Of a stretch of 64,000 bases of DNA, positions 1 through 64,000 are shown in pieces. The notes beneath the pieces are model-generated. The model worked only from the letters and a program-made list of their open reading frames with translations, searched no databases and was not told the DNA's origin. This stretch comes from Turritopsis dohrnii (Eukaryota; Cnidaria; Hydrozoa; Anthoathecata; Oceaniidae), in assembly GCA_027922465.2 (NCBI GenBank), contig BQMF02000366.1:124001-188000 (forward strand), in the 5' to 3' direction. Both the position numbers and the translations under genes were made by a program. Positions within the stretch are counted from its first letter, which is position 1; the number at the start of each line of letters is the position of its first letter.

Positions 1-1016
1 GAGCTACTTTATGTAGGCCAAAATAATTTTTTCTGCCAGATTGGAGGTTAAGTAAATAACCAATAAATTACTTCATCTGTTATCTTCTTCATTTTCTTGA
101 TTGCTTGTACATGAACAGGAAGAATCCACCAAATGAAAACATACTTGTAATGAATCAAATAAATAAATTTTCAATCACCTATACCATGATAGATTGGAAC
201 ACTCAGATAAATACACGATATTTCATCTATGTACTGGTCAAGATGGTCAGATAGAAAGAAAAGAAAAGAAATTATGCTAAGAAATAGAGTAAAATGACCA
301 AAATCAAGGTTAGAGACAAGCTCCTTGATCATTATCCGGCAGCAAAATAAAAACATATTTCTGCACTAGGCATTCATCAAATCAAATAGTGTACCCTACC
401 CTAAAAATGATCCATGGTTAAATAATTATGTCAACCACAATATAGTAAAAGATGGTGTTTCCAGAATTCCCTGAGACAAGTCCAAGAACCTATATATAAA
501 ACTACACAACAACAGATAAATTATGTACTGCTTCCTCTTTAATAAGAGCTACAACATTTTTTCCAGAATTTAATGTAGCATAGGAAACAAGAAGTCAAAC
601 TAAAACATTATGTAATTACCTTTTTCAAAAGAAGACATAACATAGGTTTTTGTAAAATGAAAGAGTAAATCCAAAGATGTTAAAGTGTTCCTGCATCCAA
701 AGTGATTTTTCGAGGGATGATAGAATACACAAAGTTGTTTCAGAAGTCTTATAGTTTTTGTAAATTCTGTTTCCTTGGGCAGATATTTTGATTTAAAAAT
801 CATAAAATCATACAATACATAATTATGATGTATAATTATGTATAAGAATAAGATTTTTATTCTTTGTTTATGTGTATAAACTCTCAATATATTATAACTT
901 CATTTTCTTATCACTCACTCAGAGTGAAAGCCCTTTCTCTCTATAGTAAATTAAAAAGATATAGTATTAATGATAACTTGCGATGAGAAGTTTAACCTAT
1001 ATACTATCTTATTATA
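1..1016. other. No gene recognised
   Basis: AT-rich sequence with only short chance ORFs on the minus strand (around 171-356 and 600-887) that have no recognisable motif, no codon pattern and no splice context. Nothing else is seen before the MITE at 1017. Confidence 0.6.
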
Positions 1017-1181
1017 CAGTGGCGGATCTAGAGGTATGTCGAAATTTGTGTAGAAGAGTGTTAGCAATCTAACCATGAAAGAAAAGTGTTCAAATAATCC
1101 CATTGGCAATATAAATTGAATTCACAAATTATGTTAATGCTCTCCTACACAAATTTCGACATACCTCTACATCCGCCACTG
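1017..1181. mobile_element. hAT-like MITE (165 bp, about 40-bp TIRs)
   Basis: The two ends are near-perfect inverted copies of about 40 bp, starting CAGTGGCGGATCTAGAGG on the left. The mirrored right end finishes CATCCGCCACTG. Termini of the CAGTGGCGGAT type are typical of hAT-derived MITEs. I cannot find a clean 8-bp target duplication, since ttattata and ttgcattg do not match. There is no coding capacity. A diverged relative lies at 47655-47797. Confidence 0.75.
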
Positions 1182-1670
1182 TTGCATTGCATAAAGTGAA
1201 CGTAAGATTTCGAAAATTAAATACATATCTCAGAAACTGGAAGTAAGTAATACTAACAAGCTGCATGGCTGCAACAGGTCACGACTTAAAGCTTTACTGT
1301 TATTTATTGCCTGAAGTGTTTTTTATTTTGCTATGTTTTTTCATTTTAACTGTATTATATACTTTTACTCTACATTTCTAGAGTTTGTAGACATCAAGAC
1401 AGGCCAAGGAGCGTGAAAACTAAGGGTTATTTGTAGATATTTTAATTTGAAATTTTAAAATAAAATGTGATATTATAACAAATTTATGTGTTGGAATTGC
1501 GTCGAAAAATACGCTTATGCTTTTTCTTCTCACTCGCGGAAAAGTAGGTTAGGTAAACCTCCCCCCAACCATGCTGGGTCATGCTTTAAAATGTTCAATC
1601 TTGAAGGGCTTATATAAATTGACAACTCTTAATTCGTTGAACTATGCATTCCCAAAAGGTAAAATCTGCA

Positions 1671-1787
1671 TACCGTTTTCTCTCTAACTAGCGCCCCTCT
1701 CCAGTAAGCGACCCTCTCTAATAAGCGCCCCCTAATTTCTAAAAAAATTTTATAAGCGCCCGGGCGCTTATTAGAGAGAATACGGTA
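1671..1787. mobile_element. Short MITE of the TACCG...GCGCC family (117 bp)
   Basis: The left end (TACCGTTTTCTCTCTAACTA) and the reverse complement of the right end (TACCGTATTCTCTCTAATAA) match over about 25 bp and both run into AGCGCC. It is internally GC-rich and non-coding. Related half-copies or relatives occur at 3399-3425, 7760-8350 and near 21050, so this is a dispersed family. Confidence 0.7.
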
Positions 1788-1820
1788 TTTGAAACTTACA
1801 AATGTTTCAGAACTTTAATA

Positions 1821-2053
1821 CACCTTTCCCGTAATTGATTGCGCAATATTTTTATCATGATCTACCTCGTTTTCAAAATGCTATACCATGACAACCGAAT
1901 CTCCCGTGCTCAATCATTAACATTATCACAATCATAACACTAATTGCTCATTACTGAAATGAGTCCCGTGCCATTCAACGTGCCATATCAACCTTTGCGA
2001 AAACGTGGCGGAGTATGGTAAAAAGTATTGCGCAATCAATTACGGGAAAGGTG
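1821..2053. mobile_element. MITE with about 33-bp TIRs (233 bp)
   Basis: The ends are inverted copies beginning CACCTTTCCCGTAATTGATT; the right end is its complement, finishing ACGGGAAAGGTG. TA lies directly outside both ends (TA before 1821 and TA after 2053), which would fit a TA target duplication of Tc1/mariner or PIF type. There is no coding capacity. Confidence 0.75.
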
Positions 2054-3593
2054 TATTTACCTTATCGATCCTTATTACACCAGCCTTAAATGGCGTTATT
2101 TTTTGAGTGGCGGTATTAGGGCGGGCGTTAGAGGTCTCTGAAATTATTACGCCGACCTTTCAAAATAAGACCATTAGCATGTATTTTGATGGGTTTTTTT
2201 ATTTGTCGGTATTGGTATTTTGCTGTTCGAAAATTTTTGAATTTGAAAATTTTTTATGCAGGCTTAATATAAAAACTTCAGTCAAAAAAGTTAAGTAGAA
2301 CGGTAGTTATGAAAGGTCATTAGTTTCAAAAATTGGACAAAAGATGTCAACACTTGTCAATTTTTATGCAAAAAGTTTGTCAGGGGTATAAGCAAACAAG
2401 AGACAACTAAACAAATGAAATGGTTATATAAGTATCATACAATAACTAGCAGCAAATATTTACATCTGAAATTTAGGATTAAATACTAAGGAACCACACA
2501 TATTATCTAAAATTAGTAGCATTAAAACCTTAAAATATGGAGTAAAAATTCCATGCAAAATGCCAGAAGTAAACGACCCTTTCTAAACTTTTCATTCTAT
2601 GTTTTTAAAGTGAAATTAATTTCAATTTAAGGCTCAAATAGAGAAACTGCCCAAATGAAAATATGAGTTTGGCAAAATACCTAAATGAAGAAATTTTGGT
2701 GCACAGTCAATTCGATTTATTTGGCGCAGGTTTGATTTTGCGCAGCCAAGATTATTTTAAATTTGGCACAATTCGGACTTCTTGGTCAAAATTTACACTA
2801 ATTTTAGACTATTTTTATGTTTTTCGAAGAAAAGATTTATATATTTGGTACAGCTCAGTGTAAATTTGGTGCAACTTTTTGCGCCAAAACTTCTTCACTT
2901 AAGGTAATTACAAAATGATAAAGTTCAGAGTTAATAAACAAAACATTTAATCAGCTCACTGTAAATTTGGTGCAGTTTTATTTTGGTGCATCTTTTTGCG
3001 CCAAAACTATATATGAACTATATATGTCTATATGAAGACAAAGAGAAAAAATTCAGTTTTAAATTTTTATATTCCTTAAATGCTGAACGGAAGATAACTT
3101 AACAAAATGATTAGAAAAAAAACTAAGCAAAGCTGCACGGACAAAAACCTTTATACACTTTAAATAAAACAACAACAAAGCAAAACAAAATATGAAGCAA
3201 GATTAAACAATGTATACTGGATTAACAGAAAAATAAAAATAACAAAACATACTGTATCTTGTCAAAGCTGTAAAATAAACTAGTGATTCAAAGTTTCTTT
3301 AAGCATAAAACAACTGTAAAACCTATATAAAAACTCCACAGTAAAGATGAGATTCATTATCTCAATTTCAGATGGAAGGTCTGTAAATACTCGATATATA
3401 CCGTATTCTCTCTAATAAGCGCCATGTTCCCAAATTTTTGGCTAAAGAAAAAGTGCACAACACGTACATTGCTTCCCAGCAGTTGATCCAAAACGTTCAA
3501 AATTGCCTTGATGGAATAGACCCTGTGTTACTTTATAAAACAACATTATATATATATTGATACTGTGTAAAAACTGTTACAATGTGTAGCGAT
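2054..3593. other. No gene; repeated TTTGGTGCA/GCGCCAAAA words
   Basis: No coding signal is supported. Between about 2655 and 3010 the words TTTGGTGCA and GCGCCAAAA recur in both orientations, suggesting a decayed inverted-repeat element whose ends I cannot fix. A 27-bp half-copy of the TACCG MITE family sits at 3399-3425. Confidence 0.5.
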
Positions 3594-4007
3594 ACACGTT
3601 TTTTTTTTAAGAAACACGTTTTCCCAGGCAGCCTCAATGTTTCTTAAGATTTTCATGATTTGAGCCTGAAATGTTTCTTAGATGTTTCTTAAATTTTAGT
3701 TAGAAAAAACGTCTAGAAACATGGCGCATATTACATAACTAAGCTAAGAATAGACATATAAGATGTTAATAAGAGGTTTACAACCATATTTATGTGAATA
3801 TATATATAGTTTTAACCATTGTATATATTTGTTTTCTTTTTTTTTCGATATGGAAGAGTAACTTCCTGTTATATTAGCATTCCCTCAAAAATATATCAGT
3901 TGTGTTTCTTAATCTCAGCCTGACAATGCTTCTTACGTGTTTCTTAAGATTTTGCCATTTTGAGCCTCATGTTTCCTAAACTCGTGTTTCTTAAAAAAAA
4001 AACGTGT
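3594..4007. mobile_element. MITE with 25-bp TIRs and TTTCTTAAG repeats (414 bp)
   Basis: Both ends carry the 25-bp inverted repeat ACACG-T10-AAGAAACACG. The interior repeats TTTCTTAAGATTTT and TGAGCCT several times in both orientations. It is non-coding. No convincing target-site duplication is visible. Confidence 0.7.
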
Positions 4008-4252
4008 ATTAGAAAGACAAAATAGCAAAAGTATTGTTAAAATAGTTTTAACACTCAAGGAACCTCTAGTTCTATGTAACAGTTTTCTCGTTTTGTATTC
4101 GAATTCGAAATCGTAATCGTAATCACATAAGTTATGGTTTCTTCTCGTAGTTGTTTGTTTTTCTCGTGGTTTTTGGATTGTTCTTGTGGTTTTTCGTAGT
4201 TTTTTTTTCGAATAAGCAGTGGGGTGGGCACTCCGGGGAAAAAATTGTAAAT

Positions 4253-4288
<36 letters not shown>

Positions 4289-4350
4289 TTATAAAATGCA
4301 CCACAGGGAATTTTCCCAAAATTACATAAAATGGGGGGGGGGGGGGGGGG
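4253..4350. repeat. Two poly(G) runs (34 G and 18 G)
   Basis: Uninterrupted G runs occupy 4253-4286 (34 bases) and 4333-4350 (18 bases), 46 bp apart and both on the plus strand, in otherwise AT-rich DNA. Such runs can form G-quadruplexes and are also places where sequencing or assembly lengths are unreliable. A minus-strand ORF here encodes only polyproline because of the runs and is not taken as a gene. Confidence 0.9.
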
Positions 4351-5440
4351 TTGATAATAAAGTGGGGGTGAGGGTGGAAACTGTGGAAGTGAGATAAGGT
4401 TTGGCTTTTTCCTGCAAGCACTCTTATTATAGAAGTATTGTATAGTTATACTTTATATAGTACAAAAAAAACAGTGTTTTGTGAGTCGATTTGTGAGAAG
4501 AGATCTTCAATACATGATTATTATGTTTGCTTAAACGTCTAATGAGTTATGATGAAATTGCAGTAGAGTACCATAATTTACAGTTGTTTCGAATTCACTC
4601 ATTCACAATTTGTTCGAGTCCGCACTTGTTTTCAACGATCCAAATGCCAGTAGCAGTACGCCGGAATTTTAAGAAAACAATGTACGTATAATTTACAGAC
4701 CAAACATTTTGAGAATTTGGAAGAAAAAAGTAATAATAGTAAGAAATACAGTCGAGATCTACTTTTTCCCAAAATTTCGCCTCGCCTCGCGCCACCACAG
4801 CCGTAATTAAACAGTTCTCGGCATTGCCGTGACCTGAACAAGAGGCTTTTTGATCTCTATCATATTGGTTCATATCATTTTGGACATAGGATCCTTTTAA
4901 AGTTCTTAAATTCAAAACCAGACAGTCATCTCGAACCAAGAAAAATTATACTGAACTGTACAAATAAGTTACCAGGTAGAGATACTGGTGCTAAAAAACC
5001 CATGCAGCTGCCTCCGCAAAACAACTCAGAAAAATAACAATGACTTTGTGTATTATAAACTCAGTCATTCAAACGTAACTCCATAACATTTACAGATGCA
5101 TTTTTGGTTAACAGAAACAGATACCAAAAAATATTTATATACATCATTAATCAATAAAGGAAAGGCTTCGGTTCAGTTGACACAAACAAACTTATTATAC
5201 ATAGCTGAGCTAATAATTAACTGTCGTCATACTTATGGTCAACGAATTATGGTGCTAATAATCCATGCTAATCATTTATTTTACATAAAATAATAAAACA
5301 CTTGCTTTAAAGTAGCCACAATGTTTTCATTTCGCAAAAGCAAAAGAAGAGACATAACTCGAAAAAAATGCTTTTCCTAGATTTTGAAGTCAGTTTTCAA
5401 CATATGCATTAAGTGAATTCAAAATTTCCTAATTAGAGGG
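4351..5440. other. No gene recognised
   Basis: ORFs of 60-114 codons on both strands overlap one another and show no family motif. No repeat structure is clear to me in this stretch. Confidence 0.5.
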
Positions 5441-5602
5441 TATGCATCTACCGGTTTCAAACCATCAAACTTCTCAATGAAAACTCTGTTAAAAGCGTTT
5501 GGAAGAACGAGACATCACTTGGCCGAAACCTCACCCTCCCAAACAAATTTCACAAGGTTTTGACCGTAAAGATTAGCTGGTTTGAAACCGGTAGATGCAT
5601 AT
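5441..5602. mobile_element. MITE with perfect 24-bp TIRs (162 bp)
   Basis: The ends are exact inverted copies: TATGCATCTACCGGTTTCAA plus CCA on the left, mirrored on the right. If the outermost TA is the target duplication, the element proper is 5443-5600 with 22-bp TIRs. It has no coding capacity. The perfect termini suggest relatively recent mobility or hairpin-driven conservation. Confidence 0.8.
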
Positions 5603-5717
5603 ACAGTTAATACTTCATTATTGCTATCAAAAGCTGCAACGATGTTTTCTAGCGAATCCATGTTGAACTGGGTCTAATTCGAAGGTCCCCCACGGTCGTT
5701 TTGTGCAGATTTGATGA

Positions 5718-5872
5718 CCATTCATTCAATAAAGTGTGTAAACCCATGGTTGTACCTTAGGAAAATTTTCTTCTGGTTCATTCATTTAGAGTGTGTAAAC
5801 CCATGGCTCCTTAGGCAATTTTTCTTCCAGTTTATTCATTAAAGTGTGTAAACTCGGGACTCCTTAGGCAGG
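5718..5872. repeat. Tandem repeat, about 64-bp unit, about 2.5 copies
   Basis: The phrase TTCATT...AGTGTGTAAACCCATGG...CCTTAGG...AATTTTCTTC recurs three times at about 60-64-bp spacing with a few substitutions. It is non-coding. Confidence 0.7.
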
Positions 5873-7759
5873 TGAGCGTTAGGCTCTAGTCTGTGTTGTC
5901 AATGTGACTATGAGAAGTCCTTTTCGGGGCAGAGATCACTACCTATAAACTCAAGCTTTAAAAAACATTAATTTTTAACATCATGGCGCGCGCCGCGCCT
6001 CGCCGGGAGAATAATAATCCTATTTTTTGGGAAAGAAAGGATCGGGCGGATTGGATACGGGAATCTCTTGATATTTTCGATTATTTTCTGATTATTGTAA
6101 TACAATACCTTTTTCATACAATTTTATGAAAAACATTATTTAACTGATTTTGGGTTAGGCATTTGCCTAAGTTGCCTAACCCTGGATCCACTCCTGAGTG
6201 ATGAATTTTTTTAAATCTCAATCACAACGGTATCTGTAATTGTTTTCATATCCATCTGTTAATTGATCACAAAAAATCGGAGTAATTAAATGTAGGATAA
6301 AATCCCTTATAACTTCTGAAATATTTAAAATTGCAATGTGATTTTAATCTCAGTGGATAGCCCTTCTAATTCTCTTTCTTTTGGTATAAAACTTTTCTTA
6401 TATTAAGAATTATGTCAAACACCACTGTATAGTCAGAAAAATACTAATTGCGTCTGTATTCGTTATTTTTAATTCTTAATGGTGTTAGCAATGCTGAGCG
6501 CTCGTCAAATGGACAAGAAACAGAATTTCCACATGGCCCCAAAAGCAACGGACTATATTTGTATCAAATTTTATTTTTGTAAATGAGGCAGTTACGTTTT
6601 CAATATAAACAGTTACAAAGTCATAAAATTGTTTTTTTTTTCATTTTAGCCACGTTATTACAAGACGTTACATGTTGCTCGCGTGAAACCCAAATTGATC
6701 AGTCTTGTCTTTTATGGCAAGCGATCGCAGGCCTACGCGCCCACACACGCCTTATGTAACGCCTGATATCAATAATTATTGTGAGATGGTTGGTTGTCAT
6801 CTTCACATTATTTTCAATACTTTTTATTTAAAAAAACCCTTTCTTTCCAGAACTTAATACACTTGCATTTTCAAAAGCCACATCATAGAATTTACTTACT
6901 GGTATTTCTATTATGTGATGACATAGAATGATAACATCAAAAGAAGGAAAGTATTTTTATATATCATAAAGGTATCATGAGCAGAACATATCTGTATGTA
7001 AAAGTCATGATCCATATATTTTATGAAGCACGTTAAGCGTGAAAAAGTATGTAAATGTTATCCACATATATTTTCAAAGTGACAAATGGCTTTCACACAA
7101 AACCGTACAGGTTATTTCTTACATAAGTTCATAGAGTTTCCTTGTTTTCATTTTTTTGTATCTTGGTAATTTAACGGAACATTTCATTAAAAAAAAAAAC
7201 AATTTCAAAATTAACATTACGTCCAACTCTCTTCAGTCTTATTTTTATTCTTTTATTTATTTTTAGGTTTTCAATACCTTTTAAGTTTCTAATAGAAATT
7301 TTTATTTGAGTGACTGTGAGATCGAGGACCTAGATAGCAGTTTTTATTTCAAACTGAAATAGTTATCCTCTGTAAATATACTTATAGATAAATCAACGAA
7401 AAAATAAAAAAAATCTTGTATTGGTTTCCACCAGAACTGAAACCGTAAATTTCTAAAGAGCAGCTAGGACATCAAGATCACGATGACCATTTTGTTCGAC
7501 AGCCCTATTTTCTAATATTCAGTTGTACAATGCCTCTTTAACCTGCACGTGCAAAATTTGTTTTGTTGGATTTGATAAAAATTTTTTCAAACGGTGTCAT
7601 AAAGAACGTTTCACATTACTGCAATATATTGCCATCAATATATAGCAATATATTGCGGAATATTGCTATACATGTCTACGGTACTGCCATATAAGCTGAT
7701 GCTGTTGTGTATAGTACTGCGGTGTAGCCAGAGTTTGTTTGGGTAGAATATTGGTGAAT
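5873..7759. other. No gene recognised
   Basis: AT-rich DNA with no ORF of note. A short CG-rich patch (GGCGCGCGCCGCGCC near 5985) stands out in base composition, but nothing links it to a promoter or gene. Confidence 0.5.
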
Positions 7760-8350
7760 TACTGTAGATGACCGAATAAGCGCTTAGATTTTATAACTTT
7801 TATAACTATTTTATTTTATATCTTATAACTTTTACAGTGGGCGATTATACGGAAAGAGCGCTTGGTTTGGGCGGTTAATAAGAAAATAACTAAATTTGCT
7901 AATACAGTTCATCTTTTCGCTGAATTTTTTCCGTTTTGATACCACTAACCCAATAATTCCTCTTCTTCATCATCTTCACCATCTTCATCTAAAGCACGAG
8001 GTCCGCTGTTGCCAAGTCGATATCGTCTTCTTCAATTTGGTTACTTGTAAACGGATTTTCATCGTGTTCAAATAAAATGGAAAGCTCGATAAATACTCTC
8101 ACTTTGAGATAATCATTCCCGCGTTATTAAGTTTCCTTTAGTTTCATTATGCTGAAATACATGTTCAACTAAAAACCATTTTTTTCTCAATATTTTATGT
8201 TTTTGCTGAATAAGCGTCCAGTTTCAGTTTTGTACCTGGACGCTTAATCGGAACCTGGGTGCTTATTTCAAAGTTTTCTTTTAAACCTCGGCGTATATAC
8301 GGACGGGGCGCTTAATCGAGTCCTGGGCGCTAAATCTGTCATTTACGGTA
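7760..8350. mobile_element. Larger relative of the TACCG/GCGCTTA MITE family (591 bp)
   Basis: The left end (TACTGTAGATGACCGAATAA, then GCGC) and the reverse complement of the right end (TACCGTAAATGACAGATTTA, then GCGCC) match imperfectly over about 25 bp. The interior is rich in AATAAGCGC/GCGCTTA words shared with the element at 1671-1787. No coding capacity is seen. Confidence 0.55.
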
Positions 8351-9232
8351 TGTGACTCTGGAAAAACACATTTCCTGAATATTCGAAAATGTGGAAACAT
8401 CGAGGACTGTTTTTATGGAAAAACGTCGATAACAAAACAGATTCGTAATCACAAGCCTGAAACTACATAAAAAAAAAGTTTTCGCGTGCGATTAATCAGG
8501 CGTAAAATCGTTTGAATTTCCGATACAGTAAATCTTTTTACTATGTTGCAGTCCGTTTTTACAAAACTTTATTCTAAATGTAATATGATTTTCTTAACAT
8601 GAAGGTTTTCTTTAACTAAATACTTTAAAGAGAGACGTTATTAAATTCGTTCTTACCTCCAATAAATTCATTCAGCACTAAAGGTATTAACAATGCACCA
8701 ATCCGATACATGCTTTGCCAATATAATAAAACACAATTCTGCAAGGTTGGATTTGCTACTTTACAAGAAGAAAATAAGGCGGTTATCGTTCCAAATAATT
8801 GCTATTTTTTAAAAACAAAATTAAATTACACAACAAGTTTATTATAACGGTAGCTTTTCGATTTTATTAAACCAATTTCTATGCTTTTTTGCCATCAAAA
8901 AGCTTCTGAAAACATTTGTTAAGCTCCAGGAAAATCGTATGAATGATTCACGTCACAAAGTATGTCTTTATAATTATTGATTTACACTCTTACTTTTCCA
9001 AGTTTCTCTTAGTATGAAAGATCATTATACCCCTTTGTTTGTAACGAAAATAAATTTTGTTGTTTGAAGAGAACAAATATGAAATATTATATAATTGTAT
9101 ACTGTGTTCAACAATAAGATCAATTTGGAAAAACAATAACAATTACATAACAATTTTTTATCTCTTTCACTTTAACAAAGCCACTCTTTCGCACGTTTGA
9201 ATAAATTTTAGTTGAGAGTTTCAGATGTCATA
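8351..9232. other. No gene recognised
   Basis: AT-rich stretch with only very short ORFs. I see no RNA gene or repeat that can be supported. Confidence 0.5.
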
Positions 9233-10060
9233 CAGTGTGTCTCAGAATGTTTTATCCACAAACTTTCAATACGTTTTTTTTCAAAAATTATTCGTCAAAT
9301 TTTTGCGATTTACTCTCCATATGAAAGCTCTTTTCAAACTTTTTCATCATTCTTCCGAAAGTTATTGAGGAAAATGTCATGGTTTCAGATCATTAACTTC
9401 ATTAACTTGTTAAAGATCAATTAACGCTTGTAACAATACAACAAGTTAACAAACACAATCAGATGAGTTCAAACATAAGTTCTGTCGTTAGAAATTCTTA
9501 AGCCTCGAATTTTATTACCGAACAAGTTGATAAGATAAAACTTTTAGGAACTAAATGCGTGTACTTTTGCTTAACAAGTTCAAAAGACTTTATGATCGTA
9601 ACAAAAGAAACTTGCCTTATCAAAATGTCATTAAGGAACTGTTAGTTGATCTTTAAGAAATGAATAATCCAAATCTGTGTGTTATTCTTCAATAACTTTT
9701 CGAAGAATAATCATTTTCTTGAAAATATTATATTAATCAAGAAATAGACACTGACAGTGTGCGGATAAGTCTTTCTGAGATACCCTGTGTAACGGCATAA
9801 AAGATTTTGCATTTTTAAACAATAAGGATATGGCTGTTAACATTTGTCTTAAATGATCGTTAAGAAATTAATGAGTTTTTGCAAAGTTTCTTTTTTTTCC
9901 ATTTTCTCCTCTTCCTCTTTTCAATTTCCTACAAAAGATACATCGTGGGAAAAGCAAAAAGATCAGAATTCCATTGATATAAAATTTATATGAATAATTT
10001 GGATACTTTGTTTAAAATCTGCGGTTACATGTTTTGTTGCCAACTTTTTGAAACACACTG
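9233..10060. mobile_element. Non-autonomous mariner-like element (828 bp) with TA target duplication
   Basis: The left end CAGTGTGTCTCAGAATG and the right end, read in reverse (CAGTGTGTTTCAAAAAG), are inverted copies. Each is flanked by TA (9231-9232 and 10061-10062). CAGTGTGT termini and a TA duplication are typical of Tc1/mariner. No transposase is recognisable, and the 70-codon ORF near the left end is not a mariner protein. A dispersed repeat (9855-9992) lies inside. Confidence 0.7.
9855..9992. repeat. Dispersed repeat, copy A of three
   Basis: Starts GATCGTTAAGAAATTA, runs through a pyrimidine-rich TTTTCTCCTCTTCCTC block and ends ATTCCATTGATATAA. Recognisable copies with the same block order are at 46849-46965 and 52274-52392 on the same strand. 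It is non-coding and its class is unknown. Confidence 0.65.
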
Positions 10061-10477
10061 TATAAAATCTGCCATAATGTTACAGACTATTTTACAATAC
10101 CGATAATGGGAGAGGTTATTAATGTGGTTACTTTTTAACATGGCGAAAATAGTGGCATAACTCATTTTAGATTTTGCGACAGCCGTGGTGAAGTAAAGTC
10201 TTCTATCTCGCCCTCCTCCTCGTTCTCCTCCTGCTAGGATTTTAAATGTTTGTTGGTTCCTTATTATTATACCATTACATAGACATTTGTCCAAGATTTC
10301 CATTAATGTACAGTGTATGCACAAACAAGCAGGTCTCTATATTTTAGGGAGCATATCTTTTGTTCTTTTTTGCATCAGATGAAAGATAATTGCTTGCTCT
10401 TTCTGAACCAATGTCCTTTTTGACTTATTTTATAGGTATCTGTTACAGATTTTAGAATGAGAACACGCAAATAAATA

Positions 10478-11237
10478 CAGTGTGTTCACGAAAATGTGAC
10501 ACCTGGTTTAACACAAATACCTTTTCAAATGTTCACCAATGCAATGCCGTTTTTATGCCGTTGGAAAGACGAATGTAAGACCTTTCAAAAAATATAAGTT
10601 GTTATTTGTAAAAAGCTTTATTTTAAAGAATGACTATTTTTTCTTTCGACACGGTTGTTAATTTTATAATGATCAATAAAACAGACTTTTAACGAGCAAT
10701 TAACTCTTTGTTTCGTTGAAACAACCGCTGTTGGTGGTGTTGTGATATGAAATGTTTTGAAGAGGCACAATTTTTGTCATTGTGGAAACTTACCTTAAGT
10801 TTTTTTATTATGATTTAACAACTTTGTATTCCCAATGTCTAGCGAAAATCTTTATAAGCAAGAAAGAACATTTTAAAAAGTTTTTTTTAAATCTTTATAA
10901 AACATTTTTAGAAATGAAACTTTTATGTTTCAAGTTTGTAAAGAATATGTGTTTTCCAAGTATAAATGCAGCTTTATCACAATCTTTCGATTTTTCATGA
11001 CTTTCCATATTACTCCTATTCAAGCAAGCGATAATTGATCATTTTGATTTAATTGCGTGATTTCAAGGTAAAATCCATTATAATTCCCCCAAAATTTATT
11101 TTTCTATTAAAAAGGCCATGTAATTAGAGAGAACAAAATATTTTCTTTCTCTTGATATAAAAACTATAAAAACAAGCACGAAAAACATACGATATCCTTT
11201 TTGAAAGTTAGGTGCCCACTTTCTCGTGAACACACTG
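10478..11237. mobile_element. Second CAGTGTGT element (760 bp)
   Basis: The left end CAGTGTGTTCACGAAAATG and the reversed right end CAGTGTGTTCACGAGAAAG continue to match into CACCT, giving TIRs of about 26 bp. TA precedes the left end, while the right flank is TT, so a target duplication is at best degenerate. No transposase is seen. Its right end is only five bases from the left border of the tandem recombinase element. Confidence 0.65.
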
Positions 11238-11242
11238 TTATT

Positions 11243-11250
11243 ATTATATA
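11243..11250. repeat. Left core word ATTATATA (attL-like)
   Basis: The 8-bp word at the left border of unit 1, repeated at 15901-15908 and 20593-20600. Inside it is the arm GCGTATAAAC; outside it is host-like GTTATT. Only one arm is present, as expected for an integrated end. Confidence 0.7.
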
Positions 11251-11774
11251 GCGTATAAACTTATTTTGTTCCTTTGTATAAGTAAATTTGCAAAGCAATG
11301 GAGCATAAACATTTTTATCATTTGCACGTGTTCCTATTTCGTTAGTTCCTTTTGTTATAAAAGGAACAATTTCTGAGGCACTCTTGGGACCTTTAAAGTT
11401 TTTTTCAGATGCACGATGTTTTATAGAATAGAAAAGTCTTTGCAAGACCGATGTTTAATATCCTAAACGGTCTATGTTGTTCTGTATTCTGCTAACTTGC
11501 AATGTATTTGTACGGAAGGCTTTGTTCCGTTATATATGAGACAGAATGTTCCTATTGGTGTAATCATTATAAAAATCATGCAGTCGTGTATAATACAGAA
11601 CACAAGTGGAAAACCCTAAAAACTTTCTGCTGACCACTTTAATTCGGTCTGTCAGTTTCCGCAAGTTTGCAATAAAAGAACAGCTTTTTGATTGGTCGAA
11701 ATTCACACGTTTCCTAATTAAAACATTTGCATAAAAGGGATCGTTCTGATCTTCTGATTCACTACGTGACAGAG

Positions 11775-13501
11775 ATGTTGAAAAGACGCATTTTATCAAA
11801 GAAGATGTGGCAAAAAGCTGTTGGAAATGAAAGGAAACCGAAAAGGTTGTCCTTAAAAACTACTAGCAATGGAGTGTACATATGCCCTGTGAAGTCATGT
11901 GAAAGCGAAGGCTTTAAAACGCAAAGAGGTTGTAGAAAACACGTTTATACAAAGCATGGTTGGTTTTACTTTTTTGACGAGAAACCTGACGTTACCACTA
12001 TATTTCCTGAATTTGCAAACGAGTATCCACTCAAAGTAAACGAAAACGAGGCTGCACTTCTTCAATGCCGATGTTTGTTAAAACATGTACTGTGGGAAAA
12101 CTGTTTTCAAAATGGCTACAAAGTCCAGGTGGAGGAGGTAAAAGTTTGTGTCAAGCGGAACAAATAACAGCCAAACTATTAAAGTATGCGAAATTCTGTT
12201 GCGATGACGTATCTATTCTCTGGGACATACCAGGATGTGTTATAGACTATTGCGTTGGATCGATTACAATGCTTTCTGACTTTGTGGATTACTTGAAGGA
12301 CACTTGGAAACTTGGTCATTCTGGAATTATTGGCTACATGAACGCCATTTCTCACACGCTTGACTTCAGAAGGAGTTATGCAATTAAAAGCGAGAATATA
12401 CCTGTATTCATTGCAGCTGAAATTTACTTAGACAGGGTAAAAAAGTGCTTAGCAAAGCAAATGAGGATTGAATGGAGTACAGTACTGAGCAAGGAATACC
12501 TTGAAACTATCAATTGTTGGGCTAGTCTGGAAGATTTACAAAATGTTATTCCTTTTCATGCCAACAAATTTTCACAGATATTGATTAACGCTAGTGATTC
12601 GAATGCCATCATTCCAGCACACGATTTATCTTTCAGCACTTCGTTTGTTGTAGCTGTACTGTTTCTAATGGTGAAAGCAAGTCGACCAATGACATATCAG
12701 TATTTAACTGTTGCAATGGTACGTGGCGTTGGAAGTGAAGGCGGTGTTATCGATCAAACAAGATTCAAAACAAATTATAAATATGGATTTGATACTCTCA
12801 TTATTTCGAAAAGACTGGTTGATATTTTGAATGGGTATATAGCTTGTATTCGGACTAGACTAAATCCTATTTGCGAGTACGTTTTGGTAACAATAAATGG
12901 AACTCAGCTGAAACAGTTAAGTGATATTTTCGGAAGAATTGTATACCAGGCTATTGGAAAGTATATAAACCCAACAAGATACAGGCAGATTATCGAAACG
13001 GAAAGCATGGGTAAACTGAACGAACGTGAGCAAGCGGCTTTATCACGTGATCAAAAGCATACATCACACGTAGCTAGAATACATTATCAAAAACTTCAAT
13101 CAACCGAAGTAGCTCGTCAGGGTCAACAGTGTATGGAAAAGCTGGTAACCATGGACAAAGAATGTACGAATAACCATCGTTTTAACGATCATTTTACGAT
13201 ATCAACTTCTAACGAACTCGACAGTAATGGAGTGGACCAAAGAAATGAACGAGTGAAATCCTGTCTTAACATTGCTTTAAACGAGAACGTATCCGCTGCA
13301 GCAGAACTAAAAGACAAAGTTATCGAACGACAGAGCAAGGTTGCATTTTCGGCTACGGAAGATTCGTTTTTGTCGTATGGTATAAAGAGATATGGTCATG
13401 GTAAATGGACATCGATTTTACGAGATCCGGAATATAGCTTTCATCCTTCAAGAAAACCGAGCACATTGATGATCAGAGCAAAGAAGTTAAATTTAATTTA
13501 A
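11775..13501 (+). pseudogene. Recombinase-like ORF of unit 1, broken by one base
   Basis: Same gene as 16433-18160: N-terminal C2H2 finger, tyrosine-recombinase-like centre and C-terminal telobox-like Myb. At about 12017-12020 unit 1 reads TTTGCAAACGAG where unit 2 reads TTTGCAACACGAG. That one-base loss shifts the frame after the zinc finger, so the coding sequence continues in a second frame (open about 12065-13501). All recombinase signatures are still present downstream, so the break appears recent or could be a sequencing error. The last 110 or so residues differ strongly from unit 2 except for the Myb domain, which is conserved. Confidence 0.85.
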
Positions 13502-13615
13502 TATATGTATTATGTCTGAAATTTATTTGAAGGTAATGCTTTGCGAAGGGGAGAACATAAAAGGGTTATGTTAGCAAATAGACCTTTCTTTTGAGTAACA
13601 AATTCTTGCACAAAG

Positions 13616-13909
13616 ATGTTCTTCAAGTTTTTCAAAGGCGTTTTAACGAACACTGGTGATATCGTTACAAAATATAAACTGAGTGAAGTAGATGAAAGTT
13701 GGTTGAAGAGCACACTTTCAGCGCGTCAGGTCACAAGACCATTGAAATTTCGAATTGCCGACATTAAAGATAGTAAAGGTCTAATGGCAAAGCTGACTTT
13801 TATAAGAAGAAAACAGAACGACGAGCTACTGCTGCACAAAAACTTAAAATATGTTGTGTTAATAAAAACATGTAAAATGCATGCAAAAGAGAAAAAACTC
13901 AAAATGTAA
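13616..13909 (+). CDS. Small basic protein, second ORF of the element (97 aa, unit 1)
   Basis: An ATG-started ORF 114 bp after the recombinase stop, on the same strand. Its paralogue in unit 2 (18252-18557) has the same length class and keeps MFF-F-K at the start, GDIV-K, GLMAKL or GIMAKL in the middle, LLLHK, and a hydrophobic YVVLIK-type strand before a lysine-rich tail. Retention of the frame and of these blocks while the DNA has diverged argues for selection on the protein. No known domain is recognised. Its place beside a recombinase suggests an accessory factor such as a directionality or DNA-binding partner, but that is inference. It could be expressed from its own start or spliced to the upstream gene. 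Confidence 0.65.
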   Translation: MFFKFFKGVLTNTGDIVTKYKLSEVDESWLKSTLSARQVTRPLKFRIADIKDSKGLMAKLTFIRRKQNDELLLHKNLKYVVLIKTCKMHAKEKKLKM

Positions 13910-14032
13910 AACAACTGCCTCCTCCTTTCCAGCCCCGAAAGATCAACTACACCGGGGAGAAAAGATATCAAATACGTAACTCATTGACTTCATTTGCTAT
14001 AAATAGCACAAAGGGACATCTCACACGCCCAT

Positions 14033-15697
14033 GTCTTGTTACATGGACCTTGTGAATTTGAATGGGCTTGTTACACGTTGAAACAGCTTGTTACATCTAG
14101 TTACATGTTGTCACACCTAGTCACAGGTTTACAAGGAATAAGTTTCATTTCCTACGTCATTTCCTATAGCGTCACATACCCCTTCACATCAGCTGATTTT
14201 TGTTACAGCTTGTTACACCTAGTTACATGTTGTTACAGCTTGCCACAGGTTTACAGGGAATAAAGTTGCTCTTCATACGTCATTCTTCACGACGTCACGT
14301 GCTTCTACATATCAGCCGACATGAATGACGCAACGGCGAGATGACGTAAGTGACCAACTTATTCTTTAGAAACCTGTGACAACGTGTAACTACATGTAAC
14401 TAGATGTAACAAGCTGTAACAAGAACCAGCTGAGAATGGCATGCATGATTTCCCTCACGTCATTTCCCCCTTTGCATCAGCTGATTTTAGTTACAGCTTG
14501 TTACATCTAGTTACATGTTGTCACAGCTTGTCACAGGTTTACAGGGGAAAAGTTAATTTTCATACGTCATTCTTCACGACGTCACATGCTTCTACATATC
14601 AGCTGACATGAACGACGCAGCGACGAGATGACGTAAGTGGCCAACTTATTCTTTAGAAACCTGTGACAACGTGTAACTACATGTAACTAGATGTAACAAG
14701 CTGTAACAAGAACCAGCTGAGAATGGCATGCATGATTTCCCTGACGTCATTTCCCCCTTTGCATCAGCTGATTTTAGTTACAGCTTGTTACATCTAGTTA
14801 CATGTTGTCACAGCTTGTCACAGGTTTACAGGGGAAAAGTTAATTTTCATACGTCATTCTTCAAGACGTCACATGCTTCTACATATCAGCTGACATGAAC
14901 GACGCAGCGAAGAGATGACGTAAGTGGCCAACTTATTCTTTAGAAACCTGTGACAATGTGTAACTACATGTAACTAGATGTAACAAGCTGTAACAAGAAC
15001 CAGCTGAGAATGGCATGCATCATTTCCCTGACGTCATTTCCCCCTTTGCATCAGCTGATTTTAGTTACAGCTTGTTACATCTAGTTACATGTTGTCACAG
15101 CTTGTCACAGGTTTACAGGGGAAAAGTTAATTTTCATACGTCATTCTTCACGACGTCACATGCTTCTACATATCAGCTGACATGAATGACGCAGCGACGA
15201 GATGACGTAAGTGGCCAACTTATTCTTTAGAAACCTGTGACAACGTGTAACTACATGTAACTACATGTAACAAGCTGTAACAAGAATCAGCTGAGAATGG
15301 TATGCATGATTTCCCTGACGTCATTTCCCCCTTCGCATCAGATGATTTTAGTTACAGCTTGTTACATCTTGTTACATGTTGTCACAGCTTGTCGCAGGTT
15401 TACAGGGGAAAAGTTAATCTTCATACGTCATTCTTCACGACGTCACATGCTTCTACATATCAGCTGACATGAATGACGCAGCGACGAGATGACGTAAGTG
15501 GCCAACTTATTCTTTAGAAACCTGTGACAAGGTGTAACTACATGTAACTACATGTAACAAGCTGTAACAAGAATCAGCTGAGAATGGCGTGCGTGATGAG
15601 GACAAAGTAAATGACTTTATGTCTTAACTTATTCCTTGGAAATGTGTGACAACGTGTAACTACATGTAACTAGATGTAACAAGCTGTAACTAGAATC
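14033..15697 (+). repeat. Array of 287-bp repeats with 10-bp-phased motifs, unit 1
   Basis: A monomer of 287 bp recurs exactly (the word TTTGCATCAGCTGATTTTAG at 14471, 14758 and 15045, with a variant at 15332), plus partial monomers at both edges. Each monomer contains five abutting 10-bp motifs (GTTACAGCTT, GTTACATCTA, GTTACATGTT, GTCACAGCTT, GTCACAGGTT). About 110 bp later it contains the inverted set (TGTGACAACG, TGTAACTACA, TGTAACTAGA, TGTAACAAGC, TGTAACAAGA). Between them lie TACGTCA, GACGTCAC and GATGACGTAAG words and CAGCTGA palindromes. It is non-coding; a 75-codon ORF here is a by-product of the repeat. Confidence 0.9.
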
Positions 15698-15772
15698 AGA
15701 TGAGAAATGAATACATGATGGCGACAACGCAGACGACGTAAACCGTTTACTTATTCAAACAAACGCAGGTAC

Positions 15773-15778
15773 AATAAA
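15773..15778 (+). terminator. Polyadenylation signal AATAAA in the unit 1 tail
   Basis: AATAAA within the strongly conserved 200-bp tail, also present at 20465-20470 in unit 2. A reasonable end signal for element transcripts, but unproven. Confidence 0.4.
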
Positions 15779-15878
15779 GTATTTAAAAGAACTTATTAAT
15801 GGTTCATCTCGGAGCAAACGAACAAGTCATGCGGATGTATTTACGTTCGACATTTTACATCTAAATTCTGTATCAAGA

Positions 15879-15930
15879 GGAACAATTTTTTTGTTTTACG
15901 ATTATATAGCGTATAAACTTATTTTGTTCC
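15879..15930. repeat. Palindromic unit junction (attP-like)
   Basis: Where unit 1 meets unit 2, inner arms GTTTTACG (15893-15900) and CGTATAAAC (15910-15918) face each other across the 9-bp spacer ATTATATAG. Outer words GGAACAA (15879-15885) and TTGTTCC (15924-15930) are placed symmetrically about the same centre. Inverted arms around a short spacer are the classic form of a tyrosine-recombinase crossover site. Each outer border of the tandem has only one of the two arm sets. Confidence 0.7.
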
Positions 15931-16432
15931 TTTGTATAAGTAAATTTGCAAAGCAATGGAGCATAAACATTTTTATCATTTGCACGTGTTCCTAATTCGT
16001 TAGTTCCTTTTGTTATAAAAGGAACAATTTCTGAGGCACTCTTGGGACCTTTAAAGTTTTTTTCAGATGCACGATGTTTTATAGAATAGAAAAGTCTTTG
16101 CAAGACCGATGTTTAATATGCTAAACGGTCTATGTTGTTCTGTATTCTGCTAACTTGCAATGTATTTGTACGGAAGGCTTTGTTCCGTTATATATGAGAC
16201 AGAATGTTCCTATTGGTGTAATTATTATAAAAATCATGCAGTCGTGTATAATACAGAACACAAGTGGAAAACCCTAAAAACTTTCTGCTGACCACTTTAA
16301 TTCGGTCTGTCAGTTTCCGCAAGTTTGCAATAAAAGAACAGCTTTTTGATTGGTCGAAATTCACACGTTTCCTAATTAAAACATTTGCATAAAAGGGATC
16401 GTCTTGATCTTCTGATTCACTACGTGACAGAG

Positions 16433-18160
16433 ATGTTGAAAAGACGCATTTTATCAAAGAAGATGTGGCAAAAAGCTGTTGGAAATGAAAGGAAACCGAA
16501 AAGGTTGTCCTTAAAAACTACTAGCAATGGAGTGTACATATGCCCTGTGAAGTCATGTGAAAGCGAAGGCTTTAAAACGCAAAGAGGTTGTAGAAAACAC
16601 GTTTATACAAAGCATGGTTGGTTTTACTTTTTTGACGAGAAACCTGACGTTACCACTATATTTCCTGAATTTGCAACACGAGTATCCACTCAAAGTAAAC
16701 GAAAACGAGGCTGCACTTCTTCAATGCCGATGTTTGTTAAAACATGTACTGTTGGAAAACTGTTTTCAAAGTGGCTACAAAGTCCAGGTGGAGGAGGTAA
16801 AAGTTTGTGTCAAGCGGAACAAGTAACAGCCAAACTATTAAAGTATGCGAAATTCTGTTGCGATGACGTATCTATTCTCTGGGACGTACCAGGATGTGTT
16901 ATAGACTATTGCGTTGGATCGATTACAATGCTTTCTGACTTTGTGGATTACTTGAAGGACACTTGGAAACTTGGTCATTCTGGAATTATTGGCTACATGA
17001 ACGCCATTCCTCACACGCTTGACTTCAGAAGGAGTAATGCAATTAAAAGCGAGAATATACCTGTATTCATTGCAGCTGAAATTTACTTAGACAGGGTAAA
17101 AAAGTGCTTAGCAAAGCAAATGAGGATTGAATGGAGTACAGTACTGAGCAAGGAATACCTTGAAACTATCAATTGTTGGGCTAGTCTGGAAGATTTACAA
17201 AATGTTATTCCTTTTCATGCCGACAAATTTTCACAGATATTGATTAACGCTAGTGATTCGAATGCCATCATTCCAGCACACGATTTATCTTTCAGCACTT
17301 CGTTTGTTGTAGCTGTACTGTTTCTAATGGTGAAAGCAAGTCGACCAATGACATATCAGTATTTGACTGTTGCAATGGTACGTGGTGTTGGAAATGAAGG
17401 CGGTGTTATCGATCAAACACGATTCAAAACAAATTATAAATATGGATTTGTTACACTCATTATTTCGAAAAGAGTTGTTGATATTTTGAATGGGTACATA
17501 GCTTGTATTCGGACTAGACTAAATCCTATTTGCGAGTACGTTTTGGTAACAAAGAATGGAACTCAGCTGAAACAGTTAAGTGATATTTTCGGAAGAATTG
17601 TTTACCAGGCTATTGGAAAGTATATAAATCCGACACGATACAGACAGATTATCGAAACGGAAAGCTTGGGTAAACTGAACGAACGTGACCAAGCGGCTTT
17701 ATCACGTGATCAAAAGCATACCTCCCACGTAGCTCGAATACACTATCAGAAACTTCAGTCAGCCGAAGTAGCACGTCAAGGGCGGCAATGTATGGAAAAG
17801 CTGACAACCATGGACCATGAATTTTCGCAAAACAGTAATTTTAACGAACGTTCTACGACATCAGTATCTATGGAGTTTAGCAAAAATGCACTGAATCAAC
17901 AAAATGAACGAGCAAACTCGGCCTCTGACGTTGCGTCAACCAAAGCATTACTCGTTGCAGACAAGACAACGGAAAGAGCTACCAAGAGGCAGTGCAAAGT
18001 ATCGTTTTCAGCTAATGAAGATTCATTTCTGTCGTACGGTTTGAAGAAATATGGCCCTGGAAAATGGACGGCGATTTTACGAGATCCCGAGTATAGTTTT
18101 CACCCTTCACGAAAACCAAGTACATTGATGATTAGGGCAAAGACAATGAAGCTGATTTGA
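16433..18160 (+). CDS. Tyrosine-recombinase-like protein with C2H2 finger and telobox-like Myb (575 aa)
   Basis: I take the ATG at 16433; the frame is open further upstream but without ATG. Residues about 34-60 hold a C2H2 finger (CPVKSC, then H-x4-H in KHVYTKH). The centre has the marks of a tyrosine recombinase: an Arg in KASRPMT after a hydrophobic helix, a Lys-containing FKTNYKYG strand, INPTRYRQIIETES as the Arg box, and QKHTSHVARIHYQK supplying His and the nucleophile Tyr. The last 50 residues, with YGPGKWTAIL and a terminal basic helix, resemble the Myb domain of telobox (TRF-like) proteins. The ORF is intronless. Family knowledge suggests strand exchange on circular element DNA; the exact family is not certain. 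Unit 1 has a frameshifted copy. Confidence 0.85.
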   Translation: MLKRRILSKKMWQKAVGNERKPKRLSLKTTSNGVYICPVKSCESEGFKTQRGCRKHVYTKHGWFYFFDEKPDVTTIFPEFATRVSTQSKRKRGCTSSMPMFVKTCTVGKLFSKWLQSPGGGGKSLCQAEQVTAKLLKYAKFCCDDVSILWDVPGCVIDYCVGSITMLSDFVDYLKDTWKLGHSGIIGYMNAIPHTLDFRRSNAIKSENIPVFIAAEIYLDRVKKCLAKQMRIEWSTVLSKEYLETINCWASLEDLQNVIPFHADKFSQILINASDSNAIIPAHDLSFSTSFVVAVLFLMVKASRPMTYQYLTVAMVRGVGNEGGVIDQTRFKTNYKYGFVTLIISKRVVDILNGYIACIRTRLNPICEYVLVTKNGTQLKQLSDIFGRIVYQAIGKYINPTRYRQIIETESLGKLNERDQAALSRDQKHTSHVARIHYQKLQSAEVARQGRQCMEKLTTMDHEFSQNSNFNERSTTSVSMEFSKNALNQQNERANSASDVASTKALLVADKTTERATKRQCKVSFSANEDSFLSYGLKKYGPGKWTAILRDPEYSFHPSRKPSTLMIRAKTMKLI

Positions 18161-18251
18161 TTTTCCATCGGTTTCATAACTATTAAACCGTTATAAAAAC
18201 AGTGAAATACAAGAATATATTCCCTTTTGCTTTTGCTGTCAGAGAAGAAAG

Positions 18252-18557
18252 ATGTTCTTTAACTTCAAGAAGTGTTTATATACAGAAAGCGGCGATATAG
18301 TGTCGAAACATCCACTTACAGAACGTGACAAGGACATCGTAAGAGATATACTAAGGACACACAAGATAAAGTCTGGTTCAACATTTAAATTTACCAATAT
18401 GTCGGATCGTACCGGAATAATGGCGAAACTGTTAGTTTTGAGAAAACAAAAATGTCAGAAGCTACTACTACACAAGGACAGTGCATATATTATAATTATT
18501 AAAAGAAACCAGACATCGTGTAAACGAAAATGTATGAATTGGAAAAATATTACATAA
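18252..18557 (+). CDS. Small basic protein, second ORF of the element (101 aa, unit 2)
   Basis: An ATG-started ORF 91 bp after the recombinase stop, preceded by TTTTGCTGTCAG, a plausible splice acceptor. It shares GDIV-K, GIMAKL, LLLHK and the IIIIK strand with its unit 1 paralogue, while roughly half the residues differ. It ends in a Lys/Arg/Cys-rich tail. No known family is recognised. Conservation of the ORF in two diverged units is the main support for its being real. Confidence 0.65.
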   Translation: MFFNFKKCLYTESGDIVSKHPLTERDKDIVRDILRTHKIKSGSTFKFTNMSDRTGIMAKLLVLRKQKCQKLLLHKDSAYIIIIKRNQTSCKRKCMNWKNIT

Positions 18558-18767
18558 ACAAGAATTGTCTTATATGTAACCACACCCTGGCAATACCACA
18601 CCGGTACTTTTAACTACAACTTTTAGTCAATCGTCCCAGTTCTATTTTTCACGTGTACCATATCTAGTGCCAGGTTGTCATACCTTTTCACAATTTTTCA
18701 AGAGATAAAGTTATCATTTACGTCATATTCCATGACGGCATCAGGTACTGCTACAAATAACATGATA

Positions 18768-20380
18768 ACTGTTACATGTAGTTACATCTAGTTACACGTT
18801 GTCACAACTAGTCACAGGTTTACAAGGAATAAGTTTCATTTCCTACGTCATTTCCTATAGCGTCACATACCCCTTCACATCAGCTGATTTTTGTTACAGC
18901 TTGTTACACCTAGTTACATGTTGTCACAGCTTGTCACAGGTTTACAGGGAATAAAGTTCCTCTTCATACGTAATTCTTCACGACGTCACATGCTTCTACA
19001 TATCAGCTGAAATATATGACGCAGCGACGAGATGACGTAAGTGGCCAACTTATTCTCTAGAAACCTGTGACAACGTGTAACTACATGTAACTACATGTAA
19101 CAAGCTGTAACAAGAATCAGCTGAGAATGGTATGCATGATTTCCCTGACGTCACATACCCCTTCACATCAGCTGATTTTAGTTACAGCTTGTTACAGCTA
19201 GTTACATGTTGTCACAGCTTGTCACAGGTTTACAGGGAATAAGTTCCTCTTCATACGTTATTCTTCACGACGTCACATGCTTCTACATATCAGCTGACAT
19301 GAATGACGCAGCGACGAGATGACGTAAGTGGCCAACTTATTCTCTAGAAACCTGTGTCAAGGTGTAACTACATGTAACTACATGTAACAAGCTGTAACAA
19401 GAACCAGCTGAGAATGGTATGCATGATTTCCCTGACGTCACATACCCCTTCACATCAGCTGATTTTAGTTGCAGCTTGTTACACCTAGTTACATGTTGTT
19501 GCAGCTTGTCACAGGTTTACAGGGAATAAGTTCCTCTTCATACGTCATTCTTCACGACGTCACATGCTTCTACATATCAGCTGACATGAATGACGCAGCG
19601 ACGAGATGACGTAAGTGGCCAACTTATTCTCTAGAAACCTGTGACAAGGTGTAACTACATGTAACTACATGTAACAAGCTGTAACAAGAATCAGCTGAGA
19701 ATGGTATGCATGATTTCCCTGACGTCACATACCCCTTCACATCAGCTGATTTTAGTTACAGCTTGTTACACCTAGTTACATGTTGTCACAGCTTGTCACA
19801 GGTTTACAGGGAATAAAGTTGCTCTTCATACGTCATTCTTCACCACGTCACGTGCTTCTACATATCAGCTGACATGAATGACGCAACGGCGAGATGACGT
19901 AAGTGGCCAACTTATTCTTTAGAAACCTGTGACAACGTGTAACTACATGTAACTAGATGTAACAAGCTGTAACAAGAACCAGCAGAGAATGGCATGCATG
20001 ATTTCCCTGACGTCATTCCCCCCTTAACATCAGCTGATTTTAGTTACAGCTTGTTACATCTTGTTACATGTTGTCACAGCTTGTCACAGGTTTACATGGG
20101 AAAAGTTAATCTTCATACGTCATTCTTCACGATGTCACATGCTTCTACATATCAGCTGAAATGAATGACGCAGCGACAAGATGACGTAAGTGACCAACTT
20201 ATTCTTTAGAAACCTGTGACAAGGTGTAACTACATGTAACTAGATGTAACAAGCTGTAACAAGAATCAGCTGAGAATGGTATGCGTGATGACGACAAAGT
20301 AAATGACGTAATATCTTCATTTATTCCTTGGAAATGTGTGACAACGTGTAACTACATGTAGCTAGATGTAACAAGCTGTA
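18768..20380 (+). repeat. Array of 287-bp repeats with 10-bp-phased motifs, unit 2
   Basis: Same monomer as in unit 1, with the CTTCACATCA word at 19161, 19448 and 19735 and a variant at 20023 (287, 287, 288 bp). Each monomer has the inverted pair of five-decamer blocks and the CRE-like TGACGT words. Sequence subtypes differ from unit 1 (CACATACCCCTTCACATCAG rather than CATTTCCCCCTTTGCATCAG) in the first monomers. The final monomers and tail match unit 1 closely. Confidence 0.9.
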
Positions 20381-20464
20381 ACTAGAATCAGATGAGAAAT
20401 GAATACATGATGGCGACAGCGCAGACGACGTAAACCGTTTACTTATTCAAACAAACGCAGGTAC

Positions 20465-20470
20465 AATAAA
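20465..20470 (+). terminator. Polyadenylation signal AATAAA in the unit 2 tail
   Basis: Counterpart of the signal at 15773-15778 in the conserved tail. Functional use is inferred only from position and conservation. Confidence 0.4.
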
Positions 20471-20592
20471 GTATTTCAAAGAACTTATTAATGGTTCATC
20501 TGGGAGCAAACGAACAAGTCATGCGGATGTATTTACGTTCGACATTTTACATCTAAATTCTGTATCAAGAGGAACAATTTTTTTGTGTTACG

Positions 20593-20598
20593 ATTATA

Positions 20599-20600
<2 letters not shown>
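20593..20600. repeat. Right core word ATTATATA (attR-like)
   Basis: Third copy of the 8-bp word, following GTGTTACG and followed directly by TTATTATT. It marks the right border of the tandem element. Confidence 0.7.

Positions 20601-20650
<50 letters not shown>
20594..20650. repeat. (ATT)n microsatellite
   Basis: About 50 bp of uninterrupted ATT units directly at the right border of unit 2. It is probably the host-side remnant of the insertion site, though expansion after insertion is also possible. Confidence 0.9.
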
Positions 20651-20652
<2 letters not shown>

Positions 20653-21900
20653 AATGTGGATAACAGGAACGATTTGCGGTGTTGTGTTATTATCGGCCGC
20701 AGCGAAATGTATTTTTAAATTTTTCTTATATTATCTTGCAGGGACTATCTTAAATTACAAATGTCTGGCTGTCTGCATAAAAAAAACTGATTTTTATTTT
20801 AACCCTTTGATGAAACAATAGTTTTTTTGTTCCCTCATAATTACCTTGCCATCGATTGTTCCCTCATATTTGCGTGACCCTTAATGTTTTTATTTGATTT
20901 TACTTACTTGCCCGTACAGGTTCTAGTGAACTGTTACCACTGTGCAGCTAGTTATGCGAGCCAAATTATACCGATTTTCTTGAACTGCACCCGCCTTCAA
21001 ATACAAGCCACCCTCAAATGGCAACCCCACTACAAATACAGAAAACAAATAGAAGCCTCGGCTTCTATTCGAGAAAATGCGGTATTAGCGAGTAACCAAA
21101 ATTATCTGAGAAAGTTCACTGTGTAGTTTAAGTCTGCTGCGTCTTCTGATGGACACATATAACATGATGCCAACGACTAAAATTTAACATGTGTGCTGTG
21201 TATCTAATTTCCAAAGATTTTGCACTGACAGCACAGCTTTAACTTTGAGTATGGAGACCCAGTTTAACAAGGCTCTAGATTTTAACACCTTAGAGGTTTC
21301 CTGGCAAATTATTCCAGAATAGGACAGCACGGAAAATGACAGAGTTGGTGGTCTTTTCAGGTTGTTTAAGTTCAAAGAAATCCGACGCGAAGCTAGAGTT
21401 TAGCTGTTGCATTGACTTAAAAATTTCCTGCTCTAACAACTTCAATCTTACCGGTGTATTAAATCGCCTTTGTGCAGCACCACATTCGAAGGGACTGACA
21501 GGGATGCCTGTTATTTGTATTCTTTCCTATGTTGAAATGGCCACCTTTAGAAAGGAAATTCCATATTAATGATCAATATCGAAAACTTAAAAGTATGCAG
21601 GCGTTATAAAAGACCGTAGCTTGCGGACGCCTTGAAAGTTACGGATTCGAAGAAGTGAATTATCTTACCGTTTGTTGATTTCTTCATTTTATATTTTGGG
21701 AGCCCCGAATACAAAGGTTTGCCGATCTCACGAGTACAAACGGAATTTTCTACTAGGCTTAATTCAATTTTCTTCTTGTCTGCTAACATAATCGCTTACT
21801 GTAACGTTTTCTGTTGCTAGTTTTGCTGGAACGAAACGAAAGGATTAAAGATTACATTAAAAAGGCCTAATTATTACATCAAAAATGCCCTCGTTATCAT
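20651..21900. other. No gene; MITE fragment
   Basis: Around 20990-21080 the sequence AGAAGCCTCGGCTTCTATTC followed by GAGAAAATGCGGTA resembles one end of a TACCGCATTTTCTC-type MITE, but no partner end is found. Several 60-80-codon ORFs on both strands lack motifs. No gene is supported. Confidence 0.45.
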
Positions 21901-21904
21901 TCTC

Positions 21905-23060
21905 TTGAACTTACTCTCTTGTTAAAAGTTGTTGATGCAGATCAACTTCTACATCCGTTGATTTCTCAGTTGCTATTTTTAAAATCAGATCTTCCACACT
22001 ATCATGGCGTTGATGGATGTACCCACCTTTCATAGAGGACATAGCATGGTTTACGACTGCTTTCCACAGGTGCAGGTTGAACGGATATACTTTATGATAC
22101 ACCTTGATTTCATCTCCTTTGTATTTAATGGAAGATTTTTAAATTCATTTCTATGCAGTTACTTTTTGAATTCAGCTTTTGTAAATTGTTTAACTCCGTA
22201 ACACATACTGCCGATAAAAAATCGAATCGCCATTCCTTCAAGCTTTACAGATACGCCATCAAACCTTCTGTGTTCGGATAAAAGGTTTTTATCTACTATA
22301 TAGCTGGTAGCAGCTTCACATTTATGGTCTCGTTTAATAGATAAAGGTTTTCTGAAAGTTGAGGACTTATTTGCATATGATAATTTGGTTATTTTAAAAA
22401 GTATTTTGTAAACCTATCAGACGGTTTAGGATTCTGACTTCGCAAATTCAGCTAGAGTCTCAACCTACTTCACCCAACTCTTCACTAGTTACCCGTCTTT
22501 ACTACCTATAAAACCTCAAAGATATCTTCTGCTATGAAGAGCAATTTGAATTTCAGCTTCACGAAAAATTCTAATCGTTCTCTCAACCACAAGCCCTAAC
22601 CCACGTTTTTGAAACGTTTGAATAGTAACCGAACATAGAGGACCAATTACTCCTTCACCACTGATAAAAATCTCTGATCGATCCAGTTTCAACAGCCCAC
22701 AAACATATGCTGCATATTTCAAAACTGTGGCAGAAAACTTCAGTAGTGGAAATACTATGCAACTACTCCTACTGCGTAAACAGGCATAGCGAAGTAATCT
22801 GTATTTTCATCGAAAGATCTAGTTAACCTATTGTGACGAAGAAACGCGATAGTATGCTTTAGCAATTTATAACGTACTTTGTAATCGGGGAACATACATA
22901 CTGTTTATTATGATGTTAGATTTTTCTGTTAAGGGAATTAAATGCGTTTGACGAATCAAACAGAAGAACAGCATTCGTTTCATCTTCCTCAAGCATTACT
23001 CTCATTACGTGCGACACTGCTTCATATCCTGAAAACAATTCTGCACATAGTTGCATAGAT
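21905..23060 (-). pseudogene. Reverse-transcriptase relic
   Basis: On the minus strand a run near 22920-23060 reads [17 protein letters not shown], then [18 protein letters not shown], the characteristic acidic RT block of a cnidarian-type mobile RT family. After it MPVYAVG (near 22770) matches the strand following QGDP in such proteins. Further on, KGGYIHQRHDSVEDLI and EVDLHQQLLTRE (21910-22040) match the C-terminal part. Stops and frame changes separate these blocks, so the element is dead. The exact clade is not certain. Confidence 0.6.
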
Positions 23061-26000
23061 CCCGTATAGCAACATCAAAAAACATGCTTAATACGCCGCA
23101 ATTTATGACTCTTGTAGGGCAACTTCTACTTTGAAAAAGATTTTTGAAAATGCTGCAATTAAGCTTCGAAGTTCGAAGTTCTTCGAAATTATTCGATAAA
23201 AGAATTCACCGCCAGCCATCAGAATTTACCATTGAAGGATCAGTCTCGCCTTTGGTTCATAAAGCAGGTGTTGCAATGGTCAATATTTCCTTGTCAATAT
23301 TTTCAAACATGATCTGATCACACAGATGAATGCGTCCTTGTATCATAGCTTCTTCGTCTGCTTTTGAAGCGTCAAGTGTTTCTGTTTTACTTCTGCGATG
23401 GTATTATCCAATAATCTGAGTGCTGCACTTTTTTCCTAGCAAAATTTGGAAACTTGCTTGTTGTATTTTTTTATTGCTTCTGCCGCTCAGTTTCGCCACT
23501 CTATTGTACATGCTTCTCCCATCATAATGTGAAATTCACCTCCCTTCCGCCATGTTCAACTTTCTCTTTAACTATTCAAAATGTTGTTTTGCTGTGGATT
23601 TGTAAGAAAGCTTTTCTAGCAATAGCACAAACCAAAACCATCACTGCTTTGAGAGAAATATTCGTGAGATGCTTGTTGTTATTTCAGGCATTTATCTACC
23701 TCACTTTTCTTTTATTCTTTTATCGCGAATCTTCTCACACATCTTTTACCTTTATTTCACGGGACTCGGTGTGTCCGGCTCTTTTCTCTGAAATTTTTTT
23801 CTTTTTGTATTAGATCTTAAACACTGTGCATCATTTGTTTATGTACTGTTTTACAAATTACCGCTGACACTAATGGATAGCGATGTGCTCTTTTTACAAT
23901 CTTGTGCGGTAATCTATAACAGCGTGCACTAATTCGAGATGTGAATTGAAGGTATGAACTTAATAGATTTTTATTAAAATGTCTCTTCGGTATTCCTTTT
24001 ATTAATTAAGTGAGTCAGAGAAACTGGGAATTTTTGCTTACCGTTAGGCAGTTGACTCAGTGCCAGAGATACAAATACCATTGCTTTAACTTCCCAAGAG
24101 GACGATTTGAATGGATCCGATGACTGTTCATATTCTGATGGTTTAAAGCATGGAGGTATAAAACGGAAGGAGAACGAACTCAAAATCTTCTATTGTACTA
24201 TCCGTGATGCGCTGCATTGTTTAAGTCCTATGTGTACAATAACTTATAATTACTATCATCTTGCATAGTTTTTATAATTTTGTCGCTCTTCTGTGAAAAT
24301 TGCTTTTACATCAATTCTCCAATGTGATTTAAGATCGTTAGGGTAAAGTTCTTAGCATGCATAATCTGTAGGAATTGGGAGAATTATGCTAAAACGCCAC
24401 AAATATGCAACGAAAACATTGCAACTTTAGGTCCATATATCTCGTGATCCCCTCGAGCAGTTTCGCCGAGCTTCAGTTTTTGAAGAGAGATAATCCTAAG
24501 TTTTTGCACGTACCGCGGCACTATCGAGGCGCTTTTAAGTCAGAAGATATGTAGATTGGAACTTATACATAAATTACGCGATATCTTCAACTCTGTATAA
24601 AAACATAGATTTTCATTTGCTTCTCAAGGAAGCTTTAGGTTTAATAATCTGCTTGTCACTATGTAGCAAGTTGATCCGTTGTTGTAATGGATGATATTTG
24701 GTTTTTAAATTGTCGTTAATTTTTAGAAAAGTATTTGTTTCACCGACAACCAGCCGAAAGAGCACCACGGATGACATCAAAGTGATACCGCAATGAATAG
24801 AATAGTCATTATCTGAATAATAGAAAAATAAGAGTTCGTTCTCCTTCTGTTTTATACCTCCATGTTTAAAGCGAATCAAAGTGGAGTATCCAGAGATATG
24901 ACTGATAAGAAATGACTGAGACTAACCACTAAGCCATCTGTATTAGCCACATTCCGGAAAATTATGCTTTGTTTACACGAAACTTTATTTAAGCAAAGCT
25001 TCCGTTAGGGGGCGCACATCATTTTTAAAGCTGTACTTTGTGTTTCTATAAGAGGTTCTTACAGCAGAGTGATATTGGCAGTATTAAGCTATCATTAAGA
25101 GCAGCGCGGTAAGTATTGATATTATTCTCGAACTCATCTTGAAAGGAGAGAGATTTTTTAATGAGTTTGATGGACATTTTCTCCGTTCCTGAAGAAGGTT
25201 GTCCATCATAGAAAAGAGGAGTTCGCTGTAAATTTCAACCAGCTCAATTTCGAAGTGAATAAATCACTCCTCAATTATATTGAAAGCTCGAACGGTAGTC
25301 ATGCTTAGTTGTTGAAGCAAGCATATCTATCTTGGTTTTTCAGTAAGCAATTCATTCACACGGGAACTCAGATATTAAGTTTATTACTCAGGTTTAGGGC
25401 GTGATTGAGTTTGACATCAAAGTTGTCTGCCATCTTCAGTTGTCGAAACTTTGAGAAAATTTTGCTTTTCCCGTATAATCTTTTTGTTTTCGTTTGGAAA
25501 AAAGAGAATTTGAAATTTTTGATTAAAGGTTGACTAAAGAAATCGGATTGAAAAACTTAAACTCAAGATAATGGTAGGGTTGGGCTACAATTGCTCAAAT
25601 AAAGTTGATGTTCTTATATTCGTCTTCAGCGTCATTCCTACACTTTGTGTTGAAAAATGTGAATCAGCAACATATTTCAGTTGCTTGAAATATCCCCTCC
25701 TAGGTTCACGCTGCCCTACTTTGGCAAAAGGCAGTATGTGACAAAATGAGGTTATGGCATTTTTAAAATATTTTGAGGAAGCTGGCGTCCTTAATACAAG
25801 TTATTACATATTTGGCGCTCCAAAACTGCTGTATTGATTAATTATACTTCATATAAAACTTGAAGGTTAACCTTTTCAAAACATATTCCTGTTTTTCTCA
25901 AAATTACGGAAAAGCTTCTTGCTTTCTTTTGCCAAAGTACGGCAGCAAGAAACAGCTAGTGTAGTTTAAGACCATTTTTTCCCCTTTTAAGAAATCATAG

Positions 26001-26366
26001 TAAAACATGGTCTACGTTGAATTCTTCTCTGCAAGTGCAATGCGGAAGTATTTCCACTGCCATCTGTGCTCCTTCATTAACTGATCGTGAAATGCCTCTT
26101 ACTTGAATAATTTGCGCTGTATATTTTTGTAAATCACAGTCATAATTCCAATGGCGCATATTCATTTGACTTGAATTTAGTATTTTGTATGTCTCTTCAG
26201 TTTATGTGTACTACGGCCATCTAATTTTTTGAAATAGTCGATTCTATTTATTTATTGAAGCATTATAGAAAACCATTCTGGAACCGTTCCAGATCTACCC
26301 TTCCATGCTTTTGAAACTCTGGTTTCGAGAGATCTGTCTACTTATGCAAGAGAATACGGCTGTTTA
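23061..26366. other. No gene; inverted coding-like fragments
   Basis: A 119-codon plus-strand ORF at 23454-23813 is low in complexity, rich in Phe, Cys and Ser, and unsupported. A 50-bp segment at 24138-24190 recurs inverted at 24820-24875. The remainder to 26366 shows nothing I can name. Confidence 0.45.
24138..24190 (+). repeat. Inverted pair of a short coding-like segment
   Basis: On the plus strand the frame gives LKHGGIKRKENELKIFY. The minus strand of 24820-24875 gives FKHGGIKQKENELLFFY. The two copies face each other about 630 bp apart. They are likely relics of one unidentified coding repeat. Confidence 0.5.
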
Positions 26367-26431
26367 TTATATTATTATATTATATTATACAAATTTCTGG
26401 AAGTAGGCACATGGTGTCTTTAACACCAGGT

Positions 26432-29350
26432 TCAATCTTTGACGACTTGTCGAAATCGAGTTTGTCGGGAGGCTGTTGTTTCGACGAGATTCAGATTGAT
26501 ATCGAACATGGTACCAGCACTTTTCCATAATTTGTCGATTCGACTTTGGAACGTATTGAGTGATGGTGCTTGCACAACGTCTAGTGGCAGGTTATTCCAT
26601 TGTTCTGCAACTCGATTTTGAAATGAATATTTTTTAACGTCTTTAAGACACTTTTGTCGGGTAATCGTGAATTCGTGACGACGTAAATTGTGTTTTTGAC
26701 TATCCTGAGATCGAAAGCGAAGAAAATTTCCAATAGCTTCTTTGTCATAAAGGTCATGGGTGATCTTATACATCTCGATCATGTCGCCCCTATATCGACG
26801 ATACTGCAGAGATGGAAGGTTCATGATCTCCAATCTTTCCTTGTAGCTAAGGTTTTTCATTCCAGGTATCAATTTTGTTGCGCGACGTTGTACATCTTCG
26901 AGATGAGAGATCTGTCGTTGCAGGTGAGGGTTCCACACGGGAGCACCATATTCGAGGTGGGGGCGTACAATACTTGTGAACAGTAGCTTGAAACAATCCT
27001 TATCTAGGTAGGCAAACGTTCGCCGTAACATACCAACAAGAGCATTAGCTTTTTTCACTTTTTCGTTAATGTGTTTTTCAAATGAAAGATGCTCATCGAA
27101 ATTTATGCCTAGGTCATTCACATCTGATTTTTGCATGAGGACAGTGCCATCCATTACGTACTGTGTTGCGCCAGGATACTTCAACTTTGACTTTATTTTC
27201 ATGTGTTCACATTTTTCCGGATGGAATTTCAATAAGAAGGTATCTGTCCAAAGCAGTAATTTGTTTAGATCGCTTTGTAGGTTAGCAATCATCGGCATAC
27301 AGAAAACGTTCTGACTCATCAACAGTTTCAGCTATAGTGTTTATGAAGATAACAAAAAGCAATGGACCTAGGACCGATCCTTGGGGCACTCCTGACGTTA
27401 CGGGAAATACATCGGATTTGTTTTGATTTACACAAAAACTTGTTGATATCGATCAGACAGAAAATCTCTGATCCAAGAGAGAACTGCACCTTGTAGTCCA
27501 TAGTGACGCAAGACTTCAATTAGTCGACAATGGGGAACAGTATCAAACGCTTTTTTAAAATCAAAATATATGATATCAATCACACCTCCATTTTCAAGAA
27601 TTTCTGTCCATTTATCTATAATTTGGAGCAGTTGCAGAGTAGTTGATCTTCCACCAAGAAAACCGAATTGGCGATTTGACAAAAGTTTATTGGCTTTGAG
27701 ATATGGTAGCAAAGAATTACGCATTATTGATTCGAAAATTTTTGATGATATGCTAGTCAGGCTAATTGGTCTGTAATTTCCAGCAGAATTTTTGTCACCT
27801 TTTTTCTTATAGATGGCTGTGATGTTAGCTCTCTTCCAAGCAGATGGGACTTTCCCCATGGTGTAAGATTGTTCGAATATGATGTGAAGTGGTTCAGCAA
27901 TCACGGTCGCTAGTTCTTTTAATACACGTGGATGTAGGCCGTCCGGACCAGGACTTTTGCTGGGATTCAATTTCTCTATTTTTTTCAAAACCATTCCTTG
28001 TGTCATCTCCAGTTGAAAGTCACTTTCAATTATTGGTTTCTTCAGGCCGTCAAGTGCAACAGGTACCGTTGGTTCATCTATATAGACGCTGGAAAAGAAT
28101 TCACACAGAACATTTGCTTTCTCTTGGTCAGTTTCTGCCATTTTTTTGGAATTTTCATTCATAAGTAGGTCTAGAATTGACGATTTAATCTTAGTTTTTG
28201 CATTCACATATGCCCAAAAGGCTTTACTGTTTGTCTTTGTAGATCTAGCAATTTCTTTCACATAATCTCTTTTCGCTTTGCGTGTCAACTTGCGTACTTG
28301 ATTTCGAGATACACGTCCGCATCCTTGCTATCTATAAACCTTTTCCATAGCCGGTATTTCTTTTTAGCCATCGTCTTTTTATTGAGGGGATACCTGAACA
28401 CTCTTTTCCCAGTCTTTATTGCTCTTGTTGGTATACATATTACTTCGGCTTCCTTATACGTTGCCTCAAATTTGTTCCATAGCTTGCCAATATCATCTCC
28501 GCAGTCTTTAAAATGTTCTGCCCAATTAATGTCAAGAATTTTTTTCATTCTTTCAAAGTCGGCTTTGTTAAAATCACAAACAACTTTAGATGGAAGCTTT
28601 TCAGGTTGATGTTGGTAGTTCAATTTAAGCAGTTCGTGATCGGATTTGCCAAGAGGTAAAGCGTATTTGATTTCTTTCACATATTGATCACCAGTCGTAA
28701 ATACAAGGTCTAATAGTGAAGGGTCGTCCGATCCTCGTCCTCTTGTTGGTTGATTCACATGTTGTGTCAGAAAACTATCTTTAACTGCACCAATAAAGTC
28801 ATGGTCTTGGCTGCTGGTAGATGTTAGTGTCTCCCAATTAATATCCCTTCGATTAAAGTCACGGACAACAACTATGTGGTCGTATTTTTTCATACCAGGA
28901 ATTGCTCGAAAAAACTGGTTAATCTGGTCGTTTTCTTCAGTGCTACTATATGGGCTACGGTACACAACAGCAAGCAGCATGATTTCGTGGTTTTGAAGAC
29001 GAATTTCTGTCAGTAGCAATTATTTCAATTCTTTTGCTGTTTTATCAGAATGGATGATTTCTCTATTTTCTTGTACGATATCGATTTCCTGACGTAAAGT
29101 GCAATCCCTCTTGTCATATCTTGATTATTCAGATGTTCAAATTCCACAGAGTAAGTATTCAAAATGTAGTCAACTTCCGTCAGCTGGCGTTTATAGTTCT
29201 TCGGCTTTAGTTCTGTTATTGCAACAATATCTGGTGGTGTATCGGATTCTATTTCCATCTTTAATTCTTCCAATTTATCTTGTGTTAGTGTATCAGCGTT
29301 TGTGTACCAAATATGCATAAATAAATTGTTTATTGTAGACTTTACTTTCT
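26432..29350 (-). pseudogene. LINE ORF2: AP-endonuclease and reverse transcriptase, frameshifted
   Basis: Endonuclease marks on the minus strand are IVAITELKPKN, VVVRDFNRRDINW (the usual G of GDFN is R here), SLLDLVFTTGD and LGKSDHELL (about 29300-28620). The RT follows from 28288 with SKSPGPDGLHPRVLKELA, NYRPISLTSISSK, NRQFGFLGGRST and [23 protein letters not shown] and the FLYADD active site are still visible near 27300-27400, but in another frame and followed by a stop. The C-terminal part (27322-26432) is open again, with RRTFAYLDKDCFKLLF and PHLEYGAPVWNP. At least three frame breaks mean it cannot make ORF2 protein. Confidence 0.85.
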
Positions 29351-29389
29351 TTGCTGCAATATTTATTCCGTTATTTTCTTCTCTTTGAC

Positions 29390-30630
29390 TTATTGCACGG
29401 CTACTACCGGCGCTTTCTTCAGTAACTTTATCAATCTTAGGCCGTTTTTTAAATTGCCTCTGACTTTCCAAACGTGAGAAGAATCGGATGGCTCATCGTT
29501 GTTTTTTAATTTAGCTTTATCAGACCATCTCCGTATCATGTCTCTTTCTGCTATTGTATAGTCTTCAGTAACGCTTATACTCCTGTATGCTTCATTACCC
29601 TTTAAGCTCGTCAGATTATCCAATACTTTTTGTTTGTCCTCAGAACTCTGCATAACGACTTTGATCGGCCTCACTTTTCCACTTACCTTACCTTAAGGCG
29701 TGCAACTGACTTGAATTGAACAGCAACACGGACCGTATCAATAAACTCATTGAAAAATGCCCTGTCAAGTTCTCTTGTCTTTTTTTCGTCAAAGTCAAAG
29801 TTTTCTTGTACCCCAAGGATAATTAAACTATTTGCGCGCAGCTTTTTCTGTCGTTCCTCTTCTAGCTCTTCGTTTTTTGCTTCTGTTATTAGTACCTGAA
29901 TAGTTGTATTGGTAGCTGCTGAAATATTTGTGGGATATGCAGTGGCACATCCAACAACATCAGCATAAGTAGACTTTTTTTCTACGGCCATGTCGAATTT
30001 TTCTTCCAGATTGCGAATGTTTTCCAGAACTTTACGTAACAAAGTTGATTCGAACTCTTCGAACTTTCTTTCAAGAGTATGCAATATGCCGTTACTTTCA
30101 ACAAAACTACCTTCTCGGATCATCTTCTTTCTTAGGGCTTCAATTTCACTCACCATGTTAGCTTCTTTCTTTTCATGTTCCGTGATCTGCTGTTCGCTTT
30201 TCTTGATTTCATTCTTCAGCTTTGCTATTGTTTCTTTATGTGTTTTAAGGACGCTGACTTCCTCTTTCATGATGTTGCAGTATTCATTCTGTTTATCTCG
30301 TAAAGCTTTGTTGATTGTTTTGGTTTTACTGTTTTCCAACGAAATATCCTTTAGTGCTTGCGTAAGTTCTTCAACTTCAAAGGACTGATCAGGGTCATAG
30401 TCCTCCATCTCTTTGAGGAAATTCGGACGAATATTGACACAGTTCGCACACGTGTACTTGCGGCCCTTCTTGGTTATAAAGATTTCCAATTGATACAGTG
30501 GCAATCTGGTACACCTATAATGTACAGTTCGCTTGCATTCGCCACATGTCAGGTGATTTTCGTCTCCATTATTTGTACATTCACTTTGTGTACATTTTTT
30601 TAAGTCTTCGTTGCTGTTGTTGTTTTCCAT
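29390..30630 (-). pseudogene. LINE ORF1: PHD-like finger plus coiled coil, frameshifted
   Basis: I take the minus-strand ATG at 30630. Residues about 10-60 form a PHD-like Cys/His finger (CTQSEC, CGECKRTVHYRC, CANC). A long charged coiled coil follows (about residues 90-210). The frame breaks near 29680 and continues to 29390 with the ORF1 C-terminal block ending HVWKVRGNLKNGLRLI. ORF1 proteins bind element RNA; a PHD finger in ORF1 is known from some CR1-group elements. Confidence 0.75.
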
Positions 30631-30700
30631 TTTCGCAGTTTTCCAAAACTGCAAAAATCGAAGACTTCTGCGATTGTTTCAGTCTGTAGGACGTCAACTT

Positions 30701-32919
30701 TTTTCACAGGTTGTATAGTTTAACTATCTTCGTGTAGCTGCACAGTTTATTGTCGATTAAAAGTGTTTTTGGTTAGAATTTTGCGAGTTTTAGGGTATTA
30801 TAGCTGGATTTGTGCTCAGGAGCAGATTTATGTCAATCTCAATTTTTGTGATTTCACAATACAATATCTCTGCAGTGATGAGGTACCTTTCCCAATTTCT
30901 AAATGGTTTGGAAGACAATAAATAGAAAACTAGAACATTTTCTACGCATTCCCCCGTCATTAGAAAAGATAAGTGAGGTAATGGAGCCATGGTCATTACT
31001 TACCATTCGTTCGTTATGCTTTTGCTTCTTCTTAACACAAACAATGAAGATGAAAGGGATGATGAAGGGATCTGTGGCTGTTGGACACTTTTATAGACTT
31101 ATACATCTTTGCATCTTTAAATCCGCGCCGGGGACTTACATGCAGCCCTATCGTCTAATCTTGAAAGCGAAAAAGCTTTAAATACCCTGATATAGGCACA
31201 GGCGCCTTAATGTGAGATTAAAGGGTACTAAATGTAAACTGTGATGGTCTTCATAGTCAATATTTGTCAGATTTCGCTAAGCGAAAGATATTGGTTATGT
31301 TGTGGGTTCTATTTATCTGTGTATGGCGCAGGTTTACGAATTGCATGCGTTGCAAAGCATAACAAAATAATGCACACAGTCCACTTCCCTTATATTAACT
31401 ACATAATGCCACCTAAAAACAATGTACAATGGAAGGTGCTGGTTTCGAATTCGACAGTCATTTTTTTCAAATTTGGAAACTCCTCCCTGCAAGAACACAA
31501 TAGTTAAAGTAAGAACAACTGAAGTAATTGTAAAAAACCGTTTCCTTTACTCCGTCTTAATAGGTGCTATTTGAGAGAACATCTTGTACATTTCCCTGAC
31601 ATAAAAATTTAATCACAACTTGGAATCTACAGACACTTATCCACACTTATGTGACGGTTAAATTTTCACTGATATGCATGCATTACTCAGCCAATATGGT
31701 TTATTTATTTGCCTCAGTGTAAGTTTTTTTAAGCAATCTGAAACTATCTTTTATTTGGGTAATGTCTTTAATTGCCCAAGCACCCCTTCAGTCAGTTTAA
31801 GTTACGGTACTGCTTACAAACCAAGCTATGAAAACGCTATTTTAAAAATGATCTTTGCCACCATCTTCGTAGTATACATGTGCACAATGCCTGCTGAGCA
31901 CATTTTTTTAAGATACATATGAAACAGCGCACGGTCTTCGCTTCAGATTTGGGAGGGGATTTTTTCTCTCTAAACAATTAGCGGGTGGGGGACTTCTATG
32001 CGGGAGGTAAGAGTAAACGATAATTTCATCAACATCCTCTTGCGTAGAGGTATCCTTGGTTTGAATACAACTGGATCCAATATTTTGTCGCGTTTTTAAC
32101 TCGGACAGCAAACCGTGGCATTTTCAACACACTCTGTTCATCTGCCCATATGTGGGAACACTGTCGTTTGTGCGAGCAGAGAGTCAGAATGCCGAAGCTG
32201 ACGAGGGTAAACATAAATTAAACTCTAAAAACTAGAATACACAACATCTCCCCAATCTTTTCTCACAGGCGAGAAGTAGGCAGTACATATGAAAATACAC
32301 AAGCAAAATGTAGGGTTGTTCCCTACAATAGCCTAAATCAATGTCAGGCACTGCTTTTAAAAGTCTGAATAAATGTCAAAATTGTCTACTTATCATCCTT
32401 TATAACCCCAATAAAACTTTTTTTCGGCAGATTTGACCTCTTTGAGATATGTATTGAATGTCCTCGTTCTTTTTGCTTTTATAATCTTCTTTATCCTCTA
32501 CCATATTCTTCTTGGTTTCAACAGTTATTAACAATTAAAATTAATGATTAATTAATAATCATTGTCCTCCATCTTCGCATAAGGAATACTGTCAATGTTG
32601 TCATTCAAGTCACATTATCGTTATCTGAAAAAATAAAAGGTTAACAAATACACTTATCATGTTGCTTTTTCTGATTAATTCGTCTTGTCTACTTGAACGA
32701 ACTAAACAAAGTTTACGTGTGGACGGTAGAGATGGCAAGTTGTCTTGGAGTGGACAGCCCATCAGATTAAGTGGACAGCCCATCAGCCCACAATTAAGAG
32801 GAGTGCTTCATATGGCTGGCAGTTCAAGCATTTCTTTATCATCGTCTTGGCAGTTTTCACTAATGTTTCGGCTAAACCATTAGGTTATGGGTATCGAGGA
32901 CTGGCAGAGGATTGTTTGA
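30701..32919. other. No gene recognised
   Basis: ORFs of 60-90 codons on both strands overlap and lack any motif. Nothing is supported apart from AT-rich spacer. Confidence 0.5.
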
Positions 32920-34690
32920 ACCCCTAATTATTTGTGAAATGACGGGTACCATTATCAGAAACCAGTTCATCTGGGATCCCATGACGAGCAAAAATTATCT
33001 TTCATAGCTACGATCATTTGGTTGGACGTTGCTGTGGCCAGCTCATATATTTTTGAGCATAAAGAGTAATAGTCAGTCGATCAAATATGTGCGTCCATAA
33101 CTTTGTAATATATTGGCACCTATCTTTTTTATCTTATATTAGTTGAGGGTGATGCGGTGCTTCTGATTTCTATGCAGATGCAGCATTGTTCACACTTACG
33201 GAGAATTCTATTTGCGTGTTTATTTCTGGCCCAAAACAAGTGTCCTTGGCGCGTGGCTTCTATCGTTTTATGCCTAGGTGGCCATCGTGAAGAGGCGTCC
33301 AATACTTTTTACGGTGTTTTGTGGGTATAGTTATGCGTTTTCCTTTCACAAATGTATCGTCATATCGTAAAGGCAGACGAACAATGGTTTACCTTATTCT
33401 GTAGTTGATTGGATTCTGGTCACCCTTTGTAAGCTGTATCTCGCACTTCTTGTAACACCTCGTCCTATTCAATTTGATTTCTGATATGATCTAATCTAGA
33501 GTTGGACGCTGGCATCATTTATATGACGGTATTGATTTGCATTGTGACGCCTTTTTCTGTGTGTTCGCCATCATTAGTTGGTTGTTCTATCGGTTCCCTT
33601 GATATTGCGTCTGCATCAATGAGTTTGTGCCTTTTGGCGTGTTCTGCTGTAAAAGTATAGTAGCAAGGTCATTCGTAATTGTTGAATCAAGGGGACATTT
33701 CGACTAGCATTTTGTTATTCTATTTCAGTATGAATAGCTTGAGGTCCTCCACGATCAAGTGTGGAAGTTCCATTACGTATATTTGCATTTTACGACAGCT
33801 CCAATATCTTACAGCTAAAATCTCCACTTCGATGGGGTGGTAATTTTTTTCTCGATGAGCAAAAACTGGGAACCAATTATGTTCATGCTTTTGATATAAA
33901 ATCACATTATTTCCTTGAAATTTGCTTCAATCTTTTCGTATTTTCGTTTTTTTACAAGAACTATTGGTGATGTTAGTATGGTGTTAACGTTTTCGAAAGC
34001 GTGTTGGTGTATATGTAGGCATAACCATTTGTTTATAGTAGATAGAAGTTCACGCAGTGGTTCTGATGCTTCAGCTTATTCGGTTGTAAATTTAGACATC
34101 TGATGTACTAAAGCTGTCTATTGTCCTTCAATCGTTCTAGAAATTCAGTAAATCTAGCATGGCGTTCCTCTGGTGTAGTTGCATATAATATGAAGTCATC
34201 CATGCTCTTTGAGATACCTCATAAACCCTCTATGACGCTGTCGAGTGGTTTGTTGAATATCTCTTGCATCGAACTGAGACCGGATAGGTTTTGCTTGGAA
34301 CAAAATCGTTCAATAGAGGAGTAATAAAAATTGTCAATAATTGTGATTGCTTATGCGATATGGTCTACCAACTTCTCGAAGAATGATGTGAATGGGCTCG
34401 CTTTTTATATTGGCCAAGTCCGTAAATACCTCTGAAAACTTGGCGATGAATTCGGATTTGGCTTGGTAGTCGGTGGTATTTCTGAGTTGACCGTTCCGCA
34501 AGACTAGCTTGATGTGGGATTGAATCGATGAAACCTTTTCACAAGAGGAGTTGCACAACAGTTTTGAAACGTGGTTGTGCACACAGTATTTCAATAGAGC
34601 AACAAAATTCATAACATATGCACTAGATATTTTTTGCTTTGCTAGTTGAATCTTGACATTTATAAGAAACGCAGTGATATGCATTCATTG
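32920..34690 (-). mobile_element. Ty3/Gypsy retrotransposon relic
   Basis: Minus-strand fragments occur in the right order. RT start FSEVFTDLANIKSEPIHIIL (near 34400). RT active-site region SMDDFILYATTPEERHARF (near 34150). RNase H-type FAHREKNYHPIEVEILAVRYW (near 33850) in part. Integrase zinc-binding region HLGIKR...CEQC (33180-33290). Integrase core FARHGIPDELVSDNGT (near 32960). Stops and frameshifts lie between all of them. No LTRs were found. Only the pol core survives. Confidence 0.75.
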
Positions 34691-36159
34691 TTTGCAAAAT
34701 TGTCCGCCTTCATGATGATAGCGAATTCTTTTACTGCTATTTCTGCATGACGCCTGAAAGATTCACTTAGCTACTAGCTGTTGTTGGACTATGCTTGCAG
34801 AAGACATTTTGCGCTAGCAGAGAACTAATTTCCCCAGCCGAGTGACTGAAAGTGATATTATGCTGTTTGGCGACAGGTAAATCACAACTTCGGGTTGTAT
34901 ATTTTGCCGAATGGTGTTTAGCACAATATCTATTTCATTTCAAATTTCACTGTTGCGCAGCAACAGCTCTGCAACATACAACAAAATAGATCTTTTCTAT
35001 CATCACAACACTTGTCGTACAACACAAACTGTTGCGCAGCATCATCATGTTGTGGCAACAGTTGTAGAACAGTTGCGCGACTGTTCTTCAACCTTTTCAT
35101 TTATCAGAAACCAAGCTTAATTTTTTATGGCAGTTATTCTCAATTGTTAGTTACGTTGGTTGATGACGATCAAAAACATGCTCTCCATTGAGCTATTCTC
35201 TAGTTAAGAGAAACTGGAGTTGAACCAGCAACCTTGTCTTGATCAATCATAATACCGTTTAAGCAGCAATATGTCTTCCCTGATAAACCCCGCCTCTAAT
35301 ATTGGATTTAACAGCCTTATGTTGGATGTTCAACGAAATAGTCACCGATTTAATTTTAAGAAATGCTGCATAAAAGTTAACTGCCTGACAGTGTTAACAG
35401 TGTTAAGGTCTTCAACTCAACGTTCATGCATATAACTTGAGTCCATCATTTAGGGAGTTTAGGCAAAAATGAAGAGAGACATTGACTTGAGACTTTTTTC
35501 ACTTTCTAAATCATGAGATACAATACTAATAACGACTAATGGTTAATACACATCAACGTAGTTTTAAACATAACTAACGAAATATCTCATATATTGAAGT
35601 TATATCCCTAAGTTTTGAGCTTTTACACCACTGATAACAATAATCTCATGATGGAGAAGGCTTCCAATTCTTCCTATGGTAATTATTGAAATCTGCGGGA
35701 CAACAAACTAGGAGAAACTACTAAGCTCATTAACTGGATATGAGTACAAATAGTCTACTTAATTTTCGCATAAACCGATTTCTTATGGAAGTTTCAAATC
35801 TCTCTGACAGCTAGAATGGGGTCTCACGCGCTTAACATATAAAGCGGTGAACTATCGGAAAAACCTAAGGAGCTAGTATACCCTATAATAAATAAAATAC
35901 AACCTTTCTGAAAAATATACTGATAACTGTTACACGTAACTTTAATCTTTGTCGATTCTGCTTTGCTTCATCTAAATATAATCGATCAATTGAAACGAAA
36001 TATGTCAAAAGCCTGAACTTAAATAAAAGTTGATGTTTGTAGTCTAGGTCAGTAATCATTAAGTCGATCTTCAATAGTTTCGATGGAATATAACAGACAA
36101 ATAGCTAGCAACTCCTGTGACATTACTTGTACATGAATGAACACTGGTCAGTCAAAGAT
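34691..36159. other. No gene; CAACAG/GTTGCG-rich patch
   Basis: Between about 34926 and 35090 the words GTTGCGCAGCA and CAACAG recur in both orientations, perhaps a decayed inverted-repeat element. Otherwise no support for any feature. Confidence 0.4.
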
Positions 36160-36250
36160 TTACTGTTTAAATAGTTCTCCCAGTACGTGCGTTTTATGGA
36201 AACATATGTAAATACTATTGAATTTATTGAAGTTATGAAATAGTACTTAC

Positions 36251-36439
36251 TTTTGATCGTTCATATTGGATTCTTGTTCGAATTTGCTGAAACGTATATT
36301 TTTCCAATATATCTTCACCGTCCAAGGCGTCATTAACAGCATCAACGGTGATACCACCGTTAACGATGAGACTATTACATTTTCTGGTGATGATCCTTTC
36401 ATCGTGATCACTGAACAAACGTTTTCGTTTCCTGCAAAA
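36251..36439 (-). CDS. Second Myb/SANT-like domain exon
   Basis: A 63-codon exon beginning FCRKRKRLFSDHDER and ending IQYERSK at a GTAAGT donor. It aligns with the Myb-like domain at the end of the previous exon (tryptophan replaced by Leu-Phe at the start), so the protein ends in two related DNA-binding repeats. A TAA right after the acceptor at 36163 would close the protein. Confidence 0.6.
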
Positions 36440-36531
36440 CTGCAAAAGAGATGCACAATAGATTTATTAATTACTTGATATTTAATGTAATCGAGAAAAC
36501 ATATCTTTATTTGAGTCGACACAATACTTAC

Positions 36532-37885
36532 ATAAGTCTTTTTCGGAGAGGCTCTGATAATTGATCGAACTTTATCAACAATTTGCTTCTCCAATAACTC
36601 ACCAATAGCATTCCAACGGTTTTTTAATTCGCGGACTCGCTCTAAAGCAATCTCACCGTTTTGTATTTCACATGCGAAAATAGAACGTATTTTTTTATCG
36701 TCTTCGTTGGTCCATTTGTACTTCGGAGATAATGGTTGGGATTTTGTCTGACCCTTTTTCTCAGGTGAATCTAGAATATTATAATACTTTCTGACAATGT
36801 TGGCACCAATTCCGGCTGTTTGCTGGCGTTCACGAATGTGGTAGTTTATTTCAGCCGTTTTAAGACTGTCAGCCATGGTATCCGCGACTTCTTGGTGATG
36901 TCCAAGGCCAGCTTCACGGATACCAGTAGTTGTGCTCTTTCTTACAATGTTCAATGATAGGTTTTTTGGAATGTCTCGTCCTTCGAATACGCCGGCTTTC
37001 ATAAATAGTGCATGGATGCGTTTACTCATGTCACCTGATGTTAAATTATTACCGTTCCACGAAACAAAAAAGCTTTCACTGATTGTTCCTGTCTGGGAAC
37101 GGAAATTGGCTTTGTACAACTGGAACCATCGATAGTGTTTCTCAGTTAACGATACCATGGCATGACCTTGAGAGTGAAACGTTTTGTGATGACGAACACG
37201 TATTATAAATTGATTTTCACTTTTGGTAGCTACTTCAAACTCTTTTAAGAGCATATTAGCTGAAACACCTGACCTATGCCCGTGACTGAAATGAAGCAGA
37301 CAGATTAGGTGATCCCTAACTGCACAATATTCGAATTGGGCCAACTGTTTTGACTGTCCACATTCAGCGTCTTTTAAAAGATTTTCAGCGAGTACAGCAT
37401 TTTCTGACTGCATGTACAACTTTACTTGGTCAGGAGTGACTAGCATTTGCTTATCCTCTTCTTGTCTCTCCCAAAAACGCTCTCTAGATAGTTTATTGTA
37501 CGAGGATTTCCATTTTTGATACAGCAATTTGAATTGCAATATGTCATTGAAGTCAACTGATATGTCCACCTTGTCGGTAAATAAGAAATCGCAAAAATCC
37601 ATCAACGAAAACAGGTACTTTTTGATGGAATCGGGAGCGTAACCATTTCCAACCAAATAACCGATATAATTCGTTCGCATCAATTGGCGATTGAACAAAA
37701 CTTTAAAGTTGTCCGCGTGCAAAATAGCCAGAGCCCTTTTGATATCACTGACCACATTTTGCGACGATGTTCGATTCCGATTACCGCCATCAGCGCTTAT
37801 CAAGTACGAAAAAAAAGAATCAAGTGTGGTTTGCACAAATAACGGTAACTGTTTGTTAAGACGGCTGCTTTTTTTGATTTCCAAA
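36532..37885 (-). CDS. Tyrosine-recombinase-like exon plus first Myb/SANT-like domain
   Basis: A 1354-bp exon. After a core-binding-like helical region it shows the Arg box (LLHFSHGHRSGVSANMLLKE), a Lys strand (RVRHHKTFHSQGHAM), a second Arg in NIVRKSTTTG with Asn where His is usual, and MADSLKTAEINYHIR, with the nucleophile Tyr present but Asp where the catalytic His is expected. A Myb/SANT-like domain follows (KYKWTNEDDKKIRSIF ... LEKQIVDKVRSIIR). Several domesticated animal genes derive from Crypton recombinases of this type. Two substituted catalytic positions suggest weak or lost activity. A 72-bp intron lies just upstream. Confidence 0.75.
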
Positions 37886-38571
37886 CTGTACAGAAAGAAT
37901 TTCATTAGCATTTTGTGAAAAGCATGCACAGACACATACTCTGCGAATCGTACTTACTTTTCACTAATCGGGGGTTCAACAGCTTTTTCTTGGAAATGAG
38001 AATCTCGCTCCATATCAACGTATAAATGATTAACACTTTGATTACTAAGGACAAAAAAACTTGATAACTGATGTCATTGAAGAAATCTAGCGAATCTTAA
38101 GATGAAATATTCAAATGCCTTAACCTTTCACCAACTTGAGACTCGGTATCATTTTCATTCTGAAGACCCTCATGTTCCATATTCAAAAACAAATTGTCTT
38201 CATCTATGTTGCTATGAAAATAATGAATGCACTTTTCAGTAGTTAGCAATATCAGTTGTTTAAAATCTCAAAAAAATAACGCCATACATAGCCGAAAACA
38301 CAGAATGTTCTGGATTTACATCGATGTTGCAAGACTTGTCAACAGCACTGGAAGAGAAATTGGATTGTAAAGTGTGAAGGAAATTGTAAAGTTGAGCATT
38401 AAGTGAAGTAACAGCCTTACGTTTTTGATTCAACAGCTTTTGTACTATCAACAGGTAACCAGTTAGTACCCGTTTTTACATTTAAAACACAACTGTAAGA
38501 GAAATCCATAATCATAATGAAATTCCAGGACTAGTTTTAAAACAAACTAAGAACATGCAATTTTCACATAC

Positions 38572-38923
38572 ACATTGCGAGAAGCTGCCTGCAACAATTC
38601 ATAATACTTGTCATCCACGGGAAATTTATGAAATTTTCTAAGGTGTTCACCAAGCTGCATGACTGAACGTGTACAACCTGTGACCGGGCAAGTACGTTTG
38701 CGGTTTGCGGTTTTTCCACTTTCGCTTCGGTGATGGTGTTTTTGCCATGCCAAACAGTTTCGTTCGCGATACTTTCATTGGAGATTTGTGTTCGCGAAAT
38801 GTGTAAGGCTTTCTTAATTCTTTATTTTTCATCTCAGCATATTGGCTTGATGTTTTATGCACTGTCATCAAATGTGTCTTAAGATTTGCTTTCGGTTGTC
38901 TGCAGAGTGGGCAGACTTTAGGT
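38572..38923 (-). pseudogene. Exon with two C2H2 fingers, split by a 7-bp duplication
   Basis: The first finger reads PKVCPLCRQPKANLKTHLM plus TVH; the second reads CPVTGCTRSVMQLGEHLRKF plus H. Between them the DNA has AAACCGC twice in tandem (near 38705). Counting only one copy brings both fingers into one frame; as it stands the frame is shifted. The exon ends in phase with the next through AAT-GT at 38572. Confidence 0.7.
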
Positions 38924-40518
38924 CTAAGATTTAAGAAGAAGTCTTTTTATGGTAAGTGCTACTCTTTTTAAAAATCACAAATGGTTACACTCACTGTCGT
39001 GCATACTTGACCTTTGATGAGGGTCTAATTTACTCCCCTAAAAAAAAGTGATACGATCAAGACAATTAACCAGACTATGCCAATTATCATCGCCCTGTAA
39101 TGAAAGTTTGAACATTCCAACTAACTGATCAACGTTTTCTTCATTGGAACTATCGACTTTTCTTTCATTATCATAGTTTTGGATGCATGCACTACTAAAA
39201 GAGAAAAAATAGAGAAAAATAAATGTTCTCATAACAAGAATATTTATGATACGACTTCACTACTCAGAGTTCCACTAGAATTGTTACAAGTCGTTCCCAG
39301 GTCACAAACGGTTCCTGATATAATGTCGCAAATCGTTCCTAAATTGTTGAGAATATCATTGTGAAAAAGGCATTTGTTAGAATTTTTGATTTTAGATGCT
39401 AACATTACTAAAATTAAGAAAAAAGTATCAACGCACACAGTGCCTTATATGCCACAATTTCATTGAGAATCGCAAATAAGTTCGAATGAAGTGATTACTA
39501 GTACTAATAGTGCAAGAAATCACATATTTGGGATTTGTTATTCAACTAATTGTAACAACCAGTGTTACAATAACCAGAAGCAATTTCAGCAATCTTTCTT
39601 GCTGATAAAGGGAACATGCAAGATGGAATATAGTGCAAATCGTTCCGAGCATGAGACTTTTAGTTTCCAACGATTAATCAATGCAGGGACTTATTTAAAG
39701 AGCACATACGTTTCTGTCAAACTTTCTGCGAAAATTTCATTAGGATAAATGGCAGTGAAAAGCGTTTCTTGAGTCGAGTTTTCATTGATACTAACATTTC
39801 TATAGAAAGGGACATGAATGGTTAATATCAAAGCTATCAAAGAAGGAAAGAAAAAGTCAATGAATAGACTAATGAACAATAGTATTGAGTTACCAAACTT
39901 CAGCTTACACACAAAAATAATCATACCGTTCATGCTCTGTTGTCTGAATTGCCGGAATACAATTGAAATCTATGTTTCTTCTGGATATTGATGTACTAAA
40001 AATAAAGAAAACGTGTCAAGTCAATGAAACTACAATAAAAGTTGGTGACTTTTCATTAAAAGTGATTTGTTCAATTGATAGAAAACAGTTACGGTTTCAA
40101 TTACATCATTTCAGTCTTTTCAAACACATCATCAAGAACTTCTAACACTTCACCACTGATGTTTTCACTATTGACATTAAAAACACATTACATAGTAAAA
40201 ATAATCATTGATTAGAAAACATTTGGATACAACAGGGGTAAAGTATGAACTAACTACTTTTCATCTAATACAACTTCGGGACAGTCGTCAAACAGAATTG
40301 GACTTCCTGGGCAACCAGTGGTAACGTCAGTCTGAAACGACCATCCAAAATATAAATCATACAAAAACATTGACTAAACAGTGCTTGTAAGATGCAATGA
40401 TTTTGTTGAATACGATACCTGTGGTGGTATTGTCCCTTCAGATGCACTAAAAAATAAAATTATTTTGAGAATAGAAATTACTTCAAAAAGTAACAAACTA
40501 AAATATGAAAGTGCTTAC

Positions 40519-40835
40519 CATTGGTCATACAATTCCTTAGCAAATGTCTCAAATGATCTTATATCCAAATCATCAATCCTTGTAAACTTCTCCTTGCAAA
40601 CTTGGTGCATGGGAGTTTCTAAATGCTAAAAGAAACAAGAAACATATTCAAGAATTAAATCAGACTCCATAAAGAAATATGTTTTACCTAAAGTTAATAA
40701 ATTAACAGCAATTCTTTGTGAAGTCACTCCCAATTCAAGCTTCAGTAAAAATAATTCACCTGCAACAGATCTGTAAACGACATCTTACAGTTTTCACAAT
40801 AACCTTTCTGACTGTCACTGGATTGTTTGTTTAGC
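40519..40835 (-). CDS. DBF4-type zinc-finger exons of the SET/recombinase gene
   Basis: Two exons (40760-40835 and 40519-40625) join in frame to give KGYCENCKMSFTDLLQ followed by HLETPMHQ, then an acidic helix-like FTRIDDLDIRSFETFA. The C-x2-C...H-x5-H spacing after GYCE is the DBF4-type zinc finger, known from DBF4/Dbf4-like proteins and some transposon-related proteins. Neighbouring exons up to 39710 are acidic and low in conserved motifs, and act as a linker. Confidence 0.65.
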
Positions 40836-42283
40836 CTAAAGAACATCAAACGACCAAATTGTACTAAAATGTTCGCAAAATATGTCTACACTAGGACATT
40901 AACAATTTTAAGTTCCATCAATGTTTGAGGTGAGAACTTGATCTTGTTTAGATGTTTTGGTGGTTATTTATTGAGTTGAAACTGGAAATCTCAACTTGGT
41001 AATAGTGTCCATTTAGTAGTTTTGAGTGGATTTACATTACTGACTTATCTCAATTTTCATGGTTTTGTAATCGTTTTGCTTCCCCATGCATCAGTAATTA
41101 AGTTTTGAAAGATTTTGGTATTCAATCATAATAAATGACTGGTAATGATCAACAACTATTTTCATATTATGAATGTTTCCTGTAATATTCCAACCCAGTG
41201 ACTTTTCTCTCAGTAGTAGACCAACAATGTTAGTATGTTAGTATGTTAGCATTTTGATTACTATGAATAAGAAATCAGAACATGGAAAGTGGATTCATCA
41301 GGTGTTAGGTGAAGGTATGGAGAGGTATGAAAAATATATCACACAAGTATACACAAGAGATATGAAGCATACCTCTGATATGGCTGTGGGAACTGACCCC
41401 ATGGAGACGAATACTTTATGTTTTCTGAAATTAATGGTTTCAATTCTCTGTAAAAATGAACAATACCACAGTTAATTATCAATAGGAGGCATATGCAACA
41501 AAACACAAATAATCTTACTCCACTTCATCCATAACTTTGATAAAGGGTTCTTTAAGCAGTGTAACTAAATAGTTATAACTTTAGTTAGTGTCATTTAACA
41601 TCAAAATTTTCATAGCAAAATGAAACATAACAAATACCTTCACAGTAGGGAACTGTTCGCAACTTTGTTGATGCCTAAATATAAGATATTGGTTAGTTAA
41701 ATAAGTAACCAAAATGTTTGGTAGTTATAACACACTTATAAAACATATTAACCTGTTGTTTTGCGGTGTCAACATTATTTTTCAATGGCTGTTCTTCAGC
41801 TGCTATCGTCTTTGACTGAAAAATTTGAGACTAGTATTTGAGTATAGGAAAGTATAATAAGCTTGCAAGAACCAACCAGTAAGTCAAGATGACCTTTATT
41901 ATTGGGTGAGGGTATGGGGGTTGGCCATCAAAAATAACTGGAGGCTTCCTTAAGTTGGGGAGATGAGAAACAACTTGGGGGTTAAAGTTGTTAGAAAAGG
42001 GACCATGCAAAGTAACCAAACCTGACCTGTGTTATGAATTAATTAAATTTTATTTTAAAATACTCAGTTAATATGAAAGCCATAGCTACTTCCTTTTATG
42101 ATAAGAGGCAGAGTTTATGATCAGTGTATAAATTATGTTCTGTTTACCATTTCTTTTTCGGATGATGGTTCACAACCTTTTATCTCCTTTAAACAGCAAC
42201 GCTTCAAAAAATCCTCCTATAAAGAGAAAGAGATCAAAAGTCACTTTTATTGTTACATTTGATCACTCATTAAAAGTACCTAC

Positions 42284-43114
42284 CTTTTCTCTCCAGCAAC
42301 GATTTCTATCATCATGATAGTCATATCGGAGTTCTTCACCCTCTACTATTGCTCTTTTAGAGATCAGGACAAGATGTGGATCCCCATTAACAATAAGCTT
42401 TTTCATTTTGCAATTAGCAAATCTATCTCCCTAGCGTTGATGATAGTGTTGCATCAATGCTAAAATATTAAGATATGATACAATACCATGAGAGTGATTA
42501 GAATGTTATTACAGGAATGGTTTCACCTTTTTATTAGTTCCAAATAAATCATTTTTTAAAATCCATTGCCAAACACTTAACGACCAATTAACACTTAAAG
42601 AACAATGCAGATATCATACCACATTTTTCTTCCATTATGGGAAAACTCATACATGTAACATCCAAGTCTTCTCTGTTCATACATACTGCTCCGAAGAACA
42701 GATTCTTTTCTCGTAATCAAAATGCCCTTGTACGTAAGTATATATTCATTCTGGGCTATATTTTCTTTGGTAAAAACACCAAAACCTAAAAGCAAGAAGA
42801 ACTGATTACTTTAGTTTCATTTTAGTGAATTTTTCCATTTTATGACAACTAACAGACTTAATAAACAATGATCATAGAGAAGGTACCTATATCTTTTGAG
42901 ATATATTTCTTTACCAACCGCTGTGGATCAACAGCAATTAAAGACAATAAAATGTCCTTGGAAGATCTTTTTACACCCTGAATAAATGGCATAGTTATTA
43001 AACAGCAAATGATTACACATTTATGTCAAAATTAAATTTTAACAATACTGCAATAACCTTAGTGCTTAATACTTGATAAGCCACACTTACTCGTTTGGGG
43101 TACGTTTTTTCCAT
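42284..43114 (-). pseudogene. SET-domain exons (KMT5A-like)
   Basis: Exons 1-4 of the gene. The protein starts MEKTYPKR and reads GFGVFTKENIAQNEYIL, GCYMYEFSHNGRKM, CIDAT, then DPHLVLISKRAIVEGEELRY and DY. These match the order of KMT5A/SETD8: the G-x-G-V strand, GCYMY, C-V/I-DAT and GEEL-YDY. The INHS block, which binds the methyl donor and shapes the pseudoknot, is absent. After TLGR the frame hits a stop and resumes at FANCKMKK, as if about 14 bases were lost at about 42430. KMT5A mono-methylates histone H4 K20; this copy is unlikely to be catalytic. Confidence 0.75.
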
Positions 43115-44930
43115 TATTGACTGAAACAAATAAAATAACATTGTTGGAAAGATTCCAATATTGTTTGATATAAATTACAAAAGCTCAATTTTAGGAAAAC
43201 ATTATTCATGAAAAAGAAAACAAACTAAAAGGCCACCTACAAATCCTGCGCACTGTAACAATAACTCAAATCTTCACTTTTTCTACTGTATTCTGTTTCT
43301 AATTCTGCAGACTGGAATTATTAAAGCAGTTTAAAAACAACTTTTCACAGGAAACATTTGTTTATTAGGAATGATAAGTATATATATACTATCATTTCAT
43401 TGATACATGAAAGAAAAGAAAACTTGATGCAGCAGAAACTCAAATAGATTAAAAAAAATAATTATTTCCCTCCTCACTGAGTAGATTTACAGATCTGAGA
43501 ATAGATTATCAAGAACTGGAGATAACAAAATTAAGACTATGAACTGATAAACAGGGTAAAGAAGCTATACAAAAACCACATGATGCAGGAATGGTTCTTT
43601 CTAATGTGCAATTCCGTTTTAAAAAGAAAACTTCTGTGTTCATGATTTTACTAAATCATGCACTGTCACATCTCATCTCTGAGTATATGAGAATTATATT
43701 CCAAATTCTTTTTTTCAAATCTTTATTTATCAGGAGTGTCACTGTTTATGTAAGCTGACTGTGCTCCCAATTTTCATCAATAAAGTTCTTCTTCCACCAT
43801 TTTACTACTATTCACTTCACAATATCTGTTGTGTATAACAAAAACAACTAAACTGTAGAGTCAAAAGCAGCTTTAATCTAGAAAAAAATCACAAAAACAT
43901 TGTAAAGGAAATATGTAATTTGATTTTTACTTGTCATTCAAAGCTTCAAAGCTCAAGTGAGAAAGTTACAGAGTAGTTTAAAGATTATGCATAATAAAAA
44001 CTTGAATAAAAAATTCATACTTGCACTATGCCATACATCCAATTTCACAATAAATGCAAGGAAAAAAAGAAATATATGTTACTGAAAATACATAAGAAAA
44101 AATCACTATTGAAAAACATCATAACCCTCAAGGTTAAAAAGGCCTACATAGAACATAATGACTTAAGAGTTTTATGCCATCATAATTTGATTTTTCAAAA
44201 CACCTGTTAGAGTTAAAAATAGAAAGACATAAAAATATTAATTTCAAGCCAAAAAATAGCAATTATACATGACCTGGAGTGTCATGATTATGTGCAATAT
44301 GTAAACAGGCCAAAATCAACCAAGATTTTCAATGCCTCTGATCTTTCTCTGAATCTAGAAAAGAAAGTTTTAAAATGAGTTATATTCACAAAAGCTTTAG
44401 CAAATGAGTAATCACAAGGCTAACAAGATTCAATGTACAAAATTCAATGTAAAATAAAGAAAGTACTGTTATTCCTATCTTTTCAATTCTTATAAATTTC
44501 ACATGTTTCATCCTTATTTCATTATACAAATTTTTTCCACTTATTCCTTATCTATTTCGAGCTTTCAACAGGTAGGGTATCTCAAAAGAGTAATGAATTT
44601 CAGTTTAGGGTTTAGCGTCACAGATTCTCAAATTTTCTTCAGGTGACTTTAGCCAAGTATAGACTGCTTTTAACAGCCATAAATAATTTAAAATGAGTAA
44701 GTACTGTCATTGCAAATCTATTGTCAATTCAATTTGGAATTGTCATTATGCTGCACACATGCAGTTTGTAAACTGGTAAAGGTGTCTGGAGAGTTCAGTA
44801 ACCATCTGAAGATAATAGATGAATAATTTATTTGAAATTCTATACAATATAAGGTTTTCAATAGCTTTCACTTTGTCAGACTTTTCAATCAGCAAGACAT
44901 TCTGAGGTGTGCATTCCAAATGTAGCTCAT
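43115..44930. other. No gene recognised
   Basis: Contains the presumed 5' flank of the SET/recombinase gene; TCAATAATGG precedes the proposed start. No upstream coding exon, TATA box or repeat can be supported. Confidence 0.45.
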
Positions 44931-44939
44931 TTTATCCAG

Positions 44940-46060
44940 CTTCAGTTTCGTGCATCAAGTGGTCAAGATGTACATGTTCTTCTTTATCAGCAATTCTTTT
45001 CACAACCCATGATTGAGTAAATGTTTGTTTTTCTTGATGATCTTGAAGAATGAAATCAAGCACTGCCAGTAGGTTCATGGGACCAATCCAAGAGTTGAAA
45101 ATCCCATTTTGGGCAATACTATGTTAAAAGAACGGAAAACCATCAGACTCCCAGGATGGCAAAACTTTATAAGGTGGATGAAACCGGACGATTCTTTTGT
45201 TATGAAAAAGAGTTTCCAGAGAAGAAAATGCAGCTTTCCCTATTTTTGACCACTTTCTTTCACAAGCAGGGGATGTTCACATGGCAAAAATTAGAAGCGA
45301 AACACATATTTTTTAGTCCTTCAATAACTGCTCATTGCCATTAGACGATATGCAACATCGCAATGTAGTGTATCTAGGTCTAACCAAGCTACCACGAGGG
45401 GATTTTTGGAGTGCTTGATTGTGAATTACAGTAGACTTTGTAATATAGATATAATATGTAATATTGAAGTTGAGTTTCATGTTGCTACAATCTTTCAATC
45501 ACTGTCACTTCTTGAAAATCTGGTGAATGAAAAGATGAATGCATCTTTCTACTGAGTAATCATCCATAACTTTAATGCTAATAGCTTAAGTAGAACAACA
45601 ACAGAAATTGCCATCAAAATTGTCACAGTCTTATATTTGTGGATCCATGAATATGCTGAGTATTGACCTAAATAATCAACTTGACATAAAATATAGAATG
45701 CAGGGGCTATAGTAAGGTTGTAGCTAGGCCCATTGTTGCTTCAACAGTCTTTCTTTTATCAAATAACAGCATCCTATGACAACTCCTGTGGATTGACTTC
45801 ATATAATAGTGAATGTCCCTCTATGTAAACTTTCTTCATGATGAATTGCGGGTTGTTTCATGCTAGAATGCTTACGCTTTGGATCATTCTATTGAAAGTC
45901 CAAAGCAATGCTTTATGCAACGGGAGAATCTTTATCCAGGATAGGTACACAAAATGTATGTAAAGCCAGGTCTTTAATTGAATGTGAATCATCCTACGAT
46001 TTTAACTACATCTTCTGGGAGAATTCCTCCTGCATATACATATCATCAGATCATCTTTAT
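44940..46060 (-). pseudogene. Probable BEL/Pao-type retrotransposon relic
   Basis: Minus-strand fragments in several frames recall the integrase and neighbouring parts of BEL/Pao polyproteins: LALHTFCVPILDKDSPVA, then a KHSSMKQPA-type block, YSAYSWIHKYKTVT, KVMDDYS and KDCSNMKLNF. The last segment (SWIGPMNLLAVLDFILQD) fits a 3' pol region. Stops and frame changes are frequent and no LTR is visible. The match is from memory of the family and is only moderate. Confidence 0.35.
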
Positions 46061-46208
46061 GCATGGGGAACTTCTTAAATTTATTTAGTGGGATGAATTA
46101 TAGATTTCTGGAGTTCCTTTCTTACAGAAATATTCCTCAGAGATCTTATATTCAGTCAGTTGATTTGATGCTTGAGTATTTTATTGTAGGTCAGTACGCA
46201 TGATTTGT

Positions 46209-46310
46209 ATATATATGTATTTACGTATTCATACATACTTTTTTATAAAAAAGTTAAAATGTTTATATATACTGTATATGTATGTATATATATATATATA
46301 TATTATATAT
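46209..46310. repeat. TATATG/TA microsatellite
   Basis: Runs of TATATATG, TATGTATG and a pure TA block lie in about 100 bp. No other feature. Confidence 0.7.
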
Positions 46311-47654
46311 TTTGATGAAAATATATTATTGTATACTTATAAGCAAATAAAATAAAATGACAAAAATGAAACTAGGAAGAATAAAAATTTTGCTATTAAT
46401 TTTCATCAAATCTCCAACAATAAATCAATTTTCATTCATTGGAAAATTGGTTTTCATTAACGGCATATGCAAATTGAAATGTCATGTTTTCTTCAAGCAT
46501 CATTTTAACGATTGTGTCAAGAGAGACACCACAGGGAGTTTATCTAATGCAACTGCCAAACTTCCAAATATTCAAAGTAAACAAACTAAATAAACAAACT
46601 AAGCAAACAAACATAAATAATGAAAGACGATTTAAAAAGAAACGTGAGAATATTTATGTTTTATATCATCTATTGTTTAAAGCTGCAAAAAAGTTTTATG
46701 CCGTCATTTGACATCTGAATAAAAGCAATTGCTTAAGTAAAATGTTTTCAAGCATGCGTATCATTGGGTTTGTTAAAGTGAAAGCGATAAAAAATTGTTA
46801 CAGAACCATTTTGCTTTCGGAAATTGATCTTATTGTTAAACATCTTATTTGATCGTTAAGAAATCAAAGTTTTTCCAAAATTATTTTTCAATTTTCTCTT
46901 CTTCAGCTTTTCCATTCCCTAAAAAATTACGAGAAAGACCAACTAATAAGGATTCCTTTGATATGATCATAAATAAAATAAAACAGTCCTAAAGGGCGGT
47001 AACTCAGCCGATATAACAATTATATTTGCGATTAAATTGTACTCATGTTACACTACAGGCAAGCCCTTTGAGATGACGCTTATAGTAAAAGGCTAGTACG
47101 AAGTGAGGAAGACTAAATAAATTGCAGAAGTATATCTAACATAAATTATGTAAAATTATATGGATCGAAGACTTTCACAATTGTATTGACTTCAGCACTA
47201 TTAAATCTATTACAATCAAATGAGTTAAAATAGGTCAAACTTGCTTAAAAACTGAAGACCTTGTCAAATCTGCAAAAGTGACTGCCAGATTTAACATCAG
47301 GACCTTCCAATTGCTCTTTGTGCAAAACTTTCAAATTTTGCCAGAAATGCGAAACATATTTAAGTAAACGTTACATGAAATTGTTCACAACTTGGATTAG
47401 TAGGAGCAGGAGAAACTAGGGCATTTCAAAGATTTTACTCCATGACAATATAAAAATTATATTGTATATAATTTCAATCAACATAACATGCAATATGAAA
47501 ATCTGTTTCTACTCAACCTTCCAGTGGAAGATCAAGAAGTACCTTAAGCGGATTTACTTTTACGTGGACTTATTTTTGCGAGGCACGTGGATTTTTTTTT
47601 CAGAATTGTTCATGTCTTCACGTTTTGCGCGCAAAAAAATCCCCTTAAGATAAG
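46311..47654. other. No gene; dispersed repeat copy B inside
   Basis: A dispersed repeat (46849-46965) is the only structure recognised. The ORF at 46357-46593 lacks any motif. Confidence 0.45.
46849..46965. repeat. Dispersed repeat, copy B of three
   Basis: Begins GATCGTTAAGAAATCA, keeps the TTTTCTCTTCTTCAGC pyrimidine block and ends GGATTCCTTTGATATGA. Same orientation as copies A and C. Confidence 0.65.
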
Positions 47655-47797
47655 TCGTAACGTGTGCAAGAGAGTGTTAACAATTCAAACATAAAAGAAA
47701 AACATTCAAACAATTCCATTGGTAATATAAACCGAAGTGACAAATTATGTTAATGCGCTTCTCCACAAGTTGCACCTGCCCTCTAGATCCGCCACTG
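47655..47797. mobile_element. Diverged relative of the hAT-like MITE at 1017
   Basis: Shares GAGTGTTAACAATTCAAACA, the central AATTCCATTGGTAATATAAA block, ACAAATTATGTTAATGC and the right end GATCCGCCACTG with the first copy. The left TIR is not recognisable, so this copy is truncated or rearranged. Confidence 0.65.
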
Positions 47798-48824
47798 CCT
47801 GCATATTATCATTTGAATCTTTTCATGGAGTTTATAGAAAAAGCAATCGTGCACGAAAAGACAAAAAAATCTTTGTTAGGATCCGTATTACAATGTTCTT
47901 TTCAAACATGTTATATTGTGTCCTAGCATGTTACACTCCAAATCTTCAATTTATGTTTATGTATATTGGTTTGATTCCAATTATCATTCCTGACATTGAG
48001 TATATTCCAAACATAATCATTGTGCCATTGTGGTTTGCAGTAGAAAAAATTCCAATGTGAATTTAACACTAATCAGTCCCACACAGTGGTACTTGATCGA
48101 GCATTATACAGTGACTAATAATTAGATACAGTTTGCAATTCACCAAATTACTTCCTTCTTTAAATTTATTAAACGTTAATCTCAACCACTTTTCAATTCA
48201 CTGTGACGTTACGGAGCCAGAAAAACAGTTTTATTAAACATAATCGTTCACCAATATCTTGTGCATGATGTTTATGCTTTCAGTTATTATGTCGGAATGA
48301 AGACAGTTTGGGTCCGTTAAGTCACAAGTGAAGTAATTTTGTGCTTTCAATGACAATTTCACTTGCTTACTTTTTTTCAATATCGTCAACTTTCAGTGTA
48401 ATATTTATCAAAGGAAATGAGCTGTTTTATGGATTTATTGATAAGACGTATTCACCAGTAATGTACATACATTTCTGTTGTGATATTGAAAGTTTTTGCA
48501 CAGCACAGTTTTGTTTATTATCAATCCTTCATCTTCTTTTTCAAGAACTTTTCCCAGAGTCAACTAAACATAAACATTGCCTACAAGGAATGTTTTCATG
48601 GTAATATTTCCATGGCAATAGTTGATAAAGACAGGAAAGAAGTCTTAAAATTCTTCTTCAAAGATTCTACAAAGCTACTTTAACAACTTCCTCAAAACAA
48701 AAGCGAAATCGTTTCACGTTCTCTGTGTGCATATTTTACAGACTAGATAATAAAAATTTTAAAGATTGAATTGGAAACTTTTCAACATAAAACAGCGAAA
48801 ATAACTTCTAAAAGTATTTCAAAA
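47798..48824. other. No gene recognised
   Basis: ORFs at 47737-48060, 48341-48604 and 48480-48683 have no supporting motif. AT-rich spacer. Confidence 0.45.
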
Positions 48825-50151
48825 CCCACCAAACACGTCTTAATCTGGCGACGTCTTAATCTTGTCAGGAAGTCATATGACTTCTTTATGACTTTTTCAT
48901 GACGTCATTTAAAGTCATTTAGCATGACGTCACGAAGGTGACTTTCTCATGACGTTATTTAAAGTCATTTAAATATGACGTCTCCAAGGTGAATTTCTCA
49001 TGACGTCATTTAAAGTCATTTAAGCGAAAAGACGAAAGGCGAAAGAAAGGCGAAAGACCAAAAGATGTGTCGAAAAAAGTGCCTTAAATAGTTATTAGCA
49101 TGTTTTCTATAAAAGTAAAAATGTAAATTTTCCGACAACAGTTGTTTTACCTTTTCTGTACAAAATAATATAAGTATATGTTTATACACAAATTACAAAA
49201 AATATGAATTATAAAATAATAACAATGTAATGTTTTTCACCAAACAAGTAAAAGTTTGTTTTCACGTGCGAAATGTGCGATTTCACTTCATGTCCTTTAT
49301 ATTTGCTTTTTTTTTTCAGCTTTGATAAGGTCCATTGATTCGGTCTGTGCGAGTGTTTTTTATGATCTCTGGCGTTGCGTATCGTTTCTTTGTTGTTTTT
49401 TTTTGTTCTATTAGGGATCACTAATAGTGCAATTGACACTTCGCTCTTGTTACATTATATAAGATGACTTTTGATTATAACAGTAGTACGTTGTATCATA
49501 GTGCATGTGTAAGCTGTGAGATTTCCGCCAGTGGTTAAAAAAGCTTCTGTGAACAAAGCGATAATGGACGTTTTAAAACATGCCCCTGAGCGGTTGAATA
49601 AGAAATCAACAGAAAGAAACAGTTTTCTTATGTTACACTTTTTAAGTGTATATATTTAAGAGTTATATTTGTTTAGAAGATGTTTAAGCTCAAAGAATGC
49701 ATTTATCTATCCCCATCACTTCGGTAAGGTCAAAATCTTTGCGTCCCATCATGGTTAAGCACATTTTCAATCGTAATAAAAATGTCAGGACTGGGTCGTA
49801 TGACGTCTCAGTGACGTTGTAGTGACGTTGTAGAAGAATCTCTTTAATTCCCAAACTTCGATGAGGTCAAAATCTGTGCGTTCCATCGTGATTTAGCAAA
49901 TTTTCAATCGCAATAATAATGTCAGGACGTGGTCATATGACGTCTCAGTGACGTCTCAGTGACGTCGCAGAAGACTTGCATTGAAACAGCTAGGTTATAA
50001 GGAGGTTACTTGATGACGTCCTTGCGAGGTCACGGATCTGACGTCGCTTTTTGTTGCAAATATGACGTTATGATGACCTTTTCATGACGTCATATAAGGT
50101 CATCGTCCGACTTGATTATGACGTCATAAGGACGTCATGGTGTTTGGTGGG
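48825..50151. mobile_element. TIR element with GACGTC-rich ends (1327 bp)
   Basis: Both termini are CCCACCAAACAC inverted, followed by subterminal blocks crowded with GACGTC and ATGACGTCAT. On the left, TGACGTCATTTAAAGTCATT recurs three times about 60 bp apart. On the right, CATGACGTCAT and GACGTCATAAGGACGTCAT lie close to the end. No transposase is recognised. A clean target duplication is not seen (AA outside both ends). The family is unknown. Confidence 0.7.
49715..49990. repeat. 136-bp direct repeat, two copies, inside the TIR element
   Basis: The phrase AAGGTCAAAATCT...TCCCATC...ATTTTCAATCG...AATGTCAGGAC...CATATGACGTCTCAGTGACGT occurs twice, 136 bp apart. Each copy ends in a string of GTGACGT words. 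Confidence 0.7.
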
Positions 50152-50662
50152 AATTATAAAAAAGTTAATATTTTCATGAGTTTATACTCAAAGTGGCCTT
50201 TGTGTATTTTAGGTCTGTCATTAACTATTCTGAATAAACAAACAATCCGAAATCCGAACGGACTTTCCGAAAACGGCAAAATTTAGTGAAGAATAATGAA
50301 GAATAATGAAAAACGCCGATTCCAATACTCATCTTGATCTTAAGATCGGTTGAGTAATTACTTAGATATTTCCTTCATAAAGAAAACAAACAAACATGAC
50401 ACGTCATAAATAATGAAAGACGATTTAAAAAGAAATTTGAGAATATTTACGTTTTGTATCCTCTTTGTAGAAGCTTAGTTTTATTAAAAACCTATTTCAG
50501 AAGTAGGTTTGAAATTAAAGTTAAAAATCATGTGTATATATAATCTAGGAATAAATATATGGAATAGATTTAGTCCTTGCAGACAGGAAACCAACGTGAA
50601 TTATTTGTTTTCGGGCTTATGTTGTTATTCGAATTACTGTTTTACATAGTTTCATTTCAGGT
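50152..50662. other. 5' flank of the sulfotransferase gene
   Basis: No other feature. TTTCATTTCAG at 50650-50660 is a good splice acceptor directly before GTATG, so the coding exon may be preceded by a 5' non-coding exon. Confidence 0.45.
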
Positions 50663-51532
50663 ATGTTCTCTATTCGTGAAAGCCAATCAAAGTATCCAAA
50701 ATTACCGGATGAAGTTGTTTTGTCCAATGGTGAACGGTCAGGGATATATCGTCCAAGTTTCATGCCGACGCAGAAACTTCGAGACATGCCAATGAAAGAT
50801 ACTGATGTTTTGTTGGTAACATATCCCAGATCAGGAACAACTCTAACCCAAGTCGTGATGCTTTGTTTAATGGAAGGTACAACAAAGAATCTTTCAGAAA
50901 ACAAAATAGATGGTATATGGGAAGCTTTTCCATATTTGGAAGTAACTATTCCAGAAATGAATGGATTTGATGTTGTGACAAGCAAAATTAACGATCCCTA
51001 CCGTTTGATAAAAACACATCTACCAAGATGGCTTGCTCCTACATCCAATCCTGGCAAAAGAGTATTCGTAACACGTGACGTAAAGGATGCACTTGTATCA
51101 CTATTTCATTTCTATCAAAATCACCAGCGCTTCGGAGATGCAAGTAATGTAGACTTTGAGACGTTTTACGAGATGTTTGTAAGTGGTCAAGTTATGTATT
51201 CGGATTGGTTTCATTTTCATCGTGATTGGCTCGATTTGAAAGGTGACAACGAGATCTGGTTGCGGTATGAAGATCTGGTTGAAAATTTTGACAAAACAAT
51301 AAAACAACTCGCCATATTTTTGAACGTAGCATTGTCCGATACACTGTTAAGAGATGTTAGAAATCTTATCAAAGTCGATACGATGAGAAAAACTTTTAAC
51401 GTGCCCTTTGTGAAAGATTTTGTGAGGAAAGGTGTTGTTGGTGATCATGTGAATTACTTGACCGAAGAGCAAATCAAGTATCTGGATGAAAAGACAAAGG
51501 AAATTGCTCCAGAACTCTATGAACGTATGTAA
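50663..51532 (+). CDS. Cytosolic sulfotransferase (289 aa)
   Basis: A complete intronless SULT-family protein transferring sulfate from PAPS to a hydroxyl or amine acceptor in the cytosol. The 5'-phosphosulfate loop is TYPRSGTT (residues about 53-60; Arg replaces the usual Lys). RLIKTHLP gives the catalytic His. VTRDVKDALVSLFHFYQN is the 3'-phosphate-binding Arg/Ser segment. IWLRYEDL follows, and RKGVVGDHVNYLTEEQ is the C-terminal RKGxxGD loop. Length fits the family (about 285-300). No signal peptide or membrane segment is present. The start is the ATG right after a plausible splice acceptor. The acceptor substrate cannot be told from sequence. Confidence 0.93.
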   Translation: MFSIRESQSKYPKLPDEVVLSNGERSGIYRPSFMPTQKLRDMPMKDTDVLLVTYPRSGTTLTQVVMLCLMEGTTKNLSENKIDGIWEAFPYLEVTIPEMNGFDVVTSKINDPYRLIKTHLPRWLAPTSNPGKRVFVTRDVKDALVSLFHFYQNHQRFGDASNVDFETFYEMFVSGQVMYSDWFHFHRDWLDLKGDNEIWLRYEDLVENFDKTIKQLAIFLNVALSDTLLRDVRNLIKVDTMRKTFNVPFVKDFVRKGVVGDHVNYLTEEQIKYLDEKTKEIAPELYERM

Positions 51533-51646
51533 CTCTCTAGAATTTATGTTTTTCATCACAGATACAGCTATGCTTCGAAAAAAGGACAATCATTTTATAG
51601 CATGTTTAGGATTAGGGTTAACGCCCCTTAAAATAATTAATAATTT

Positions 51647-51652
51647 AATAAA
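51647..51652 (+). terminator. Polyadenylation signal AATAAA for the sulfotransferase
   Basis: First AATAAA after the stop, 115 bp downstream. Plausible by position only. Confidence 0.5.
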
Positions 51653-53173
51653 CGCAAGTTTGAACATATCTTAAAATACATTTGCAAGCAATATCAACAT
51701 TACTACTCTGTAGTCGAATAACATGCGAAATCCATGTGAACGCTGGCCTTAGTTATACAGATAACATTGACTGTAACTACAAAACTACTTTTTCTGAGGA
51801 AGTTTTACTCAATACATGGAACTGCATTTTCCGCCTTTAAGCATTCCAATGGAAAACTAGAAGATAATTCATAACGAAAGATTTCTTCGCTCTTTTCTGG
51901 AGTAAGGAAAGTTTAATTTCAACAGCGGATCGATACGGATTAGTAATTATGAATTCATATTTAGGAGTAAGAAAAATTTGTTTATTAGCGGGAATCGGAA
52001 AAATCATGTTTCGTTTACAAGACACTATTTTTATTTTGAATTTTAGGGAATTATAAAACGTGCGTTTCAGAATGTTGTAAACGGAAAATTCACAACTGTC
52101 ATTTTTAAATGAATATGCTTAATTTTCGAAATAAGTTTTACATCAATGGAAAGTCATTTTCAAGTTCATTACACTAGTGTATTTTTGTGAAAAATGAAAA
52201 GGTGATTTAATAAGGGAAACGTCTTGGAAACATATAATAAAATTTTTAAACAAATTTCTTTTTGATAGACATTGATCGTTAAAAAATTAGTGAGTTTTCC
52301 CAAACTTATTTTTTGATTTTCTCTTCCTCTTCTTTTCCATTTCCTTTACATCATGAGAAAGGTTAAAAGATAAGGATTCCATTGATATAATTTAGAAAAA
52401 GAAATTATCAACTTTGAAAAGAAAAAGAAAAAGATATTTTGAAACATTGACAGCTGTTTAGAAAAAAACGAAAAATGTTTAAAGGCGAGCACCACAAATT
52501 TGTATTTGTTTGCTAATATTGTTAAATACATAGTTTAAATGATTTTTAAAAGTTCTTTCTACTTGAATTTATCCTTTCATTTGTAAATTCAATGAACAGG
52601 TTTAACAAAAACTTTCAAGTTTCAATTTTTTAACAATAATTTGAAGGTCTCAGTACCAAGATAAAACTAATAGAAAGTGTGTATGGATTTAATGCTTAGA
52701 AACAATAAGCACAGTGTAATTAAACTACGTGTCAACTTAAACTTAGAGGGTGTTTACATGTGAACGGGCTAACCCGTTAAACAGGCTGGATCGCTTAGCC
52801 GAGATCTCGCTTATATTGAGAAACTAGTAACCCGGGTAAAGATTTTTACTGAGTTTAACTTCAAAAAGGATGTGTCAAATTCGCTTTCCCCGTGTGTTTA
52901 TGTGAAAACCAAGCCAGACCGCTAAAGTGAGATTTGGCTTCAGTGGAATGAAAGTTTTCCATATGAACATCCACAACTGGGGTAGTACGAAAGAAAATGG
53001 AAATGAATGATTTACATTGAAATTTCTGTATAAACAACACTTTATATTAAATCCCTTCTTCAAATAAATGCCTCAATTCAACGTCCTTGAATTTGTTTAG
53101 TCACAAATGAACTTATTGTATTTTTGAACTTTTGTATCAACTGTATTAATGTGTTATTATTATTATCTTATTA
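51653..53173. other. No gene; dispersed repeat copy C inside
   Basis: Apart from the repeat at 52274-52392 nothing is recognised. ORFs of about 60 codons are unsupported. Confidence 0.45.
52274..52392. repeat. Dispersed repeat, copy C of three
   Basis: Begins GATCGTTAAAAAATTAG, carries TTTTCTCTTCCTCTTC and ends GGATTCCATTGATATAATTT. Closest in block order to copy A. Confidence 0.65.
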
Positions 53174-53260
53174 TACTAATTCGCGATTGTGTGTCACACT
53201 TTTATTTTAGAGAGTGACATATTTGTTTTTTTTTCACGGTCAAATCCTTCTTATTTTTTC
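53174..53260 (+). repeat. Repeat family headed ACTAATTCGCGATTGTGTG, copy 1
   Basis: The stretch from ATTATACTAATTCGCGATTG through CACGGTCAAAT...TTCTTA recurs at 58922-59005 with substitutions. Probably the end of a larger interspersed repeat whose other end I cannot define. Confidence 0.55.
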
Positions 53261-55792
53261 CCTTTTTGTCGTAAAACCACGTAGAGTCGAGAACACTTTT
53301 TTTGATTTTCCGCGATTAGTATATGCTCCTCCGTTTTGTTATTTTTGGTTTGCGCAGTGGAAATCAGCCGAAAAACGTCTTTGGAGGAGTGCGAGCAATG
53401 CAATGTTAATCGTTCGAAACTTGCCAACGATCATTTCGTGAGCAAGAAACTTCGCGAAGAAGACGTGTTTCTTTTTGTATACGAATATTTTAATTTAAAT
53501 TTGATTGTTTTAGGCAGCAAATCGACGAAAGAACTGACGAAGAAACACAGGTTTGTATGCACGAAGGTATTGTTATTATTATAAAACGTTAATAAAAGAA
53601 CACGGGTTAGTTGTTTGTTTACAATGAAAAATCATATTTAGATATACAGAAGAAGTGCAGTGAAGTTTTTAAAAATTAGCTGCAGAAAGATCGAACGAAC
53701 AAAAGGTATTATTATAAAACTGTTATTTTTGATTAATAGAAGAACAAGTTAGTATTTAAATGTATTTAAATGTTTGTTTACGTTTTAGTTATCAATTTAT
53801 TGTTAAACTTTTATTGTTATTGTATTTTAGATTTTATTTTAGATTAATAAAAGAACAGGTATAACCACATGCTTAGGTGAGTTTTTAAACAGATGTTGTT
53901 TTTTATATATAGGTTTTTTCAGAGGAAAACGAAACGAAGAACGAGATGAAGAAAGTCTATTTTTATTTTACGAGCTGTTTAAGTATTTCTTTTTATAGTT
54001 ATCAAATAGTTATGGGAGTGCAGCAGTAGAGTAGTGTAGATGAAGTTGAAGTTGTTTAAAAATGGCTGCAGAAAGGATGCTGTTTATTTACATTGGTGAA
54101 GAAAATGGTTATACTTCTTTTTTCGGAGAGAAATTGTTTGGAAAAGATATAAAGTAATATACATAAGTACATGAGTCAAACGGATTTAGAATAGAGCGTT
54201 AAAAGAGAGTAAAAACAGAGTTAAAACGATCAAATCATTAAGATGCATGTCCCTCGAGCAGTTAATGATTTGTTTTGGTAACGAAGTTGCTGTTCCTTAT
54301 TTTATTTAATTCAAAATGGCTTCACAGTTATGAAGTGAAGTTACGAAGTTACGAAGAAAGCATTTTTATGGTATTGGTATTGGTATTGGAATTTCAGTAG
54401 AAAGCAAAGAGAAAGTGTATCTTTACAATAGGAAAGTATGCTGGAAAGTTAATCGAGTGTTAATTTGTTTACAGGTATGAAATACAGAAAGTAAAAGAGT
54501 TTAGAAGTGTAAGATAATGGCTACAGAACATGATCAATATTGTTTACTATCATGATGATGTGAATTGGTATTGAAAGGTAAAGTTAAAATAGTATCTATT
54601 TAGTTAAACACTGTTAGTATTAGTGGATACATAAAGGATAAGAGGGATGTTTACTGTTGTGTTTTGAATTTTCCAGCAGAGAGGAGCTTTGAACTGGAAA
54701 TAAAAAATGGCTCCACGACTGTTTTCATATGTGAAAAATTTTTCAGCTATACTAATTCTGTCATCACGATTGTGTTTTTAATTATTATTTTTAAGGTTAA
54801 TACATTTTCAAAGTTTCTTTTACTTTGTTTTGTTTTTCTTTAGATTTCGTCATAGCATGATTAGGTTTTTTGTATATGTTTTTTTAATGTTTTGATCTGT
54901 TAAAATAGAAATGAAGCACATGATGGGTTATAATGTCGAGAGGGTTAGTTAAGATTTACTTACTTAATGACTGTGCAATGAAACTATCTTACAAAAAATA
55001 TGTGTTGTTGGCTGTATTTTTCTTAAGTTTATATTTTATCGCGTTTATGCATATTTTGTGTTATGGTAATCGTTTACGTACTATGCCTAGGTATATAACT
55101 TTGAATTTATGATTTTATTTGTGACTTTTTATCTTTTGTGTAAATTTTTCTTCTTAGTTATTGTTTTTAGCATAAATACGTACTTGAATTTCCTTTTTTT
55201 TTTTTTGTTTCTTTTTTTTTTTTCGGTATTACAATTGAAACATTATTCTTTTAGGCAATAATAAAAAAAGCATAAAGAAATGAAACTCATGGTTTTAATC
55301 ATGATGTTGATGGTTTTGGGAAGAACTAACTATATCATTTCAAAAATTCATTAATGGTTGCAGTCCAGAAGTAACTTTTGAACAAAAGAAAAAGTTGGAA
55401 GGTATCATTTTTGTAATGTTATTCAATGTTTGGTTTTGTATGTCTTAGTAAACGGTTCTGTGTTATATATTGCATATTTTTACATTAAAGTTACTTCTCT
55501 TCTGCGTATGAATATATATTCTGAGCCATGTTGCTATTTGTTTCTGTTTTAAATTTTCTGAATGTAAGAAATGAATTAAAAAATTAATGCCTGAAAAGAA
55601 ACTTTTGCAAGAGTTAAATTCTGCGACACAACGCATACTGAACATGGGTGGCGAACGACGCCTCCTGGGATGTTTTTGAGTTGCGATTCTATGATTTATT
55701 TTTTCGTCACGGGGTACGTACACGGGAATGGTGGATTTGACCTAATTTTTTTGAAGTTAAGTTCGGTAAAACGTTTTTACCCGAGATACTAG
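53261..55792. other. No gene; degenerate tandem-like array
   Basis: The phrase ATGGCT(G/A)CAGAA or a near variant recurs at about 53682, 54064, 54319, 54519 and 54711, each after a purine-rich run and often near GAAGAA and GTTTAC words. AATAAAAGAACAGGT/GGGTTAG also repeats (53590, 53740, 53850). No ORF survives. A Helitron 3'-end-like GGGTGGCGAACGACGCC lies at about 55646. Confidence 0.4.
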
Positions 55793-56700
55793 TCTATATA
55801 TTAATAGCCGATTCTCCGTTTGTTTGTCTGTAAGTCACGCAAAATGGTACATTGAGTTGTGAGTGAAATTATGTCTTTTTTGTGTGCGACGTCAGTGCGA
55901 AACAAATTGCAACCCCAATCGAACGTGACTTTTTTTGGCTGGTGAACTAATAGGAATAACGTTTTGTTTATTAAAATTATTATAAATTTTATATTCCAAG
56001 GACAACTGTTGACTTGGCTTTGAAAACTAGATACAAAGAAACCAACTGATTAAACATTTTGGACAACAAGCAGTGGTGGCATAACATGTAGCGTATTCGG
56101 TTTGCCAGTGTTGTATCCTAACGCTTGGCTGACTGTCTGAGATCGGTGAACCTTTTTTTCGAGCAATTGAAATGTTTAAAAAACGAAGCTTTCCTTGCAC
56201 GAAAAAAGTGGGTCATGAAACAAAATATTTTTTTGCTTTTGTTTTAATAATTTAATTTCTTTGTTATGCGCTTCTGATCGAACATATTTTTATTCACTTT
56301 ATTCATTTAGCACGTGCCTTTTTTCTCTCCTCCTTTGCGATCTTTTTTAAAAGAGAAACCAATTTCCCCCTACGTTTAATTAATAGCACCCATGTTAGAG
56401 CGCGTAACTTTTTTAAAACAAAAGCTGATAATAAGTTGAAGTTTTTCTCAATACGTTTTGAGTGTATTGTTATACTGATCAACGATTGGTTTTAAAAAAT
56501 AAATAAGTAACACATCATGAAAAAGCTGAAAAATAGTTGATGTAACACTGATGTAACACTGATGTAACACTGACTGTACACCAGAGGTTTTGACTTCGAA
56601 TCAGCTTCTGGCTGAACACAAGTTGTACGAGCCGTTTATAAGGAAATTTGACGTTTAGCAGGTAGACATGGGCGGCGAGCGACGCCGCCTCGGCGGCTAG
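55793..56700 (+). mobile_element. Helitron-like element, copy 1 (908 bp)
   Basis: Starts TCTATATATTAATAGCC and ends in a GC-rich hairpin (GGCGGCG-AGCGA-CGCCGCC) followed by CGGCGGCTAG. Helitrons begin with TC, end in CTRR after a short hairpin, and have no TIRs. No Rep/helicase is present, so it is non-autonomous. Its 3' end abuts the 5' end of copy 2. A 12-bp GATGTAACACTG repeat (three times) lies near 56540. Confidence 0.7.
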
Positions 56701-57535
56701 TCTATATATTAATAGCCGATTCTCTGTTTGTTTGTCTGTAAGTCACGCAAAATGGTAGATTAAGTTGTGAGCGAAATTATTTCTTTTTTTGTGTGCGACG
56801 TGAGTTCGAAGCAAATACATTGCAACCCCAATCGAACGTGACTTTTTTTGGCTGATGAACTAATAGGAATAACGTTTCGTTTTTATTATTTTGTTAGTTT
56901 TATATTCCACGTTGACTTGGCTTTGAAAACAATACATCAACTAAATACAAAGAAACTAACTGATTAAACATTTTGGACAAAAAGGAGCAGTGGCAGAACG
57001 TGGCAGCATATGTTCGGTTTGACACTAACTCTTGCCTGACTGTCTGAGACGGGTGAACTTTTTTTTTGAGCAATCAAAATGTTAAAAAACCGATAGGTAA
57101 AAAAAGAGTATCATATCAAAACAAAATGATTTTTTTTTTTGCTTTTCTTTTAATAAATTAATTTCTTCTTTTAATTGTTAAGCGTTCTGATCGAACGTTT
57201 TTTTATTCTATTTATTCATTTAGCACGTGCCTTTTTTCTCTCCTCCGTGTGAACTTTTTAAGAAGAGAAACCATTTCCCCCTTACGTTTGATAGCACCCA
57301 TGTTAGAGGGCGTAACTTTTTTAAAACAAAAGTTAATAAAAAGTTTTCTCCCTATACGTTTCGAGTGTATTGTTACACTGATAAAAGATCGGTTTTACCA
57401 GAGGTTGTGACTTCGAATCTGCTTTTGGTTGAACACATGTTGTACGAGCCGTTTATAAGGAAATTTTACGTTTATTGATACAGGGATACATTGACAGTGG
57501 ACATGGGCGGCGAGCGACGCCGCCTTGGCGGCTAG
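56701..57535 (+). mobile_element. Helitron-like element, copy 2 (835 bp)
   Basis: Same 5' TCTATATATTAATAGCC and the same 3' hairpin and CTAG end as copy 1, with a shorter interior. It begins on the base after copy 1 ends and is followed by TTATTATTATT, so the insertion lies before a T as expected for Helitrons. Confidence 0.7.
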
Positions 57536-58499
57536 TTATTATTATTATCAACAATCTTTATACAGGTATTTACATTTCAACAAACTTAATTGCTGCTATC
57601 AACGTGCATCCTGTTAAATAAAAATGTAAAAATAAAATAAAAGTAATAAAATTTATACAATATATTTCTACGATAATTAGTTAAAATGTCAAATGTTAAA
57701 ATCTATGAAAGCAAGATTTAAATAAGTCATCGACATAAAGTCGCTGACTTAACAACAAGGCAAGAAAAGCTAACGAGTTTCGTAAAGTAGCTAAAGTTTG
57801 ATATGTGATGTAAGAAATGTAGCTTGAAACATTCATAGAACAATGACAAAGAACAACTCTTCTATGTTATTCTTTGAAGTATTGTTTTATAGATGCCTCA
57901 GATGACCTAGCAGAAATTGGGAGCCCGTTAAAACATTTTGTTCCTGGAAACGAAAAGACTTTTTACCAAATTCTAAATTAACTCATTAAGTCATTGGAAA
58001 CTTCTGATAAAATAGGTGGATGCGCGATGATTTTAGTTAATGGCTATGGATCTGCTATTATATGATCAAAAGAATCTGATTTTCTATTTGATTAATGATG
58101 AACGTGGGTAAATTAGTAGGTGGTAAATCTATCAAAGATTTAGAAGGTCTAGCAGAAACTGGTTAAAACCACTTGACCTATATTTTATTTTGCACAAAAG
58201 TGAAACAAGCATCGGTTCAGATGTCTCTCTGTGTTACAAGCCATCCTCTGAAAATCGATCATACATGAAGGAAGTGTTTTCTTTTCGTGACTCAAACCCC
58301 TACAAATTCCGCAGTGGCGAGTCACCAGTAGCCAGGTGTTTAGTAAAAAGTTTGGTCTAAATGATACATTGATTTATTTTTTTATCTATTTTACTTCTTG
58401 TATGGTTTCTAATTATCTCAACAGAATTAGTCGATTGAAATTAGCTACATATGCTGAAGTTTTTCTTTTTTTGTTTCTTTTTAAAAGATGTTTAATGCC

Positions 58500-58541
58500 T
58501 TTTAACATATATTTCACCATGGGGCGAAATATATGTTAAAA
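58500..58541. repeat. Perfect 16-bp inverted repeat, 10-base loop
   Basis: TTTTAACATATATTTC at 58500-58515 is exactly complementary to GAAATATATGTTAAAA at 58526-58541. The loop is ACCATGGGGC. It may be a miniature palindromic repeat. No longer stem extends beyond it, which argues against a microRNA precursor. Confidence 0.7.
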
Positions 58542-58921
58542 CCGGCAGTTTCCTTCTCCACCTCCTCCTCATCCTTCTTCTCCTTATCTGTTCACTTTTA
58601 CAGCCGCGGTTCAGTATTAAATTTTCGCTCAGCAACCAAAGTAGTTAAGAATAGAGGCTAGTCTACAGCGAAGGAGTATGCCATTTTTTTCAGTCAGTGC
58701 GGATGGGCAGCAGAAGAATTTTGCTTTTTCCTGTCAGCTTTTAAAATGATTCAATAGATAAAAGGATAAATGGTGGAAATAAATCGTTTTTGTTCACTTT
58801 GCATCAACGCTTGCAACAATGTAACATCTTTAAACCTGGTTCAGACTTGACGATTACGACGATTAAAAAAAATATCAATCGTCGTAGTCGCCAATCGCCA
58901 GGTTTGAACACTCTCAAGTAT

Positions 58922-59005
58922 GTTATTATACTAATTCGCGATTGTGTGTAACACATTTAATTCAGTGAGTGTTGTTTTTAAATTTACGGTCAATATCTTC
59001 TTAAA
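58922..59005 (+). repeat. Repeat family headed ACTAATTCGCGATTGTGTG, copy 2
   Basis: Second copy of the repeat at 53174, same strand, including the ACGGTCAA...TCTTCTTA part. It differs by scattered substitutions and one short insertion. Confidence 0.55.
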
Positions 59006-60072
59006 TTGTTACAAACTGGCGATTTTATTGCCAAAAATAAATATTGTGCTTTAAACTTTCTGGGTTTAAACTTCAAAATTGAAAGTTACTAATTGCGGGC
59101 GTGAAAAGCGGGAATGAAAGATCAGCTACAGTATGTAGCGCTGATAAAAAGGCAGATATCAAGTTACATCATATTTAACTAATCAAAAGAAAATCATACA
59201 TGTTTATGCCTTAAAAAGTAGCTGTAGCAAACACAAGGTTTACATCAAACCCCATGTTGCTCCTATAAATCTATCACTGAAACATTTGTACTTACAATCT
59301 AAATAAATAGATACAAGAAATCTAGAAACAAAATAAAAGATGAAAAGAAGATGAACAGTCATTATCAGCATAGCATGCAAGTAAAAAGTAAAAAAAAAAT
59401 GTTCAAGTCCTCTTCGATGGATCTTATTATCAAAAAACACAAAATATAAAAATGTACATAATATGCTCCAACAATGAAAAGCAAAGTCATTAGAACGTAA
59501 TTTTTTTGAAATGCACAATTGCTTTCTTCTAGGGAGGTCATTATGTTGTTACGGATGAGAACTCAAAAACATATCATCATAAGTTCGTTTTGTCCTGTAT
59601 GACTTGACATAGATGTACATCTTTGTAGCAGTTAAACAACCAACCTCTTCGTCTATTTAAATCAACATTTTTTTAAAATGCTGTAAATTGTTGGATATTT
59701 TGATACACTGAGGGCAATATTCTGGTTCCAGAAAATGTAAAAACTTACAAAAATGAACAGCAACTTTATAATACACAATCCCTACCTCCGTAATAAATGC
59801 TAACACTGAATTCCTACTACGAAAAGCCATCCATGTGTTAATATTACTCAACAATAACTCTTAATGTGTAATCAATTGTTTTTTAACCTAACAAACCAAA
59901 CAATATCTAAAGAATTTGTTTATCTGAAAATTTCAAATAATCGAACTTGCTAGTGAAAATTCGTACGATGCACAGTGTGTGAAAGAACCATCAAATTACA
60001 TGTTAAACACATTTTGCCATATGCACACGATTTGATGGTATGCAGCTATTCTATCAAATACATATGCAAATA

Positions 60073-62930
60073 CTACATAGAGGTTTCTGACATCATTGGG
60101 GTTCTTGATGTGTATCCTTGTGTTTTTGTCGGTGTTTTTCCAAAGGTTTTCAAAATGGCTCTTCGAACATCTTCTTTAGTAGCAACGAACAAAACAAAGA
60201 TCATGAATCCTTGAATGGAATTTGAAAGGCAAAATAACCAGTCAAAAACGGGCTTTGCACTTCCTACTGAAAATACTGCAAACGTCCACGTCAAACCAAG
60301 TAGTGTTGAAAATACTGCAATGCGTTTTAACTCCGGTGAATGATTAACTTTACTGGTAGATTGCTCATCAATTGAAGATGCTTTTATTCCACGAAATATT
60401 GCAAAAAGGAGAATCCAGTTAATAAAGAGGATGACACATATTGGTAATAACAAACCAAAGTAGAATGTCCAACCAGATAGAACGCAACTAAGAAAGAAAT
60501 CAGGGGAAGATAAGCTTTCGAAAAACGAAGAAACTTATTCAGGCATTATTAACAGATTCAATTTGGTTAAATATACCAGTAAGTAACTGTGAGTTTCCAA
60601 AATGTCAAGTAGCCTTACACGAGAGTAAATCGTTACAAGTTTAAGCATTTCTAAAAATTTTAGAAACTTAGAAATATCCCCTAAACTTTAATAAACCACT
60701 TACACATGTCTACTTGTCAAATTGTCTTCTGTTGATAACAGATACGTGGCAATTACTATTATCACTGACATTCCTACATAAAGATTAAAGAGTGCAATCA
60801 ATATCAGGAACTGAGTGATAGTTTAATGTCATCTCTGCAAATACTAAGGGTTTAACAAATTCTAGACCAAGTTGCAGGGCGTTAGTTATGTCTATGAGGT
60901 ATCATCTAAAAGTGGAGGTATTTCAAATTTTCACAATTTAATTTCTGTTAAACATTTGGTAGATTCAGCATTTTTGGAGATACATCGAAACTATAAATTA
61001 ACCATCAACCAATATCTATTGATCATTTTAAAATGAATCCCTATTAAAAGATGAAGAGAAGCTGCTTCTGTATGGCGATTTGGTATTTGGTACGATTTTT
61101 CATGTAGATTGTCTTTTACAGGGAATGGAAATAGATTGAAATCAAAATAAGCAATATCAAACTCCTACAACCAGACTTTAACATAAGCTCAAGAAAAAAG
61201 TATATCAGCAATAATCCACACGAGAGGACCAATCATTCTTTTACTTTATTTTAGTGCTTTCTTAATAAGAAGTAGCTGCTTGTTTCCAGACCATTTTTCA
61301 ATTGTTCTATTTCTACTGACATCAGCATGGTGCAACCCTCAGCTGTAATAATTGTAATGTAATATTTCATTACCTATAACTTTTGTTAATTTATTTCGTG
61401 AATGATGAATTTAAAAGATGCGTGAATGAAATTAAAGACAAATGAAATGTATCAGACTTGTAAAAACACTAAGTTTTTATATTGCGTTAAAGAGTACTTA
61501 CCCCAAGCGAATAATGAAAACCATCGATATAGTTTACTTTCATCTCCAAATCTAAACACCTGAGTACATTTCCTGTATAAGTTGATTCCTCCTATCACCA
61601 TCCACAAGAATGCGGTTAATAAGAAATACTGCAACAGCATAGAAGATATTTTGCAAACAAGTCCACTTTGTTTCGCACCAATCAGAAACATAACATATAA
61701 TCCCAACAATGATACACACAGTGATATCAAGATTCTCGGAACTAGTTTTGTTCTGAATGATCTAAAGTTTCATACAAAAATGTCATGTCTTCAAAAGTAC
61801 TTTACCTGCTTATTAGCGTCAGCAAAATATACTCGATAATGTTCAAATGCAAAATAACATTATTACATCCAAAGAAAATGCACTTAAACACTTAAATACC
61901 TTATTGAAACATAAACGATAATTGTTGACAGCAAGCCAACTATTGACAAAACACATCCAATCCACGTAATGATACTCAATTCAATCGGATTATGGAAAGA
62001 CTGGTCGACATTGAGAATTAATGCAAAGTTTGTTAAATGATTGCATTCACATTTAACTAAATCAGTATCGTTGGTGTCGATCAATCTGCAACCTTTGGAA
62101 GACCAGCCACCATAAACGTTTTTAATGTTTGTTTCTAAAATGTGGACAGGTAAAGTAATTGTGATCGTTCCTATCAGTTTAAAGCCATCTTTGGATGCAG
62201 ATGTCCTTCTGTAAACTCTTATGTAAACTGTAATGAATATAAAGACTCTAGTAAAAATCTTAAAATTCTCGTTTGGACTTTTATGGAATCAAATCCTTTA
62301 TTGGTCAAATTCTGACTTCCTGAGAAAGCCTTAATCAAGAATTGAAGTAAGAAAATCAAGAATTATACCCTTTTTAAAATCCCAAAATTTACAAGTCCCA
62401 TCATATCCTTGATCTCTGTTTTTTCTGAACGCAAGCGTTATAGGCGTGGTCACATTAACATACGTTCGATTTTGTAAACTTGCTGATAAGATATTGCCAG
62501 CTACAATAACATTGTTTTCAGTTCCTTTCAACTCTGCTTCATTCATGAAGTAGAAATGGTTACGATAGGTGAATGCGAACACAAAAGATATGTTATTATC
62601 TTCAATGGTTTCCTTTGAAATTTTAATCATACTTGTTACTTTGTCAATATTTGGCTTTCTGTTCGACATTTTTATTGCAGAATATGGCAGCGCATCAGCT
62701 GTTATGTAGATATCTCTTGGTGACGTTTTTTTAACCAACACTGCTATGTTCTTCTTTGGCAATGATACTGTACTTTCTCTGTCCGTCAAAGATTTGGCCA
62801 TCTGCAACGCTAAATTTTCTAAATTTCGTAGCAGCTTTGTTGATGTTTGGAATTCTTTTTCGGAATCCCCTATGGCATTGTGTGATGCATCCAGTACATT
62901 GCTTGCCGTTTGCAATACATCCGAATATAT
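60073..62930 (-). CDS. Adhesion G-protein-coupled receptor, GAIN-GPS-7TM part
   Basis: Five exons with GT-AG borders and matching phases: 62369-62930, 61899-62134, 61502-61761, 60704-60773 and 60073-60487. The first encodes GAIN-domain sequence ending at the Cys-Trp of the GPS (CKFWDFKK). The second completes the GPS (GGWSSKGC, CECNHLTNFALIL) and carries TM1. The third has TM2 and TM3 (LISLCVSLLGLYVMFLIG; FLLTAFLWMVIGGINLY). The fourth is TM4. The fifth gives TM5-7 and a short tail ending MMSETSM (GLTWTFAVFSVGSAK; SIQGFMIFVLFVATK). Adhesion GPCRs sit in the plasma membrane and self-cleave at the GPS; here the HLT tripeptide is intact. Exons for the N-terminal ligand-binding part must lie beyond 62930 and are not resolved. 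Confidence 0.92.
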
Positions 62931-64000
62931 CTATAAAATCAGCGAATTGATAAATTTGCGAGAAACGTTTCAGGTATTAACATTTAGGCTTACACAATTA
63001 ACTTCCCACTGACCGAATAACATTTGTGTACTTTTTGACATTTTGTCAATGAAAATGGTATGAAATTGAATAACTGCCTTCTTAATAAGGTCTTAGAAAG
63101 CCTTAATGCACAAAGACAGTGTAGTAGCTAATAAATAAAGGAAGAAGAAATTTTGAAATGATAAGCTTTCCTTCCAAGAAAAGCAACAAGTATATTCATT
63201 TAGTGTCTAGAAGTCCCATTCTTATGTAGTTTTCCTTGATTACTATTCATTCCTTCATGAACAGAGTTATAAAATATAAAAATAAAAGGTAATGTCCTTT
63301 TAAATGTTCGATATGTAATATCTTCCGAAACTCGAAGGCGATGCTCCTTTATTAAAACTTACATTGCGTTATTAGTGGACAGAATTGCTATAAATCGCAG
63401 ACTAATTGACATGTCGGACGGAATAGTAGTAGTGGAGGTAGAGGAGGAGGAGGAGTCTCTTAATACGGTATTCGCTTTCGTTTCTATCATAATAATATTT
63501 AAACACCATGACAGCTACAATCAGTGACAGAAATTGTGGCCAAAGCTGCAGTTGCTCCTAGTTTTGTGCTGCCAGACATTGTATAGTGCCCCCTCCCCCA
63601 CAAATCAATGTTGGATGGAAAAAAACTGATGAAACAACATTGATTGTGGGGAGGAGGGGTCTTTTCCTTTGAGAAACTAGCTTTGGTCAACATATTTTGT
63701 CACTGATTGTTGTTCCATCCCTCACATCTTTGGTCCATTCTTTCACGAAATTTGAAAAATATCAATCCATTATTAGCACATCAATAATGTCTGAGAACAC
63801 TAACTTTGTCTTTCTTAATTCCTGACTTTTCTTTCCCTTTTTTGATTATAAAACTCCTCAATGTTTTCATTGTTTTTACTGTGTAATATTAGGACGCAAA
63901 ACAAAACTAACTACACAGTGGTAACATCTCTGAAGCAAAGAATAACTATAAGCATTAAAAGCTTAAAAATGTCATACTCAAGTTACTTGAAACTGAGAAA
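62931..64000. other. Upstream part of the GPCR locus; exons unresolved
   Basis: Probably intron and further 5' exons of the adhesion GPCR on the minus strand, but no exon is confidently placed. Around 63590-63660 there are inverted segments TGGGGGAGGGGGC and CCCCTCCCCACAATCAATG, flanking CAACATTGATT words; likely a small inverted-repeat element. Confidence 0.4.

Follow-up and report, generated by a model that had tools for sequence, protein, structure and literature searches.

A Crypton-like tyrosine-recombinase transposon of Turritopsis dohrnii and its probable head-to-tail stacking

The tandem and its encoded proteins

The window, by which we mean the whole analysed stretch of 64,000 nucleotides (G000:C366:124001-188000, from the 436-Mb, 891-contig assembly of Turritopsis dohrnii), contains two units in direct orientation, 4658 and 4692 bp long, with ATTATATA at 11243, 15901 and 20593 (Table 1). 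Such a pair sharing the word at three points had been claimed by the first-pass annotation, and the claim has been borne out by a symmetric site at the junction and by unit ends that recur across the genome. By itself ATTATATA is weak evidence, since the 8-mer occurs eight times on the plus strand of the window. The junction, 15877-15933, reads GGAACAA...TTTTACG-ATTATATAG-CGTATAAAC...TTGTTCC around a 9-bp middle, ATTATATAG, and one such site is formed by the outer ends of two joined units. The alignment score of its arms has been matched by 9 of 2000 shuffles, and the outer 15 bp of the inverted arms have also been picked up by a repeat search.

Table 1. Features of the tandem, in positions of the window
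Feature	Position	Strand	Basis or remark
Unit 1, TTATATAGCG...TTTTACGA	11244..15901	+	ends from core and 85 left / 189 right genome ends
Unit 2, TTATATAGCG...GTGTTACGA	15902..20593	+	ends from core and 85 left / 189 right genome ends
Core TTATATA, left end	11244..11250	+	sequence
Core TTATATA, unit 1/unit 2 junction	15902..15908	+	sequence; like junction at 28/85 left ends
Core TTATATA, right end, followed by (TTA)n	20594..20600	+	sequence
(ATT)n tract, right flank of tandem	20593..20651	+	sequence repeat analysis
Left arm of composite recombination site	15877..15900	+	inverted relative to 15910-15933
Right arm of composite recombination site	15910..15933	-	inverted relative to 15877-15900
Unit 1 recombinase gene, split by frame change	11775..13501	+	frames 11727-12167 and 12065-13501
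Unit 2 recombinase ORF, 575 aa: C2H2-like finger, tyrosine recombinase, TRF-type Myb	16433..18160	+	
Unit 1 ORF2, 97 aa	13616..13909	+	
Unit 2 ORF2, 101 aa	18252..18557	+	
Unit 1 repeat block, 287-bp period, 4.9 copies, 10-bp-spaced TGTAAC/GTTACA boxes	14179..15597	.	
Unit 2 repeat block, 287-bp period, 5.0 copies, same TGTAAC/GTTACA boxes	18861..20289	.	

The two units are 94% alike over their first 2.24 kb (99.2% identical over the first 1.45 kb) and again 94% alike over their last 1.8 kb. For the stretch holding ORF2 (13485-14089 versus 18144-18780), blastn has returned no collinear match, only scattered matches of repeat boxes, and the two ORF2 proteins share 35% identity; because of this difference, simple duplication has been rejected as the origin of the window tandem. 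Over its first 2.8-3.1 kb, unit 2 is 98-99% identical to copies on three other contigs (C10, C42 and C6). Across the genome four types of ORF2 have been distinguished, with a common start and a conserved pattern; in the copies on C42 and C6, two different ORF2s stand in tandem (L003 1127-1944, L004 1090-1942), first one of the unit-2 type, shortened on C6, and then one of the unit-1 type. The boxes in the repeat blocks of both units are spaced at about one per helical turn and might, as a guess, be accessory binding sites. Copies on C95 have only short pieces of this block in common, some at 169-bp spacing.

That unit 2 may be mobile, as the first-pass annotation suggested, is a conjecture: its 575-codon frame is open but departs from its relatives in one nearly invariant column. 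In an AlphaFold model of the recombinase (pLDDT 82.6, pTM 0.54), residues 102-469 match tyrosine recombinases, which make up 33 rows among the best 37 of VIA-align; with Foldseek alone Cre has come up at E 0.0031 and no match has reached 0.001, and against Pfam the protein has shown no catalytic integrase match. R304, K332, R402, H429 and Y438 are invariant across 41 sequences, and the displayed rows of that alignment have H or N three residues before R402; R304, R402, H429 and Y438 correspond to the catalytic R-H-R-Y set of tyrosine recombinases. A C2H2-like set at the N-terminus consists, in the same 41 sequences, of the invariant C37, C42 and H56 and the nearly invariant H61. At the C-terminus, a match to the Myb domain of TRF1/TRF2 spans residues 521-574. 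The model shows the fold of tyrosine recombinases, the catalytic set is complete, and recombination activity is predicted for the protein. There are 707 homologues at E 0.001; among the best 120 of them the only one named by organism is from Hydractinia symbiolongicarpus (54%).

Within both window units only the recombinase frame and ORF2 stand out, with neither a reverse transcriptase nor another transposase. Retrotransposons of the DIRS, Ngaro or PAT type encode tyrosine recombinases too and are reported from cnidarians (PMC4157794), and the units could in principle be such elements or derivatives mobilised by one. This reading has been rejected as highly improbable, as no reverse-transcriptase frame is among the open reading frames listed for either unit, and the reverse-transcriptase frame of the window lies apart, at 26-31 kb. 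That frame (PF00078) is one of several in a non-LTR retrotransposon-like stretch at 26432-30654 (minus strand). Elsewhere in the window, an unrelated 562-aa ORF at 36247-37935 (minus strand) looks by eye like another tyrosine recombinase (GLGHHQEV...Y), with no Pfam integrase match at E 0.1, and a 289-aa sulfotransferase frame (PF00685, E 5e-41) has been seen at 50663-51532 (plus strand).

Genome copies and insertion sites

The unit ends, which the first-pass annotation had proposed to seek elsewhere, belong to many further copies: at least 85 left ends (3 mismatches) and at least 189 right ends (1 mismatch) have been counted in the 436-Mb genome, with none for the reversed-pattern controls, and both counts are lower bounds from patterns that allowed few mismatches and that included TATA on the left and required TT after ACGR on the right. 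Of 889 first-look candidates for the recombinase, 76 have been scored, 53 of them without a stop (51 full length) and 23 with stops. Of 39 copies compared over the first 1.45 kb, 36 are 97-100% identical to some partner, two stand at 73-74% and one at 92.5% (this table was built from left ends with 1.45 kb of sequence and 4 mismatches allowed, some of them outside the 85). The family is young.

Sites without the element have been informative about its insertion. The copy on C329 lies in a dispersed repeat, of which 15 places match across the joined flanks; the seven of these that were read all carry GTTTT[AG]AATCA. The closest empty site reads ACATATGTTTTAAATCA and the filled one ACATATGT-TTATATAGCG ... 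CGA-TTTAAATCA, a comparison that reveals no duplication, no loss and an exchange within TT. The copy on C90 agrees, with seven places matching across (two of two read). Neither copy has a target-site duplication, and the longer duplications or terminal inverted repeats in other copies that had been named as counter-evidence to a circular-integrating element have not been encountered in the empty sites read; a transposon with terminal inverted repeats and target-site duplication is rejected by these empty sites. What the target has in common with the core can be as little as TT rather than all 8 bp of the word, usually with a TTA-type tract on the right.

The two junctions have been found to differ in their core. 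Among solo left ends, TTA precedes TATA in 56 of 57, which the search pattern favours, and left ends with the target's core number none among the 85, where a TATA-containing pattern with 3 mismatches would miss many. Solo right ends carry TTATATA in 21 of 37 and other bases in 16. At C329 and C90 the right side has kept the target's own bases; at C209 all six paralogous sites read TTATCAT, yet TTATATA stands on the filled right side, which suggests that the element put it there. Such mixed right junctions could stem from heteroduplex repair or from repeated entry and exit. The sequence TTATATATTRTTATTATT occurs 41 times in the genome versus 63 for its reversed control, and right ends of the family account for at least 17 of these (among the 100 of 189 right ends that were listed).

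A TTA-type tract lies within 45 bp of 31 of 37 solo right ends; for solo left ends, with a narrower motif and range, the count is 9 of 57 without and 16 of 57 with the core's own TTA. This stands against a background of 66 of 7194 windows (0.9%). As the tract is mostly one-sided, insertion is oriented. Some copies, those on C329, C114 and C65, lie away from such tracts; C329 and C114 were found without the right-end pattern and are not among the 37. The 37 derive from 40 right flanks mostly chosen as outer ends, so the three tandem ones under-count tandems there, and two of the 21 TTATATA flanks (L119 and L147) have no TTA tract, L147 being possibly a worn tandem. The repeat that flanks the window tract on its right starts with such a tract in four further places. 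At L171 (C816:72600-73130) a shortened right end is fused directly to the (TTA)n of a flanking repeat of the window type, and by eye several left flanks resemble the 3' ends of retroelements.

Stacked units and a locus with one or two of them

Junctions like that of the window recur. All 85 left ends have been checked upstream for a right end (at most 2 substitutions in its pattern), and in 28 cases the right end of a further unit meets them at the core; these right ends fall into 11 different 14-bp sequences. C30 contributes five of the 28, one of which has an additional base ahead of the core, and C57, a three-unit array in which every right end meets the next left end, contributes two. On C94 a short TTA tract parts two units, so the second unit there seems to have inserted into that microsatellite and not at the core. 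The five left ends on C30 (1563711-1586522) form a direct array near the contig end, with 99.9-100% identity in their first 1.45 kb; they may reflect some other mode of amplification or an effect of the assembly.

One locus of the assembly is present with a single unit on contig C343 and with two on C860. The former is laid out as unit1-GTGTTACGA-TTATATA-TTGTTATT, the latter as unit1-GTGTTACGA-TTATATA-GCG-unit2-TTATACGA-TTATATA-TTGTTATT. Upstream the flanks share two matching stretches, one of 1027 bp at 99.7% and one of 471 bp at 99.4%, with about 470 bp between the two present in C343 only; downstream 599 of 600 bp are alike after the microsatellite, and farther out divergence and shifted repeats are met. 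Between the two contigs unit 1 shows 98.95% identity in 4286 aligned columns and a length difference of 132 bp, and it has kept its own right end in both; the extra unit of C860 is heterologous, sits exactly at the core and brings a foreign right end. The relation is allele-like, that of haplotypes or of a recent duplication, and from the alignment a whole foreign unit appears to have been gained or lost between two cores.

Other origins of the tandems have also been weighed. Unequal crossing-over or segmental duplication of one insert, which would dispense with site-specific recombination, agrees with the near-identity of the window units over their first 1.45 kb and explains homogeneous arrays such as the C30 left ends and two C9 units (100% over 1.45 kb). 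It is contradicted for the window by the ORF2 stretch, for C10, where a unit 99% like unit 2 is joined to one that matches at 80%, and for C860, where simple exchange is disfavoured because it would leave a hybrid unit; as a general origin we hold it unlikely. A multimeric or co-integrated circle that entered once with several units would likewise yield core-unit-core-unit-core, and some arrays are indeed homogeneous, but C343 and C860 fit a single unit gained or lost at an occupied site and adjacent units can differ in lineage, which makes this route more unlikely still. The short C860 (58 kb) and the ease with which near-identical repeats are mis-joined could speak for an assembly artefact; this is scarcely credible for a junction that recurs at 28 of the 85 left ends, across many contigs and with 11 right-end sequences, and unlike units joined at one base are hard to obtain by collapse or duplication of one repeat.

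Site-specific integration of the element and its stacking on its own ends are conclusions that we hold with high confidence; that resident copies serve as targets is well supported. The earlier proposal of a second circle entering at an existing end stands as to entry at an occupied end, given C343/C860 and the 28 tandem left ends, while the circle itself is something we infer.

Proposed mechanism and relation to known elements

With a probability of roughly 0.85, the element is a Crypton-type tyrosine-recombinase DNA transposon whose copies likely move as circles, by way of TTATATA and its inverted arms, and are likely to form head-to-tail stacks. Reasoning from the sequences, a free circle is very likely the intermediate, and the joining is very likely done by this recombinase. 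The enzyme would bind the inverted arms GGAACAA..ACG / CGT..TTGTTCC and exchange strands at a TT within TTATATA, and because the exchange would take place there no target-site duplication is predicted; the new left junction would hold the element's TTATATA and the right one the core of either the target or the element. The likely landing sites are TTA repeats and the ends of relatives, and a head-to-tail stack would result whenever an incoming unit takes a resident copy's end as its target. The TRF-type Myb domain may help to locate the (TTA)n tract and ORF2 may be an accessory factor, both roles in mobility being guesses. A bolder reading, which we regard as possible but rather doubtful, is that the transposon prefers its own copies as targets, that mixed arrays shuffle 3' modules, that the telomere-factor-like Myb domain reads the TTA of retroelement tails and that ORF2 steers the reaction in the manner of a prokaryotic directionality factor; if it holds, the third of left ends that sit on another unit's end would represent self-targeting.

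The catalytic R-H-R-Y recombinase, the absence of a reverse transcriptase and the short direct repeats at the ends are all features by which Cryptons are recognised, and the Crypton circle has been proposed by analogy with prokaryotic elements (PMC3212892). Compared by description rather than by sequence, the element seems to work like a Crypton and fits CryptonV, a Repbase group of tyrosine-recombinase DNA transposons reported from cnidarians with some microsatellite-specific families (PMC8869645, citing Kapitonov and Jurka 2012). It is on account of these reported insertions into microsatellites that CryptonV is the closest match, for the present element too favours TTA-type tracts, as its solo right ends attest, and has its best organism-named relative, among the best 120 listed, in Hydractinia. 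The animal CryptonA and CryptonI, as characterised in PMC3212892, have neither a C-terminal domain nor terminal repeats; they are likewise animal DNA transposons with a tyrosine recombinase and no reverse transcriptase, but differ from our element with its C-terminal Myb domain, inverted arms and core repeat. In CryptonF, a DNA-binding domain also follows the recombinase and short direct repeats are also the presumed recombination substrate, but the domain is GCR1_C and the repeats are mostly of 6 bp (PMC3212892), as against a TRF-type Myb domain and a 7-bp core here.

Structural matches of the recombinase model include Tn1549 and phage integrases; a profile of the family sequences searched against the PDB at E 1 has returned no integrase of the Tn916/Tn1549 or phage type. 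Conjugative transposons of the Tn916/Tn1549 type and phage integrases act through a site of joined ends, insert site-specifically with little target homology and can integrate in tandem at att sites, but belong to prokaryotes.

The evidence for the mechanism of the element is unusually direct. The circle model becomes directly testable in a young family that has many open frames and offers a defined site, sites without insertion and a locus where either one unit or two are present. The insertion preference also leads the element to cluster with itself, which opens a route to mixed tandem arrays and to the exchange of modules.
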